Shown: piece by piece, positions 1 through 55,849 of the stretch
Position numbering within the stretch: position 1 is the stretch's first letter
Layout of the letters: every line of letters begins with the position of its first letter
Assembly (NCBI GenBank): GCA_030427735.1
Contig: JAUIBP010000016.1
Location: 1-55,849, forward strand
Source of the DNA: Bacteroidia bacterium
GTDB lineage: Bacteria > Bacteroidota > Bacteroidia > Flavobacteriales > Flavobacteriaceae
DNA: 55,849 bases
Direction: 5' to 3'
Program-made: the position numbers and the translations under genes
The notes under the pieces: model-generated
Database searches by the model: none
What the model was told of the DNA's origin: nothing
Seen by the model: only the letters and a program-made list of their open reading frames with translations

Positions 1-434
1 CTTTTAGTTGCTTCGGAGACACACAGTATCTTTTTTATTTTAGGATAATTGTATTTATAAAGTGTTTTTTTACGTTGCTTGATTTCGAAAGACGTTTTTT
101 TACTGAAAATGAAAGGGGGCAGTTTATAAAATTTATCGGCTATTATGGCCAGTTGAATGGCTGTTGTATCGTGTATGTGAATGAGGTCTATTTGTTTTTT
201 TTTACAAAGCTTAGCTAATTGCAAAGCAAATCTAAAATCTATTTTAATGGCCAAAGGGGCAGCGATATAGTTTATAGAGGTGTTTTTTAATCTTTGATGA
301 AAGGCGCCGTTTTTTACACAAAATACAATGTTTTTAACTTCGGGATTTGTAAGTGCTAGTTCAGAACACAGATTTTCGATATGGTGTTCGCCACCACCCC
401 AATTCGATACAGCCGATACGTGTAAAATAGTCAT
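1..434 (-). CDS. Glycosyltransferase family 4 protein, N-terminal part (gene runs off the left edge)
   Basis: The minus strand is open from an ATG at 432-434 to the window edge, about 144 codons. The start MTILHVSAVSNWGGGEHH is the usual opening of GT-B family 4 glycosyltransferases, in which a Gly-rich loop follows the first beta strand. Further on, a segment reading DLIHIHDTTA fits the typical D-(I/V)-(I/V)-H-x-H strand of the N-terminal Rossmann domain, and KKILCVSEATK fits the start of the linker. The nucleotide-sugar-binding C-terminal domain lies outside the window. It precedes a GT2 gene start by 3 bp in the same cluster, so a role in lipopolysaccharide or capsule sugar assembly in the cytoplasm is inferred. 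The sugar specificity cannot be read. Confidence 0.8.
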   Translation of the reverse strand, partial: MTILHVSAVSNWGGGEHHIENLCSELALTNPEVKNIVFCVKNGAFHQRLKNTSINYIAAPLAIKIDFRFALQLAKLCKKKQIDLIHIHDTTAIQLAIIADKFYKLPPFIFSKKTSFEIKQRKKTLYKYNYPKIKKILCVSEATK

Positions 435-437
435 CTT

Positions 438-1373
438 CTAAACGGAAATTATTTGTTTTTGTTTTAATGAGTCGCTTATGGGAGCGCCTTTTAATAACAG
501 TACAAATAAAGGTATGTTTTTAGGTTTTATAAGTGATTTAAAGAACAATTTAACAGTTAGCCACCATTTTAAAGTAAGGTATGCCCAATATCCAGAGTTT
601 TTGCGCAACACATACAATAAAGATATTTTTAGCTCCTTTTTTATGGCCATGCTTTTTTCTGTGCTTTGCCCTTTAAAATGTATAAATTTTCCCGCAGGCA
701 CTAAATAACAGTCTCCTTGGTTTGAGTGTTTAGCTATCCGAAAGCATAAATCTGTTTCTTCATAATATAAAAAAATATTGGTGTCGAATCCGCCAACAGC
801 ATTAAATTGTTCAGCTTTAACAACTAGAAAAGATCCTGGCACCGCTTGTACTTTTAGAGGACTGTTATAAACTTTTTGACGCTTTGGATATGTTTTGGGG
901 TTACTGCTTTCTAGTAATTTTCTGCCAAAAAGCTCACGCTTTAAACTTAAAAAATGATCGAACGATTTCTGCACTTCTCCTTTTTCGTTGTATTGTTGTG
1001 GACAACAAACCGCAGCATTTTTATGCGCTTCTAAAAAATTAAAAACAATGTTTAAACAATCGTTTTGTAAAATCGTGTCGTTGTTTATAAACGCGTAATG
1101 CTTGGCATTTGCAAACTGAACGCCATACATATTGCCACCGCCAAAACCAGTGTTGTAGCGGCTTCGTACTAATGTAATGTGTTCTGCATTAAAGGTTGCA
1201 ATGGCTTGTTTTAAAGCTTTATAATCTGTCGTTTCGGAAGCGTTATCAACTACAATAATTTCGTAAGAAATACGGTTAGAAGTCTGTTTGAGTATAGATT
1301 CTATACAGTTTATAGTGAATTTTGAAGAATTGTAGTTTAAAATTATTGCAGAAATGTCTTTCACAATGACCAA
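438..1373 (-). CDS. Glycosyltransferase family 2 protein (rhamnosyltransferase-like)
   Basis: This 311-residue protein has the GT-A fold hallmarks of family 2: AIILNYNSS at about residues 9-17, VVDNAS at 41-46, the metal-binding INNDT at 96-100, and a late acidic motif EETDLCFR near 206-213, as in WbbL-type rhamnosyltransferases. A basic, hydrophobic C-terminal segment (about 255-290) suggests membrane association. No ATG begins the frame: an in-frame stop lies directly upstream, so translation must start at TTG (1373) or GTG (1364). Its 3' end is 3 bp from the next glycosyltransferase, implying an operon running leftwards. It probably adds one sugar to a lipid-linked or LPS core glycan; donor and acceptor are unknown. 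Confidence 0.85.
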   Translation of the reverse strand: MVIVKDISAIILNYNSSKFTINCIESILKQTSNRISYEIIVVDNASETTDYKALKQAIATFNAEHITLVRSRYNTGFGGGNMYGVQFANAKHYAFINNDTILQNDCLNIVFNFLEAHKNAAVCCPQQYNEKGEVQKSFDHFLSLKRELFGRKLLESSNPKTYPKRQKVYNSPLKVQAVPGSFLVVKAEQFNAVGGFDTNIFLYYEETDLCFRIAKHSNQGDCYLVPAGKFIHFKGQSTEKSMAIKKELKISLLYVLRKNSGYWAYLTLKWWLTVKLFFKSLIKPKNIPLFVLLLKGAPISDSLKQKQIISV

Positions 1374-1588
1374 TTAGAGATTAAACAGTTGAACGATTTA
1401 GATAACAAAAATAATCTAAAAATTATAGGAGTGCTATAATTATAATTAAACCTTGAAAATTATTAGTTGTAGCCGCTTTTTGCGAGTATAATAGATTATG
1501 TATGAGGTTATTTTTGCGATTACATTGCATTTATTTCACATAGATAAAATCTAAACAGTAAAAATTAACGTAAAACTTATTGACTTTA

Positions 1589-1596
1589 TATATTTG
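1589..1596 (+). promoter_or_regulatory. Putative Bacteroidota -7 promoter box for the ATP-grasp gene
   Basis: TATATTTG matches the TAnnTTTG consensus exactly, about 48 bp before the ATG at 1644. No clear -33 TTG lies at the expected distance, so confidence is moderate. Confidence 0.4.
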
Positions 1597-1643
1597 CGTT
1601 ATTATAAAGTCTTCACATAATTTAATATTAAGCCCTAATTTTA

Positions 1644-2519
1644 ATGCATTTTTTTAAAAGGAAATATTACCAATTAAAGGTTAATTATTTAAATCAGTTT
1701 GGTACAGATAAACAATTTGTTAAAGCTGCTTATAAATTGAAAAATGATAAGCCCTTAAACCTTAATAAACCTATAGAATTTACTGAAAAGCTTCAATGGC
1801 TGAATTTTTATAAATATTCGGAGGATTATAAAATGTATGTTGATAAATATGAAGTGAGATCCTACGTCGAAAAAAAATTAGGTAAAGGCTATTTAAATGA
1901 AATTATTGGGGTATACGATGCTGTAGAAGATTTAGATTTTAAGAACTTTCCTAATAAATTTGCCTTAAAATGCACACATGGTTCTGGGTATAATGTTATT
2001 GTTAAGGATAAAAGAGCGACAGATTTAGAAGTTGTTAAACAGCAATTAAAATCGTTTATGTCTCGAAATTATTACAATAAATATAGAGAGCGAATTTACA
2101 AACACGTTCAGCCTAGAATTTTAGTAGAAAAGTATCTGGATCAACTTGAAAGCGATTACATTATCGATTATAAGTTTTTTTGTGTTAATGGTAAACCTAA
2201 ACTTATTTATGTAAAAACATTTTATGAAGGTGCTTATAGAAATTGCTATTATAATTTAAATTGGGAAAAAATTTGCCCAGATTTAATTCATAAAAATTAT
2301 TTAAATAAAGATATCCCTAAGCCAGAAAATTTAAATGAAATGATTGCTGTTGCCGAAAAATTATCGAGTGAATTTTATTTTGTAAGAGTGGATTTGTATT
2401 CAATAAAAAATAAAATTTACTTTGGCGAACTTACTTTTTTTCATTTAGCAGGTTTACAAAGGTTGACAGTAGATCGGTTGAATAAAGAATTAGGAGATTT
2501 AATCCCGATTTCTGCATAA
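1644..2519 (+). CDS. TupA-like ATP-grasp protein of polysaccharide biosynthesis
   Basis: The 291-residue protein matches the TupA-like ATP-grasp family found in capsule and LPS clusters. Recognisable blocks are NKPIEFTEKLQWL (about 41-53), a YVDKYEVRSYV segment (about 65-75), FALKCTHGSGYN (about 103-114) and YIIDYKFFCVNGKP (about 172-185), ending with an acidic-rich RVDLYSI...IYFGELTF segment that would bind the metal-ATP. The family is thought to join amino acids or other acids to sugars, but its reactions are poorly defined. The gene is convergent with the frameshifted glycosyltransferase, with no spacer between the two stop codons. A Bacteroidota -7 box lies upstream. Confidence 0.8.
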   Translation: MHFFKRKYYQLKVNYLNQFGTDKQFVKAAYKLKNDKPLNLNKPIEFTEKLQWLNFYKYSEDYKMYVDKYEVRSYVEKKLGKGYLNEIIGVYDAVEDLDFKNFPNKFALKCTHGSGYNVIVKDKRATDLEVVKQQLKSFMSRNYYNKYRERIYKHVQPRILVEKYLDQLESDYIIDYKFFCVNGKPKLIYVKTFYEGAYRNCYYNLNWEKICPDLIHKNYLNKDIPKPENLNEMIAVAEKLSSEFYFVRVDLYSIKNKIYFGELTFFHLAGLQRLTVDRLNKELGDLIPISA

Positions 2520-3631
2520 CTACGAGTTTGCTTTTAAAACTTCAGAAAGTTCGTTATACATTTTTTTCGCAATAACTTCTTTAGTAAAGTTGTTTATTAA
2601 ATATTGGTATCCGTTTTTAGTTAGGGTGTCTTGTAGGGTTTGGTTGTTTAGTAAATGTTCAACTTTATTGGCAAAATCCAAAGGGTTGCCCACTTCGGCC
2701 AAAAGCCCTGTTTTATTATTTACAATTACCTCTGGTATGCCTCCAGCATTTGCTGCTACAATGGGTGTTTTGCAAGCGTAAGCTTCCAGCAATACGCCGC
2801 CTGTGGGTTCGTTGTTCGAGGTAAACATCAGCACGTCTAATTCTGGTAAAATATCAGGAATGTCCGTTCTAAAGCCTGCAAAAATAATGTGATCGATTAA
2901 GTGTTTGCTCGCGACATGTTTTTTTATGTCGGTTTCTAATTTGCCTTGTCCTACCAGTATAAATTTCAATTTCAGGGCAGATTCTTTAAGCAATTTTTCG
3001 GCAGCGTCTACCCAAGTGTAATGGTCTTTAAAAGCGGTGAATTCTGCAATATTGCCAATAATTTTATAATCTTCAGGAATATTAAATTCTCGATGTAATA
3101 CTCCCGTTTTGTGTTGTTTCGGAAACTTATTAATATCGGTTACACTGCAACAACGGTTAGTTTAGAATGGTCTTTAACGGCAGGTTTTAAGCTGTCGACT
3201 ACAGGGTACGATACACAAATTATTTTTTTTATCCCCTGGTAGTTGTATTTCCATTTACGGAAAAAATTAGTATCTACACGTTTTATTAATGTGCGGCAAA
3301 GTACTAAAGGAATGGTTAAACCATAAAGTAAAGATGATAAAACGGTTAGGGTGTGCGATTGGCCGTTATGTATAAACACTAAATCGGCCTTATTGGTATC
3401 GGCAATCGATTTTAAGGCTTTTGCAAATTTTAAATCGTATTCCGATTTACATTCAAGGCCATAGACTTGAAGATTTTTGGCTTTTGCAATGGTATAAACT
3501 TCAGAATCTTTAGGGCAAACAATCCATTGGTCTTCTACATACCCAAAATCGCGGAAAGCTTCGTATAAATAAATTATTTTTTGTTCATGACCTCGCCAAC
3601 CCTTAGACGCTGTAACCTGAATTAACCTCAT
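2520..3631 (-). pseudogene. Glycosyltransferase family 4 gene split by one frameshift
   Basis: Two minus-strand frames together make one GT4 protein. The N-terminal part (ATG at 3629-3631) begins MRLIQVTASKGWRGHEQKI and ends at a TAA at 3140-3142, just after KLTVVAV. The C-terminal frame is open from before 3160 and reads SVTDINKF, then EFNIPEDYKIIGNIAEFT, KDHYTWVDAAEKL, FILVGQGKLE and the nucleotide-binding TSNNEPTGGVLLEAYACK segment. Inserting one base near 3148-3153 would restore the expected VVxSVTDINKF. Everything else is intact, so this is either a recent one-base deletion or a sequencing error. If real, one sugar-transfer step of the cluster is lost. The repaired length of about 370 residues is normal for the family. 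Confidence 0.85.
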
Positions 3632-3684
3632 GTACTATTTTTGCGCAAAATACAACATTATAAACAAACAATAGAAATTATTAA

Positions 3685-3716
3685 TTGTTACGGCATCTTA
3701 AAAAAATGTAATTTCG
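3685..3716 (+). promoter_or_regulatory. Putative Bacteroidota promoter for the sugar kinase gene
   Basis: A TTG at 3685-3687 is followed after 21 bp by TAATTTCG at 3709-3716, one mismatch from TAnnTTTG. The spacing is right for a Bacteroidota sigma-A promoter. It sits 4 bp before the ATG at 3721, so a transcript from here would have almost no leader. Confidence 0.4.
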
Positions 3717-3720
3717 CAGC

Positions 3721-4485
3721 ATGACACGCATTTTTCAAAACGAGTACAAAGCTTACCAAAATAAGATAGATGAGTTTATAAAACACTTTTCTACTTCGGG
3801 AGAAACTTTTGGGAATCAAGATAGAAATACCATAAAATTATTCGACTTAAACGACAAGCAGCTAAATATAAAATCGTTTAAAATTCCGAATCTTGTCAAC
3901 CAAATTGCCTATAAGTTTTTCAGAAAAAGTAAAGCTCAGCGCTCTTTTGAATATGCCAATATTTTGAAGTCTAAAGGCATTGGTACCCCAGAGCCTATTG
4001 CTTATTACGAGTTTTCTACACCGTTTGCTTTTAAAAAGAGTTTTTATGTGAGTGAGCATTTGCAGGTAGATTTAACGTACCGCGAACTGTGTCATGATTT
4101 AAATTATGAAGATCACGAAGCGATTTTAAGAGGGTTTACAAGATTTACTTTCGATTTGCACGAAAAGCAAATTAATTTCCTAGATCATTCTCCTGGAAAT
4201 ACACTGATTAAAAAAATAGGTCCAAATTACACGTATTATTTAGTGGATTTGAATAGAATGGAATTTGGTCCCATGGATTTTGAGGCGCGGATGAAAAATT
4301 TTGGACGCTTAACCACCCATAAATCTATGGTGAAAACCATGAGCGACGAATATGCGAAATGTTCGGGCGAACCAGTAGATAAGGTGTTTAAAGCCATGTG
4401 GGGATATACTGAAGCGTTTCAGGAAAAATTTCAGCGTAAACAAAGGTTAAAGAAAAAAATTAAATTCTGGAAAACTTACGATTAG
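3721..4485 (+). CDS. Kdo/WaaP-type lipopolysaccharide kinase family protein
   Basis: The 254-residue protein has the protein-kinase-like fold of the WaaP/InaA/KdkA group, which phosphorylates Kdo or heptose in the LPS inner core. The catalytic loop reads FLDHSPGNTL, with candidate catalytic Asp155 and metal ligand Asn160; the DFG-like block is LVDLNRMEF with Asp176. Lys51 or Lys54, in NIKSFKIP, could be the ATP-contacting lysine. The C terminus is very basic (KQRLKKKIKFWK), as expected for a membrane-surface enzyme. It is transcribed opposite to its glycosyltransferase neighbours and converges with the WaaE-like gene 3 bp away. The cluster context supports a role in core modification; which sugar is phosphorylated is not visible. 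Confidence 0.8.
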   Translation: MTRIFQNEYKAYQNKIDEFIKHFSTSGETFGNQDRNTIKLFDLNDKQLNIKSFKIPNLVNQIAYKFFRKSKAQRSFEYANILKSKGIGTPEPIAYYEFSTPFAFKKSFYVSEHLQVDLTYRELCHDLNYEDHEAILRGFTRFTFDLHEKQINFLDHSPGNTLIKKIGPNYTYYLVDLNRMEFGPMDFEARMKNFGRLTTHKSMVKTMSDEYAKCSGEPVDKVFKAMWGYTEAFQEKFQRKQRLKKKIKFWKTYD

Positions 4486-4488
4486 TCG

Positions 4489-5238
4489 TTATTTGCGTCC
4501 TTTTCGTAAAAGCCATAGTTTTACATAACGCATAAAAATAACATAGCCTTGAATGTAACCAATGGTTAAGCCTACGGTTCCGTCTCTAAAACCGCCTTGT
4601 ATAATATAATGTTTAAAGAATCCCCAAAACGGTTTTAAAACAAAATGATAAGGGGTTAAGTTGCCCGTTTTTTTGTCGTAATCGTGGGCTTGCCACCAGG
4701 CATAACGATTCATTTTTTCTAAATACTTATCAAAAGTAATATAGGTGTTGTGATAAAGTTTTTCTTTTAAAAACCCTACAGAGCCTGCAACTTTAATTTC
4801 GGCATGTACTTGTTTGTCTTCGTATTTACAGAGATCACGTTTGAAAAGACGAATGACTTTGTCGTTACGCCAGCCGCTATAATGTACGCGTTCGCCCATA
4901 AAGTGATTCATTCTGCCAATCCAATACGCATCGTGTTTAGGAGCTTTTAGTGTTTCTAAAATTTCCGATTTTAGTTCGGGAGTAACTCTTTCGTCGGCAT
5001 CAACCAATAAAATCCATTCGTGAGTAGCTTGAGGAATGGCCCAATTTTTTTGAGAAGCCGAATACTGATATTCCCGACGAATAACTCTTGTAGCTAGGGT
5101 TTTGGCTTTCTCGAACGTACCATCTGTACTTAAGCTGTCTACCACCAAAATTTCATCGGCAAATTGTACCGATGCGATTACGGCTTCAATATTGTGTATT
5201 TCGTTACCTGTTGGGATAATGGCGGTTAACTTGGTCAT
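4489..5238 (-). CDS. WaaE/KdtX-like glycosyltransferase family 2
   Basis: The 249-residue GT-A protein has the compact layout of WaaE (KdtX), which adds a hexose to LPS core heptose. It starts LTAIIPTGNEIHNIEAVI, has LVVDSLSTDGT at about 31-41, ASQKNWA at 61-67, the metal site LVDADERV at 78-85 and an HAEIKVAG segment later on. Two hydrophobic stretches lie near the C terminus (about 205-240), followed by a basic tail. It is followed 14 bp upstream by the heptosyltransferase gene in the same direction, so the two are probably co-transcribed. The sugar transferred is not determined by the sequence alone. Confidence 0.85.
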   Translation of the reverse strand: MTKLTAIIPTGNEIHNIEAVIASVQFADEILVVDSLSTDGTFEKAKTLATRVIRREYQYSASQKNWAIPQATHEWILLVDADERVTPELKSEILETLKAPKHDAYWIGRMNHFMGERVHYSGWRNDKVIRLFKRDLCKYEDKQVHAEIKVAGSVGFLKEKLYHNTYITFDKYLEKMNRYAWWQAHDYDKKTGNLTPYHFVLKPFWGFFKHYIIQGGFRDGTVGLTIGYIQGYVIFMRYVKLWLLRKGRK

Positions 5239-5252
5239 AAAACAGAATAGTA

Positions 5253-6317
5253 TTAGGCTTTAAATGGGGTTAAAAACTGTATTAAGTTATTTTTAAAATA
5301 GTTAGGAGTAAATAATTGGTATAATGATAGACTGTCTTTTTTCATATCTTTTTCAGGTTTTGATTGATATAATTCAGGAAGATAGTCTTTTAGATGAACC
5401 GAAACGTTGTTTTGATTGTCTTCAAAAATACTCCATGTTGTTTTGTCTATCCAAGGCGAAAATATGGTAAATGTTTTTATATCTAAGGCTTTGGCCATAT
5501 TAATAGCTCCGCCTTCGTTACCAATAATTGCGTGGCAATGGTAAAGAATGGCTAAAAATTCTCTTAGGCTTTTACCATATACATTAAAATAAATGTGTTG
5601 CTGGGTAGTGGGTTTACAGCTGTCGTAAATACGTTGTGCCAACTCGGTTTGCGAAGGAATGTAATTAAAAAGAATCTGCGCTTGGGTATGGTCTACAATG
5701 GTATCTATAACTTCGGCCATATATTCCAGAGGATAGGTTTTTAAAGGGCCACTGCCTAAAACGCTAATCATACACAGGGTTTTGTCTAATTGTATTCCGT
5801 TGGCGGTTAAAAACGATTTGCTCTGTGCTATTTCCGAAGGCGTTAAATAAATTTTTGGCTTTAAAATTTCTGGCACTGTTTTTAAAATGGGGCTTAGTAA
5901 TTGTAGTCTGTGCTCTATGGCCAAGCCAGCGGGTGTTTGTGCTGTTTTGGTTCTTGTAATTGTATGGTTATATATCCATTTAGAATACCATTTACGATAC
6001 GATACTTTAAGTTTAGCTACCGAAAAATAACTTATAATATTGCTGGACAGCTTACCATAAACATCGATAACAATATCGAATTTTTCTTTTTGTAAGGTTT
6101 TTGCAAACCTAAAAAGTGCTTTGGTGTTTTTTTCGGCTTCTTTTGGAAAAACCACAAGGTGGTCTATGTAGGGATGGTGTTCTACAACAGAAAATGTATT
6201 GGCATTAATAAGATAGTGCAACGCGGCATTAGGATATTCTTTTTTTAGTGCTTCAAATAAAATACTACTTGTAAGCACATCGCCAATCATTTTCTGTTGT
6301 ATTACCAATATTTTCAT
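5253..6317 (-). CDS. Glycosyltransferase family 9 protein (heptosyltransferase-like)
   Basis: The 354-residue protein matches ADP-heptose:LPS heptosyltransferases (WaaC/WaaF/WaaQ group). It opens MKILVIQQKMIGDVLTSSI, the family's first-strand motif, in which the Gly-Asp-Val loop lies by the acceptor site. The second Rossmann domain has SVLGSGPLKTYPLEYM and the donor-site motif GNEGGAINMAKALDI, close to the classic GNExGxxHxAxA. It abuts dapD directly, with the ATG of this gene next to the dapD stop, and lies beside the WaaE-like GT2. It likely builds the LPS inner core on the cytoplasmic face of the inner membrane. Heptose itself is inferred from the family. Confidence 0.85.
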   Translation of the reverse strand: MKILVIQQKMIGDVLTSSILFEALKKEYPNAALHYLINANTFSVVEHHPYIDHLVVFPKEAEKNTKALFRFAKTLQKEKFDIVIDVYGKLSSNIISYFSVAKLKVSYRKWYSKWIYNHTITRTKTAQTPAGLAIEHRLQLLSPILKTVPEILKPKIYLTPSEIAQSKSFLTANGIQLDKTLCMISVLGSGPLKTYPLEYMAEVIDTIVDHTQAQILFNYIPSQTELAQRIYDSCKPTTQQHIYFNVYGKSLREFLAILYHCHAIIGNEGGAINMAKALDIKTFTIFSPWIDKTTWSIFEDNQNNVSVHLKDYLPELYQSKPEKDMKKDSLSLYQLFTPNYFKNNLIQFLTPFKA

Positions 6318-7133
6318 TTAAACCGCAACGTCGTTATCGCGTAAAGCATCGTTTAAAGACGTTTTCTTGTCGGTACTTTCCTTACGTTTTCCTATAATTA
6401 AGGCGCACGGTACTTGAAATTCACCAGCAGGGAAGGTTTTAGTGTAACTACCTGGAATTACTACAGAACGTGCAGGAACACGACCTTTCATTTCTACAGG
6501 TTTATCGCCTGTTACATCAATAATTTTAGTGCTCATGGTTAGTACCACATTAGCGCCTAAAACCGCTTCTTTTTCTACGTGAACTCCTTCAACTACAATA
6601 CAACGCGAACCCACAAAAACGTTATCTTCTATAATTACAGGAGCAGCTTGTAAAGGTTCTAACACACCACCAATACCAACACCTCCAGACAGATGTACGT
6701 TTTTACCAATTTGAGCGCAACTACCAACTGTAGCCCAAGTGTCTACCATAGTGCCTTCGTCTACATAAGCACCAATATTTACATAACTAGGCATTAAAAT
6801 GGTTCCGGCCGAAATATAAGCACCATGTCTGGCAACAGCATTTGGAACTACACGAATACCTTTTTCTTTATATCCTGTTTTTAACGGAATTTTATCGTGG
6901 TATTCAAAAATACCAACTTCTAGAGTTTCCATTTTTTGAATTGGGAAATACAAGACTACTGCTTTCTTTACCCATTCGTTTACTTGCCAACCAGAGTCTG
7001 TTGGTTCTGCAACGCGTAATTCTCCCGAATCTAAAAGAGAAACTACTTTTCTAATCGCTTCAATCGTGTCTTTTTCCGATAACAAGGCTCTGTTTTCCCA
7101 GGCTTGCTCTATGATAGATTGTAATGCTTTCAT
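6318..7133 (-). CDS. dapD: 2,3,4,5-tetrahydropyridine-2,6-dicarboxylate N-succinyltransferase
   Basis: The 271-residue protein has the length of DapD and its left-handed beta-helix of hexapeptide repeats, for example GAYISAGTILMPSYVNIGAY and VDEGTMVDTWATVGSCAQIG. The catalytic region reads HLSGGVGIGGVLEPLQA, and the helix continues through IEDNVFVGSRC. DapD transfers succinyl from succinyl-CoA to tetrahydrodipicolinate in lysine and diaminopimelate synthesis. The gene is divergent from ruvX. On the minus strand TATCTTTG at 7155-7162 is a good -7 box. The heptosyltransferase follows with no gap, so the two may share a transcript. Confidence 0.95.
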   Translation of the reverse strand: MKALQSIIEQAWENRALLSEKDTIEAIRKVVSLLDSGELRVAEPTDSGWQVNEWVKKAVVLYFPIQKMETLEVGIFEYHDKIPLKTGYKEKGIRVVPNAVARHGAYISAGTILMPSYVNIGAYVDEGTMVDTWATVGSCAQIGKNVHLSGGVGIGGVLEPLQAAPVIIEDNVFVGSRCIVVEGVHVEKEAVLGANVVLTMSTKIIDVTGDKPVEMKGRVPARSVVIPGSYTKTFPAGEFQVPCALIIGKRKESTDKKTSLNDALRDNDVAV

Positions 7134-7154
7134 TTTGAAATTTTAAATTTTTTT

Positions 7155-7162
7155 CAAAGATA
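7155..7162 (-). promoter_or_regulatory. Putative -7 promoter box for dapD
   Basis: On the minus strand TATCTTTG matches TAnnTTTG exactly, 21 bp before the dapD ATG. No obvious -33 TTG was found. Confidence 0.4.
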
Positions 7163-7249
7163 CTTTTATAATTTATCTCCTTAAAACCGAAAGCATAAAA
7201 ATTGCCTAAATCTTTATGTGTAAAAACTATTAAAATGGCTTGTTAATGC

Positions 7250-7257
7250 TAACTTTG
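7250..7257 (+). promoter_or_regulatory. Putative -7 promoter box for ruvX
   Basis: TAACTTTG matches TAnnTTTG exactly, 15 bp before the ruvX ATG, which would leave a leader of only a few bases. Confidence 0.4.
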
Positions 7258-7272
7258 TAAAAAATAGTTAAT

Positions 7273-7683
7273 ATGGCACGTGTTTTAGCGATAGATTACG
7301 GTAAAAAAAGAACGGGAATAGCGGTAACCGATGAGCTTCAAATTATAGCTTCTGGTTTAACTACCGTAGAGACTAAAGACCTGATTCCGTTTTTGCAAGA
7401 CTATATTGCTAAGGAACAGGTAGAATTATTTGTCGTGGGCGAGCCCAAACAAATGGATGCCACAGCGTCTGAAAGTGAAGCCTTGATTATTCCGTTTTTA
7501 AAGAAATTATCCGAGTCGATACCCAATATTCCTATAGCTCGTGTAGACGAACGGTTTACGTCTAAAATGGCGTTTCAAACCATGATAGATTCGGGATTAA
7601 AAAAGAAACAACGCCAAAATAAAGCTTTAATAGATGAAATTAGTGCAACACTAATTTTACAAAGCTATTTGAATTCTAAATAA
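7273..7683 (+). CDS. ruvX: Putative pre-16S rRNA nuclease / Holliday junction resolvase-like YqgF
   Basis: At 136 residues this has the normal YqgF/RuvX size. The RNase H-like core starts VLAIDYGKKRTGIAV with the first catalytic Asp8; FVVGEPKQMD supplies the central Glu, and RVDERFTS the last Asp. Family members process the 5' end of 16S rRNA and may resolve DNA junctions. It is a single gene divergent from dapD, with its own -7 box at 7250-7257. In many Flavobacteriaceae it lies near def, as it does here. Confidence 0.92.
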   Translation: MARVLAIDYGKKRTGIAVTDELQIIASGLTTVETKDLIPFLQDYIAKEQVELFVVGEPKQMDATASESEALIIPFLKKLSESIPNIPIARVDERFTSKMAFQTMIDSGLKKKQRQNKALIDEISATLILQSYLNSK

Positions 7684-7788
7684 TTCTGTATGAAGCGTTA
7701 ATGTTGTAGGTTTTTATTCAATTTTAAACTTTTTATCGAAAAAAAATAACCTTTAACTAAAATTTTTATCAATACTGAAAGAGCCTCT

Positions 7789-7796
7789 TATATTTG
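7789..7796 (+). promoter_or_regulatory. Putative -7 promoter box for the small secreted protein
   Basis: TATATTTG matches TAnnTTTG exactly, 20 bp before the ATG at 7817. Confidence 0.4.
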
Positions 7797-7816
7797 AGAA
7801 AATTTCAGTTAATAAA

Positions 7817-8080
7817 ATGAAAATTAATGTATTAATAAGTGTGTTTGCTATAGCCTTATTACAAAGTGCAAGTTTAAAAGCGCAAGACAAAAAGCCCGAT
7901 TACAAGAGAATGAATCGTGTTGTTGTAAGCGTTAAAAAGTTAAACTTAAAACCTTTAAAAGTTGAAACATTACCCGTTTGGGCAAACCGAAAACGTGACT
8001 TAATCAATTCGCAAGTAAATGCTAAAATTAAATGTAGCATCGATTTGTTTACTGTCGTTAACGATAAAGCTGCTTGTTAA
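7817..8080 (+). CDS. Small secreted protein of unknown function
   Basis: The 87-residue product begins with a clear Sec signal peptide (MKINVLISVFAIALLQSASL, cleavage probably after KA-Q near residue 23). The mature part is short and strongly basic, with repeated VxxLNLKPLKV-like stretches and a C-terminal Cys; another Cys is near residue 73. I recognise no family. Its own promoter box upstream and a strong terminator hairpin at 8108-8134 make it a single-gene unit, which supports it being a real gene despite its size. Confidence 0.7.
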   Translation: MKINVLISVFAIALLQSASLKAQDKKPDYKRMNRVVVSVKKLNLKPLKVETLPVWANRKRDLINSQVNAKIKCSIDLFTVVNDKAAC

Positions 8081-8107
8081 AAGCAAGCAATTTTCATATC
8101 CATCCAG

Positions 8108-8134
8108 AAAACTCCTTATTTAAGGAGTTTTTTT
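8108..8134 (+). terminator. Rho-independent terminator after the small secreted protein
   Basis: Perfect 11-bp arms AAAACTCCTTA and TAAGGAGTTTT with a 2-base loop, followed by T residues. Confidence 0.85.
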
Positions 8135-8161
8135 ATTATAGGCTATTACGGTTAAGAATTG

Positions 8162-8169
8162 TATTTTTG
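8162..8169 (+). promoter_or_regulatory. Putative -7 promoter box for def
   Basis: TATTTTTG matches TAnnTTTG, 28 bp before the def ATG. Confidence 0.35.
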
Positions 8170-8197
8170 CATTTCAAAAAATTTATAACACGTACAA

Positions 8198-8788
8198 ATG
8201 ATTTTACCAATTGTAGCTTATGGCGATCCTGTTTTAAAGAAAGAAGGGACCGATATAGATAAAGATTACCCTAAATTAAACGAACTTATAGATAATATGT
8301 TCGAAACCATGTATAATGCCTATGGCGTTGGTTTGGCTGCTCCGCAAATAGGACTGCCAATTCGTTTGTTTGTTATAGATACAACACCTTTTTCGGAAGA
8401 TGAAGACTTAACAAAAGACGAGCAAGCTGCCTTGGTAGATTTTAAAAAAGTGTTTATTAATGCTACAATAATTAAAGAAGAAGGTGCCGAATGGGCGTTT
8501 AACGAAGGCTGTTTAAGCATACCAGATGTAAGGGAAGATGTGTTTAGAAAACCAGAAATTACCATAGAATATCAAGACGAAAATTTTGAAACGCATGTAG
8601 AGACTTACAGCGGACTTATAGCACGCGTAATACAACACGAATATGACCATATAGACGGCATATTATTTACCGAAAAACTATCTACCTTAAAAAAACGACT
8701 AATAAAAGGGCGTTTAGATAACATCTCTAAAGGAAAAATAAAAGTAGATTATAAAATGCGTTTTCCAAATCAAAAAAAGAAACGATAA
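8198..8788 (+). CDS. def: Peptide deformylase
   Basis: The 196-residue enzyme shows all three deformylase motifs: GVGLAAPQIG (about 46-55), EGCLSIP, whose Cys binds the metal, and QHEYDHIDG, with the two His ligands and the catalytic Glu. The Tyr in HEYDH replaces the more common Ile or Leu, as is usual in Bacteroidota. It removes the formyl group from nascent peptides in the cytoplasm. A stretch between the first two motifs (EDEDLTKDEQA) is an acidic insertion also common in this phylum. It heads the def-DUF5606-mazG series of genes. Confidence 0.95.
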   Translation: MILPIVAYGDPVLKKEGTDIDKDYPKLNELIDNMFETMYNAYGVGLAAPQIGLPIRLFVIDTTPFSEDEDLTKDEQAALVDFKKVFINATIIKEEGAEWAFNEGCLSIPDVREDVFRKPEITIEYQDENFETHVETYSGLIARVIQHEYDHIDGILFTEKLSTLKKRLIKGRLDNISKGKIKVDYKMRFPNQKKKR

Positions 8789-8842
8789 TATTTGGTTAGG
8801 TTTAACAAACGTAAGATATTTGCCACCTTTAAAAATTAATTT

Positions 8843-9274
8843 ATGGGCTTAGATAAAGTATTAGCTATTTCAGGTAAACCAGGATTGTATAAATTAGTAC
8901 TACAAACACGTAACGGATTTATAGCAGAATCGTTGTTAGACAACAAACGACTGTCTATAAACATGAACCATAACGTAAGTGTATTAAGCGAAATCGCTAT
9001 TTATACATTAACAGAAGAGGTGCCTTTAAAAAATGTGTTTAAAGCTATTTCCGAAAAAGAACAAGGAGCGCAAACACGCATTAGCCATAAAGACAGCAAA
9101 GATAAATTAGAAGAATATTTTTTCGAAATTTTACCAGATTACGATGAAGATCGTGTGTACGCGAGCGATATTAAGAAGGTAATACAATGGTACAATTTAT
9201 TGCATAAAAACGATTTATTACAGTTCGAGGACGATGCAGAAGCAACAGAAGAAGCTTCAAACGAAGAAGAATAA
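8843..9274 (+). CDS. DUF5606 family protein
   Basis: The 143-residue soluble protein matches the Bacteroidota-specific DUF5606 family: it opens MGLDKVLAISGKPGLYKL, has SLLDNKRLS and the block FFEILPDYDEDRVY, then SDIKKVIQWYNLL, and ends in an acidic tail (EDDAEATEEASNEEE). Function is unknown. It lies 54 bp after def and before mazG, with a strong terminator at 9298-9330. This conserved position among translation and nucleotide-housekeeping genes hints at a basic cellular role, which is an inference only. Confidence 0.85.
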   Translation: MGLDKVLAISGKPGLYKLVLQTRNGFIAESLLDNKRLSINMNHNVSVLSEIAIYTLTEEVPLKNVFKAISEKEQGAQTRISHKDSKDKLEEYFFEILPDYDEDRVYASDIKKVIQWYNLLHKNDLLQFEDDAEATEEASNEEE

Positions 9275-9297
9275 AAAATCGCAATTAGTATATATTA

Positions 9298-9330
9298 AAG
9301 TCCAACCCTTACGGTTGGACTTTTCTTTTT
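9298..9330 (+). terminator. Rho-independent terminator after the DUF5606 gene
   Basis: Perfect 10-bp arms AAGTCCAACC and GGTTGGACTT with a 5-base loop, followed by a T-rich tail. Confidence 0.9.
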
Positions 9331-9369
9331 AAGTACCTTAGCAAAACACAACAACAATTTTAATTTTTT

Positions 9370-10143
9370 ATGAATACAAGAGCCCAAAAATTAGCAGCTT
9401 TCGACCGGTTATTAACAATAATGGATGAATTGCGCGAACAATGTCCGTGGGATAAAAAACAAACCATCGAGTCGTTACGCCATCTAACAATTGAAGAAAC
9501 TTACGAACTGGGCGACGCTATTTTAGACAACGACCTACAAGAAGTTAAAAAAGAATTGGGCGATTTGTTATTACACATTGTGTTTTATGCCAAAATAGGA
9601 AGCGAAACCAATAGTTTTGATATGGCCGATGTTTGTAATAGTATTTGCGACAAATTGATAGACAGACACCCACATATTTACGGCGATGTTAAGGTGGATA
9701 ATGAAGAAGATGTAAAGCGTAATTGGGAAAATTTAAAACTAAAAGAAGGCAACAAAAGCGTTTTACAAGGCGTGCCAAAAAGTTTGCCAGCTTTAGTAAA
9801 AGCCAGTCGTATTCAAGATAAAGTAGCAGGAGTGGGGTTCGATTGGGAAGAGCCACAGCAAGTTTGGGAAAAAGTAGAAGAAGAATTAAACGAGTTGAAA
9901 GTTGAAGTAAACAATAACAACCCAGAACGAATAGAAAGCGAATTTGGCGATGTCTTATTTTCTTTAGTAAACTATGCACGTTTTCTAAACATAAATCCCG
10001 AGAATGCCTTAGAGCGTACCAATAAAAAATTTAAAAAAAGATTCGAGTATCTCGAAAAGCAAGCCGCCCTGTTAAACAAGAACTTAAAGGATATGACCTT
10101 AGCCGAAATGGATGTTTTTTGGGAAGAAGCAAAAAAACTTTAA
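9370..10143 (+). CDS. mazG: Nucleoside triphosphate pyrophosphohydrolase MazG
   Basis: The 257-residue protein has the two-domain layout of MazG. The N-terminal all-alpha NTP-PPase domain shows LREQCPWDKKQTIESL and the metal-binding helices IEETYELGDAI and VKKELGDLLLHIVF. The second domain repeats these as KVEEELNELKVEV and ESEFGDVLFSLVNYARF. MazG hydrolyses NTPs to NMP and pyrophosphate, which cleans the nucleotide pool and can lower (p)ppGpp. It is transcribed separately from the DUF5606 gene because a terminator lies between them. Confidence 0.93.
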   Translation: MNTRAQKLAAFDRLLTIMDELREQCPWDKKQTIESLRHLTIEETYELGDAILDNDLQEVKKELGDLLLHIVFYAKIGSETNSFDMADVCNSICDKLIDRHPHIYGDVKVDNEEDVKRNWENLKLKEGNKSVLQGVPKSLPALVKASRIQDKVAGVGFDWEEPQQVWEKVEEELNELKVEVNNNNPERIESEFGDVLFSLVNYARFLNINPENALERTNKKFKKRFEYLEKQAALLNKNLKDMTLAEMDVFWEEAKKL

Positions 10144-10323
10144 CTTTTTTGAGTTTTTAATAATCCATTTTAACTTAAGAAACGTATATATAGTTAAGAA
10201 TGGCATAATTCTTCATAGATATAAAAGATTAATAGCATAATCCTTACAAAACTATGTCATTCTAAATATTGTTATTTCTAATAGGTTAAGGAATAGCGGT
10301 TTAGTTAGTTTAGTTAATAACTC

Positions 10324-10372
10324 AATCCTACTTGTTAAAGCGTAAGCTGTAAGAACGGGTAGGATTTAGTTT
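10324..10372. terminator. Possible terminator hairpin between mazG and the MarC gene
   Basis: Arms AATCCTAC (10324-10331) and GTAGGATT (10359-10366) enclose a 27-base loop and are followed by a T-rich stretch. It lies between convergent genes. The long loop makes it a weak candidate. Confidence 0.4.
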
Positions 10373-10385
10373 TTATATACCTTCC

Positions 10386-11000
10386 TTAATGTAAAACAGC
10401 AAAGAAATCTTTAAGTCCCGATAAAATACTTTGTACCGCGTACGACGCTAAAATGAGACCCATTATTTTACTAATTACATTTATACCATAATCTCCCACT
10501 ATATTTTTCACCTTATTGGCTGCAAGTAACAATGCACAGGTTAAGCCAATAATAACCAATACTAAAACAGTAGTTATGGCTTGTTGTTTTAAAGAATAAA
10601 TGTGGTTGTCTGTCATAAGAACAACGGCCATAATAGCTCCAGGAGAAGCAATAGAGGGAATGGCTACAGGAAAAACAATAACGTGTTTATAATCTTTAAT
10701 TAAATGTTTTTCAGTTTCTGGTTTGCCGTCTCCAAAAATCATGGTAAGCGCAAATAAAAATAAAATTACACCACCCGAAATTTGAAACGCATCTAGCGAT
10801 ACTTCCATACCTTCAAGTACAACTTGACCTACTATTATAAAAAACAACAACACAAAAAACGCTAAAATAGAAGCTTGTATGGCTATGCGTTTTTGTGCTT
10901 TTTTATCGAATTGCTTGGTGGCTTCTAGATATACTGGCACCGAGCCTAAAGGGTCTATAACGGCAAAAAGAAAGAGTAAAGTTGTAAAAATTTCATGCAT
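10386..11000 (-). CDS. MarC family integral membrane protein
   Basis: The 204-residue protein has about six membrane segments and the MarC family landmarks: FAVIDPLGSVPVYLEAT near the N terminus, FQISGGVILFLFALTMIFG in the middle, and PVAIPSIASPGAIMAVVLM, the repeated Pro-Gly motif of the second half. The family was named for multiple antibiotic resistance but that link has been withdrawn; a transport role is suspected and unproven. It stands alone, convergent with mazG. Confidence 0.88.
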   Translation of the reverse strand: MHEIFTTLLFLFAVIDPLGSVPVYLEATKQFDKKAQKRIAIQASILAFFVLLFFIIVGQVVLEGMEVSLDAFQISGGVILFLFALTMIFGDGKPETEKHLIKDYKHVIVFPVAIPSIASPGAIMAVVLMTDNHIYSLKQQAITTVLVLVIIGLTCALLLAANKVKNIVGDYGINVISKIMGLILASYAVQSILSGLKDFFAVLH

Positions 11001-11245
11001 AATTGCTTAGCTGTTTTTTTGAAATTAATATAATAAAAATTAAAGTATAAATTCAGGTTTAGTCATTTATTAATCCAACAGGAAGAACACAAGAATAGGC
11101 GATTCAAACTTTCTTTCGAATTTTTGTGTATTAATTACATTTATTTTTTTATGATTGTGATAATTTTTTAATATTTAAAGAAATAAAATGATATGTTTAT
11201 AGTTGTTTTATTGTTGAATTCATTTTTCATGTCAAAATTAGAAAT

Positions 11246-12304
11246 ATGTCAAACCCCTTATTAGGTACAGTCCTGCATGCAATTGGTGGTGTTTCAGCAT
11301 CGAGCTGTTATTTGCCATTTCAAAAAGTAAAACATTGGTCGTGGAATAGTTATTGGTTAATCCAGGCATTATTTGCTTGGTTAATTTTTCCTTTAATTGT
11401 GGGATATTTAACCGTTCCTAATTTATGGGAAGTTTTAACCAATTCTCCAATTACAGCCATGTACAATGCGTTCATTTTAGGAGCCATATATGGGTTTGGA
11501 GGTATGGCCTTTGGTTATGCAATAAAATACATCGGCTTTTCTTTAACGTATACAATTTCTATTGGGCTTTCGGCTATAATTGGTACGGTTGTACCTTTAA
11601 TTATCCACGGTACTTTAATAACACAATTCTCCAAGCCAGGCGGACTAATAGTGTTGTTAGGGATGATTCTGTCTTTAATTGGAGTTTTTATTTGTGGATG
11701 GTCTGGCTACAAAAAAGAGCAAAACCTAAAAGAGAGCAAGCAATTGGAAGCAAGTGCTTTTAATTTAAAAAAAGGGGTGTTGCTCACCGTATTTTCAGGA
11801 GTATTATCAGCTGTTTTTGGGGTGTCTTTAGAATTAGGAGCTCCTATAGCAGAACTTGCTGGCAAATATGGCGCAGGACATTTTCAGGGTAATGCCAATT
11901 TATTGGTGTCGACTGCTGGTACGTTTTTAACCAATGTTATCTGGTTTACCATAGTGAGTTTTAAACAAGATACTATTAAAGAGTTGGTAGCAGTTAAAGC
12001 TTTAGGAGCAGGCCTTTGGTTTCGTAATGTATTGCTTTCTGTACTTACCGGAGGCTTGTGGTATTTTCAATTCTTTTTTTACGGACTAGGCCATGTGCGA
12101 ATGGGAGCTTTTCAGTTTGCTAGTTGGGCAATACATATGTCTATGTTAATATTTTTCAGCTTCATTGTAGGTGTTATTATGAAAGAATGGCGTGCCGTAT
12201 CAAAACAAACATATGTTACTTTAATAGCAGGACTCTTAATATTAGTATGTTCATTCGTAATAATCACTTATGGAAGCATGCAAGGTAATGGAGCCGTAAC
12301 TTAA
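11246..12304 (+). CDS. rhaT: RhaT-type sugar/proton symporter
   Basis: The 352-residue protein is a ten-segment membrane transporter of the L-rhamnose:H+ symporter family (DMT superfamily), close in length to E. coli RhaT. The start NPLLGTVLHAIGGVSASSCY and the following PFQKVKHWSWNSYWL are typical, as are FGGMAFGYAIKYIGFSL and the late FFFYGLGHVRMG. It opens the tight operon that ends with the MaoC gene and is the operon's only transporter. No rhamnose isomerase, kinase or aldolase is nearby, so the true substrate may be another sugar or sugar acid. I use the symbol for the family only. Confidence 0.82.
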   Translation: MSNPLLGTVLHAIGGVSASSCYLPFQKVKHWSWNSYWLIQALFAWLIFPLIVGYLTVPNLWEVLTNSPITAMYNAFILGAIYGFGGMAFGYAIKYIGFSLTYTISIGLSAIIGTVVPLIIHGTLITQFSKPGGLIVLLGMILSLIGVFICGWSGYKKEQNLKESKQLEASAFNLKKGVLLTVFSGVLSAVFGVSLELGAPIAELAGKYGAGHFQGNANLLVSTAGTFLTNVIWFTIVSFKQDTIKELVAVKALGAGLWFRNVLLSVLTGGLWYFQFFFYGLGHVRMGAFQFASWAIHMSMLIFFSFIVGVIMKEWRAVSKQTYVTLIAGLLILVCSFVIITYGSMQGNGAVT

Positions 12305-12327
12305 ATAATAGATTTTATAAAAATATA

Positions 12328-13488
12328 ATGAAAGAACCAATTATTTTAAAAGGAATTACATGGGATCACAGTCGTGGGTATTGTCCTAAAGTGGCGACAG
12401 CTCAACGCTTTTCAGAATTGCATCCACATATAAAAATAGAATGGTCTAAGCGTTCCCTTCAGGGTTTCGCAGACGAGCATATAGATGTTTTAGCACAACA
12501 GTACGATTTGTTAATTATAGATCATCCTTGGGCTGGTTATGCCGCCGATACTGGTATTATTATACCATTTAATAAATATTTGCCAGAAGCTTTTATACAA
12601 GATCAGCAACAACAATCGGTTGGTAAATCTTGCGAGAGCTACAATTTTGGAGGCGATTTATATGCACTCCCTGTAGATACGGCAACTCCTGTGGCATCGA
12701 GCCGTTCGGATTTGTTAGAGAAAGCAGGCGAAAAAGTTCCTGGAACTTGGGAAGATCTATTGAAATTGGCTAAAAAGGGACTCGTAACAATGCCAGGAAT
12801 TCCTATTGATACCCTTATGAATTTTTATATGTTTTGCAATGTTTTAGGCGAGGAACCTTTTAAAACGGATGATTATATTGTGAGTAACGCCGTGGGAATA
12901 GAAGCTTTAAAGATGATGAAGCGTTTAACCGATTTATTAAATCCCGAATTTTTTAATTGGAATCCGATTAAAGTTTACGAAGCCTTAACATCGCGAAACG
13001 ATTATGCATACTGCCCATGGGCTTACGGTTACACAAATTACGCTCGAGATGGATATGCTTCAAAAAAGCTGCAATTTCATGATATTATAAAAAATAACGA
13101 AGGAAAAGATTTTCAAAGTACGTTGGGCGGTGCTGGTTTGGCCATTTCGGCAAGCAGTAAACATATTGATGCAGCGGTGTCTTATGCCGAATTTATGGCT
13201 TCGCCAGAAACTCAAAAACGTTTGTATTTCAATAACGGAGGTCAGCCAGGACATAGATCGGCTTGGCTTGATGCGCATACCAATGCCTTAAGTAGTCAGT
13301 TTTTTCAATCGACATTAAAAACCCACGACAATGCTTTTTTAAGACCACGTTACAATGGGTATTTACATTTTCAGGATAATGCTGGTGATTACGTTAGAAA
13401 CTATCTTATGTCTGGTGGCGATGAAGCTAACGTTCTTAATCATATGAATGCACTTTACGTGGAATCTAAAACTAAAGTCAGTTCATGA
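12328..13488 (+). CDS. Solute-binding-protein-fold protein without signal peptide (paralogue 1)
   Basis: The 386-residue protein resembles family 1 extracellular solute-binding proteins: GITWDHSRGY at the start, LLIIDHPWAGYA (about 69-80), YALPVDTATPV (about 111-121), VPGTWEDLLKLA (about 137-148) and AVSYAEFMASPETQKRLYF (about 280-298). Yet residue 1 is followed directly by KEPIILKG, so there is no hydrophobic signal peptide or lipobox, and no ABC permease or ATPase is nearby. It starts 24 bp after rhaT and overlaps the first CoA-transferase gene by 4 bp. A cytoplasmic ligand-binding or catalytic role in the same pathway is inferred. The actual ligand cannot be predicted. Confidence 0.75.
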   Translation: MKEPIILKGITWDHSRGYCPKVATAQRFSELHPHIKIEWSKRSLQGFADEHIDVLAQQYDLLIIDHPWAGYAADTGIIIPFNKYLPEAFIQDQQQQSVGKSCESYNFGGDLYALPVDTATPVASSRSDLLEKAGEKVPGTWEDLLKLAKKGLVTMPGIPIDTLMNFYMFCNVLGEEPFKTDDYIVSNAVGIEALKMMKRLTDLLNPEFFNWNPIKVYEALTSRNDYAYCPWAYGYTNYARDGYASKKLQFHDIIKNNEGKDFQSTLGGAGLAISASSKHIDAAVSYAEFMASPETQKRLYFNNGGQPGHRSAWLDAHTNALSSQFFQSTLKTHDNAFLRPRYNGYLHFQDNAGDYVRNYLMSGGDEANVLNHMNALYVESKTKVSS

Positions 13489-14654
13489 AACCATTAGAAG
13501 GCATTTTAGTTGTAGAATTTTGTCAGTTTCTCGCAGGGCCATCAGCCGGATTACGATTAGCCGATTTAGGTGCGCGGGTTATAAAAATTGAACGCCCTAT
13601 AAAAGGAGAAGGAGGGCGGCAAATAGCCATAAAAAATCTATTTATAGAGGGCGATAGTTTGGTGTTTCATACTATAAACAGAAATAAACAGTCGTTTGCT
13701 GCAAATTTAAAAGATCCAGAGGATTTAAAACGCATTAAAAAAATACTTGAAGTAGCAGATATTATGACCCATAATTTTAGACCAGGTGTTATGGAAGCTA
13801 TTGGTTTAGATTACAAAACAGTAAAGCAGCTTAATTCGCGTATAATTTATGGAGTTGTTACTGGATATGGTAGTGAAGGGCCTTGGCAAAAAAAACCGGG
13901 CCAGGATCTTTTAATTCAAGCAATGTCCGGATTAGCATATTTGTCGGGCACAGCTAAAGATCATCCTACTCCTATGGGAATTGCAGCCAGCGATATTTTT
14001 ACAGGAACACATTTTACGCAAGGTCTATTGGCTGCTCTGGTAAGACGCGGTAAAACTAATGAAGGTGCCCTGGTTGAGGTTAGTTTATTAGAGTCGACTA
14101 TAGATATGCAATTCGAGGTTTTAACCACTTATCTTAACGATGGTGGCAAACCTCCTAAACGCGCAAAAAATGGTAATGCTCAAGCTTATTTGGGAGCACC
14201 TTACGGGGTGTATAAAACTAAAGATAGCTATATTGCTATTGCCATGGTGCCAATGACAAAGCTGGAAACCCATTTAAAATTTGAGTTGCCAGAACATTTA
14301 AAGTCAGAAGCCAATTGGTTCGATTTTAAAGATGAGATCATGACGCTTATTCAAGCTATTTTAAAGGAAAAAACAACAAAAGCTTGGTTAGACATTTTAG
14401 AGCCCGCAGACATTTGGTGTTCGGCAATCTTTAATTATAAAGAACTGATGGCGCATGACGCGTATAAAATACTACAAATGGATCAAGATGTAATTACGGC
14501 CTCTGGCGTAACAATTAAAACCACAAGATGTCCAATACAAATTGATAGTCAATATTACTATGCTTCAAAGGCAGCGCCCAAGGTTGGCGAAGATAATGAG
14601 ACCATAGTACACGAATTTGGATTGCAAAACTTTAACAACCAAAATCAGTCATAA
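13485..14654 (+). CDS. CaiB/BaiF family (class III) CoA-transferase, first of a tandem pair
   Basis: The 389-residue protein has the class III CoA-transferase blocks: [20 protein letters not shown] (11-30), [22 protein letters not shown] (96-110), GYGSEGPW and [10 protein letters not shown], where Asp170 matches the catalytic aspartate of formyl-CoA transferase. Such enzymes move CoA between carboxylic acids through an aspartyl-CoA anhydride. The ATG overlaps the preceding gene by 4 bp, and its stop overlaps the next ATG by 1 bp, so the three are translationally coupled. It and the next gene are clear paralogues, sharing EPADIWC and TTRCPI near the C terminus. The acid it activates is unknown. 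Confidence 0.88.
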
Positions 14655-15796
14655 TGAAACCACTTCAAGATATTATCGTCGTAGACTTAAGTCAGTTTTT
14701 GTCAGGACCATCAGCAAGTTTAAAGTTAGCAGATTTAGGGGCGCGAGTTATTAAAGTAGAAAAGCCTGAAACGGGCGATATTTGTCGTTCGCTGTATGTT
14801 TCTAATCTTAAAATGAATGGCGATTCTTCAATTTTTCATGCCATAAACCGAAATAAAGAAAGTATAACGGCGAATTTAAAAGACGCTAAAGACTTAAACC
14901 GAATTAAGAAATTAATTGCGCAGGCCGATATTGTTATGCATAATTTTAGACCAGGGGTTATAGAGCGATTAGGCCTAGATTACACGACCGTAAAGCAAAT
15001 AAATCCATCTGTTATTTACGGGGAAATCTCCGGATATGGTACTGCAGGGCCTTGGAAAGATAAACCTGGTCAGGATTTATTACTTCAATCCTTATCAGGC
15101 TTAACATGGTTGAGCGGGAATGAAGCAGCTGGTCCAGTACCGATGGGTTTAGCTATTGTAGATCTTATTTCTGGCGCTCATCTCGTTCAAGGTATTTTGG
15201 CAGCCTTGGTAAGAAAAGGGGTTAATGGTCAAGGAGCTAAGGTTCAGGTAAGCATGTTAGAATCTATAATAGATTTTCAGTTCGAGGTTATTACAACCTA
15301 TTATCAAGATGGCGGACAATTACCGCAACGTACAAAAACTAATAATGCTCACGCTTATTTAGGCGCTCCTTATGGTATTTATAAAACAGAAAATGGCTAT
15401 TTGGCTCTAGCAATGGGGCAAATCCCGTTTTTAGGAGAATTGTTAGGGTGCGATAGTCTTAAAAATTATCCAGAACCGGAATCTTGGTTTTCTAAACGAA
15501 GTGAAATAAAATCAATTTTAGCAGCACATTTAGAAACAGATACCACGCAAAAGTGGTTGTCGTTATTAGAGCCGGCAGATATTTGGTGTGCAGATGTCAT
15601 GGATTGGAATAGGTTATTGCAAACCGAAGGATATCAGGTTTTAGATATGGAGCAGGAAGTCGTTATGAGCGATGGTTACAGGTTTAAAACAACGCGTTGC
15701 CCGATTAAAATTGATGGTGAAGTTTTAAAATCTGATAAAGGTACGCCAATTTTAGGCGAGCACACCCAAACTATAATTTCAGAATTTAATTTGTAG
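14654..15796 (+). CDS. CaiB/BaiF family (class III) CoA-transferase, second of a tandem pair
   Basis: The 380-residue paralogue of the preceding gene keeps the same blocks in register: [20 protein letters not shown] (11-30), [15 protein letters not shown] (96-110), GYGTAGPW and [10 protein letters not shown], again with the candidate catalytic aspartate at residue 170. Both copies are therefore probably active. They differ most in the region after about residue 220, which suggests different acids or partner subunits. The pair could be a heterodimer, since class III enzymes form interlocked dimers, or two transferases acting in sequence. It is followed 3 bp later by the second solute-binding-protein homologue. 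Confidence 0.88.
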
Positions 15797-15799
15797 AGC

Positions 15800-17032
15800 A
15801 TGCCGAATACTTTTAAAATAGCAGTTAGAAAATTTGAACCTTTCGAAACAACTATCCAAAAGTTATGGACGGCTTTTTGCGACGAAACAGGGTGTACTTT
15901 AAAACTAGAAGCGGTTGCTTTAGGTCTTAATCCGCTACACAATGCACTATTGGGCAAAGAACATGGCATGAGCAAAGGCGATTGGGATGTCGTGCATATA
16001 AACACCGATTGGATTGCAGAGGCTTACGACAATGCGATTTTAGAAGACCTAGCTCCGTGGATAGATGAAAATCCACCAGAAGATTATCCGCAAGGATGGT
16101 CCGATGCGCTTTTGGGTATGCAGACTTTCGGCGCGCAAATTTTAGGTTTACCATTTCATGATGGCCCAGAATGTTTGATATATAGAACAGATCTCTTTGA
16201 AAATGAAGCAGAGCAGAACCGGTTTCAAAAACAATATAATAAAGCATTAAAACCTCCAGAAACTTGGGAAGAGTTTCATCAAATTGCTCAGTTTTTTCAT
16301 AGTCCAGAACAAAATTTATATGGCAGCGCCTTTGCGTTATTTCCAGACGGACATAATTCTGTTTTCGATTTTAGTATTCAATTATGGGCGCATGGTGGTG
16401 CTCTTTTAGATGATAATGGTAAGGTGTTTATAAATACGCCACAGGCAGTAGAAGCCTTAAATTTTTATCGGAATATTATGAATGATGAAACGGCTGTTCA
16501 CCCGCATTCTAAAACATTCGATTCCATCCAGGCAGGTATGGCTTTTGCTAAAGGGGAGGTCGCTATGATGGTAAATTGGTTTGGATTTGCTTCGATGAGT
16601 GAAGTGATTTCAGAATCTAAAGTAAAAGGAAAAGTAAACGTATCCAATATCCCTTCGGGGCCGAACGGGCAAGGCGTTTCGCTCTGTGTGTATTGGTTGT
16701 ATGCCATAGCTAAAGGCAGTTGCAATAAACAAATCGCATACGATTTTATAAGGTTTGCTACTTCTAAAAAAAATGACAAACTATTAACCTTAACAGGCGG
16801 TATAGGTTGTAGAAAATCAACTTGGAACGATGCAGAGGTGAATCGTATCGTGCCGTTTTATAAGACTCTAAATGGCTTGCACGAGCAGGTAGGTACTTTG
16901 CCTAGAAAAACCAATTGGAACGCCATAGCCCATGTTATAGACGATATGATGACAAAGTTAATAACTTCGGAAGTTTCAATTCCTGAATTATTAGAAGCGG
17001 CTCAATTTCAAATTAATAAAATAGAACTGTAA
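15800..17032 (+). CDS. Solute-binding-protein-fold protein without signal peptide (paralogue 2)
   Basis: The 410-residue protein has the family 1 solute-binding signature: WDVVHINTDWIAEAYDNAIL (about 62-81), GLPFHDGPECLIYRTDLFE (about 114-132), PPETWEEFHQIAQFF, and GMAFAKGEVAMMVNW (about 240-254). It begins PNTFKIAVRKFEPFE, with no signal peptide, like paralogue 1. Overall similarity between the two is low outside family motifs, so they arose long ago or were recruited separately. It sits between the second CoA-transferase and the oxidoreductase with spacings of 3 and 1 bp. A periplasmic role would need an unseen export route, so a cytoplasmic function is more likely. Confidence 0.75.
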   Translation: MPNTFKIAVRKFEPFETTIQKLWTAFCDETGCTLKLEAVALGLNPLHNALLGKEHGMSKGDWDVVHINTDWIAEAYDNAILEDLAPWIDENPPEDYPQGWSDALLGMQTFGAQILGLPFHDGPECLIYRTDLFENEAEQNRFQKQYNKALKPPETWEEFHQIAQFFHSPEQNLYGSAFALFPDGHNSVFDFSIQLWAHGGALLDDNGKVFINTPQAVEALNFYRNIMNDETAVHPHSKTFDSIQAGMAFAKGEVAMMVNWFGFASMSEVISESKVKGKVNVSNIPSGPNGQGVSLCVYWLYAIAKGSCNKQIAYDFIRFATSKKNDKLLTLTGGIGCRKSTWNDAEVNRIVPFYKTLNGLHEQVGTLPRKTNWNAIAHVIDDMMTKLITSEVSIPELLEAAQFQINKIEL

Positions 17033-17033
17033 T

Positions 17034-18083
17034 ATGACTATTTCTTACGAGCAAGAATGGCCTAAAAAAAAGTTGCCTATAGTAATTATTGGAGCAGGCG
17101 GCATTGTAAAAGATGCCCATTTACCAGCTTATAAAAAGGCTGGATTTAAAGTTTTAGCCATTTACGATTTACACGTGAATCAGGCGAAACAATTAGCTAG
17201 CACTTTCGATATCGAAAATGTATGCGAAACATTACCAGAATTAATTGCTACAGCCCAAGGCACTAAACAGGTTGTTTACGATTTGGCTGTGCCGGCAGCG
17301 CAGATAATTAAAATATTACCAAATCTTCCAGATGGTAGTGCCGTTTTAATCCAGAAGCCCATGGGCGAGACTCTAGAAGCCGCACAGGAGATTTTAGAAA
17401 TCTGTAACGCAAAACAGTTAAAGGCTTCGGTGAATTTTCAGTTGCGTTTTGCGCCTTTTGTAAATGCTGCACGCTCTATAATTCAGTCAGGTGCAATTGG
17501 CGAATTGTACGACTTAAAAGTAAAGGTATGTACTTACACGCCGTGGCATTTATGGGATTTTCTATTACAAACACCACGGGTAGAAATTTTGTACCACAGT
17601 ATTCATTATATCGATTTGGTACGTTCTTTTTTAGGTGAACCAAAACGGGTAATGGCCAAGACCGTAAAGCACCCAAATGCGAAAGTAGCATCTACAAGAA
17701 GTAATATGTTGTTCGATTATGGTAACGAAATTAGCGCAACAATTAATACCAATCACGATCATAATTTTGGACGAGAACATCAAAAAAGTTTTATAAAATG
17801 GGAAGGAACAAAAGGTGTTATTGTAGCGACTATGGGCTTGCTTTTAGATTATCCACATGGCGAACCAGATGCTTTTGAATATTGTGTGATTAATGAAGAC
17901 GGACAAGCAAAATGGCAAACAGTTGCCATTGAAGGGTCTTGGTTTCCAGATGCATTTATGGGCTCAATGGCTAGTCTAATGCGCTATGTAGAAGATTCCG
18001 AAAATCAATTACCAACAGCAGTAACCGATGCCTTAAAAACCATGGAGTTGGTTGAGGCGGCTTACAAATCGAGTACATTTTAA
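17034..18083 (+). CDS. Gfo/Idh/MocA family NAD(P)-dependent oxidoreductase
   Basis: The 349-residue protein has a Rossmann domain starting LPIVIIGAGGIVKDAHLPAY, then the usual dinucleotide-fold strands. The family's EKP motif is QKP here (LIQKPMGETLEAA, about residue 107), keeping the functional lysine but not the glutamate. The catalytic region reads YHSIHYIDLVRSFLGEP, where the second His of HSIHYID fits the usual active-site position. Members oxidise or reduce sugars, inositols or sugar acids. It starts 1 bp after the second solute-binding homologue, so it belongs to this pathway, probably acting on the imported sugar or its acid. Confidence 0.88.
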   Translation: MTISYEQEWPKKKLPIVIIGAGGIVKDAHLPAYKKAGFKVLAIYDLHVNQAKQLASTFDIENVCETLPELIATAQGTKQVVYDLAVPAAQIIKILPNLPDGSAVLIQKPMGETLEAAQEILEICNAKQLKASVNFQLRFAPFVNAARSIIQSGAIGELYDLKVKVCTYTPWHLWDFLLQTPRVEILYHSIHYIDLVRSFLGEPKRVMAKTVKHPNAKVASTRSNMLFDYGNEISATINTNHDHNFGREHQKSFIKWEGTKGVIVATMGLLLDYPHGEPDAFEYCVINEDGQAKWQTVAIEGSWFPDAFMGSMASLMRYVEDSENQLPTAVTDALKTMELVEAAYKSSTF

Positions 18084-18116
18084 CAATTAAAATAACAATA
18101 AAAGATAAAGAGTAAC

Positions 18117-18569
18117 ATGATATTTAAATCGCAATTTTTTGAAGATTATACTATAGGAGATACCCGAAAAACTTTGGGAAGAACCATTACAGAAACCGAT
18201 ATTGTAATGCATGCTGGGCAAACTGGCGATTTTTTTCCTCACCATTTAGATGCCGAGTGGTGCAAAACTCAACCTTTTAAACAGCGTATAGCCCATGGCA
18301 CGCTTACGTTTAGTGTTGCTATAGGAATGACGGCAACAGAAATTAATCCTGAAGCATTTTCCAAAGGTTACGATCGTTTAAGGTTTATTAAACCAGTGTT
18401 TATAGGCGATACCATTAGGGTAGAGGTAACTATTATCGAAAAGAAAGACGATAAAAGACCGCAATTTGGTCAGGTGGTAGAACATGTAGATGTTTTTAAT
18501 CAAAATAACGAGTTGGTTATGGTCTGCGATCATTTGTTATTGGCAAATAGAAAATCGGCACACAACTAA
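18117..18569 (+). CDS. MaoC family hydratase/dehydratase
   Basis: The 150-residue single hot-dog-fold protein has the MaoC-like hydratase signature: [20 protein letters not shown], with candidate catalytic Asp38 and His42 or His43, and [15 protein letters not shown]. Such enzymes add or remove water across the double bond of an enoyl-CoA. This fits the two CoA-transferases upstream, which could make the CoA thioester. It closes the operon 33 bp after the oxidoreductase, and a terminator at 18630-18664 follows. Confidence 0.9.
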
Positions 18570-18629
18570 TCTGATGTAGTTTTTTGAACAGTTTTTTGTC
18601 GCAATTCACCCTATGTTTTTAACAGAAAA

Positions 18630-18664
18630 AAGACTTGCTTTTTAATACATAGCAAGTCTTTTTT
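18630..18664 (+). terminator. Rho-independent terminator of the CoA-transferase operon
   Basis: Ten-base arms AAGACTTGCT (18630-18639) and AGCAAGTCTT (18651-18660) run into a six-T tail. It defines the end of the 11246-18569 transcription unit. The rest of 18570-18872 holds only AT-rich sequence and the promoter box below. Confidence 0.9.
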
Positions 18665-18838
18665 AGTTCATTAGTATGTGTTTTTTTAGGAACAAATCCT
18701 ATCAATTTACAAGACTTTTGTTTTGTTAAGTATTTGATTTTAAGTGTTTTCAGTGCATTTATATGTCAGCCTTAATTTAAAGATGTTAATTTTTATAAAA
18801 AAAATGAATTATTGAATCGTAAACTCAATTTGTAACCT

Positions 18839-18846
18839 TAATTTTG
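18839..18846 (+). promoter_or_regulatory. Putative -7 promoter box for the aminotransferase gene
   Basis: TAATTTTG matches TAnnTTTG exactly, 26 bp before the ATG; a TTG at 18812-18814 is 24 bp upstream, slightly long for a -33 element. Confidence 0.4.
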
Positions 18847-18872
18847 GGCTAATTTAATGTAAAAATAGAGTA

Positions 18873-20381
18873 ATGAGTGAAAGCATTTATGAGACCAAAA
18901 CAGTAAATTCTACAAGCAATTTAGAAAGCTATTTTCAAGAATTTGCAAAAGGTGTAATAGGGCGTCATCATAAGTTTAAAAGTGTATATGGCGAACAAGA
19001 ATTATTGTATGCCGATTGGGTAGCTAGCGGACGTTTGTACCAGCCGATAGAAGATATAATGCAAAACGAGATTGGACCTATGGTTGCCAATACGCATTCG
19101 TTTTCTAGCGAAACAGGTAAAGCTTCAACATACGCTTACAGACATGCCAGAAACATTATAAAAGAACATGTTAATGCCAATGAAGACGATGTTTTAATTA
19201 CTGCCAATACTGGAATGACAGGTGTTCTGGCTCATTTTATGCGTATTATAGGATTTCGTTTTCCAGATGCAAAATTAAAAAAGCAAAGTCTTCCAGAGGC
19301 CGAGCGTCCAGTGGTGTTTATTTCTCATATGGAGCATCATTCCAATCATGTGCCCTGGATGGAAACCATTGCCGATGTGGTTATTTTAGAATGTAACGAC
19401 CAACAACTTATCTGCCCGAACAAACTGGAAGAAGCCATTCAGAAATATAAAAACAGAACGGTTAAAATAGGTTCGTTTACTGCCTGTTCTAACGTTACGG
19501 GAATCATATCACCTTATCAAGAATTAGCTAAAATTATGCATCAGCATGGTGGCTATTGTTTTATAGATTTCGCAGCTTCTGCACCATATGTAGATATAGA
19601 TATGCATCCTGAAGATCCAGAAGCACGTTTAGATGCCGTATTTTTTTCACCTCATAAATTTTTAGGTGGTCCTGGAACTTGTGGCGTATTAGTTTTTAAT
19701 AAACAGTTATACAAGGCTTCGTGTCCAGATGTGCCAGGTGGCGGAAACGTACAATGGACCAACCCTTGGGGAGAATATGCTTATTTTAAAGATATTGAAG
19801 TAAAAGAAGATGGTGGTACGCCTGGATTTTTACAGGTGATGCGTACAGCTTTAGCTATGCGCTTAAAAGATAAAATGAACACCCAAAAGATTGCCGATCG
19901 CGAAGAAGAGCTTTTAAGTTTGTGTTTTAGCGAACTTAAAAAAATACCTAACCTGTTTATTTTAGGGAGTACAGAAGTAAAGCGCATTGGTTGCGTGTCT
20001 TTCGGAATTAAAAATGTGCACTACAATTTAATAGTTAGATTACTAAATGATAGATTTGGTATTCAAGTGCGCGGCGGGTGGTCTTGTGCAAGTACGTATG
20101 GACATTATCTGTTTGCTTACGATAAAGAAACCTCACAGGATTTAGTACACAATTTAAACGAAAAGAATTTAACCGAAAAACCAGGTTGGGTGCGTTTATC
20201 ATTACACCCGATTACTACCAATAGCGAGTTGTTGTTTATTTGCGATGCCATAAAGCAAGTTGCCGAACATTACGAAACTTGGGGTAAAGATTATGTTTAT
20301 AATAAGGCTAATAACGAATTTGAACATAAAGCTAAAGACACCGAAATTATAAATAAAGTTAAAGACTGGTTTATATTATAA
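18873..20381 (+). CDS. Class V aminotransferase / cysteine desulfurase-like PLP enzyme
   Basis: The 502-residue protein belongs to fold type I, class V. The cofactor lysine is in FFSPHKFLGGPGTCGVL (about residue 262), preceded by FIDFAASAPYVDIDM, whose Asp pairs with the pyridine nitrogen; ISHMEHHSNHVPW is another typical block. A C-terminal RGGWSCASTYGHYLF segment resembles the region that holds the active-site Cys in SufS-type desulfurases. It is about 90 residues longer than SufS and has no suf genes nearby, so a desulfurase role in cluster assembly is unlikely. It is monocistronic or leads the pfkB unit, with a terminator hairpin at 20413-20437 between. Confidence 0.82.
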   Translation: MSESIYETKTVNSTSNLESYFQEFAKGVIGRHHKFKSVYGEQELLYADWVASGRLYQPIEDIMQNEIGPMVANTHSFSSETGKASTYAYRHARNIIKEHVNANEDDVLITANTGMTGVLAHFMRIIGFRFPDAKLKKQSLPEAERPVVFISHMEHHSNHVPWMETIADVVILECNDQQLICPNKLEEAIQKYKNRTVKIGSFTACSNVTGIISPYQELAKIMHQHGGYCFIDFAASAPYVDIDMHPEDPEARLDAVFFSPHKFLGGPGTCGVLVFNKQLYKASCPDVPGGGNVQWTNPWGEYAYFKDIEVKEDGGTPGFLQVMRTALAMRLKDKMNTQKIADREEELLSLCFSELKKIPNLFILGSTEVKRIGCVSFGIKNVHYNLIVRLLNDRFGIQVRGGWSCASTYGHYLFAYDKETSQDLVHNLNEKNLTEKPGWVRLSLHPITTNSELLFICDAIKQVAEHYETWGKDYVYNKANNEFEHKAKDTEIINKVKDWFIL

Positions 20382-20412
20382 GGTTTACTTAAAAAATAGT
20401 ATTTTTAAAAAG

Positions 20413-20437
20413 CAGGATATACATCCTGTTTTTTTTT
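20413..20437 (+). terminator. Terminator hairpin after the aminotransferase gene
   Basis: Arms CAGGAT and ATCCTG with a 4-base loop are followed by nine T residues. Only 9 bp separate its end from the next ATG. Confidence 0.75.
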
Positions 20438-20445
20438 GATTCATA

Positions 20446-21339
20446 ATGAAAAAACAATTACAGATCGTTTGTTTTGGAGAGGTGCTTTTTGATGTATTTC
20501 CAAGCCACGAAAAAATTGGAGGAGCTCCACTAAACGTAGCGCTGAGGTTACAATCATTTAATAATACCGTTTATATGATTAGCGGCATTGGTACAGATGA
20601 AAAAGGCGCTGATGCATTGGAGTACATGACTACTCGTGGTCTTGATACCTCCCTTATCCAGCAGCAGGACAATTATAAAACAGGGCTGGTACATGTGTCT
20701 TTAGATGTAGATGGTGTCGCTTCTTACGATATAGCATCACCGTGTGCCTGGGATTTTATAGCGTTTCATCCCGAACAATTAGATGTAGTAAATACAGCAG
20801 ATGCCTTTGTTTATGGTAGCCTAATAGCACGGCACGAGGTATCTAAACACACCTTATTTCAAATTTTAAAAACCACAGCGTTTAAAGTTTTCGATGTTAA
20901 TTTAAGGCAGCCATTTATTACTAAATCTGTACTTGTCTCATTGATGCAAGCTGCCGATTTTATTAAGTTAAACAATGAAGAACTTTATGTTATTAGCGAT
21001 CTTTTAGAGTCTAAGTATAAAGGAGTAGAGCAAAACATACAATGGCTCGCGAAACTTACGCAAACAAAACACATTTGTGTAACCAAAGGCAAGTTTGGTG
21101 CTGTTTTGTGGTATAATAATGCATTTTATTATAACAGTGGTTTTCGAGCTCAGGTTAACGATACAGTGGGGGCGGGCGATTCTTTCTTAGCGACTTTAAT
21201 TCATAAATTATTAGTTGGCGAACATCCGCAGCAGGCCATTAATTACGCTTGTGCAGTTGGGGCTATGGTGGCAGAAAAAGCGGGAGCGAACCCAGAGCTT
21301 TCTGAAAAACAAATTGAAAATTATATTAATCCCTTGTAA
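20446..21339 (+). CDS. PfkB family carbohydrate kinase (fructokinase-like)
   Basis: The 297-residue kinase starts IVCFGEVLFDVFPSHEKIGG, the ribokinase-family substrate site, with IGGAPLNVALRLQ right after. The ATP and catalytic motif near the C terminus is NDTVGAGDSFLATL, with the base Asp in GAGDS. The layout is closest to bacterial fructokinases, but substrates of this family are hard to predict. It is 2 bp ahead of a Gfo/Idh/MocA gene in the same direction, suggesting a shared sugar pathway. Confidence 0.85.
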   Translation: MKKQLQIVCFGEVLFDVFPSHEKIGGAPLNVALRLQSFNNTVYMISGIGTDEKGADALEYMTTRGLDTSLIQQQDNYKTGLVHVSLDVDGVASYDIASPCAWDFIAFHPEQLDVVNTADAFVYGSLIARHEVSKHTLFQILKTTAFKVFDVNLRQPFITKSVLVSLMQAADFIKLNNEELYVISDLLESKYKGVEQNIQWLAKLTQTKHICVTKGKFGAVLWYNNAFYYNSGFRAQVNDTVGAGDSFLATLIHKLLVGEHPQQAINYACAVGAMVAEKAGANPELSEKQIENYINPL

Positions 21340-21341
21340 AA

Positions 21342-22322
21342 ATGGCATCAAAAATAGTCTGGGGAATAATAGGTTGTGGCGATGTAGCCGAAGTAAAAAG
21401 TGGACCTGCTTTTTCGCTAATACCAAACTCTAAATTGAAGGCGGTTATGCGCAGAAATTTAGATAAAGCCAAAGATTTTGCGCTAAGGCATAACGTTCCT
21501 TATTATTACAATACGGTACAGCCTATTTTAAACGACCCCGAAATTAATGCGGTATATATTGCAACGCCTCCGGCCTCTCATTTAGATTATGCATTACAGG
21601 CTATTAAGGCAGGAAAACACGTGTATTTAGAAAAGCCCATGACCTTAAATACAGCGCAGTCCCAACAACTTTGCAATGCGGTTAAAGTTAGTGGAACAAA
21701 GTTAACTGTGGCACATTACAGACGCAAACTACCAGCATTTTTAAAAGTTAAGGAATTGCTTGACGGTAAATGCATAGGTGATGTTTTGTTTGCAGATATT
21801 CAGGTGTTACAACCGCCTAAATCGCATCTTGTAGCGCAGTCGGAATTACCCTGGCGGTTTAATGCGGCTATTGCTGGTGGTGGTTTGTTTCACGATTTGG
21901 CACCGCATCAATTAGATTTAATGTATTTGTTTTTTGGCGAATATAATCGTGCTTATGGGGTGTCCGATACTCAAAATAAGGCGTCCAAAGTAGACGATCT
22001 TGTTAACGGTATAATTCAATTTGAAAATGGGGTGCAATGTCGTGGAATTTGGTCTTTTAATTGTGCCGATGTATCGAAAACCGATCGCTGTGTGATTTAT
22101 GGTACAGAGGGGCAAATCGAGTTTTCGTTTTTTGGGAACTATGTACATTTAAAAACCGCAGGACAGGCGCATCAGTTTACATTTTCTAATCCCAAGCATG
22201 TGCAACATCCCATGATAGCGGCTGTTGTAGATTATTTTAGCGGAAAACAAGATGTCAATCCTTGTGCTGCCGATGAAGCTTTAATAGTTTCGGAACTGAT
22301 GGATACTTTTTGTGTTAATTAA
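21342..22322 (+). CDS. Gfo/Idh/MocA family oxidoreductase
   Basis: The 326-residue protein starts KIVWGIIGCGDVAEVKSGPA, a typical nucleotide-binding loop, and keeps the family EKP motif in HVYLEKPMTLN. The presumed active-site region reads GGGLFHDLAPHQLDLMYLFFG, with the conserved Asp and His on the catalytic helix. It acts on a sugar or sugar alcohol using NAD(P), and is coupled to the kinase by a 2-bp spacing. Repeat copy A begins 23 bp after the stop codon. Confidence 0.88.
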   Translation: MASKIVWGIIGCGDVAEVKSGPAFSLIPNSKLKAVMRRNLDKAKDFALRHNVPYYYNTVQPILNDPEINAVYIATPPASHLDYALQAIKAGKHVYLEKPMTLNTAQSQQLCNAVKVSGTKLTVAHYRRKLPAFLKVKELLDGKCIGDVLFADIQVLQPPKSHLVAQSELPWRFNAAIAGGGLFHDLAPHQLDLMYLFFGEYNRAYGVSDTQNKASKVDDLVNGIIQFENGVQCRGIWSFNCADVSKTDRCVIYGTEGQIEFSFFGNYVHLKTAGQAHQFTFSNPKHVQHPMIAAVVDYFSGKQDVNPCAADEALIVSELMDTFCVN

Positions 22323-22345
22323 ATTGTAGTTGTATTTAAGATTTA

Positions 22346-22517
22346 TTGGTCTCAGTCGTTAGTTAAAACTATGCACTTTTAGTGCAAGACTTCAGTTTCT
22401 ATAAATTTTTTCCGCCACGAATGCACGAATATTTGACACAGTTTTTATAAAGAATATTAGTGTATTTGTGGCTAAAATAAATACAAATAATCGGACTTTC
22501 AGTCTATAGTGGTTTAG
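22346..22517. repeat. Palindromic dispersed repeat, copy A (internally deleted)
   Basis: It starts ATTGGTCTCAGTCG and ends TATAGTGGTTTAG like the other copies. It has the hairpin TGCACTTTTAGTGCA, the pair of long arms (GCCACGAATGCACGAATATT against the mirrored right arm) and GGACTTTCAGTC. The segment between the two last hairpins is missing, as if two AGTCT boxes recombined. The stop codon of the DUF779 gene lies inside its last bases. Confidence 0.9.
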
Positions 22518-22870
22518 TTTGGATTTAATAGCGCATTTTCTTCGTTAGTGAGTAAACGGGAATGAATTATAAACCGAAGTCCCAAAGGAATTTCTAGTGA
22601 AAAACTAGCACCACGACCTTCGGTAATATCGACAGTTAAATGTGTGTGTTTCCAATACTCGAACTGATCTTTGTTCATATAAAAAGGAACGCCTTCCAAA
22701 GTGCCCATAAAAATATCGCTCTCGTCTAGGTACATGTCATCTTTTTCAAAAATCATTGGGGACGAACCATCGCAACAGCCACCACTTTGGTGAAAAATTA
22801 AATCGCCATGTTTAGCCTGTAGTTGTTTAACTATAGTTGCTGCTTTATCTGTAATTGCTATGCGTTCCAT
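22514..22870 (-). CDS. DUF779 family protein
   Basis: The 118-residue protein has the DUF779 signature HQSGGCCDGSSPMIF, with a vicinal Cys pair that may bind metal, and a C-terminal VDITEGRGASFSLEIP segment. DUF779 genes are often beside aldehyde dehydrogenases, as here, so a supporting or redox role for that enzyme is suspected. It starts 72 bp after the dehydrogenase stop codon in the same direction. The stop codon (22514-22516) is in the tail of repeat copy A, so the repeat may have replaced the original end of the gene. Confidence 0.85.
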   Translation of the reverse strand: MERIAITDKAATIVKQLQAKHGDLIFHQSGGCCDGSSPMIFEKDDMYLDESDIFMGTLEGVPFYMNKDQFEYWKHTHLTVDITEGRGASFSLEIPLGLRFIIHSRLLTNEENALLNPN

Positions 22871-22942
22871 ATATTTTTTTGAAATTTAAAAGGTTGAATT
22901 ACGGTGCGTGTAATCCAACCTATAATATTACTAACCAAACCA

Positions 22943-24439
22943 TTAGAAAAACCCTAATTTATTTTTGTCGTAAGAAATTAACATGTTTTTTGTTTGTCGG
23001 TAATGGTCCATCATCATCAGGTGGTTCTCTCTACCAAAACCAGATTTTTTGTAGCCTCCAAAAGGGGCGTGGGCAGGGTAAGCATGATAGCAATTCACCC
23101 AGACACGGCCTGCTTTAATTGCTCTTGGAATCTGATATAATTGATGGGCATCTCGCGTCCAGACTCCAGCACCTAAGCCATATAGTGTGTCGTTGGCGAT
23201 TTCTAAAGCTTCGGCTTCGTCTTTAAATTTGGTTACGCAAACTACGGGGCCAAATATTTCTTCCTGAAATACTCTCATTTTGTTATGGCCTTCTAAGATG
23301 GTAGGTTTTATAAAAAAGCCATTTGCCAAATCTCCTGCGGTGTTTGCAGTCCCGCCACATAATACTTTAGCGCCTTCTTCTTGTCCTATTTTTAAATACG
23401 ATTGAATTTTTTCGTATTGATCGTTAGAGGCTTGTGCACCAACTTGAGTATTTACATCGTATGGATTGTTTTGAATAATAGCTTCTGTACGCGCTACAAC
23501 ACGCTTCATAAATGCATCGTAGATAGCTTCTTGAACTAGAATTCTTGAAGGGCAGGTGCAAACTTCACCTTGATTAAAGGCAAAGAGCACAGCGCCTTCA
23601 ATAGCTTTATCTAAATAGGCATCGTCGGCATCCATCACACTGTTAAAAAAGATATTTGGCGATTTTCCACCAAGCTCCATCGTTACCGGGTTTAAGTTTT
23701 TAGAAGCGTATTGCATGATTAATTGTCCGGTAGTGGTTTCGCCTGTAAATGCTACTTTATCTACTTTAGAACTGGAAGCTAAAGGTTTACCTGCTTCGGG
23801 GCCAAACCCGTGAATAATGTTTACAACACCAGGGGGAAATACATCGGCAATCTTTTCCATTAATATGGTGGCCGAAGCCGGTGTTTGCTCTGCAGGTTTA
23901 AGCACCACACAGTTTCCTGTTGCGAGGGCTGGAGGTAATTTCCAAGAGAGCATTAGTAAGGGAAAGTTCCACGGAATAATCTGGCCAATTACGCCTAATG
24001 GTTCTTTAATGTTCATGGATAGCGTATTGGCGTCTAGTTCGGTGGCACTACCTTCTTCGGCGCGAATGCAAGCTGCAAAATAACGCCAATGATCTACAGA
24101 TAGTGGGACATCTGCATTTAAAGTTTCTCGAATAGGTTTTCCGTTATCGCAGGTTTCAATTAAAGCAAATTCTTCTAAATTCGCTTCAATAATATCGGCA
24201 ACTTTGTTTAAAAGGCTTGCACGTTCTGCTGCCGATGTATTTCCCCAACTTTCTTTGGCTGCATTGGCGGCGTCTAAAGCCAGTTCTACATCTTCTTTTT
24301 GAGATCGTGGAAATTGGGCAATTACACTTTTATCTATAGGCGACGTGTTTTCGAAATATTCGCCATGGATGGGTTTTACAAATTTACCATTGATAAAGTT
24401 GTTGTAAGTGGATTTAAATTTTGGTTTACTATAGGCCAT
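22943..24439 (-). CDS. NAD(P)-dependent aldehyde dehydrogenase
   Basis: The 498-residue enzyme has the full aldehyde dehydrogenase layout: [10 protein letters not shown] (cofactor loop), [27 protein letters not shown] with the general-base Glu, and [16 protein letters not shown] with the nucleophilic Cys, followed later by [11 protein letters not shown]. It is nearest to the ExaC/AcoD group, which oxidises acetaldehyde and other short aldehydes. With the DUF779 gene downstream and the divergent AraC gene upstream, it looks like an inducible alcohol- or aldehyde-oxidation unit. Confidence 0.9.
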
Positions 24440-24627
24440 GTCATTTATTATTTATGTTAAAAGTTAATTTTTGATGATATCGTTTATTTTGGCTATTGAA
24501 ATTATGTAATCATCAGTTTTTGTAAAGTTATTTTGTTAAAGTGTGAAATAATTGCACATATTTATTATATTTTAGTACTATCCTATTATTCGGGAAAAAG
24601 TATTTACACGTTTTAGTATTATTGAAT

Positions 24628-25545
24628 ATGAATCAGTTTTTAAATCAACATAACCGGCAAAGAAAACTAACCACCTTAGTGGAAAATAGAACGGTTTATA
24701 ATGCAAAATTTGCCGAACTGAATATTTTTGAAACTCACGAAAGCGCAGAGCAGGTACATTTAACCTTTGGGTTTCCTATTATTGCCAGTATGCTTACGGG
24801 AAAAAAAGTAATGCATATTGAAGGTTTGCCTGCGTTTGATTTTTACCCAGGAGAGTCTGTAGTAATGCCTTCTAACAAGGAAATGGTTATCGATTTTCCT
24901 TTAGCATCTGCAACACAACCCACAAAATGTATGGCTTTAGGTATAGACAATACAAAAATACAGGAGGTAATCGATAAGTTTAATGACAGCGTGCGTATAG
25001 AAAACGAGAATAATACATGGAATTTAAGCGCTACAACTAATCATGTTATTAATAATTCCGATGTTAATCTATTAATAAAACGCTTAATTTATACATTCAC
25101 AAATAACAATTCGTCTAAAGATGTGTTGTTGGATTTAATGATTCAAGAATTGATTGTTCGTTTACTGCAAACTAAGGCCAAATTTGTTTTGCTGAATGGA
25201 GCACAAGAGCTTTTAGATGATAACCGAATTGGTTTTGTAATTAAATTTATACAAGACAACTTAACAAATAAAGATATTACGGTTGAAGTATTGGCAGAGA
25301 AAGCTTGTATGAGCACCTCTCATTTTCATAAAAAATTTAAAAGCACTTTAGGTATTTCTCCTATAGATTACATCAATTCCGAAAAAATTAAATTGTCTAA
25401 AAAGTTGATAAAAAACAGTAAGGATTTTAGAATTTCCGAAATAGCCTTTAAAACAGGGTTTAACAGCATTAGTTATTTTAACAGACAGTTTAAGAAGATG
25501 GAACTGATGACACCATTGCAGTTTAAAAAATCTATTCTGGTCTAG
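24628..25545 (+). CDS. AraC family transcriptional regulator
   Basis: The ATG at 24628 is preferred over a TTG two codons earlier; the product is 305 residues. The N-terminal part (about 20-190) looks like the AraC_N ligand domain, with FDFYPGESVVMPSNKEMVID as its cupin-like core. The C-terminal domain (about 205-300) has both helix-turn-helix halves: ITVEVLAEKACMSTSHFHKK and RISEIAFKTGFNSISYFNRQ. It is divergent from the aldehyde dehydrogenase, its likely target. Its last 14 bp overlap the 3' end of the convergent beta-helix gene. Confidence 0.88.
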   Translation: MNQFLNQHNRQRKLTTLVENRTVYNAKFAELNIFETHESAEQVHLTFGFPIIASMLTGKKVMHIEGLPAFDFYPGESVVMPSNKEMVIDFPLASATQPTKCMALGIDNTKIQEVIDKFNDSVRIENENNTWNLSATTNHVINNSDVNLLIKRLIYTFTNNNSSKDVLLDLMIQELIVRLLQTKAKFVLLNGAQELLDDNRIGFVIKFIQDNLTNKDITVEVLAEKACMSTSHFHKKFKSTLGISPIDYINSEKIKLSKKLIKNSKDFRISEIAFKTGFNSISYFNRQFKKMELMTPLQFKKSILV

Positions 25546-28099
25546 TATTTATAGCTTTACCTTCTGCTTTAAAACTGTTAATCATGGTTGAAGAACCTCC
25601 GTTGTATTCAATACCAAAACTATTGAATGGTAATGGCGCAATGGTAGTTTGAATGTCTACAAAAGGTTTTACCTCTTTGGGGTAATCATGGCTTGGATAA
25701 TTGGCAGTTGTTTTTAAACTGGCCGAAAGTGTATTGTCTACTTTTTGAAGCCTTATAGTACAAGGGGTTCTAAATGCGCTTGTTGTAACAGGATCCGAAA
25801 TGGCTTTAGTGGTATTGTTATGGTAGGCCACAAAATAACAATCTATAGCATTGCCGTATTTAGTAGTTCTTATGAGTCGTAAAGCATACCCAGTTTTTGT
25901 AATGGGATCAAAATTAATAACGATATCCATGTATAACGGCGCAACACTAAACCCTTGGCCAGCTGTTTTAAAAGGAGAAACCGTAAGGGTTAAGGTCATG
26001 TCTTTTACTTTAGGATTTAAAGGAGTATAACTTAAAGATGCAGTGCGACCAGTTTGTAATAATCCTAATTGATTAGCAGAGCCTTGTTTGCCTTCACCAA
26101 AAAACCAGGCATCTTTAGATGTATCTGTTGTAGATGCATTATCGTTTATTAATGGTTTAAAGTTCCAATATCCTTTAAGGTTTTCGTTACTGTTGTTGGT
26201 AGGTGTGTTTTTAAAATCGGAAAATATAATATTGGGAGCGGTTAACACATCTTCTGTTTTTATAGGATGAGAATTTATAACTGTTTTTGAATCTCCTATT
26301 TGAGAGCGATTGGTTTTTGGTGCAACACTAACCATGATATATTGATTTACATCTGTAGCTGTAAGTGTATATTTTTTTAAAGGCGTATGTGAACGCGATA
26401 CAGCTGCTTTTTTAGGGTTGTTGCAGGTGGCATCGGCGCATCTGTACCAAGTAATTTCCGATTCATCTTTATATGCTGTATTAGCAAATGCGTAAGTTAC
26501 TTGAAGAGAGCCGTCGTTAAGTTTATTAATTTTTGGTACAGCACTAAATGATGGTGGCGGGAGCGTTGCTGGTTTTACTTTAATATTGCATAAGCCCTCT
26601 AATCCAGAAGCTGTTTTTACTTGTATTGAAACATTTTTTTCGACATTTAATGTGTTGGTTGGTATAACCATGCACGTATTTTTATTAGACCGTAATATCA
26701 CTAAATTTTTATCAACTTCATTAATATGCCAGGTTACAGGCTCGTTTTTAGCGGGTGTATTTCCAAATCGAAACAGCGAAGCAGTAATATATAACGAGTC
26801 CTTGCCTGTTTCTATTTCGGCTTTATCTGGCGTAACTTTTAATTGAATAGGTAATTGCGTTAATGGTGTTTTTAAGGTTTTTTCAGCGTCTAGAACTGTG
26901 GGTTTTAAATGCTCAGGATCCCAATCGTCATCACCACTCAAAAGGTTGTAGGTATTGTAAATGGTTTTGTTTTTATAGTTGAACACATAAGCGTTAAGCA
27001 AGTGTTTGTCATTAAGTAATACCGTGTGCTCAGGCGATGTGTTATTGATAAGGATGGATTTGTTATTAAGAGTAATATTATGCTGATAATTTTTGGTTGC
27101 AGGGTTTAATTCGTCGCACCATTGTACAGATGAAACATTTTCTCCTGTAAATCTCGTATCTATTACAGCTAATTGCCCGTTGGCTTTAGTAAAATACTGT
27201 GTGCCTTTTGTGTAAATATTGATGTCGCAATTTAAAAAAATGGCTCCTGTACCGGTTGTGTGATAAAAAGGTTTCGAACTGTAAAAGTCTAAGGTGCAAT
27301 TTTTATAAATGGCAGATCCATTGAGGGCATCGTCTGTAGATTCGAAATGACAACGATCGAAAAATGTGCGTTTTGCACCTACAAACGGACATAAATTTAA
27401 ACGGCTTATAAAATGGGTGTTACGCGCTACAACTTTGTCTCCGTTACAAATAATAAGCTGTGCTTGTACGATGGCCGATCCGCGTTTAGGTCTACTTAAT
27501 TCGGGTTTTAAGTTGTATTTTAAATCGATATTACAAAAATTACCAAAAGTTATATTTTCGGATGTTGTGCCAATACCATCAATATAAAGCATAGTGAAAT
27601 TTCCTTTAGCACCCATAGTTTGCCCGCGGTTGCAAGCAAGCACCACATGTTCTGGATTTTTTGTTAACCCGTTAAAGGTTAACCAATCGCATTGTATTTT
27701 TAATCCATAAGGTATAGAACCGTTTTCAGGAGTTCTTATTTCAGGGGCGTCGGGATCGTCAATCCAATATACATAGGGCGCTATGTTCAAAACCATAGGT
27801 TTGGAAGCTGTGCCGGATGTTAAGTGTTTGGCGGCTTCTTGAATGGAGTTAAATACAAAAGGGGATGTATTAACAATAGTATCACTTAATTGTCCATCTA
27901 TAAAAAAAGACTTAGGCCCTAATGGTATCGTGTCTTTTTCGAACACAATATACTGGCCATTAAATGTAATTGGTGTATTAGGGTCTAAACTGCTGTAAGT
28001 ATAGTTTTGAGCTGATCCAGTAGCATAGTATAACAGTAGCAGAAAAAAAGCAAAAGCGGATTTAAAGGTGTGATATGTTGATGAAATTGATGAAAGCAT
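25532..28099 (-). CDS. Large secreted beta-helix protein, pectinesterase-like with altered active site
   Basis: The 855-residue protein has a long N-terminal signal (AFAFFLLLLYYATGSAQ). Residues of about 70-400 form a right-handed beta-helix like CE8 pectin methylesterases: AIVQAQLIICNGDKVVARNT is close to the QAVAL/GD block, and FFDRCHFESTDDALNG to the DFIFG block. But the acid-catalyst QDTL is replaced by RLNL, so CE8 activity is doubtful. Then come a Big-like module (about 415-505), an Ig-like module (about 510-600) and a C-terminal jelly-roll-like domain (about 620-855). There is no obvious T9SS tail. It is 8 bp from the kelch gene, so probably co-expressed. Confidence 0.7.
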   Translation of the reverse strand: MLSSISSTYHTFKSAFAFFLLLLYYATGSAQNYTYSSLDPNTPITFNGQYIVFEKDTIPLGPKSFFIDGQLSDTIVNTSPFVFNSIQEAAKHLTSGTASKPMVLNIAPYVYWIDDPDAPEIRTPENGSIPYGLKIQCDWLTFNGLTKNPEHVVLACNRGQTMGAKGNFTMLYIDGIGTTSENITFGNFCNIDLKYNLKPELSRPKRGSAIVQAQLIICNGDKVVARNTHFISRLNLCPFVGAKRTFFDRCHFESTDDALNGSAIYKNCTLDFYSSKPFYHTTGTGAIFLNCDINIYTKGTQYFTKANGQLAVIDTRFTGENVSSVQWCDELNPATKNYQHNITLNNKSILINNTSPEHTVLLNDKHLLNAYVFNYKNKTIYNTYNLLSGDDDWDPEHLKPTVLDAEKTLKTPLTQLPIQLKVTPDKAEIETGKDSLYITASLFRFGNTPAKNEPVTWHINEVDKNLVILRSNKNTCMVIPTNTLNVEKNVSIQVKTASGLEGLCNIKVKPATLPPPSFSAVPKINKLNDGSLQVTYAFANTAYKDESEITWYRCADATCNNPKKAAVSRSHTPLKKYTLTATDVNQYIMVSVAPKTNRSQIGDSKTVINSHPIKTEDVLTAPNIIFSDFKNTPTNNSNENLKGYWNFKPLINDNASTTDTSKDAWFFGEGKQGSANQLGLLQTGRTASLSYTPLNPKVKDMTLTLTVSPFKTAGQGFSVAPLYMDIVINFDPITKTGYALRLIRTTKYGNAIDCYFVAYHNNTTKAISDPVTTSAFRTPCTIRLQKVDNTLSASLKTTANYPSHDYPKEVKPFVDIQTTIAPLPFNSFGIEYNGGSSTMINSFKAEGKAINTRPE

Positions 28100-28107
28100 A
28101 ATTAAAA

Positions 28108-29460
28108 TTATAAAGTTTTTGAAGCTTCAATACTTGTGTTTTTAAATTCGTTAATATCGATACAGTATACTTTTGAAGAGGGCGATCTCGAGAATTCATT
28201 TTCGGTAAAACCTCCAATTATATAAAGCTTGTTATTGTACACATGTATTTTGGCAGCTTGTAGTTCTAAATTTAGAGTATAAGTATTTAAAAGTTGTGTT
28301 TTTGTATTGTAGGTGAATAGTGTTTTATCCCCTAAAATGAATAGCGTATCTTGCTGTGATGTGATTGCAGGCGATTTTAAGCAGACAGGCAAATTGCCAA
28401 TCTTGCTACAAGTTCCAGTGGTAATGTTGTAGATGTTTATTTGTGTGAGCGAACGGTCTGAATTGTTGCTAAGTGCAAAAATGTTTTGTTCTAATAGTAC
28501 GCCACAAAGTAAATCGGGATTAGGTAATGCTTTTAATTGATACCATAGGCCTGTATTTATAGTGTACATATGTGCCGAATCGGTGTAGTGTTTGTTGCCG
28601 TTTTTTAGCTTTTTTACTGCGCCTCCTAAAAGGAAAATATTGTTATTGAAAATAAAAGATAATGGATTAACTGCTTGATGCGGATTGGTGTAATCTGTAG
28701 TTATCGTCTGATCGTTAATATTAAAAATGTCGATATCTGTATGTAAATACTCGAACTTTTTGTTTCGCGATAATCTTTTACCGCTCATAATGTACAAGTT
28801 TCCTTTGTAGTGTTGTACCGTATGGTAAGCACGTTCTTTTAAATTATTAGTAGCTACAGTCCAACTGTCTGTAGTTATATCGTACACCTGAATTTTTTTC
28901 GTATAGGTTTCCCAAGTGGTATCGAATTTCAATTCTTTTAAATAATCGGCAAACGATGCATCGGCCTTACTTTCCATTTTAACTAAGGCTTTTTTACCAA
29001 TATCTTCTAAAAAAGAAGCATCGCCACCAACCACATAAATTTTAGAGTCAATATTAACCGATCCGAAATTAGATACGCCTACAGGCATCGATTTAAGCTG
29101 TTTGTAAGGTAACGATTGGAATACATGTCTTTTGTTTTTTAGCGTAACAGGAGCTAAAGCTTCGGTTTTTTGATGTAAATAGACAATCTCATTCTGTGTT
29201 TTAAAAGTGTTGTAACTTATAGTTATTGGGTAATAGTTTAAGTGTGAAATCTGTAAACTATCGGTGTCATTTAAATGTTTTTGTAGAGGGATCGTAAAAT
29301 GGCCATTAGAAAGGGTAGCAGTGCCTATACGTTGTCGCTTTAGGTATACGTTAACTTCGGGTATTGGTTTTTTAGTATCAAAATCTATAACATAACCGCT
29401 TAAGTCTTGGGCGCGAACCCCGATACCGATAAGGAGAAATAGACAAGTGTATTTTAACAT
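28108..29460 (-). CDS. Secreted protein with carboxypeptidase-like domain and kelch repeats
   Basis: The 450-residue protein has a signal peptide (MLKYTCLFLLIGIGVRAQ) and then a CarboxypepD_reg-like domain (about 20-100: DLSGYVIDFDTKKPIPEVNV). From about 110 on, kelch-type blades repeat: SKIYVVGGDAS, GNLYIMSGKRL, NNIFLLGGAVK and NKLYIIGGFTE, giving a beta-propeller. Such propellers usually bind proteins or glycans at the cell surface. The start precedes the beta-helix gene in transcription, so the two are likely one operon with a surface-carbohydrate job. Confidence 0.75.
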   Translation of the reverse strand: MLKYTCLFLLIGIGVRAQDLSGYVIDFDTKKPIPEVNVYLKRQRIGTATLSNGHFTIPLQKHLNDTDSLQISHLNYYPITISYNTFKTQNEIVYLHQKTEALAPVTLKNKRHVFQSLPYKQLKSMPVGVSNFGSVNIDSKIYVVGGDASFLEDIGKKALVKMESKADASFADYLKELKFDTTWETYTKKIQVYDITTDSWTVATNNLKERAYHTVQHYKGNLYIMSGKRLSRNKKFEYLHTDIDIFNINDQTITTDYTNPHQAVNPLSFIFNNNIFLLGGAVKKLKNGNKHYTDSAHMYTINTGLWYQLKALPNPDLLCGVLLEQNIFALSNNSDRSLTQINIYNITTGTCSKIGNLPVCLKSPAITSQQDTLFILGDKTLFTYNTKTQLLNTYTLNLELQAAKIHVYNNKLYIIGGFTENEFSRSPSSKVYCIDINEFKNTSIEASKTL

Positions 29461-29565
29461 ACCATCTGCAGTATAATTAATAGCGGATTAAAGGTAACTG
29501 TTTTATTCCAGACCAACAGGTATAACATTTTACGATGTTGGGTTGATGTTTACGTGAAAAGTTTC

Positions 29566-29768
29566 ATTGGTCTCAGTCGTTAGTTGAAACTATGTACTTT
29601 TAGTGCAAGACTTTCAGTTTCTATAAATGTTTTTTCGCCACGAATGCACGAATATTTGACATAGTTTTTATAGAAATATTCGTGTATTTGTGGCTAAGAC
29701 GAACACAAATAATCAGACTTTCAGTCTGTTTTCAAACCTATGGACTTCTAGTCTATAGTGGTTTAGTT
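29566..29768. repeat. Palindromic dispersed repeat, copy B
   Basis: This is a full-length copy from ATTGGTCTCAG to GTGGTTTAG, preceded by GTTTC. It has all the hairpins, including ATGGACTTCTAGTCTAT near the right end. It lies in the 506-bp gap between divergent genes. Confidence 0.92.
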
Positions 29769-29804
29769 AATAAACGTGTATTGTGTAATTAGGTGACACT
29801 TAAG

Positions 29805-29845
29805 ATCTCTTTTTTTGTGTAAAAATTATACACTTAAAAAGAGAT
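29805..29845. other. Long inverted repeat upstream of the membrane GT2 gene
   Basis: The 17-bp arms ATCTCTTTTTTTGTGTA (29805-29821) and TACACTTAAAAAGAGAT (29829-29845) pair with two mismatches around a 7-base loop. It could be a terminator or an operator in the leader of the synthase gene. Confidence 0.55.
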
Positions 29846-29918
29846 GATATTTATAATGTGCTGTAAATAAAGCGTTTTTGCTAATGGCACATGGATTGCT
29901 TCTTTCTAATCGAGTATG

Positions 29919-29936
29919 GCACAATATGTATTGTGC
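29919..29936. promoter_or_regulatory. Palindrome GCACAATA-TG-TATTGTGC before the synthase gene
   Basis: Perfect 8-bp arms with a 2-base centre end 30 bp before the ATG at 29967. Size and position fit a dimeric repressor operator or a leader hairpin. No regulator gene is adjacent. Confidence 0.45.
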
Positions 29937-29966
29937 GATTAAAAAAAAGAAAAAAGCATTGCAAAT

Positions 29967-31394
29967 ATGAAAAGTCAATCTATTACAACAAAACAAGTTT
30001 ACGCCCAAGACAGTAGCTCAAATTTAGTAGGATTTTTACAATCTTTATTTCAATACAATACCAGCACCAAGAACACACGAAATACATTGGTGTTAGCAAG
30101 TACATTTCTTTTAATGATTGCTGGAGCTATTGCATTTTTTACATTTTATACCGATTTCGAACAGTTTAATTTACAACGTATGGACTCAACATTAGGGTAC
30201 GCATTCTTTGCAGTATGTACTGGGTTGTTTATGTTTCATTGCGGATTTTTTATATATAAACTGTATTTATTTTTTAAGTATAAACCAATTGCTTCGGTTA
30301 ACGATGAAGCTTTACCAAGCTGTACCGTAATTGTGCCAGCATACAACGAAGGGAAATTGGTTTTCGATACTTTAATGAGCTTGGCAGATAGCGAATATCC
30401 AGAAGAAAAGTTACAATTGTTGGCTATAGACGATGGTAGTAAAGACGATACTTGGTATTGGATGCAGGAGGCTAAGAATATTTTAGGCGATCGTGTAGCT
30501 ATTTTTCAGCAACCTAAAAATAAAGGTAAGCGTCATGCTTTATATCGTGGATTTCATTTAGGTACTGGCGATGTTTTTGTTACAGTAGATAGCGATTCTA
30601 TAGTTGATAAAGACACTTTAAGAAATTTGGTAAGTCCGTTTATCACTAACCCAGATTGTGGTGCCGTTGCTGGTAACATAAAGGTGTTAAACAACAAAAA
30701 AGCCATTTTACCTAAAATGCTAGATGTGAGTTTTGTAATGAGTTTTGAATTTGCTAGATCGGCAGAAAGTTCTTTAAATTCTGTGCTTTGTACACCAGGA
30801 GCTTTGGCCGCTTATAGAAAAAGCGCTGTGTTTGCTTGTTTAGAAGAATGGATTAATCAAACGTTTATGGGGCAACCTTCAGATATAGGTGAAGATAGAG
30901 CCATGACTAATATGATTTTAAAACAAGGTAAGCATGTATTGTTTCAGAAAAATGCAAATGCATACACTAAAGTACCAGAAACCTATAAAGGCTTATACAA
31001 AATGTTTATTAGATGGGGCAGAAGTAATGTGCGCGAAAATATAGCAATGGCTAAATATGTGTTTAACGATTTTAGACAAGAAAATAAAGCAGGAACCAGA
31101 TTGTTATTTTTAAACCAGTCTTTTAAAATCGCTATGAGTTATCCGTTAATTATTTTTATGCTTTATTTTATATGTACACACCCATTGTTATTTGTAAGCT
31201 CATCGTTGTTTAGCATTTTAATTATCTCTAGTTTTTCGGCATTCTTTTATTCAAAACGTTATAATGCATCGGAGTCTTTGTGGGCTTATACTTACAGTAT
31301 ATTATACACTTTTGGTTTGTTCTGGATTACCCCTTATGCCATTGCTACGGCAGGAAAAAGAGGTTGGTTAACTCGAGAACTACCAGCAAAATAA
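29967..31394 (+). CDS. Processive membrane glycosyltransferase family 2 (hyaluronan/chitin-synthase-like)
   Basis: The 475-residue membrane enzyme has two N-terminal membrane segments (about 42-62 and 75-103) and four or so at the C terminus (from about 390). The catalytic domain shows TVIVPAYNEG, AIDDGSKDDTW near 152, VTVDSDSIVDK near 206, the acceptor-base region IGEDRAMTN near 307 and RWGRSN near 349, which stands for the Q/RxxRW box. These are the marks of processive synthases of beta-linked polymers such as PgaC, NodC and HasA. Product and sugar are unknown. A terminator (31440-31466) follows it, and inverted repeats lie before it. Confidence 0.85.
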   Translation: MKSQSITTKQVYAQDSSSNLVGFLQSLFQYNTSTKNTRNTLVLASTFLLMIAGAIAFFTFYTDFEQFNLQRMDSTLGYAFFAVCTGLFMFHCGFFIYKLYLFFKYKPIASVNDEALPSCTVIVPAYNEGKLVFDTLMSLADSEYPEEKLQLLAIDDGSKDDTWYWMQEAKNILGDRVAIFQQPKNKGKRHALYRGFHLGTGDVFVTVDSDSIVDKDTLRNLVSPFITNPDCGAVAGNIKVLNNKKAILPKMLDVSFVMSFEFARSAESSLNSVLCTPGALAAYRKSAVFACLEEWINQTFMGQPSDIGEDRAMTNMILKQGKHVLFQKNANAYTKVPETYKGLYKMFIRWGRSNVRENIAMAKYVFNDFRQENKAGTRLLFLNQSFKIAMSYPLIIFMLYFICTHPLLFVSSSLFSILIISSFSAFFYSKRYNASESLWAYTYSILYTFGLFWITPYAIATAGKRGWLTRELPAK

Positions 31395-31439
31395 TAAGCA
31401 GTTAACTATTCATATCCATTAACTAGTTAATAGCTAAAG

Positions 31440-31466
31440 CCCCGTAAAATTATTTTGCGGGGTTTT
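31440..31466 (+). terminator. Terminator after the membrane GT2 gene
   Basis: The hairpin CCCCGTAAAA and its mirror TATTTTGCGGGG end in TTTTG. Confidence 0.85.
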
Positions 31467-31470
31467 GTTC

Positions 31471-31616
31471 GTTGGTATCAGTCGTTAGTTGAACCTATGC
31501 ACTTTTAGTGCAAGACTTTCAGTTTCTATACATATTTTTTATGCCACAAATGCACGAATAATCAGGCTTTCAGTCTGTTTTCAAACCTATGGACTTCCAG
31601 TCTATAGTGGTTTAGT
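31471..31616. repeat. Palindromic dispersed repeat, copy C (central arm deleted)
   Basis: The copy starts with the variant GTTGGTATCAGTCG and ends CTATAGTGGTTTAG. After the left arm TGCCACAAATGCACGAATAA it jumps straight to AATCAGGCTTTCAG, so the loop and right arm of the large hairpin are missing. Confidence 0.88.
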
Positions 31617-31636
31617 ATTAAGTGTTGAAAATATAA

Positions 31637-32191
31637 TTACTGGTTAAGGTGCTTTACGACCTTTGCGGGATTTCCAACAGCTAATGTATCGGCAGGGATG
31701 TCTTTTGTAACCACGGCTCCAGCACCTATAACAGCACGATCTCCAATGGTTACACCAGGACAAATTGTTGCATGGCCTCCTATCCAGCACTCTTCGCCTA
31801 TGTTAACCGGAAGGCAGTCTTCCCATACACGTCGATCTTTTATATTTAAGGGGTGTCTTGCTGTGTAAATATGTACGCCTGGAGCAATAAGGGTTTTTCT
31901 ACCAATACGTACTTTTGCACCATCTAAAATAACGGCATCAAAATTTATAAACACACCATCTTCGGCAAAAATATTGTCGCCATAGTCACAATGAAAAGGT
32001 GGCTCTAAATGAATGTTTTTAGCCGAATTAGGGCAAAGATCATTTATGGTTTCTTGAAACTTGTCTGTATAATATTCAGTTACATTAAGTTTGTGTAGTT
32101 TTCGTTTTACCTTCGTTCTTATAGCAATCATTTCTTCGCAATGTGCATCGTAAGGTTCACCTGCTAACATTTTTTCGTATTCCGATTTCAT
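31637..32191 (-). CDS. maa: Maltose/galactoside O-acetyltransferase family protein
   Basis: The 184-residue protein has the length and N-terminal block of maltose acetyltransferase (SEYEKMLAGEPYDAHCEEMI) and the hexapeptide beta-helix, with TARHPLNIKDR containing the catalytic His and GEECWIGGHATICPGVTIG, DRAVIGAGAVVTKDIP and AVGNPAKVV at the end. It transfers acetyl from acetyl-CoA to a sugar hydroxyl. It stands alone, convergent with the membrane synthase and separated from it by repeat copy C. The natural acceptor in this organism is not known. Confidence 0.88.
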   Translation of the reverse strand: MKSEYEKMLAGEPYDAHCEEMIAIRTKVKRKLHKLNVTEYYTDKFQETINDLCPNSAKNIHLEPPFHCDYGDNIFAEDGVFINFDAVILDGAKVRIGRKTLIAPGVHIYTARHPLNIKDRRVWEDCLPVNIGEECWIGGHATICPGVTIGDRAVIGAGAVVTKDIPADTLAVGNPAKVVKHLNQ

Positions 32192-32261
32192 TGGCTTGAG
32201 TTTTTATTAAAAGTAATAAAAATCAAGCGAGGTTTAATCCGTTAATACGGTATTTATAAGG

Positions 32262-33485
32262 CTAATCTAACAGATCGATATGCCTGTCGTGGTAGCCTAA
32301 TAAGTAAAGTACACCATCTAAACCAATACTGGAAATAGAGCTTTGCGCATTATCTTTAACCTTAGGTTTGGCGTGGAAAGCGATACCTAAACCTGCTAGA
32401 TTTAGCATAGGCAAGTCGTTAGCACCATCGCCAACAGCAATAGTTTGTGCAATGTCTATGCCTTCTTTTTGGGCAATTTCTTTTAAGTATTCGGCTTTTT
32501 TGTTACCATCTACAATATCGCCTAAATAGCCACCAGTTAGTGCTCCGTCTTTAATTTCCAACTGATTGGCAAAAACGTAGTCTATACCTAGTTCTTTTTG
32601 AAGGTAATGTCCAAAATACGTGAAGCCTCCCGATAAGATTGCGGTTTTAAACCCATAGTTTTTAAGCGTATCTATAAGACGTCTTGCACCTTTCGTGATC
32701 GGAAGGTTTATGGCTACATCCTGTAATACATCTTCTTTAAGGCCTTTTAAAAGTTTCATGCGGCGTTTAAAACTTTCGTTAAAGTCTATTTCGCCTTGCA
32801 TAGCCGATTCTGTAATGGCTTTTACTTCGTCTCCAACACCAGCCAATTCGGCCAATTCGTCTATAACCTCGGTTTGTATTAAAGTAGAATCCATATCAAA
32901 ACAAACCAAACGACGGTTACGTCTAAAAATATTGTCTTCCTGAAAAGCGATATCGACATCTAGATCTCTAGATATTTTCATAAACTTAGCAGTAAGGTCG
33001 GCCTTATCGTCTATTTTTCCTCGAATCGATAATTGAATGGATGCTCTTGGGTAATCTTCTTTTTTGTACAACGATTGCCTACCTGTTAATCTGGTTATCG
33101 AGTCGATATTCAGGTTGCGATCTGCTATAATTTCGGTTACAGCAGAAATTTGTTTGGCCGAAAGGGTTTCGCCTAAAATGGTTACAATATAGCGGTCTTT
33201 ACCTTGCAGGGTAACCCATTTTTCGTAATTGTCGTCGGTTATCGGGGTAAACTTCGCTGTAATTCCTAATTCGTAGGCTTTAAAAAGTAGGTCTTTTAAA
33301 ACAGCCGCCGCTTTAGAGCCCGATTTTATTTTAAATAAAATACCTAAGGACAAGGTGTCGTGTATGTTGGCTTGGCCAATATCTAGAATTTTTGCGCCGT
33401 ATTGTGCCAAAACACCTGTTAAGCTAGCGGTTAATCCGGGTTTGTCCTGTCCCGAAATATTTAGTAATACAATTTCGTTGGCCAT
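32262..33485 (-). CDS. serB: Phosphoserine phosphatase with N-terminal ACT domains
   Basis: The 407-residue protein joins two ACT-like segments (about 1-170; the first reads VLLNISGQDKPGLTASLTG) to a HAD-type phosphatase. The nucleophile motif is FDMDSTLIQTEVIDELA (about 195-211), then ILSGGFTYFG and VGDGANDLPML, the conserved motifs II and IV. It makes serine from phosphoserine, the last step of the phosphorylated pathway; the ACT domains may bind serine. A 314-bp stretch upstream (33486-33799) shows no gene or structure. Confidence 0.95.
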   Translation of the reverse strand: MANEIVLLNISGQDKPGLTASLTGVLAQYGAKILDIGQANIHDTLSLGILFKIKSGSKAAAVLKDLLFKAYELGITAKFTPITDDNYEKWVTLQGKDRYIVTILGETLSAKQISAVTEIIADRNLNIDSITRLTGRQSLYKKEDYPRASIQLSIRGKIDDKADLTAKFMKISRDLDVDIAFQEDNIFRRNRRLVCFDMDSTLIQTEVIDELAELAGVGDEVKAITESAMQGEIDFNESFKRRMKLLKGLKEDVLQDVAINLPITKGARRLIDTLKNYGFKTAILSGGFTYFGHYLQKELGIDYVFANQLEIKDGALTGGYLGDIVDGNKKAEYLKEIAQKEGIDIAQTIAVGDGANDLPMLNLAGLGIAFHAKPKVKDNAQSSISSIGLDGVLYLLGYHDRHIDLLD

Positions 33486-33799
33486 AAAAGATGGTTTGCA
33501 ATTATAAAACAGTAAAATTCAATATTCTTATTGATATATAAAAGTTTTTTGAAGGGTAATACTCTGAAAAATCCATAATTTTTGTAGGGATTTGATAGAA
33601 GTTTTTGTTGATTTCTCAACTAGTGAAGTTTACAGTTTCAGTGAAATACGAACGATGTAAAATGTGAAGCTTTTATTCTTGTAAAGACATGTTGTTAGCT
33701 ATCAAGAATAGATGATTAACTTAATAAGTTTTTTACCAAGTTTAGAATACAGCTTGAAAGCGTTTTTAAATGCTTTTTTTTGATGCAGTAGCTTTCGAA
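33486..33799. other. Gap of 314 bp without visible features
   Basis: The stretch between serB and the metallopeptidase gene is AT-rich. I see no gene, no repeat and no strong hairpin. It must hold the serB promoter, since serB is read leftwards from 33485. Confidence 0.5.
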
Positions 33800-34699
33800 T
33801 TAAAGCGGGTTAGCGTTAAAAGTATCTCCCTGATTTAAATCGCCAGTTTCGAATCCTTTTTTAAACCAGCGTATGCGCTGTTCGGAAGTACCGTGGGTAA
33901 AAGAATCTGGTACTACGCGACCGGTAGATTGTTTTTGCAAACGGTCGTCGCCAATTGCAAAAGCTGCGTTTAAAGCTTCTTCTAAATCGCCTCTTTCCAT
34001 CATTTGTGTCATTTCTTGCGAGTGGTGTGCCCATACACCCGCTAAAAAATCGGCTTGAAGCTCTAATCTAACAGAATATTGATTGTATTCTGTTTGACTT
34101 ACCTGTTGGCGTATACGTTCCATTTGTTCGGTAATACCCATAAGTTTCTGTACATGATGGCCAACTTCATGTGCGATAACATAAGCCTGAGCAAAATCTC
34201 CAGGCGCATTTAATCGGCGTTCCATTTCATCAAAAAAGCTTAAATCTAGATACAGTTTTTCATCGCCTGGGCAATAAAAAGGGCCTGTAGCGCTAGAGGC
34301 TGCTCCACATGCCGAAGCTACCGAACCGGTAAATAATACCAAGGTTGGTTTTCTGTAGTTGCTTAACAATTTACTCCAAACATCTTCTGTGCTTGCTAGA
34401 ATAGTTGCGCTAAACTGTGCCAATTCTTCATCTTTTGCAGTGCCTTGATAAGGACTGGAAGATTCGGTTTGCACCGGGCCTCCTGTAAAGAAATTACCGA
34501 TAAACGTAAGTGGATTTGTACCCGTTAGTAGAGATATGGCCAAAATAATACCAATAATAATAAGTCCAGCTTTAGAAAACAGTAGTTTAACTAATGGAAT
34601 TAATAACATAGGACTTAAACCCCCCATGCCTCTTCCAGGACCACTTTGCCCTCTGCGGTCTTCAACATTAGAGCTTTGTCTTTGGCCTTTCCATTTCAT
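33800..34699 (-). CDS. ypfJ: YpfJ/KPN_02809-type neutral zinc metallopeptidase
   Basis: The 299-residue protein belongs to the YpfJ family: an N-terminal basic, Gly-rich head, one membrane anchor (about 38-65) and a large extracytoplasmic domain with YVIAHEVGHHVQKLMG at about 175-190, the HExxH zinc site. Later, LELQADFLAGVWAHH gives the third-ligand region, and DSFTHGTSEQRIRWFKKGF is the family C-terminal block. The protease's substrate is unknown. It is a single gene between serB and a terminator. Confidence 0.88.
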   Translation of the reverse strand: MKWKGQRQSSNVEDRRGQSGPGRGMGGLSPMLLIPLVKLLFSKAGLIIIGIILAISLLTGTNPLTFIGNFFTGGPVQTESSSPYQGTAKDEELAQFSATILASTEDVWSKLLSNYRKPTLVLFTGSVASACGAASSATGPFYCPGDEKLYLDLSFFDEMERRLNAPGDFAQAYVIAHEVGHHVQKLMGITEQMERIRQQVSQTEYNQYSVRLELQADFLAGVWAHHSQEMTQMMERGDLEEALNAAFAIGDDRLQKQSTGRVVPDSFTHGTSEQRIRWFKKGFETGDLNQGDTFNANPL

Positions 34700-34843
34700 A
34701 GTATTGATGTTTAGCGAGATAATTGATAGCTCTAAATTAGGTATTATTTTTTAGACTTTATAATGTTTTTAAAAAGAAAAGCTACATGGTTTGTAAAGTT
34801 ACTGCTCTGGTAATGCGGAGTTTTTGTCTTCTAAAATAGATAT

Positions 34844-34876
34844 AAAAAAACAGGCTTCTTGTGTAGAAGCCTGTTT
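34844..34876 (-). terminator. Terminator downstream of the phosphoesterase gene
   Basis: The arms AAACAGGCTTCT (34848-34859) and AGAAGCCTGTTT (34865-34876) form a 12-bp stem; on the minus strand it is followed by a T run. Confidence 0.85.
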
Positions 34877-34902
34877 AGATAATACGAATGCATTGTATTG
34901 AT

Positions 34903-36261
34903 TTAGTTAAATCGCGTTTTAAAATCTTCTAGGGTAATGGTAAAACTGTCTAAGCCGTAGAATTCGTTGTCCGTCGCGCTAGGGTTTTCACTTTCTTTAT
35001 ACCAATTGGCGTAGGTATTAAGTTCGTCGGAAAAGCTGTTGTAATGGCTAGAGTAGGTTTTAACTTCTATTTGTGGGGTGTCGTTTTCGAAATTAAATTC
35101 CATTAAACGTAACCAACCATCTCCTATACCATATGTAGACCCATGAGCGTTTCTAAAGTTAGGGTCGGCATCTAAAACGGTTTGTCCACGGTCTTGATAA
35201 TCGGCTAAAACCTGAATAATTTGATTGCCGTTGTTATTGGTATCTATGCGCATGGCTTTACCGTGATGATGTCCACAAAGTACCATGAAAATTTGATCGT
35301 TTGGTTTAATGAACTTTTGAAAAAGATCTTCAGCCGAGTTGTGGTTTTCAGCATCAACTACTGTTAAATCAATTATAGGGTTGGCCTCTCTTAAGCCGTT
35401 TTCTTTAAGGTAATCGTGAGTGGTAATCATGGTTGGTAAGCCAGGGTTGGCATCTATTACACTTTGCGCCCAAGCAAGCACATCGTCTCCTGGTTGCATT
35501 TCAAAACTAATGTTTAAAAACGTATAGCCTGCTGCTTCAAAAGTTTGTGCAGAATTGGCACCCCCGTTATAGCTGGAAATATACCAAGGTTTATCTTTAA
35601 AGAAGCTGGATTCTGCACCAAAAACAGAGTTGAAATTATCGTGACCGCCAATGTGTAACATACCTACAATTTCAGGAATAAGTCCTAAGGTATATATTTC
35701 TTCCAAACGCGTAGGATCCGATTCAAATGACGCTTCAGACCACATGGCGTCGGCATCGTGGTTACCAGGAGCAACACCAAACGGAATACCTGTTTGCGAC
35801 AATAATTCGTACCCTGCTTTGGCTAAAGGCATTTCAAAATTAACTGTTTCTTGACTTGGGAATACTTCGCCAGAATTGGCAATAATGGTGTAAGGATCGT
35901 GAGCAAAACCACGGGCTTCGTGTTCTGGATCTAGAATTTCTGTTTGGTGCTGCCAAATATCGCCTACCGATGTAGCGAAGGCAATATCGCCACCACGGGT
36001 TACTGTATTGTTGGCAATGTACTCCATCATACCATAAAATTGCGTAGAAGCATCTATAGGAAAGTTTACGCCTTCACTAACTTGGTACGATGACTGATGC
36101 GTAAAATCGGTCATGTTTTGCGTGTCTGGAATAACCGCAATGGTAAAGGTTTTGTTGGTGTTTTCGTTGCTGTTGTTCGTGCTGGAATCGTCGTCGCTAC
36201 AAGCTGTAAATAAAGCTGCCGCCAATGCAAGGCTAAAAAGTGAGTAGGTTTTGTTTTTCAT
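34903..36261 (-). CDS. Calcineurin-like metallophosphoesterase lipoprotein
   Basis: The 452-residue protein has a lipoprotein signal (SLALAAALFTACSDDDSS), whose acidic residues after the Cys are a surface-export signal in this phylum. Metal-binding blocks of the phosphoesterase fold are FTIAVIPDTQN at the start, VAPGNHDADAMW and VLCGHHHGKAMR, with MITTHDY between. So both metals should be bound. Phosphate ester or phosphodiester hydrolysis outside the cell is likely; the substrate is unknown. A -7-like TACTTTCG lies about 30 bp upstream on the minus strand. Confidence 0.85.
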   Translation of the reverse strand: MKNKTYSLFSLALAAALFTACSDDDSSTNNSNENTNKTFTIAVIPDTQNMTDFTHQSSYQVSEGVNFPIDASTQFYGMMEYIANNTVTRGGDIAFATSVGDIWQHQTEILDPEHEARGFAHDPYTIIANSGEVFPSQETVNFEMPLAKAGYELLSQTGIPFGVAPGNHDADAMWSEASFESDPTRLEEIYTLGLIPEIVGMLHIGGHDNFNSVFGAESSFFKDKPWYISSYNGGANSAQTFEAAGYTFLNISFEMQPGDDVLAWAQSVIDANPGLPTMITTHDYLKENGLREANPIIDLTVVDAENHNSAEDLFQKFIKPNDQIFMVLCGHHHGKAMRIDTNNNGNQIIQVLADYQDRGQTVLDADPNFRNAHGSTYGIGDGWLRLMEFNFENDTPQIEVKTYSSHYNSFSDELNTYANWYKESENPSATDNEFYGLDSFTITLEDFKTRFN

Positions 36262-36435
36262 GTTCTCTAGTAATTTTATCTAAGCCGCGAAAGTATGTGC
36301 TGTATGTTACGCAAGTGTTAAAGCGTATTTAAGCTTGTGTAAGAAATTTCGAGCTATATTAACTAGAGATTAAGCCAGAGGTGCTACAGTTGTGATCTTG
36401 TGAGAATTAAACGAAATATTTCTGTTATATTGTTA

Positions 36436-36606
36436 TTACGCTTTAAGTCTTCTCTCTGAATATTGTCCTAATCTATAGGCAATCAAAATAGGAATAAAAG
36501 CTAAACCAATGTACTTTTCTAATAAGTTGTAATGCGACAAAAGAATTAAGATTGTAGCAGTCGAAAGTATAAAAATAATATCGAATTTATATGTATTGAT
36601 TTTCAT
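36436..36606 (-). CDS. Small membrane protein of unknown function
   Basis: A 56-codon frame starts MKINTYKFDIIFILSTATIL and ends YSERRLKA. It has two hydrophobic segments separated by a short polar hairpin and a basic tail after the second. It is within the 360-bp gap between the phosphoesterase and a lipoprotein gene, runs in their direction and starts 17 bp after the upstream stop codon. No family is recognised. Its coding status rests on the clean hydrophobic pattern and position. Confidence 0.5.
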   Translation of the reverse strand: MKINTYKFDIIFILSTATILILLSHYNLLEKYIGLAFIPILIAYRLGQYSERRLKA

Positions 36607-36623
36607 AGGTTATGGGTTGTTTT

Positions 36624-37001
36624 TTAATCGGTTATAAGGGTTAATTGCAGTTTGTGGTATTGCTCTTTAGAGTCGTTGGCATTGATTTGATAGGTGTAAT
36701 AGCCGGTGTTTAGCGGACTTTCTCCAACATAATCTATGGGCTGTATGGTGTAGGTTTCTCCTTCAATTTGTAATTCTATAAAGGCGTAACGATAAGCTTT
36801 CTCGAACGTTTTGTATGCGGAAAATTCTCCTGGACTTAAGCTGTTAAAATCAACATCTGTAGTGCTGGTGTTTACTACGATGTTTTCGAAATTGTAAGGG
36901 CTATCATTTAATAATCTTATTTCTACAGCATCGGGTATTTGGTCTGTAGAACACGCGAAAAGTGAAAATAATAATAGTAAAAGTGCTTGGGTTTTATGCA
37001 T
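36624..37001 (-). CDS. Small lipoprotein of unknown function
   Basis: The 125-residue product has a lipoprotein signal (QALLLLLFSLFACSTDQ, lipobox Cys near 17). The rest looks like a beta-rich domain with VEIRLLNDSPYNFENIVV and a YTYQINANDSKEQYHKLQ end. No family is recognised. It is 2 bp from the next lipoprotein gene, so the two are probably one operon with the small membrane protein after them. Confidence 0.7.
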   Translation of the reverse strand: MHKTQALLLLLFSLFACSTDQIPDAVEIRLLNDSPYNFENIVVNTSTTDVDFNSLSPGEFSAYKTFEKAYRYAFIELQIEGETYTIQPIDYVGESPLNTGYYTYQINANDSKEQYHKLQLTLITD

Positions 37002-37003
37002 AA

Positions 37004-37450
37004 TTAATCTGTTTTAATTTCGATCTTATATATCAACTTTCCGTTATTGTAAAGTGTGCCTGAGTTGTTATCGAAAGTAAAGTTGTTGTTTTTGAATTCT
37101 TCTGATTTTGTAAGTTCAAGAAGTTTTGGAGTTTTATTCTCTACAGGTAAAAACAGTTCTGCCTTGGTGTGTTCGGGATTAAAAATAATAAAGGCACTTA
37201 AAACAGCTGAATTGTTGGGGTCTGGTGTTGTTGGATTAAGGCGTATGCCAACAGCAAATACTTTTACACAATCTTGTAGTAAGGCGCTCCAAGTTTCTCC
37301 GGCAGCAGTAAGGCAGCCGTGCGCATCTTTTTGTCCGCCAACAGGCTGGTCTGTCGATTTTGGTGATGAAATAGCTTTAGGCGTTTTATTTGAATTTTGG
37401 TTGCAAGAGGTAACAAACAGTAACATGCCTATTAAAAGTAAATGCTTCAT
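37004..37450 (-). CDS. Lipoprotein of unknown function
   Basis: The start at 37450 gives MKHLLLIGMLLFVTSCNQNS, a clean lipoprotein signal; an upstream in-frame start would put a poor segment in front of it. The mature part of 148 residues has a block with GGQKDAHGCLTAAGETWSAL and later FAVGIRLNPTTPDPNNSAV, and ends with a beta-like IYKIEIKTD. No family is recognised. It is next to a second lipoprotein gene (2 bp). Confidence 0.7.
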   Translation of the reverse strand: MKHLLLIGMLLFVTSCNQNSNKTPKAISSPKSTDQPVGGQKDAHGCLTAAGETWSALLQDCVKVFAVGIRLNPTTPDPNNSAVLSAFIIFNPEHTKAELFLPVENKTPKLLELTKSEEFKNNNFTFDNNSGTLYNNGKLIYKIEIKTD

Positions 37451-37516
37451 AAGTGGTTTCTTTGGGTTGATTGCTGACCATGTTATGAAGATAATCATTT
37501 TTATGAAAAGTTATAG

Positions 37517-37993
37517 TTATAAGCTTATGCTTGTTAAAAATACTTGAGGGAAAACTTCATCTAAAGTCTGGTCTTGATTGTTGTAAACGACGCTGTTAGG
37601 AACAAAATAAACTAGTCCGCATGCTGCTGCCAATGCTTCTGTTGTAAAGTCTAACTTCACGGTTTGTGTATCGTTAAGTTGTAAAATATAATCGAATGTG
37701 GTGTCGTTGGGAATATATAATTCTAAAGTATTGTCCAATACTTTAATATCGGCGTTTGCGGTATTAGATTTGCTAGCGGGGTTGTACCGAATCCCTAAAC
37801 CGCTTTGCAGTATAATATCGTCAGGGTTAATAGTGCCGTTTTCTAGTAAGTTGTTGCCGTTATCGTCTGTTATTTTCAAAAACACACTAGGGAATGCTGG
37901 CGCGTAAAGTGCGCAGTCTAATTGGTTGTCGTCGTCGTTTTGACAACTGAAGCACAAAAGTGAGAGTAGCAGTATTAAAATTGATTTTTTCAT
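37517..37993 (-). CDS. Lipoprotein of unknown function
   Basis: The ATG at 37993 gives MKKSILILLLSLLCFSCQND, an excellent lipoprotein signal with DDDN after the Cys. A longer frame would start inside repeat copy D and is rejected. The 158-residue product has a beta-rich body with VFLKITDDNGNNLLENG. No family is recognised. Because copy D lies just upstream (from 38017), the repeat has probably replaced or pushed back the gene's original promoter. Confidence 0.72.
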   Translation of the reverse strand: MKKSILILLLSLLCFSCQNDDDNQLDCALYAPAFPSVFLKITDDNGNNLLENGTINPDDIILQSGLGIRYNPASKSNTANADIKVLDNTLELYIPNDTTFDYILQLNDTQTVKLDFTTEALAAACGLVYFVPNSVVYNNQDQTLDEVFPQVFLTSISL

Positions 37994-38016
37994 TTTTTGT
38001 AGTTGTTCGTTGCAGC

Positions 38017-38193
38017 GATGCATTTTTAGTGCAAGACTTTCAGTTTCTATAAATATTTTTTCGCCACGAATGCACGAATATTTGACATAGTTTTAGAAAG
38101 GATATTCGTGTATTTGTGGCGAAATTAAATACAAATAATCGGACTTTCAGTCTGTTTTCAAACTTATGTACTTCCAGTCTATAGTGGTTTAGT
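38017..38193. repeat. Palindromic dispersed repeat, copy D (left end lost)
   Basis: The copy starts at GATGCATTTTTAGTGCAAG, lacking the ATTGG end, and runs through GCCACGAATGCACGAATATT, the mirrored arm and CGGACTTTCAGTCTG to ATAGTGGTTTAG. It lies between two lipoprotein genes of the same strand. Confidence 0.88.
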
Positions 38194-38216
38194 TTAATAA
38201 TGTTATATGCCCGATA

Positions 38217-38690
38217 TTATTTTATAATTTCGAACATTCTTTCGCTCTCGTAAGCTTCCCATTTTAAAACAGCGTTATACCAAACTTTGGTTACTGTTGT
38301 ATTTGAGTTGCTTTGATCAATTTCCGTTTTAATAATATCAAAGTCCGATTCTGAAAATTGAATTTTAGTTTCCGAATAGTTATTTTGGTCTATGTTGGTA
38401 CTTGGTAAAATAGACAGGTATTTCCCGTGTTCTCCATCTGCAACGGTAATCCCTTTAGGTGCATCTAAATTGCCATTGTAGTAGAGTTTCCATTCGCCAT
38501 TTATTTTATGGTAAATTGTAATGTTTGCTTCGTTGTAGCCATTATCTATTTCAAACAGGCTTAAACCTTCTGCATTCCGGTAGGTAACATCAATACCAAT
38601 GTCTACATTAACACAGCAATCGTTATCGTCTGTACTGTTACAGGAAATTAAAATTCCGAAAATTATTAGTCCAAAAAGTATTTTTTTCAT
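38217..38690 (-). CDS. Lipoprotein of unknown function
   Basis: The 157-residue product starts MKKILFGLIIFGILISCNST with DDNDCC after the lipobox, so it is a lipoprotein, probably surface-exposed. Several segments look like beta strands, for example GIDVTYRNAEGLSLFEID. The C-terminal part ends ERMFEIIK. No family is recognised. Repeat copy D begins 24 bp beyond its stop codon. Confidence 0.68.
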   Translation of the reverse strand: MKKILFGLIIFGILISCNSTDDNDCCVNVDIGIDVTYRNAEGLSLFEIDNGYNEANITIYHKINGEWKLYYNGNLDAPKGITVADGEHGKYLSILPSTNIDQNNYSETKIQFSESDFDIIKTEIDQSNSNTTVTKVWYNAVLKWEAYESERMFEIIK

Positions 38691-38915
38691 CTGGGAGTAT
38701 GTATTGTTTTTAAGTCGATTTATTTTTTAAAGTGTTAAATTAGATCAATTATTATTATCCAAACTTAAATAAGCGGGTATTTTAAAAAACTAATATACTT
38801 TTTTAATGAGTTATAATAAAGCGTATTATTAAACGTTTTAAAGAAAGTTTTTAAGCAAAAAAGTAAACGTATAGCACAGAATTACATTTATTATTAACTA
38901 ATTGAATTTAATATT

Positions 38916-39560
38916 ATGAAACGTGTGTTTTTGTGTTTTTGCATTATTGCATTTATTTTTTCTTGTTCAGAGTCAGATGATTCTAAAAATCAAAACAGCC
39001 AATCCGATGATAATTTTTTTGCATTAACAGTGGGGAATTCTTGGGTTTACAAAAATTATAAATATAATCCAGTTACAGAAACCTATCAAGATATTGGTGT
39101 AGTAGACTCCATAAGTATTGTAGGTGTTCAAGATTTTTCGGGAGAATCCTATTATAAATTTAGAAGATTGACCACAGGAAATGAAGATAAAATCACGTTT
39201 TGCAATCCTAATGGGGAACATTTCGAGTTTTTAAGAGCATTCGATGGAAATTTAATAAACGAAGAAGGCGCTATAAAATTTACCAATAGTAATAATGAAG
39301 AACGTTTATTGCAAGAAAATGAATGGGGAAATATTTACGAAATTCTAGTAGAAGGTAATACTGTTATAAGTGTTGAAGCAGGTGAATTTGATTGTATAAA
39401 TTCAGAACGATACGTTAAAAATTCAGATGGTGAGCAATTACCGGGTTTAGACCGGTTTTATTACGCAAGTGGTGTCGGACTTATTTATGATACATCATCA
39501 TTTGTTTCCAATTCAGTACCAAGTATTATTAGAAGTTTAGATTCCTATAAAGTCCAATAA
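38916..39560 (+). CDS. Lipoprotein of unknown function
   Basis: The 214-residue product starts MKRVFLCFCIIAFIFSCSES, with DDSKNQNSQSDD after the lipobox. The body has TVGNSWVYKNYKYNP and SGVGLIYDTSSFVSNS, blocks seen in Bacteroidota lipoproteins of unknown role. It is the only plus-strand gene in this stretch and ends at a strong terminator (39576-39611). Confidence 0.7.
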   Translation: MKRVFLCFCIIAFIFSCSESDDSKNQNSQSDDNFFALTVGNSWVYKNYKYNPVTETYQDIGVVDSISIVGVQDFSGESYYKFRRLTTGNEDKITFCNPNGEHFEFLRAFDGNLINEEGAIKFTNSNNEERLLQENEWGNIYEILVEGNTVISVEAGEFDCINSERYVKNSDGEQLPGLDRFYYASGVGLIYDTSSFVSNSVPSIIRSLDSYKVQ

Positions 39561-39575
39561 AAATAATTAAAATAC

Positions 39576-39611
39576 AAAAGAAACGTAGTCTTAAAAGGCT
39601 CGTTTCTTTTT
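39576..39611 (+). terminator. Terminator after the plus-strand lipoprotein gene
   Basis: The arms AAAAGAAACG and CGTTTCTTTT flank a 15-base loop; a short T run follows. Confidence 0.75.
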
Positions 39612-39720
39612 GTTAATACTGCATACATTAATCGGGGCATAGTAACAAGTAAGTTTAGCTTCTGTCTGCCAATAAGTAGCTAAGTAGGAGTATATAACTT
39701 ACACACTTTTCAGGACGGTG

Positions 39721-40725
39721 TTAGTGTTTTTCATAAATCCATTCTGTTGCTCTTTTAATCACAGGATCTTCATGTAATTCAGTAAAAACAGATGGTTCAG
39801 TTAGGAGTTCATCAGGATTGATTTTGCCACCAAAAACAACACCTTTTCTATCGGCATAAATACTGGTTGTTAAAAATATTGCAGAACCATCACTTAAGTC
39901 GAATTGAGTGTTTCCTGTCGTTAATCCAGCTGTAGGTTCTCCAAAACTTTTAGTATTCTTTTTATTACGAAATGCTACGGTTACAACTTCGCCTGAACTA
40001 CAAGTTTTAGAACTTGTTAATACAGCAATACAGGGTGTCTCGTTTATTAATTTATATGGCGTTTTGCTTATTTTAGTAATGATTGTAGAGTCCATACCGG
40101 TCTCTCCATTTTTATAAAACCAAGAAGATTTTTTATGTTTTCTGTCTATAAAATAGCCGCAAATGCCCTCGTTTAAAAGCGGGCCAACTCCTGCTAACAT
40201 AGGCCAACAGTTACCACCCGTATTTTTTCTTAAATCTAGAATCCAGCCTTTAATGTTTTTGTGGTCAATAGATTTTATTGTACTCTGTAAACTATCAGCA
40301 TATGTTTGTATAGAAATAGAATCGCCACTATTAAATCCTTTCATTGAAATATAACCAATGTTGTTATTTAATGTTTTACCAGAAAAAGTAATTAATTCGT
40401 TAATAGTTTTTGTTTTGGAAGTCGATTCCCATTTCGCTTTTTGCGCTTTAGGCATGAAGATGCTGTGGTGGTCTTTAAGTTCTGTAAGCGTGTATTCAAT
40501 TAAAGGATAACACGCTTCAATAGAATCGATAGTCTTTAATTTTTCGTTGATTAGACCTTTTAAGTGTTTAAAATTAACGGAATCTCTGCGGATAGAATTT
40601 TTCTCAATAATATCTAAGACTTCATCCATGTATTTTTGAGGTGTCAAATCCTCTTTTTTTGGGGATGTGCAACTTAAAACGGAAAGAAATATTAGTATTT
40701 TAAATGAAATTTTTATTGTGTTCAT
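39721..40725 (-). CDS. S41 family peptidase (C-terminal processing protease-like)
   Basis: The start at 40725 gives MNTIKISFKILIFLSVLSCT, a lipoprotein-type signal; a longer frame upstream adds an unlikely leader. The protein is 334 residues. The core shows GWILDLRKNTGGNCWPMLAG and the catalytic region VLTSSKTCSSGEVVTVAF, with the nucleophile Ser in CSSGE, and FGEPTAGLTTG after it. There is no PDZ domain before the protease core, so it is a short-form S41 enzyme. It acts outside the inner membrane; the substrate is unknown. Confidence 0.85.
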   Translation of the reverse strand: MNTIKISFKILIFLSVLSCTSPKKEDLTPQKYMDEVLDIIEKNSIRRDSVNFKHLKGLINEKLKTIDSIEACYPLIEYTLTELKDHHSIFMPKAQKAKWESTSKTKTINELITFSGKTLNNNIGYISMKGFNSGDSISIQTYADSLQSTIKSIDHKNIKGWILDLRKNTGGNCWPMLAGVGPLLNEGICGYFIDRKHKKSSWFYKNGETGMDSTIITKISKTPYKLINETPCIAVLTSSKTCSSGEVVTVAFRNKKNTKSFGEPTAGLTTGNTQFDLSDGSAIFLTTSIYADRKGVVFGGKINPDELLTEPSVFTELHEDPVIKRATEWIYEKH

Positions 40726-40893
40726 AACACTGAATGGTAAACTGCATGAATTCAACTTTGGCGTAATTTATAAATTGAAAACAACAAATATTGCTTTTAG
40801 GAGTAATAAATCTCATGCATTTACTATTCAAACACAAAATACTTAAAATAAATAACGCTGTCTAAAAAGTTAGTTTTTCGTCAATCTGAATTT

Positions 40894-41093
40894 ATTGGTC
40901 TCAGTCGTTAGTTAAAACTATGCACTTTTAGTGCAAGACTTTCAGTTTCTATAAATATTTTTTCGCCACGAATGCACGAATATTTGACATAGTTTTTATA
41001 AAGAATATTAGTGTATTTGTGGCTAAGATAAATACAAATAATCGGACTTTCAGTCTGTTTTCAAACCTATAGACTTCCAGTCTATAGTGGTTT
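40894..41093. repeat. Palindromic dispersed repeat, copy E, abutting the transposase element
   Basis: The copy is complete from ATTGGTCTCAG to ATAGTGGTTT. Immediately after it the transposase element begins with the same ATTGGTTTCA left end, so repeat and element lie head to tail. Left flank is TTT. Confidence 0.92.
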
Positions 41094-41669
41094 ATTGGTT
41101 TCAAATTTGGGTCTAAAACCCTGCAATTTCATTGCAGCACTTTAGTAATATAAAAATTATATCTTTATGAGATGTCAGTATATCAACGGAAAGGATCTCA
41201 TACAGTTAGTCGTTTGAGTTGTCATATAGTTTGGTCAACGAAGTATCGATATAAAGTATTGAAAGGAGATATTCAAAAGCGATGTCGAGACTTACTGATT
41301 CAGATTAGTGAGGCAGAAGAATTAGAAATATTAAAAGGAGTAGTAAGTTCAGATCATGTTCATCTTCATATAGAATATTCCCCAACGCAAAGTATTAGTT
41401 TTTTGGTGAAACAGTTGAAGGGGAGAAGTTCAAGAAAATTGCAACAGGAATTTCCTCAATTAAGAAAAATGTATTGGGGTAGACATTTTTGGGCAACCGG
41501 ATATGGAGTTTGGAGTACAGATAATATAACGGATGAAATGGTAAATGAATATTTGGAGCATCACAGAAAACCCAATTCAGATAATTCTAATTTTATATTA
41601 GAGTAAAAAAGGAGGGACTAAAGTCCCTCGTGTAACAAACCTATGGACTTCTAGTCCATAGTGGTTTAG
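41094..41669 (+). mobile_element. IS200/IS605-type insertion element with tnpA only
   Basis: The left end starts ATTGGTTTCA right after repeat E and carries the hairpin CTGCAAT-TTC-ATTGCAG (41121-41137). The right end has GGGACTAAAGTCCC (41614-41627) and a 21-bp palindrome with 9-bp arms and a TCT loop (41641-41661), then GTGGTTTAG. There are no terminal inverted repeats and no target duplication, as expected for this family. It shares both ends with the dispersed repeats. Confidence 0.8.
41172..41606 (+). CDS. tnpA: IS200/IS605 family transposase TnpA (Y1 HUH type)
   Basis: The 144-residue protein is full length for TnpA. It starts with SRLSCHIVWSTKYRYKVL, has the HUH metal site HVHLHIEYSP at about 58-67 (His60-Leu-His62 arrangement), the SFLVKQLKGRSSRKLQ helix, and the catalytic Tyr in MVNEYLEHHRK near the C terminus. 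It cuts and joins single-stranded DNA at hairpin ends. The catalytic residues are all there, so it may still be active and mobilise the nearby palindromic repeats. No TnpB gene accompanies it. Confidence 0.92.
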   Translation: MSVYQRKGSHTVSRLSCHIVWSTKYRYKVLKGDIQKRCRDLLIQISEAEELEILKGVVSSDHVHLHIEYSPTQSISFLVKQLKGRSSRKLQQEFPQLRKMYWGRHFWATGYGVWSTDNITDEMVNEYLEHHRKPNSDNSNFILE

Positions 41670-41724
41670 TTAACTTCGTTGAATCTTTGATTTCAGATTC
41701 TCATAATTATTGATTTTCAATATG

Positions 41725-41778
41725 ATGAGATTCTGTGTCACTTGCCTGCCGGTAGGCAGGAGCACAGAATGACACATT
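41725..41778. repeat. Hairpin-rich intergenic repeat
   Basis: CCTGCC-GGTA-GGCAGG (41745-41760) is nested in a longer stem with arms ATTCTGTG and CACAGAAT. This GC-rich stem stands out in AT-rich sequence and resembles short dispersed repeats of other Flavobacteriaceae. Confidence 0.6.
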
Positions 41779-41830
41779 TTAAATCTTTTGGACAGCCTCA
41801 TTACGTCTTATCGCGTTAACAGTTTGTGTT

Positions 41831-42349
41831 TCAATTCAGCTTTCGTTTCATCATAATGTCGGTTTGTTCATCGTTACCGAGTTTAAAAATGTGTTTATCG
41901 AATGCTGTAAAACCATTTTTTTTATAAAAGCGGATGGCTCTAGAGTTTTCTTCCCAAACTCCTAGCCAAACATATTCAACCTGTTTTTCGTTTGCTAAGG
42001 CAATGGCTTTATCGTAAAGCATTTGTCCAACTTTTTTGCCATGATATTCTTTTAGCACATAAATCCGTTCAATTTCGAGTGCGCTTTTGTCTTTTATTTC
42101 GGTTTGAGATTGTCCCACATTTACTTTTAAATATCCGATAGTTGCTTTGTCAAGCTCTGCAAAGTAAAATTCAGCGTTTTGGTCTTCCAGCTCCTGAGTC
42201 AGTTTTTCTAATGAAAAGCCCTTTTCTAAATACGCCTTCATGTTTTCTTCGCTGTTTACAGAAGAAAACGTTTCGGCAAAAGTCAGTTTTCCAATTTGTT
42301 GTAATTCATTGATATCGTTGAGAGATATTTTTCTGATAGATATTTCCAT
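41831..42349 (-). CDS. GNAT family N-acetyltransferase
   Basis: The 172-residue protein opens MEISIRKISLNDINELQQIG, as GNAT proteins do. The acetyl-CoA-binding motif A is IERIYVLKEYHGKKVGQMLYDKA with an R/QxxGxG/A-like loop, followed by the YVWLGVWEENSRAIRFYKKN block. It acetylates a small molecule or protein amine that cannot be named. It lies 12 bp after the SMR transporter gene in the same direction, so the two are likely one unit. Confidence 0.88.
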   Translation of the reverse strand: MEISIRKISLNDINELQQIGKLTFAETFSSVNSEENMKAYLEKGFSLEKLTQELEDQNAEFYFAELDKATIGYLKVNVGQSQTEIKDKSALEIERIYVLKEYHGKKVGQMLYDKAIALANEKQVEYVWLGVWEENSRAIRFYKKNGFTAFDKHIFKLGNDEQTDIMMKRKLN

Positions 42350-42361
42350 GCTTTTATGAGT

Positions 42362-42691
42362 TTAATGAGATGAAACCGCTTTTAAGCCTACAATTGAAGC
42401 AATTAACGTGGTGAGAAAAAGTATGCGCAGGAAGGATGCTGGTTCTTTAAATATAAATATACCTACGAGAACCGTACCAACTGCTCCAATTCCTGTCCAA
42501 ACAGCATAGGCTGTACCAATGGGCAAGGTTTGGGAAGCTTTAATTAAAAGCGTCATACTAATGGTAAGCGCTATTAAAAAGCCAACATACCAAAGGTACA
42601 TGTCGTTCCCAGTTGTTTCTTTTGCTTTTCCTAAACAAAATGCAAAGGCAACTTCAAATAAGCCTGCAATAATTAAAATGATCCAATTCAT
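42362..42691 (-). CDS. SMR family efflux protein, Gdx/SugE-like
   Basis: The 109-residue protein has four membrane segments and the SMR key residue Glu13 in GLFEVAFAF. The motif GTAYAVWTGIGAVGTVLVGI fits the Gdx/SugE branch, which exports guanidinium, rather than EmrE. It works as an antiparallel dimer in the inner membrane. It is followed by the GNAT gene and preceded, 72 bp away, by the Crp-type regulator. Confidence 0.87.
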   Translation of the reverse strand: MNWIILIIAGLFEVAFAFCLGKAKETTGNDMYLWYVGFLIALTISMTLLIKASQTLPIGTAYAVWTGIGAVGTVLVGIFIFKEPASFLRILFLTTLIASIVGLKAVSSH

Positions 42692-42763
42692 TATTTTCTA
42701 TGTTTTGGACAAAGGTCTTAATAAGGTTTGAAGAATAATTTAACAAATGATAAAAAACGAAAC

Positions 42764-43327
42764 TTAGCTGATATTGGCCCGTATTCTGCTTAAACTTACT
42801 TGTGTAATTCCTAGATAGGAAGCGATGAGACCGAGCGGAACCCGTTGGATTAGAGTAGGGTGGTTTTTTAAGAGTTCGAGATAACGTTCTGTTGCTGTGC
42901 CAAGCTGATTGGAAATAAAGCGTTGCTCGGCTTTAATGAGTTCTTGTTCGGCAAATTTTCTGCCCCAGTTTGCAATGTCAATATCGGTAGCGAATAAATT
43001 CTGAAGGTTTTCAGTACTAATTTTGTAGAGTTCGCAATCTTCCAAGAGTTCTATGTTTTCGTAGCCGCTTTGGTTAAGAATGTAGCTTTTTAGCGAAATA
43101 ATAGTGTCGCCTTCTTCTCCAAACGCAATGGTAACCTCAATATCGTCGGTGTTGGAAAACGTTCGTGCAATTCCTTTTTTTATGAAATAGATGTTTTTTT
43201 CAACCTTGTCCGAACGAATAATAAGCTGATTTTTTGGAAGACTGATTTCCTCAAAACTTCCAATCAATTTCAGTTTAGATGATGCTTTAATAGGATATAT
43301 TTTGTCTAGAATTTGGTTGATATTCAT
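42764..43327 (-). CDS. Crp/Fnr family transcriptional regulator
   Basis: The 187-residue protein has a cyclic-nucleotide-binding-like N-terminal domain (SFEEISLPKNQLIIRSDKVE, then IYFIKKGIARTF). The C-terminal DNA-binding part is short: VPLGLIASYLGITQVSLSRIR is the helix-turn-helix. This is the small Bacteroidota type. Its ATG (43325-43327) overlaps the first bases of repeat copy F, so any promoter now lies within or beyond the repeat. It might control the SMR and GNAT genes below. Confidence 0.85.
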   Translation of the reverse strand: MNINQILDKIYPIKASSKLKLIGSFEEISLPKNQLIIRSDKVEKNIYFIKKGIARTFSNTDDIEVTIAFGEEGDTIISLKSYILNQSGYENIELLEDCELYKISTENLQNLFATDIDIANWGRKFAEQELIKAEQRFISNQLGTATERYLELLKNHPTLIQRVPLGLIASYLGITQVSLSRIRANIS

Positions 43328-43530
43328 TGGTCTCAGTCGTTAGTTAAAACTATGCACTTTTAGTGCAAGACTTTCAGTTTCTATAAATTTTTTTGAGTCA
43401 CGAATGCACGAATATTTGACATAGTTTTTATAGAGATATTCGTGAATTTGTGGCTAAAACGAACACATATAATTGGACGTTCAGTCTGTTTTCATACTTA
43501 TGGACTTCCAGTCTATAGTGGGTTTAGTTT
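43326..43530. repeat. Palindromic dispersed repeat, copy F, at the start codon of the Crp gene
   Basis: The copy is complete: ATTGGTCTCAG through TGCACTTTTAGTGCA, the long arms and CTATAGTGGGTTTAG. The left flank is TTC. Its first two bases are part of the Crp-type gene's CAT (start on the minus strand). Confidence 0.92.
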
Positions 43531-43550
43531 ATTGTGGGCTGTTGCTGGGT

Positions 43551-43943
43551 TTATGCCTTTGGTACATGTTCTATAAGAATTTCGATCCCTTGTTTATCAT
43601 AGTACGTACATGTCATTTTTTCAAGATCTACATTCCATTTTTCGATGCCTGTTTCTGCACAATGCTTGCAAAATGTAAAATAATCGGTTTCGCCTTTTTG
43701 ATGGGCTTTTAAATAGTTTTCAAATTTATTTTTATCCGAAATGTCTGCAATGTTTAAACTGTCGTATTTTGGTTTAGATTTGGTCTGAAATCCACCTTTT
43801 CCAAAATATTCTGTATGGCTGTCAGAAACCCAAGTTTTAAAAGCTAATACTCCTATTTCTTTAATTTCCTTAATATAATTCGGGAAATCTGCTCCAGATT
43901 TAACTTTGCTGTGTGCAGATTCAATTTGCTCTATTGTAAACAT
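43551..43943 (-). CDS. DUF1398 family protein
   Basis: The 130-residue soluble protein matches the DUF1398 (YbcV-like) family: MFTIEQIESAHSKVKSGADF at the start, then GVLAFKTWVSDSHTEYFG and FENYLKAHQKGETDYFTFC, ending YYDKQGIEILIEHVP. No function is known. It is a single gene at the start of the one-directional run of small genes. Repeat copy F is at its 3' side. Confidence 0.85.
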   Translation of the reverse strand: MFTIEQIESAHSKVKSGADFPNYIKEIKEIGVLAFKTWVSDSHTEYFGKGGFQTKSKPKYDSLNIADISDKNKFENYLKAHQKGETDYFTFCKHCAETGIEKWNVDLEKMTCTYYDKQGIEILIEHVPKA

Positions 43944-44137
43944 TTTAGAAATCTTAGTTTTTGTTTATGTATCGGTGTTTCTTTAATTACTTTCAGCTTA
44001 AAACACCTTTAACCCTGTAAGTTCGCACTGATAACTAAGATACTTCTTTTTTAATAAGTTTATCGCAGTTGTTGGTAGCTTTTTATTGGCTAAATAGTGC
44101 GTTTAATTTTTGTTCCAGTAATACACTTTTATGTTTT

Positions 44138-44767
44138 CTAAACTAATTCTTTTAATATGAAATTTATAGATTTTTCTATTTCATGCTTGTCCCAAGTTCC
44201 AAATTCTATATGTTTTTCATTATTGTAAATAAGAATTAATTCGGAATAAAAATCAAGATGTATTACAAACGCATTTGTATTTTCGATATATTCAGCAAAG
44301 CTATCTTCTTTTTCGCTTATTTTTTGGTAAAATTTTAATTTGTTAAATAGGTTGGGTTTTTCGTTTTTTAGTACGGTAAAAAGGAATTTTCCGTAGCCGT
44401 TATAGCGTTGTTTAAAACTTTCGAAAGATTCTTGTTTATAGTTGTTTTTAGGATATAATATGTCTTTCGATTTTATTAATCTTTTTACTTCGGATACAAG
44501 ATTTTCTGCATCAGAAATATTAGGCTCGCTAACTTCTATTTCTAAATGTTTACTTACAGAAGTTACTTTTATAATCCCTTTAATAAACGCGATATTTTGT
44601 AATTCGTCGTAATAAATGGTTGCATTATTTTTTTCGTTTTTGAAATCTACTATATGAATAATTTGGTTGTCAAAAGTAATTTCAAGCAGCGGTGCTTCTC
44701 TAAGAATTATTTTAGTATAATGACTCATTAAGTTTTTTAACGTGTTTATTGATATTTTATAAGTCAT
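44138..44767 (-). CDS. Hypothetical protein
   Basis: The 209-residue protein has no signal peptide or membrane segment. Starts are possible at 44767 (11-bp overlap with the DUF6624 gene) or 44728 (MSHYTKIIL), the latter more natural. It is rich in beta-type segments such as LLEITFDNQIIHIVDF and a KQRYNGYGKFLFTV stretch. No family is recognised. The overlap suggests co-transcription with the lipoprotein gene upstream. Confidence 0.6.
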   Translation of the reverse strand: MTYKISINTLKNLMSHYTKIILREAPLLEITFDNQIIHIVDFKNEKNNATIYYDELQNIAFIKGIIKVTSVSKHLEIEVSEPNISDAENLVSEVKRLIKSKDILYPKNNYKQESFESFKQRYNGYGKFLFTVLKNEKPNLFNKLKFYQKISEKEDSFAEYIENTNAFVIHLDFYSELILIYNNEKHIEFGTWDKHEIEKSINFILKELV

Positions 44768-45434
44768 TAATTTCTTCCAGAGTCAAAACTTTATAATCAA
44801 TATCGAATTTTTTGGCGTAGGCTTCAATGTTTTCTAGACCAATTTTTTCTCTTATTCGGTTTACAGAAACGGGGTTTTTAATAGGCCATACAAAATGCAC
44901 CCAATTTCCGTCTTTGTCTTTTTGTCCTCGAATTTGCGTTCCGTAAATCTGTTCTTGGCCGTTATGCATCAAATAGCGATCTTCCATCATGGCTAATTTT
45001 TTCTTAGAAATATCTCCTTTTTCAGCAGCTTTCTTTATGATTGGTAAATACTGTTCAATCTTGTTAGAATGTTGAATAACATAAAAAACGGTTTCATTGG
45101 CGGGTTCTCCTACAAGGGTTTTACTCGGGTAGCCATATTTTTGTATTATTTTTTCTACTTCAATAAGATTAGTGCTATCAATCTCTTTCATCAGCCCGTA
45201 GATATTTGTTTCTACAGTTTTCTTGTGTAAGCCCAATCTTGTAATAAGTGCAGCCTTTTCTGTTTCAGATATATTTTCTTGAAGAAGTTGTCTAATTCCT
45301 TGGTCTAAGGTTAATATATGTTCAAGTTGTTCTTTAAGTTCAATATTAACTTGATTCTCTTGATTAGTCTTTTTTGTTTTTTCTTCACAAGAGTTTAGTG
45401 CTAATAAGATAAATAGTATAATTAGTTTTTTCAT
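44757..45434 (-). CDS. DUF6624 lipoprotein
   Basis: The 225-residue product starts MKKLIILFILLALNSCEEK, a lipoprotein signal. The body matches DUF6624: PLNIL-like helices, a Lys-rich coiled segment, then LAMMEDRYLMHNGQEQIYGT and the end VNRIREKIGLENIEAYAKK. Members are common in Bacteroidota cassette-like regions and have no known function. The next gene downstream overlaps it by 11 bp. Confidence 0.8.
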   Translation of the reverse strand: MKKLIILFILLALNSCEEKTKKTNQENQVNIELKEQLEHILTLDQGIRQLLQENISETEKAALITRLGLHKKTVETNIYGLMKEIDSTNLIEVEKIIQKYGYPSKTLVGEPANETVFYVIQHSNKIEQYLPIIKKAAEKGDISKKKLAMMEDRYLMHNGQEQIYGTQIRGQKDKDGNWVHFVWPIKNPVSVNRIREKIGLENIEAYAKKFDIDYKVLTLEEINDL

Positions 45435-45631
45435 TTTTTTTAATTACCCACAACGGTTTCGGTTTTCATCAGTTGGTGGAGTAGGGTGACACGGATTTAT
45501 AGGCTTGGTATTGGTTTGTTGATCAAGTTAATTATTTTCTTTTAAAAGGTACTGCCTATTGAAGATGAACCATTGTTGGCAAATATTACTTAGCTAAAAG
45601 TCTTTCTTTGTCTATTTATAATATTTTTATA

Positions 45632-46138
45632 TCATAAATCCGTAACCTTATCTAAAATTGAAAAAAGACTATTTAAATCACAATAAGGATGTGTAGCATT
45701 TCTTTGTCCTTCCTCTATAGTTTCAAATTCATACTCGTCTATCAAATCATTATAACCAGTTACGTATACTTGTGCTTTGAATTGTGTATTTAGATGGGTG
45801 TAGTCAATTTTATTATTTTTAAACCCAAAATTTTCTTCAATTTCAATTCCTTTTATTGGTTTATTATTTTTTAAATAAATTATTCGAGTGTACCTGCCAT
45901 AAGAAGCAGCAAATTGTTCTTCAACTTTAACAATCTGTTTTTTTGTCTTCCATATTCTTAATGTTGCTCCATGGTCAATATGGGTTTTAGTGATTGTATT
46001 CCAGTCATATTCACTTAGTTTTAATTTAGGGTTCGAATTAATGCTTTCTGTATAGTTATCAATGTCGTTAGTCAGTTTATTTTGTGAATAACTTAAGAAA
46101 GTAAAAGTAATTAGTATTATTAATAAATTATATTTCAT
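45632..46138 (-). CDS. Secreted protein of unknown function
   Basis: The 168-residue product has a signal peptide (MKYNLLIILITFTFLSYSQ). The body has a repeating beta pattern, for example TKTHIDHGATLRIWKTKKQI and AASYGRYTRIIYLKNNKPI. No family is recognised. It sits alone among the small minus-strand genes with 198 bp downstream and 132 bp upstream. Confidence 0.65.
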   Translation of the reverse strand: MKYNLLIILITFTFLSYSQNKLTNDIDNYTESINSNPKLKLSEYDWNTITKTHIDHGATLRIWKTKKQIVKVEEQFAASYGRYTRIIYLKNNKPIKGIEIEENFGFKNNKIDYTHLNTQFKAQVYVTGYNDLIDEYEFETIEEGQRNATHPYCDLNSLFSILDKVTDL

Positions 46139-46270
46139 ACGTTCTTTTTATAACACACAACTTGCACAAACCACAATTCAATAAGTTGTTTTGTCAATTA
46201 ATATACCTTTTTTAAAGATAATGGCGAGGGCTGACTTCCTTTTAGCAAACGTTGCAGTCGCATTTTTTTT

Positions 46271-46474
46271 ATTGGTTTCAGTCGTTAGTTAAAACTATGC
46301 ACTTTTAGTGCAAGACTTTCAGTTTCTATAAATTTTTTTTCGCCACGAATGCACGAATATTTGACATAGTTTTTATAAAGAATATTAGTGTATTTGTGGC
46401 TAAGATAAATACAAATAATCGGACTTTCAGCCTGTTTTCAAACCTATAGACTTCCAGTCTATAGTGGTTTAGTT
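46271..46474. repeat. Palindromic dispersed repeat, copy G
   Basis: The copy is complete from ATTGGTTTCAG to ATAGTGGTTTAG. The left flank is TTT. Its right-end TTTAG supplies the stop codon of the LprI-like gene (46469-46471). Confidence 0.92.
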
Positions 46475-47017
46475 CATGCCTCTATTTAGGTAGTGGTATA
46501 ATTCAATCACCCGGTTTTTTGTTAGTTCTAGAATTCTTGAAGAAGCAAATATGCTTTGAATAGAGCCGCCACCGGAATAATAATTAGCAGTTAAAGCGCC
46601 ATTTAATTCTTGTTCCGAGTCTCTGAATTCAACCCAATTTCTTTGAGATTTTTTTAGAGTTTTTTTATCTGTATCATTCAAGCTATTTAATAATTTTAGA
46701 TAGTATTTGTTAAGTAGTTTGTCGTATTCTTCATGAGCTACAAGGGTGTGTTTTACCATTCCTGTAGTTGAATAGTCAATATCAAGTTGTAAGCGTTGCC
46801 GTTCTTCTATTTTAAAAGTGTCTATTGTAAATTCTCTGTAAAGTTCACTTGCAAATTCATTCTGTTTTTCTGTAAAGGTGTCGTTTAATTTTAGGACAGA
46901 AAGTTTTATTTCTGTTTCTATTTTGATTGAGTCTTTGGCGGTTAATTGTCTTGGGGTTTGTCCAAAACACATTTGTCCAATTAATAAGAAGGGTAAGAAT
47001 AACGTTGGGAATTTCAT
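46469..47017 (-). CDS. LprI-like secreted protein (DUF1311-type)
   Basis: The start at 47017 gives MKFPTLFLPFLLIGQMCFGQ, a signal peptide; an upstream in-frame start adds an odd leader. In the 182-residue product the block KKTLKKSQRNWVEFRDSEQE is the DUF1311 (lysozyme inhibitor LprI) signature, which in other proteins precedes a Cys that is missing here. The role may be lysozyme inhibition or cell-wall related, by family only. The C terminus and stop codon come from repeat copy G, so the ending may be altered. Confidence 0.75.
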   Translation of the reverse strand: MKFPTLFLPFLLIGQMCFGQTPRQLTAKDSIKIETEIKLSVLKLNDTFTEKQNEFASELYREFTIDTFKIEERQRLQLDIDYSTTGMVKHTLVAHEEYDKLLNKYYLKLLNSLNDTDKKTLKKSQRNWVEFRDSEQELNGALTANYYSGGGSIQSIFASSRILELTKNRVIELYHYLNRGMN

Positions 47018-47205
47018 AACTAAGCGACTATATGCTGTTTTCGCAAGAACTAGCGATTTTTTATTAAAATTACTCCGCATAGATATTTTTAAATTGTTTT
47101 ATTGGTTGCGTTATTTTTATGTCAATCTTATAACATTTCGGCAATACTCGGCTTCAAGCCAAATAAGTTCTGAAAACCCCAAACCCGGCAAGTTGTTTAT
47201 GGAAA

Positions 47206-48870
47206 TTAACTATACGCTGTATTGGCAAACGTTATTTTTTCTATGTTATTGGCATCGTCTATAATTTCTTTAGGGTAATTGTATAATTCCAATATCTTAA
47301 TAGCGTTTCTCGTTTTCAATTCACCTTCTTTAAGTTTATGGTCGAAATTCAATTTGTTGTTTTCTACTTGCTCGCTAAAATGAAATAACTCAAAATTTTC
47401 CTGACTTAAAATATCGGTTAATTCAATATCATGGGTTGAAACCAAAACGATATTTTTTCCGTTATTAAGATACGATAAAATAGCCTTTCCTCCAGAAATC
47501 CTCTCAATTGTATTTGTTCCTTTAAAAATCTCATCTAAAACAAATAAATGGGGAGTCTTGCTTTTAGAAACATCTATTAATTTCTTGATAGTTAAAACTT
47601 CCTCAAGATAATAGCTTGTATTTTTTAGTAAGTTATCTGTAATTCTAATAGCAGAATATATTTTAAAAAAGGGAGCAGTATATTCTTTTGCAAAACAAAT
47701 ATTTAAAGTTTGTGCCAAAATACTGTTTATGGCCACAGACCTTATAAAAGTTGTCTTTCCCGACATGTTTGAACCTGTTAATAATAAACTTTTGTGTTTT
47801 AAACTCAAATCGTTAGGAACACAGTTTTTTATTAAAGGATGATAAATTTCTTTGACTTTTATTTGTTTATCTTCTGTGAATTTTGGCGAACATAAATTAT
47901 AATGGCTTGCTTTTAGCGAGGCATTAGAAATGGCAGAATCAATTTCTCCTATAAAATGAAACATTTTTTTTAGTTCTTCTCTTTTTGTCGTAATCGAGTC
48001 AATGAAACTATAAAAAATTAAATATTCTAAATTGAAAAGTACTTTTATAAATTCAGATATTAACCAAAATGCTGTCGCAAATTCGTTATCAACGTTTTTT
48101 TCTAAACTGATGAATGCAGTTTTTAATTTTATTTTTTCTATTTGTTTAATAAATGATGTGTTTGGGAAATGGTGTTTAACTTCCTGAAAACTTGCCATTT
48201 TTTTAGAAACGTTTAATGCTTTGGAAAGTTGGCATACACCCTCAAGATAATTTGATACATTCCATTTATTTTTATAATGAAATGCCATATTTACAGCAAG
48301 TATTGGGATTAGAAATATAAAAAACACGGGAAAGAATATTCCTAAAATAATACAAGAAATAGATAGTGCTGTTAATGTATAAATTAACCATAATATTTTT
48401 GGCTTTTCAATTGGTTTCGAAGTCACCAAATCTTCAAAATTATAAGAATCATTAGAGTTTAGTTTACTTAACTCCAATTGGGTTTTTAATCTTAAATTTT
48501 GATCTTTTTCGAAAAGCAGAACCAGTTTTTCGAATTCTAATAATGCGTCTTGTTCTCCAATAGTTCTCAATTTATAATAGAGAAATTGTTGACCTATTTT
48601 TGAAGATGTTCTATCAACTATTTTGAAAGTTTCATTAATATCTAAATCAATTGCACACCTGTCTGATATAATATGAAATGCGTTTTCTTTTTGATTGTTA
48701 TTTTTAAAGTATTTTTCAATGGAGCTAAAATGGAATTCATCTTGTTCTTTTTGTTTTCCCCAATTTGTTATTAAATCATTTTTGGTTTTTAGTAACGATT
48801 TTTTCTTTCTGAAGTTATTAATAATAAACAGTAGAATTAAAATGATGATAACTCCTAAAATCCAATTCAT
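47206..48870 (-). CDS. MutS-type ATPase with membrane segments
   Basis: The 554-residue protein carries the MutS ATPase domain: Walker A LLLTGSNMSGKTTFIRS near 364, Walker B HLFVLDEIFKGTNTIERISG near 440, and VSTHDIELTDIL. The N-terminal part has one membrane anchor (MNWILGVIIILILLFIINN) and a hydrophobic pair at about 157-193 (LTALSISCIILGIFFPVFFI and following). The mismatch-reading domain of true MutS is missing. Such membrane-linked MutS relatives are widespread in Bacteroidota and unexplained. Monocistronic. Confidence 0.85.
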   Translation of the reverse strand: MNWILGVIIILILLFIINNFRKKKSLLKTKNDLITNWGKQKEQDEFHFSSIEKYFKNNNQKENAFHIISDRCAIDLDINETFKIVDRTSSKIGQQFLYYKLRTIGEQDALLEFEKLVLLFEKDQNLRLKTQLELSKLNSNDSYNFEDLVTSKPIEKPKILWLIYTLTALSISCIILGIFFPVFFIFLIPILAVNMAFHYKNKWNVSNYLEGVCQLSKALNVSKKMASFQEVKHHFPNTSFIKQIEKIKLKTAFISLEKNVDNEFATAFWLISEFIKVLFNLEYLIFYSFIDSITTKREELKKMFHFIGEIDSAISNASLKASHYNLCSPKFTEDKQIKVKEIYHPLIKNCVPNDLSLKHKSLLLTGSNMSGKTTFIRSVAINSILAQTLNICFAKEYTAPFFKIYSAIRITDNLLKNTSYYLEEVLTIKKLIDVSKSKTPHLFVLDEIFKGTNTIERISGGKAILSYLNNGKNIVLVSTHDIELTDILSQENFELFHFSEQVENNKLNFDHKLKEGELKTRNAIKILELYNYPKEIIDDANNIEKITFANTAYS

Positions 48871-49013
48871 ATTTTTCTAGGCAATTTTTTTAACGTTTTA
48901 CAATCCTAAACTCAATACGTTGCTTGTAGCAACTAATATACCTTTTTTTTAAGATAATTTGGTAGGTCTTGGTAAGAGGGGAACAAAGGATTACTTATAG
49001 CTAAGGTTTTGGT

Positions 49014-49346
49014 TTAGGTGTTTTCTAAAAGCGCCACTAGTTCCTGTTCTCTTTTTTGCAATTGTTTTAACCGCTTTTCGTCCTGATAATTCCATACAAA
49101 ATGTCCAATAGTAACCATTAATGTGTAAATAAATACCGTAAGGATTACGGTCTGGTAATAAGGCAAATCGGGCACTTTAATACTGTGATGAAGCGTTTCC
49201 CGACGTACTGGGACATAGAAAGACACAAAAATGCCTATGGCTATAATGGTCCATTTGTGGCGAATAACAGGATTAGATTGCTCCAGATTGCGTTGTATTT
49301 TACCGCGTATAGCACTTAATTCTTTTTCTTTAAAATAGCGGTTCAT
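49014..49346 (-). CDS. Small 2TM-domain protein
   Basis: The 110-residue protein has a basic N terminus, membrane segments at about 33-46 and 66-88, and a C-terminal coiled-coil-like tail (KRLKQLQKREQELVALLEN). It may be a 2TM-domain family member often encoded beside LytTR or histidine-kinase genes, but none is here. It starts MNRYFKEKELSAIRGK. Function is unknown. Confidence 0.65.
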   Translation of the reverse strand: MNRYFKEKELSAIRGKIQRNLEQSNPVIRHKWTIIAIGIFVSFYVPVRRETLHHSIKVPDLPYYQTVILTVFIYTLMVTIGHFVWNYQDEKRLKQLQKREQELVALLENT

Positions 49347-49407
49347 GTTTAAAAGTAGGGGGAAAGCGGTTACTTACGGTTAATGTTTTGTGTTCGTTTT
49401 TTTCATT

Positions 49408-49881
49408 TTAAAAAACCATAGAAAGTCTTATTCCGTTGCCATTGGCCATAACTTTAAATTCAGGTTTAAATTCAAATGCGGTAGCCGATTTCAAAGAAAG
49501 ATTATATTTATCTACACCTTCATTGGCTTTGTTAAAAGCACTTAATGAGAAAGGAATTCCAATGCCAATTATTCCTCCGCCAATATATGCTAGAGTCCAA
49601 TTGGGGTCTTGGTCACTTATTGATTGACCAATAGGTATTCCAATAAGTGCACCTCCTGCAAATGATAGAATATTCGAAATAGTTTTATGGGTTTTAGCTT
49701 TCTTAATTAGCAGATTTGCTTCTAAATTTGATTCTGTAGCGTTATCTAATGCCTTCCAATTTAATTTTTGTCCGTTTTGGATGAACTTGTAACCAAAAAA
49801 AATAAGTTTCATTTCTATTTCTTGTCCAAATGAAAAGTTGAGAAAGAAAAATCCAATAATTACAATGATGATTTTTTTCAT
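49408..49881 (-). CDS. Secreted protein with glycine-rich membrane-like segments
   Basis: The 157-residue product has a signal peptide (MKKIIIVIIGFFFLNFSFGQ). In the middle are SFAGGALIGIPIGQSI and AYIGGGIIGIGIPFSLSAF, glycine-zipper-like hydrophobic stretches. The end is beta-rich, PEFKVMANGNGIRLSMVF. This type of small protein occurs often in Bacteroidota, with no known role. It is 61 bp from the 2TM gene, in the same direction. Confidence 0.68.
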   Translation of the reverse strand: MKKIIIVIIGFFFLNFSFGQEIEMKLIFFGYKFIQNGQKLNWKALDNATESNLEANLLIKKAKTHKTISNILSFAGGALIGIPIGQSISDQDPNWTLAYIGGGIIGIGIPFSLSAFNKANEGVDKYNLSLKSATAFEFKPEFKVMANGNGIRLSMVF

Positions 49882-50036
49882 AAAAAGTCTTGTTTCAAAT
49901 TACGTGCAACTTCCGCATGTACCAAAGCCAATGCGTTATTTCTGGCAGCGAATATACCCTTTTTTTAAGATAGTGTATGTATGCTGTTAAGGTAAAAGTA
50001 AGCAATTACGTATAGGCTGTGTTAGCATATTTTTTA

Positions 50037-50417
50037 TTAAACATCATCATTTATTTCAATCCAATAGCCATTCGGGTCTTGAAAATAAATCTGTTTAATT
50101 CCATCTTTTCGCACATAAATGGAGTTAGGTACATCTTCCCAATCGGAAAATTCAATATTTAAGTGTTTTAAATGCGCTATTACGCCATTTAAATCGGGAG
50201 TAGATAACGCAAAATGTACAGCTTTATTAAGCTTTATTTCAGAATTCGGACGAGGAATAAGATGAAGTTGTTTGCCCTCGTTAAGGGATAACCATCTTGT
50301 TTTAGAATTCGAAGCGGTATTCTCAATCTCTTTAAGTTGAAGCACATCCTGGTAAAATTGAACAGAGTCATCTACATCTTTAACAGAAAGTGCTATATGG
50401 TTGAATGTAAGTGTCAT
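50037..50417 (-). CDS. VOC superfamily (glyoxalase-like) protein
   Basis: The start at 50417 gives MTLTFNHIALSVKDVDDSVQ, a textbook VOC opening; a longer frame upstream adds a non-homologous leader. The 126-residue protein has one betaalphabetabetabeta pair with HIALSVKD, KQLHLIPRP, HFALSTPDLNGVI and YFQDPNGYWIEI, in which His and Glu metal ligands are kept. It may be a lyase, isomerase or resistance protein; no partner enzyme is nearby to decide. Confidence 0.85.
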   Translation of the reverse strand: MTLTFNHIALSVKDVDDSVQFYQDVLQLKEIENTASNSKTRWLSLNEGKQLHLIPRPNSEIKLNKAVHFALSTPDLNGVIAHLKHLNIEFSDWEDVPNSIYVRKDGIKQIYFQDPNGYWIEINDDV

Positions 50418-50526
50418 TATTTTTAAGCTATTGAAATGATGTTTGCGCTTTATAAATGTGTACAAAAGCGCTCGTGTAATTGTTAGTTTAGGTTTAAAGT
50501 TACTCTTTTTAGGTTAATAAATGAAG

Positions 50527-51126
50527 CTAGCAATTCTGAGAGGATTCTGGCGTACTCGAATTCGCCGTAATTGTGGTTATACAGTCTTGCGGTGCGTATT
50601 TTTCGTAATGTGTTTCAATCAATTCTTTTAAATCGGTAAAGGTTATTTTTAAAGAAATTGTAGAAATACTTATAGGAGAACCAAGACTATTGTAATTTGA
50701 TTGCATCGCCATTTTGCCAATTCGGCTCTTATTTAAATTAATATAATATTCAGGATTAGACACTTCAACTATCACAAATTTTTGCGAATGAACTTGCGCA
50801 GTTCCTATTCCTACTATATCACTCCATTTAATTAATCCAATACTTGTTGCGCTCAAATAATCTGTAATTCCATCAGCATTTATTTTTAGTCCAGTTTTTT
50901 TGTCAAATAACTTTTTGAGTCCGAAAATTGCACAAACTCCAAAAAAGAGCACTGCGGTTATTCCAATAATTTCAATTAATTCAGGACTTTTAGGGCGATA
51001 CTTACTGTTTGCGAAAATTTGTGGGGCGTATACAAACTGTATTCCACCAGCAACAAAAATTAATGCACCTACAAAAAGCAACATTATTTTGCTTTTACTT
51101 ACAGGAAGTATTATTTCATCATTCAT
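50527..51126 (-). CDS. STM3941-type membrane protein
   Basis: The start at ATG 51126 gives MNDEIILPVSKSKIMLLFVG. Two membrane segments lie at about 13-33 and 47-68 and a cytoplasmic or periplasmic PH-like beta domain follows (FDKKTGLKINADGITDY, GLIKWSDIVGIG, then ISTISLKITFTDLKELIE). This matches the STM3941 family, small two-segment proteins with no known function. Length is 199 residues. Monocistronic. Confidence 0.75.
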   Translation of the reverse strand: MNDEIILPVSKSKIMLLFVGALIFVAGGIQFVYAPQIFANSKYRPKSPELIEIIGITAVLFFGVCAIFGLKKLFDKKTGLKINADGITDYLSATSIGLIKWSDIVGIGTAQVHSQKFVIVEVSNPEYYINLNKSRIGKMAMQSNYNSLGSPISISTISLKITFTDLKELIETHYEKYAPQDCITTITANSSTPESSQNC

Positions 51127-51234
51127 CACTTTGTTTTTGCGTTATTGTTGTAACTAACGGTCTTGTATATATATTCATTAATCTACACATAAATATAAAT
51201 ATTTAACAATGACTTTTAAGCTACACTAGACGAA

Positions 51235-51702
51235 TTAAGCTCTACTTTTAATAATCTTTTTTATTTTTTTGGAAGGTTTCATATTATTGTCGGGATTAGA
51301 ACAATACTCAACTAATAGCGCTTCCGAACGATTATAAATGTCGTCGTTTGTTAATGGTGTTCCTGTATTTTCGATAACAACTTTAGACATTGCTGCCATG
51401 TACATACCAAGGAGCTCATCTTTACCTTTTGTAAGTTCTGTAGAATTTTGCCCTAACTCAAAGGTGTAATCGGGTGTGCCTGTCATCCATTTTAATATGT
51501 ACTGAATGGATTTTAACCTATTTACTTCTTCCTGATCGGCCGGATTATTAAATAAATAATTAGCACACATTAAAACATTGTGTTCTTCTGTTTTGTAGCT
51601 TGCTTCTGTTTGGAATTCGTAATCGGCTAATTGATTAAAATTTTGACTGAACGCCAATTGTACAGTAATTACAAATAGCATACTAAAAATGGTTTTTTTC
51701 AT
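51235..51702 (-). CDS. Secreted protein of unknown function
   Basis: The start at 51702 gives MKKTIFSMLFVITVQLAFSQ, a clear signal peptide. In the 155-residue product the helical body has ILKWMTGTPDYTFELGQ and a basic C terminus (KPSKKIKKIIKSRA). This recalls Bacteroidota secreted proteins of unknown role. It lies between the STM3941 gene and a strong hairpin at 51789-51831. Confidence 0.65.
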   Translation of the reverse strand: MKKTIFSMLFVITVQLAFSQNFNQLADYEFQTEASYKTEEHNVLMCANYLFNNPADQEEVNRLKSIQYILKWMTGTPDYTFELGQNSTELTKGKDELLGMYMAAMSKVVIENTGTPLTNDDIYNRSEALLVEYCSNPDNNMKPSKKIKKIIKSRA

Positions 51703-51788
51703 GGTTGGTAGTTTGGGGTTATTTTGGTTTTTATTATTGGTTATTTGTGCATTCAAAATGCTAACACAACAAAGCGTATTCGTATAAG

Positions 51789-51831
51789 AATAGTGGCGAG
51801 CTTTACAAGTAGGGTAGAGCTCGCCATTATT
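51789..51831. terminator. Strong hairpin between a secreted-protein gene and a lipoprotein gene
   Basis: The arms AATAGTGGCGAGCT (51789-51802) and AGCTCGCCATTATT (51818-51831) pair along 14 bp with one weak position around a 15-base loop. It lies just past the stop of the minus-strand lipoprotein gene, so it may be its terminator, although the T run is poor. Confidence 0.6.
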
Positions 51832-51854
51832 TTATAACCGCTTATACTATGCTG

Positions 51855-52247
51855 TTACTTTTTTGTAATTTCAATTACTGTATCGCATACTAAATCGCCA
51901 GAGGCATCACATTTAATTATTCCACTTGTAAAATCATCTTCAAATTTAACGGTAACTGTTTTATCATTTTTTCCGCTAATTATTGATATCGAACCAGAAA
52001 CGATTGTCCAATCAAAAACATTATTATCTGTGTTACTAGAATATACAAAAGATTGCGTTTCTCCAGGACTTGCTACTTCATTCCCATATATACAACAAGC
52101 TGTTCTGGAATAACTAGACATGTCTAAACTACAAACCATTTCTGTAGTTTCAGTGTCATTATCATCGGAAGCGTCATCATCATTTGCACAAGATGTTGTA
52201 AACATGGTTAACACAAATAATAGTAAGTAAAAGGTTTGATTTTTCAT
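51855..52247 (-). CDS. Lipoprotein with PKD-like domain (paralogue 1)
   Basis: The 130-residue product starts MKNQTFYLLLFVLTMFTTSC with ANDDDASDDND after the lipobox Cys, a strong surface-export signal. The body is one small beta-sandwich-like domain: GNEVASPGETQSFVYSS, FDWTIVSGSISIISG and VTVKFEDDFTSGIIKCDA, like PKD or Ig-like domains. The gene at 53485-53916 is a clear paralogue. Role unknown. Confidence 0.72.
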   Translation of the reverse strand: MKNQTFYLLLFVLTMFTTSCANDDDASDDNDTETTEMVCSLDMSSYSRTACCIYGNEVASPGETQSFVYSSNTDNNVFDWTIVSGSISIISGKNDKTVTVKFEDDFTSGIIKCDASGDLVCDTVIEITKK

Positions 52248-52314
52248 ATTTGTTTCTTTTTAGGTTAAGTGTTTGGTTTATAGTTTTTAAAATTATTAAA
52301 AGTTGTTTTTTAAC

Positions 52315-52854
52315 TCAGTTCTTTGTTATAAGTGTTTTTAGTTTTTTGTTTATATAGATTATTCCTGCAATTAATCCAAATAAACCTCCTAAATAGCTAA
52401 AATTGTGCATTGAACCAACTGCGATAAAATTTTCTTTGTCAATTAAATTATCGGGCATGAACCAACTTAAATCTGAGTATTTTAGAAATAGCCAGCCGTA
52501 AGCCAACCCAATTAACCCTGTTAATAGTGCAATTACCATAGTAACCACAATCGATTTTAAAGTTGTTTTTAGCATTTTATCGTTTGAATGCATTAATCCA
52601 ACTAGGCCTAATATAAGTCCAATTGGTAGACCCATCCACCAAGTTGCCATGAATCCAACAATTGAAACTTCAAATCTTGGATGAGGAAATACTGCTTCAT
52701 TTCCTGCCGTAGCAAGTCCAAATTGATAAAATTTAAATTTTGTATAGTATTCGGGTGAAATTGTATAAGTCAGTTGGTCGTGAAGAACTCCATAAATCCC
52801 ACCTATTAGCGGTGCTATAAGAATTATTAAGATTAGTATCCAGAATTTCTTCAT
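52315..52854 (-). CDS. Four-segment membrane protein of unknown function
   Basis: The 179-residue protein has hydrophobic segments at about 5-25, 70-92, 100-125 and 150-170. Motifs include MATWWMGLPIGLILGLVGLM and HNFSYLGGLFGLIAGIIYIN. No family is recognised. Gaps on both sides are short (67 and 93 bp) and it runs in the same direction as its neighbours. Confidence 0.65.
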   Translation of the reverse strand: MKKFWILILIILIAPLIGGIYGVLHDQLTYTISPEYYTKFKFYQFGLATAGNEAVFPHPRFEVSIVGFMATWWMGLPIGLILGLVGLMHSNDKMLKTTLKSIVVTMVIALLTGLIGLAYGWLFLKYSDLSWFMPDNLIDKENFIAVGSMHNFSYLGGLFGLIAGIIYINKKLKTLITKN

Positions 52855-52947
52855 TAGCGTTTTTAACTCGTTTATAACTCGTTTATAACAATCTCGTATA
52901 ACTGTCAGTTACGGGTAAAATTACCTATTATAAATTGTTGTGCACCG

Positions 52948-53376
52948 TTACTTTTTATACAGTTTTTTAATCATTGAGTAATTTCCGTTAACAAAATGTT
53001 CCAAATAATATAAAGATTTTTCTAAGCTAAATCCCCAAACATCGTCAACTACCATTTTTTCTTTTTCTCCTAATAACCCAAATAAAACTTTTACTTTTTT
53101 GGGTCTATTATACCAAAGAGAAAAATCAAGATTTTGATTTTTATCGTAATGCGCGGTCAAACAAAAACTTTTTCCGTTTTCAATACAAGTAAAGTCGAGA
53201 GAAGGGTCGTAATGAATATTTTCAGGGTTTAGTTTATCCGAAAATTTCAACTTTTCAATCCAAGGATAATTTTTAGCTATTTTCCGTACTTCATTACTAG
53301 AAATTGGATTATTAAGATATTCAATATTTTCTTTTTCAGGATGACAAATAGAATATTTATAGGTCATTTTTTTCAT
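52948..53376 (-). CDS. Hypothetical protein
   Basis: The 142-residue protein has no signal peptide or membrane segment. The body has KIAKNYPWIEKLKFSDKL and FCLTAHYDKNQNLDFSLWYN, and ends with KSLYYLEHFVNGNYSMIKKL. It may be a small soluble protein of the immunity or cassette type. An alternative ATG lies 3 codons later (53367). No family is recognised. Confidence 0.6.
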   Translation of the reverse strand: MKKMTYKYSICHPEKENIEYLNNPISSNEVRKIAKNYPWIEKLKFSDKLNPENIHYDPSLDFTCIENGKSFCLTAHYDKNQNLDFSLWYNRPKKVKVLFGLLGEKEKMVVDDVWGFSLEKSLYYLEHFVNGNYSMIKKLYKK

Positions 53377-53463
53377 CAGTTTAATGGTGTATAACGGTTT
53401 TGGCTATGAAAAGTTTATAAATTTGCAGCTATATCCCGTTTTTTTTAAGTAACAGTTTTTTAT

Positions 53464-53486
53464 AAACATGGTTGCGCCATGTTTTT
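53464..53486 (-). terminator. Terminator hairpin at the end of the second PKD-like lipoprotein gene
   Basis: The arms AAACATGG and CCATGTTT enclose TTGCG. On the minus strand it overlaps the stop codon and is followed by a T-rich tail. Confidence 0.6.
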
Positions 53487-53916
53487 ATTCTTCCATTTCA
53501 ACAAAAATTTCTGTTTCTCCCTCCGAATGGTCAGTTTCAGCCATAACTTTAATAATGCCATTTCCTGAAAAATCAGAATTAAATTTAATGGTAGCAATTG
53601 ATTTTGCAGTTACTGCATCTACAATGCTATTTTCAATATTTAAAATCTCTATACTGCCGTTTTCTATTATCCAATTGAATTGAGGATTTGATATTCCATG
53701 ACTTGTTGCATGTTTAGAAGCATAAGTTATAATCTCATTTGGTGAAGCTAATTCAGCTCCATTTAAACAAATTCCAGATATGGTATTTGGGTTAAATGCT
53801 GTATCACAATCTGTTACACTTTTAGAGTTAATTGAAGGTGCTGATGAATCATCATTTTCTGAACAAGACATTACAAATGATAAAACTAAGAGCAGGTAAA
53901 GAGGTAGATTTTTCAT
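53485..53916 (-). CDS. Lipoprotein with PKD-like domain (paralogue 2)
   Basis: The 143-residue product starts MKNLPLYLLLVLSFVMSCSE with NDDSSAP after the lipobox. The domain aligns with the 51855-52247 protein: ICLNGAELASPNEIITYAS, FNWIIENGSIEILN and ATIKFNSDFSGNGIIKVMA stand for the other's EVASPGE, FDWTIVSG and VTVKFEDDF blocks. So it is a second copy after divergence. The two flank a membrane protein and a small soluble protein. Function is unknown. Confidence 0.72.
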   Translation of the reverse strand: MKNLPLYLLLVLSFVMSCSENDDSSAPSINSKSVTDCDTAFNPNTISGICLNGAELASPNEIITYASKHATSHGISNPQFNWIIENGSIEILNIENSIVDAVTAKSIATIKFNSDFSGNGIIKVMAETDHSEGETEIFVEMEE

Positions 53917-54084
53917 ATTTTTTTTTAATTAATGTACTTTTTAATAGTCTTTAAAATTTTAAAAGGTTGCTTTTTATAAGCTATTTAGTTTTAAATATAG
54001 CACAATTTTCTAATACTCTTAACTTAGTAAGTTGTTTCTTGTAAAAAATATATCTGTTTAAGTTACGTTGTAGGCATTAGTTTT

Positions 54085-54738
54085 TTATTCTATAAATTCC
54101 ATTTCCACTAAAAAGTAATGAGGGATATTAAACTCTTTTCCAAATTGTTCAGGTTCAATATCTGAATAAGCAACTTTACAATATTGTCCAGCTCCACTTT
54201 CAGTTATATATGGTGTTATTACCGCTAATAAATAAAACGGTTTTAAAACATCCTTAATTAAGGGGTTTCTACCTCCAATAAAATCTTTTACAATATATCT
54301 ACTTTTGTTTTTTTCTTGAAGCTTAAAATAAGAATGTTTACTTCCAAAACTTTTTCCTCTAATCCAAATTTTCAAATTCTCTTGGTCAATTTTGGTAAAT
54401 ATCTTTAAAGACATTGATGTAGAGTCAGTTCTAAAGTATTTATTTTTGCTCTCATCAAAAAGAGTATACACGTCCTTTAAATTCCCGTTTTCAAACTCCT
54501 TGAGTTTTAAAATGAACGCTTTGTCCTTTACAGAATTTCCATTAATAGTAAAATTAAATAGACCAATTTTTTCAAAGTCAAAATAATTCTGAAGGTCTTG
54601 ATTTTTGGAGCCAATAGCAATGTTAATTTCTATTTGGTCTTTTGGGTTTATTGTTGTTTTTTGTTTTTCAATTAAATTAGAATTTTGAGCATTTAAAGTC
54701 AGTCCTAAAATGTAAATTAAAATTGTTATTTTTTTCAT
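54085..54738 (-). CDS. Secreted protein of unknown function
   Basis: The 217-residue product has a signal peptide (MKKITILIYILGLTLNAQ). Features are a long beta-rich body with ENLKIWIRGKSFGSKHSYF, and an end with EQFGKEFNIPHYFLVEMEF. No family is recognised. The gene starts 8 bp after the stop of the next lipoprotein gene, so the two are probably co-transcribed. Confidence 0.65.
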   Translation of the reverse strand: MKKITILIYILGLTLNAQNSNLIEKQKTTINPKDQIEINIAIGSKNQDLQNYFDFEKIGLFNFTINGNSVKDKAFILKLKEFENGNLKDVYTLFDESKNKYFRTDSTSMSLKIFTKIDQENLKIWIRGKSFGSKHSYFKLQEKNKSRYIVKDFIGGRNPLIKDVLKPFYLLAVITPYITESGAGQYCKVAYSDIEPEQFGKEFNIPHYFLVEMEFIE

Positions 54739-54746
54739 GATGTTTT

Positions 54747-55148
54747 TTAATTTACAAAAATGTATTCTACAGAAACCAATTCAATTGAATTAATCGTTGC
54801 TAAATCTAATGACTCTTCTTCGTCAAAACTAATAGTACAATCAGAATTTCCCTCAATCAAATAGCAGGGCGAAGAATCAGTTGCAATGTTTGAACTTATT
54901 AGTCCATCTATATTCAGTGTAACTTTATGCGCCCCGTTTACAGGAATATCGTTTGGATTTGTAAACGTTATTTCATAGCGTAATCTCGAAGAATTATTAC
55001 CTGTATCTGGAGTAAATTCGAATAGTATAACTTCATGCGTTACATTTTGTAATTCAGTTTCTTCTTGAGTTATTGTGTCGTCATTTTCAGGGCATCCAAA
55101 TAGAAGAACGAAAGCTGGGAGTAATAAGATAATTTTTTTAATGTTCAT
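54747..55148 (-). CDS. Lipoprotein of unknown function
   Basis: The 133-residue product starts MNIKKIILLLPAFVLLFGCP with ENDDTITQEE after the Cys. The body has a fibronectin- or immunoglobulin-like pattern: HEVILFEFTPDTGNNSSRL and NPNDIPVNGAHKVTLNIDG, ending with IELVSVEYIFVN. No family is recognised. Surface exposure is likely from the acidic export signal. Confidence 0.68.
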   Translation of the reverse strand: MNIKKIILLLPAFVLLFGCPENDDTITQEETELQNVTHEVILFEFTPDTGNNSSRLRYEITFTNPNDIPVNGAHKVTLNIDGLISSNIATDSSPCYLIEGNSDCTISFDEEESLDLATINSIELVSVEYIFVN

Positions 55149-55236
55149 GTTTTTGTTTTTAATTTACCTCAACAATTGGATTTAAGCTTGTGCTGAGCCT
55201 GTTGTAGTTGTTTTAATTATATTTATAAATTTTGGG

Positions 55237-55719
55237 TTATAGTTTTCTATCAAATTCAGATTCATAATACCCGAATCTTATAGTTGCTCTATGGAATATA
55301 AACTCGGTTTCAGTTTCTGTGAATTCAATATTATCAAAGAATATTGTATAATTAGTATTATTTATTCCAGTATGTACTCTTCCAGAAAAAGAAGTGCCAT
55401 CAGTTTCATAATCTTCATGCACTAAACTGTCATAAAATTCAAATGTTGTATTTCCTTCAAACAATCTTGCGCTAATTTTAGCATGAGGAACATTACTTGA
55501 ATGTGTTTTAGTGTAATTTTCAAATCCCAAAAATGTAAATTCAAATCCTTCTCTATCACTAAAAGTCAAACAATCATTTTTTTCTATAATTGTCGATTCA
55601 AGAAACGCAATTTCTGTACAATCATAAATTTGTTCATTGCTTTCTTCGTTATTTTGCTCATTGCTTTCTGAACAAGATAAAACAGGTATTAGTAAAGCTA
55701 AAGTTAAAATTTTTCTCAT
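55237..55719 (-). CDS. Lipoprotein of unknown function
   Basis: The 160-residue product starts MRKILTLALLIPVLSCSESN, with a repeated NEQNNEESNEQ stretch after the Cys. The body has KNDCLTFSDREGFEFTFLG and ATIRFGYYESEFDRKL at the end, so it is a beta-rich domain. No family is recognised. The 130 bp to the right edge of the window hold no gene. Confidence 0.68.
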   Translation of the reverse strand: MRKILTLALLIPVLSCSESNEQNNEESNEQIYDCTEIAFLESTIIEKNDCLTFSDREGFEFTFLGFENYTKTHSSNVPHAKISARLFEGNTTFEFYDSLVHEDYETDGTSFSGRVHTGINNTNYTIFFDNIEFTETETEFIFHRATIRFGYYESEFDRKL

Positions 55720-55849
55720 TTTTCTGTATTATACTGAAATAGGTTGACCTTTTTTCGGTTCATTTTTGCACGATCAAACCATTTTTTTAGCCGTTTAGAA
55801 GGCAAAAAATAATTTGAACTAGGTCTTTTTAAATCGTTAGTTCAGGTAA

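Follow-up and report, generated by a model that had tools for sequence, protein, structure and literature searches.

We analysed a window of 55,849 nucleotides, a contig of a member of the Flavobacteriaceae, in which seven open reading frames on the forward strand follow one another at spacings of exactly 23, -4, -1, 3, 1 and 33 bp (Table 1); the ORF coordinates reproduce to the base the co-directional arrangement given in the first-pass annotation of this DNA. Pfam places the products in the RhaT, SBP_bac_1 (two proteins), CoA_transf_3 (two proteins), GFO_IDH_MocA and MaoC families, every match lying above the gathering score, in agreement with the identities first proposed. Gene order and Pfam matches also confirm that the two binding-protein homologues stand in an operon with no ABC transporter parts. 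The strong terminator that had been placed at the operon's end was recovered by RNA folding as a 14-bp hairpin followed by a T-run (-17.3 kcal/mol, z -6.3, equalled by 0 of 200 shuffles); it was not among the output of a pattern scan, which covered loops of 3-8 nt, the loop of this hairpin being 11 nt.

Table 1. Genes of the operon and the terminator that follows them.
Feature	Coordinates	Strand	Support
Sugar/proton symporter of the RhaT family; one of the cassette's exchangeable transporters	11246..12304	+	PF06379, E 3.5e-59
SBP1, apparently leaderless SBP_bac_1-fold protein; 4-bp overlap with CoT1	12328..13488	+	PF01547
CoT1, predicted class III CoA-transferase	13485..14654	+	PF02515
CoT2, predicted class III CoA-transferase	14654..15796	+	PF02515
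SBP2, apparently leaderless sugar-SBP-fold protein	15800..17032	+	PF01547/PF13416
GFO, Gfo/Idh/MocA-family oxidoreductase	17034..18083	+	PF01408/PF22725
MaoC, hot-dog-fold hydratase/dehydratase	18117..18569	+	PF01575
Stretch containing the intrinsic terminator (hairpin and T-run)	18618..18672	+	RNA fold

CoT1 and CoT2 match PF02515 over nearly their full length (308 and 312 bits), as expected of class III enzymes. CoT1 keeps an Asp at the catalytic position in 17 aligned rows, and D170 of CoT2, which we take to be the catalytic D169 of formyl-CoA transferase (by its position rather than by a structure alignment), is invariant in 17 rows. By family and by this Asp they resemble the class III (CaiB/BaiF) formyl-CoA, succinate--glutarate and succinyl-CoA:mesaconate CoA-transferases, but they fall below all NCBIfam equivalog cut-offs and usually have an SBP gene alongside. 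The two are probably class III CoA-transferases, and CoA transfer is their predicted activity. In a tree CoT1 is a paralogue forming one clade in Bacteroidota/Balneolota; by identities, CoT2 is closer than CoT1 to the alphaproteobacterial copies. In GFO, conservation reaches at least 95% at residues G20, G22, K108, P109, H188, H191 and D194 across 21 rows, an alignment that excludes the second-copy rows L058 and L095. MaoC (PF01575, 87 bits) has an invariant D38 and an H43 conserved at 90% or more in 13 rows, presumably the Asp/His pair of the MaoC hydratases/dehydratases; a second MaoC present in some loci is without that His. MaoC is the best conserved cassette member between phyla, and its S. 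meliloti orthologue is identical across 153 residues to PDB 4ffu, the closest solved structure. MaoC shares its family and the Asp/His residues with the MaoC/PaaZ-type hydratases, 4ffu included, but differs from them in that its gene stands in a sugar operon. The residues kept at the catalytic positions accord with the initial assignment of CoA-transferases and MaoC to enzyme families of defined chemistry.

Conservation of the cassette and its transporters

Other loci were picked through matches to SBP2 (the best 80 of 379 plus 14 others), which gave 94 loci, 93 of them distinct; because they were chosen in this way, SBP2 is present in all of them by construction. L012 and L072 are one contig, L226, L227, L229 and L121 duplicate earlier loci, some stretches (L042, L046, L059, L062 and L014) are short or cut, so that the absence of a gene there carries little weight, and counts of loci and genomes ignore kinship. 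The order SBP1-CoT1-CoT2-SBP2-Gfo-MaoC is kept in 69 of these 94 SBP2-selected loci; a further six have it with an additional MaoC-like gene. The set occurs in Bacteroidota, proteobacteria and one salt-loving archaeon. This set, whose order the first-pass annotation had proposed to seek in other genomes, is therefore no chance grouping, and we reject a chance neighbourhood; the cassette is almost certainly a conserved catabolic unit. In nine proteobacterial plasmid records a CoT gene adjoins SBP1 and the record also carries GFO and MaoC; the surroundings variously include a sugar ABC importer, a mutarotase, a lactonase-like amidohydrolase, an L-fuconate dehydratase and a diketo hydrolase. Our literature search found no description of this gene set, so the statement that no described pathway has this exact composition has so far held.

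The transporter, counted in the original proposal as part of the set, proved to be an exchangeable accessory outside the core: a FucP-family permease is found in 57 of the 94 loci and RhaT in 34, with both in one (56, 32 and none at other cut-offs), and RhaT was rejected as a core part on these counts. The RhaT of the window belongs to the Pfam family, and its best score against the NCBIfam RhaT equivalog is 312.7 bits, below the cut-off of 468. Since the importers are of the RhaT, FucP-family or ABC sugar type and some loci carry mutarotase or lactonase genes, import of a neutral 6-deoxy sugar is more likely than that of a sugar acid. The earlier suggestion of one CoA-dependent path for an imported sugar acid thus stands in part: a conserved unit with kept residues at the catalytic positions is borne out, but the import of an acid is less supported.

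Deoxysugar context and candidate substrates

The non-phosphorylating, oxidative L-fucose pathway comprises a dehydrogenase, a COG3618 lactonase, fuconate dehydratase, KDF dehydrogenase and a diketo hydrolase or aldolase. The cassette co-occurs with its L-fucose dehydrogenase, found in every one of the 10 cassette genomes of the order versus 7 of 236 others, a comparison that ignores kinship, eight of the ten belonging to one genus with closely alike loci; FucI was found in 0 of the same ten. The window's genome has clustered L-fucose dehydrogenase, lactonase-like and Zn-alcohol-dehydrogenase genes; this cluster is without the UxaA gene that G119, G109 and G133 carry there and, by eye, also without their UxaB-like gene. 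At least one of GH106, GH78 and GH29 occurs in 48 of 94 loci versus 0 of 13 control stretches, which were hand-placed, non-randomly, at round coordinates in three genomes. Alpha-L-rhamnosidase families outnumber fucosidases across the loci, and one of five fucose-linked genes lies within the stretch in only 18 of 94, points that weigh against the reading preferred below. Among partner enzymes for 2-keto-3-deoxy or diketo acids, a diketo hydrolase is encoded in seven loci, an RraA-like aldolase in three and a DHDPS-family aldolase in one. Taken together, the probable substrate is a sugar of the 6-deoxy-L-hexose type: L-fucose, L-rhamnose or a compound closely derived from them. With the oxidative L-fucose pathway the cassette shares this probable sugar class and, in part of the loci, transporters, mutarotase, lactonase and diketo hydrolase/aldolase partners; it adds class III CoA-transferases, MaoC and leaderless SBPs, which are absent from the accessible portions of the accounts of that pathway.

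The idea that MaoC simply replaces L-fuconate dehydratase was first suggested by dehydratase-free loci: tblastn of the 94 loci with reference proteins of the known types found no UxaA, one MR enzyme (L025) and one IlvD (L097) near the cassette. Three lines of evidence weaken it. An annotated L-fuconate dehydratase is present in three of the nine proteobacterial records (Shinella, Roseibium and Roseateles), the S. meliloti record has a 64% match to an MR reference, and a further MR-family gene occurs in eight of the nine; in these records MaoC is therefore no simple substitute. Each of the ten cassette genomes of the order has at least one UxaA-family gene, and five have two; one lies inside an L-fucose cluster in G119 and in G158, while in G000, G002 and G231 the sole copy lies, by eye, among apparent hexuronate genes, and three cassette genomes have a second IlvD/EDD gene. 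Finally, in G148 and G095 L-fucose genes occur alongside a single UxaA gene per genome, and neither SBP2 nor an MR of the acid-sugar type was found (among dehydratases the search covered MR and UxaA; the absence of SBP1, CoT1 and CoT2 in G148 refers to one 19-kb stretch only), and the missing dehydratase may therefore not be peculiar to cassette genomes.

Coexistence with L-fucose-pathway genes, including the L-fuconate dehydratases of Shinella, Roseibium and Roseateles, would be explained by a modified deoxy sugar that resists the standard dehydratases, such as O-methylated fucose or rhamnose, and so would the second, UxaA-containing L-fucose cluster of Flavobacterium G158. Following CoA activation, MaoC would eliminate methanol (in the 3-O-methyl case) and the product would join the adjacent L-fucose pathway; the methanol elimination is, however, a hypothetical construction, and we regard this as unlikely, if the strongest of the alternatives. 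Ranking below it is another branched or rare sugar of plants or algae, for example D-apiose or a different component sugar of rhamnogalacturonan-II; the fucose genes would then be neighbours since the same glycan bears fucose. OiaX-like genes in 11 loci and OiaK-like genes in eight, some immediately after the permease, could indicate an apiose-type substrate. Also in favour of this alternative are GH106 (38 loci), GH127 (33) and GH78 (24), and RuBisCO-large-subunit-family and four-carbon-acid-sugar-kinase genes also occur in the Croceibacterium stretch. Most of the 94 stretches nevertheless have no apionate-type genes, and what accompanies the cassette in the Flavobacterium, proteobacterial and archaeal loci is fucose or mutarotase genes.

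Predicted sugar-binding folds, mostly without room for leaders

The predicted models of SBP1 (pLDDT 92.0) and SBP2 (pLDDT 93.4) return only ABC sugar SBPs among their top 20 Foldseek matches (TMq 0.73-0.82 and 0.77-0.86, respectively); the modelled fold of both is that of a sugar SBP. The combination of export signal and ABC partner genes that marks the SBP of an ABC importer was not found for either. Among copies above 33% identity, the open frame extends fewer than 15 codons upstream of the homologous start in 74 of 91 SBP1 and 76 of 94 SBP2 genes, the remainder having a length compatible with a leader. An N-terminal hydrophobicity cut-off was passed by 1 of 91 SBP1 and 0 of 94 SBP2 copies; this test is weak because only one of three leader-bearing control SBPs passed it (one of the three started inside its leader), and the leaderless assignment accordingly depends on the upstream room. 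Both proteins seem to stay inside the cell, and exported ABC receptors are rejected for most copies, which have no room for a leader. For most copies, then, the binding proteins are leaderless as first described, and their designation as the strangest components of the operon is supported. Cytoplasmic enzymes of the MqnA/MqnD and Thi5 types provide a precedent for recruiting a solute-binding fold in this way, although SBP1 and SBP2 belong to another SBP subfamily.

Both SBP genes show coupling to the CoA-transferase genes and not to regulators. The gap from SBP1 to CoT1 has a median of -4 and does not exceed zero in 52 of 85 pairs; that from CoT2 to SBP2 has a median of -2.5 and does not exceed zero in 62 of 92. 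In four new loci found via MaoC, a lactonase-like amidohydrolase occupies the SBP2 position, and such a gene is present in 10 of 13 loci without SBP2 versus 9 of 93 with it. From this positional exchange, SBP2 may have a COG3618-like lactonase function, although we give a low probability to its performing the lactonase step.

Less probable than either alternative substrate is a role of SBP1 and SBP2 in the cytoplasm as sensors of a ligand or as buffers for sugar, with the CoA-transferases acting on an end product such as lactate or a different hydroxy acid. Each is modelled as a complete sugar-SBP fold and we know of no catalytic activity in their subfamily, but a sensor sits poorly with genes coupled to CoA-transferases, and dehydration of lactoyl-CoA by a MaoC fold is, to our knowledge, chemically implausible. 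Export by an unrecognised route to serve an ABC importer would suit the match of the SBPs to ABC sugar SBPs in sequence and fold, but is highly improbable given that most copies lack room for a leader, that most loci have RhaT or FucP-type importers and that the ABC importer has its own SBP gene in those ABC-carrying loci inspected.

A possible CoA-dependent route

Our preferred reading, which is tentative and has somewhat less than even chances, is that this operon represents one form of a cassette that is widely exchanged and breaks down a sugar of the 6-deoxy-L-hexose type by a CoA-dependent route. The sugar would enter the cell unphosphorylated and be oxidized by GFO, or a partner dehydrogenase, to a lactone, which a lactonase, or SBP2 instead, would open to the aldonic acid. 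This acid would be converted to aldonyl-CoA by the CoA-transferases, for which SBP1 would be a sugar-acid-binding partner, and MaoC would remove the 3-hydroxyl as water, an elimination made easy by the thioester, to give a 2-keto-3-deoxy acid or its CoA ester, the CoA being passed to the next acid molecule. A diketo-acid hydrolase, an RraA-like or DHDPS-family aldolase and an aldehyde dehydrogenase would then yield pyruvate and lactate or lactaldehyde. Dehydration of a sugar-acid CoA thioester by MaoC is possible rather than probable. We consider it improbable that the scheme holds in its full form, with complexes of CoA-transferases and cytoplasmic SBPs, MaoC dehydration and SBP2 as a lactone-processing enzyme in place of the amidohydrolase lactonase. 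We know of no described pathway in which CoA esters of sugar acids take part in deoxysugar catabolism.

A 2017 reconstruction (PMC5507952) reports that strain HL-49, A. marincola, is without FucD, and that a rhamnose locus of Rhodobacteriaceae bin08 contains, besides RhaM, six genes for enzymes whose function is unclear; the cassette might explain both gaps. If the CoA-dependent route is correct, CoA esters of sugar acids would serve bacterial deoxysugar breakdown, a transporter fold would have taken on a metabolic role in the cytoplasm, and a function could be given to a family whose members are at present annotated as binding proteins outside the cell.

A conserved catabolic cassette

The seven genes of the operon run in one direction with the spacings claimed in the first-pass annotation, and a terminator hairpin stands 3' of the last (table). 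None of the seven proteins reaches an NCBIfam cut-off, so that no function can be certified for any of them. The gene order, which the annotation had proposed to look for in other genomes, proved to be conserved. SBP2, the second of two leaderless proteins of SBP_bac_1 fold, is present in 10 of 246 genomes sampled from the window's order, and the series SBP1-CoT1-CoT2-SBP2-GFO-MaoC (CoT, class III CoA-transferase; GFO, Gfo/Idh/MocA-family oxidoreductase) is intact in the nine besides the window's own. A genome scan with an SBP2 alignment gave 379 relatives; the 80 best of these, combined with 14 other loci, make up a set of 94 (93 distinct), all with SBP2 by construction; CoT2 is found in 93, GFO in 91, MaoC and SBP1 in 87 each and CoT1 in 86. 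The six-gene order is kept in 69 of the 94, interposed genes being allowed; a further six have it with one additional MaoC-like gene.

Coordinates of the operon and of other features in the window and in fetched loci (L numbers)
Feature	Location	Strand	Description
Seven-gene operon	window 11246-18569	+	in order RhaT, SBP_bac_1, CoA_transf_3, CoA_transf_3, SBP_bac_1, GFO_IDH_MocA, MaoC; spacings 23, -4, -1, 3, 1, 33
Genes past the terminator	window 18873-22322	+	SufS-like aminotransferase V (cysteine-desulfurase-like) protein; PfkB sugar kinase; third, another Gfo/Idh/MocA protein (judged by eye)
Small ORF	window 41172-41606		by eye like an IS200-type transposase
Second MaoC-type protein	L026:8408-8845		without His at the catalytic position
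Second MaoC-type protein	L228:5839-6357		without His at the catalytic position
Second MaoC-type protein	L248:8283-8837		without His at the catalytic position
MaoC orthologue of S. meliloti	L120:11142-11600		same sequence as PDB 4ffu, an entry with the label 'oxidase'
Genes beside the Martelella cassette	L111:12779-21119		another sugar ABC importer; annotated CoA transferase, enoyl-CoA hydratase/isomerase, SDR, aldose 1-epimerase, FAH hydrolase

A MaoC profile matches 23 of 395 genomes in a sample of the phylum; 17 score above 220 bits, among them all ten SBP2-bearing genomes from the window's family, and the remaining six matches (127-133 bits) lie in frames of ~680 codons. Plasmid searches place the cassette in Persicobacter, Rufibacter and Croceibacterium, and the set also on a plasmid of the archaeon Halostagnicola, where CoT and SBP2 are at 35% identity. 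Matches in plasmid records (145 for SBP1, 106 for CoT2) come mostly from Sinorhizobium and its kin, and on pSymB of S. meliloti a CoT-SBP1 pair lies ~20 kb from GFO-MaoC. In a midpoint-rooted tree of 61 CoA-transferases, CoT1 and CoT2 of Bacteroidota and Balneolota form two separate clades, neither of which includes the proteobacterial or archaeal copies. The cassette is real, conserved and catabolic.

In one genome of the order sample, G148, the locus resembles a natural deletion. Its GFO is kept, adjoining FucP and L-fucose genes; SBP1, CoT1, CoT2, SBP2 and MaoC are all absent from the fetched stretch, and SBP2 and MaoC from the whole genome at the cut-offs used. The absence of all five from a locus with GFO suggests that they act as one unit.

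Probably cytoplasmic solute-binding folds and a lactonase-like alternative

The binding proteins had been described as leaderless, and most copies indeed leave no room for a leader: the open frame upstream of the homologous start is shorter than 15 codons in 74 of 91 SBP1 and 76 of 94 SBP2 copies. AlphaFold models reach a pLDDT of 92.0 for SBP1 (19-sequence alignment) and 93.4 for SBP2 (38 sequences), and for each of them the 20 highest-ranking Foldseek rows are ABC sugar-binding proteins, such as 6dtq, 5iai, 1eu8 and SmoF (TMq 0.73-0.82 and 0.77-0.86, respectively). As modeled, both are complete sugar-binding folds which, from their short upstream frames, appear to stay in the cytoplasm. The genes abut or overlap in 52 of 85 SBP1-CoT1 pairs and in 62 of 92 CoT2-SBP2 pairs.

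Through MaoC, seven loci were reached in genomes that do not belong to the window's family. Three repeat earlier loci and have SBP2; in the four new ones (L225, L228, L230 and L231) SBP1-CoT1-CoT2 is followed by a COG3618-type amidohydrolase whose top NCBIfam match, below cut-off, is L-fucono-1,5-lactonase, and SBP2 was not found within the fetched stretches. With repeats removed and four plasmid loci added, the amidohydrolase is present in 10 of the 13 loci that lack SBP2 versus 9 of the 93 that have it (raw Fisher p 6e-7, kinship ignored). This exchange hints at a single step served by either SBP2 or the lactonase; alternatively, the two arrangements may belong to different substrates. Likeness between groups of the amidohydrolases is just 22-34%, which suggests that they were recruited separately.

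Transporters and sugar context

The annotation had named the RhaT-type protein as the importer for the pathway. Across the loci RhaT is an exchangeable transporter, present in 34 of 94 versus 57 with a FucP-family permease, usually directly behind MaoC (both in one locus, neither in four). A FucP example scores above the TIGR00885 cut-off. ABC sugar importers, accompanied by solute-binding-protein genes of their own, are found instead in Croceibacterium and in the proteobacterial loci.

L-fucose dehydrogenase is found in all ten cassette genomes versus 7 of 236 others (raw Fisher p 1e-13, kinship ignored), and FucI in none of the ten. Eight loci from the genus of G119 carry a group of divergent genes: one for L-fucose dehydrogenase, above cut-off, and three, below cut-offs, for a Zn-alcohol dehydrogenase, an amidohydrolase resembling lactonases and a diketo-acid hydrolase (lactonase and hydrolase each inside the fetched stretch in seven). 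GH106 occurs in 38, GH78 in 23 and GH29 in 9 of the 94 loci, any of the three in 48, and none in 13 control stretches. Proteobacterial loci variously add genes for a mutarotase, an amidohydrolase, an MR-family protein, L-fuconate dehydratase and a diketo hydrolase; in S. meliloti, we take the ABC locus to be linked to L-fucose. Any of five fucose-linked genes is present in only 18 of the 94 loci, which counts against a purely fucose reading, and the substrate is probably a sugar of the fucose/rhamnose type.

In six loci (L062, L073, L087, L092, L094 and L096) OiaX-/OiaK-like (apionate-type) genes lie close behind the cassette, the models scoring below cut-off. The genes beside the Martelella cassette perhaps represent an analogous CoA-dependent sugar route.

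A candidate CoA-dependent dehydration

In the proposed mechanism, a CoA-dependent dehydration would yield a 2-keto-3-deoxy acid. Support comes from the scarcity of dehydratases (by tblastn, UxaA-type in none of the 94 loci, MR and IlvD in one each, L025 and L097), from partner enzymes and from the window genome's L-fucose cluster, which lacks the UxaA gene found in those of G119, G109 and G133; the sole UxaA match of the window genome lies among genes that look hexuronate-like by eye. The partners are a diketo hydrolase in seven loci, an RraA-like aldolase in three and, in the Balneolota locus L098, a DHDPS-family aldolase together with mutarotase and GH106; judged by family, these would use 2-keto-3-deoxy or diketo acids. 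A diketo hydrolase homologue (62%) lies elsewhere in the window genome.

Against CoA-dependent dehydration stand the L-fuconate dehydratase and MR genes that adjoin the set in proteobacteria and the UxaA gene that G119 and G158 each have in an L-fucose cluster. Further points against it are that five cassette genomes have two UxaA copies, that three have an additional IlvD/EDD gene, and that G148 and G095, which lack SBP2, show much the same gap. The second MaoC-type copies, from Bacteroidota and alphaproteobacteria, are 65-70% alike mutually and ~37% to the main MaoC, with which they may pair.

The annotation knew of no described pathway with this exact set, and in the covered parts of the literature searched, including PMC11378808, PMC6946681, PMC12263773, PMC3870299 and PMC5507952, we likewise found no description of it. 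PMC5507952 describes a fucose locus without FucD (fuconate dehydratase) and a rhamnose locus, left unexplained, in which a mutarotase gene is accompanied by six enzyme genes whose function is unclear. As far as searched, this is a catabolic cassette undescribed so far; its leaderless pair of solute-binding folds is unusual, and a CoA route is plausible.
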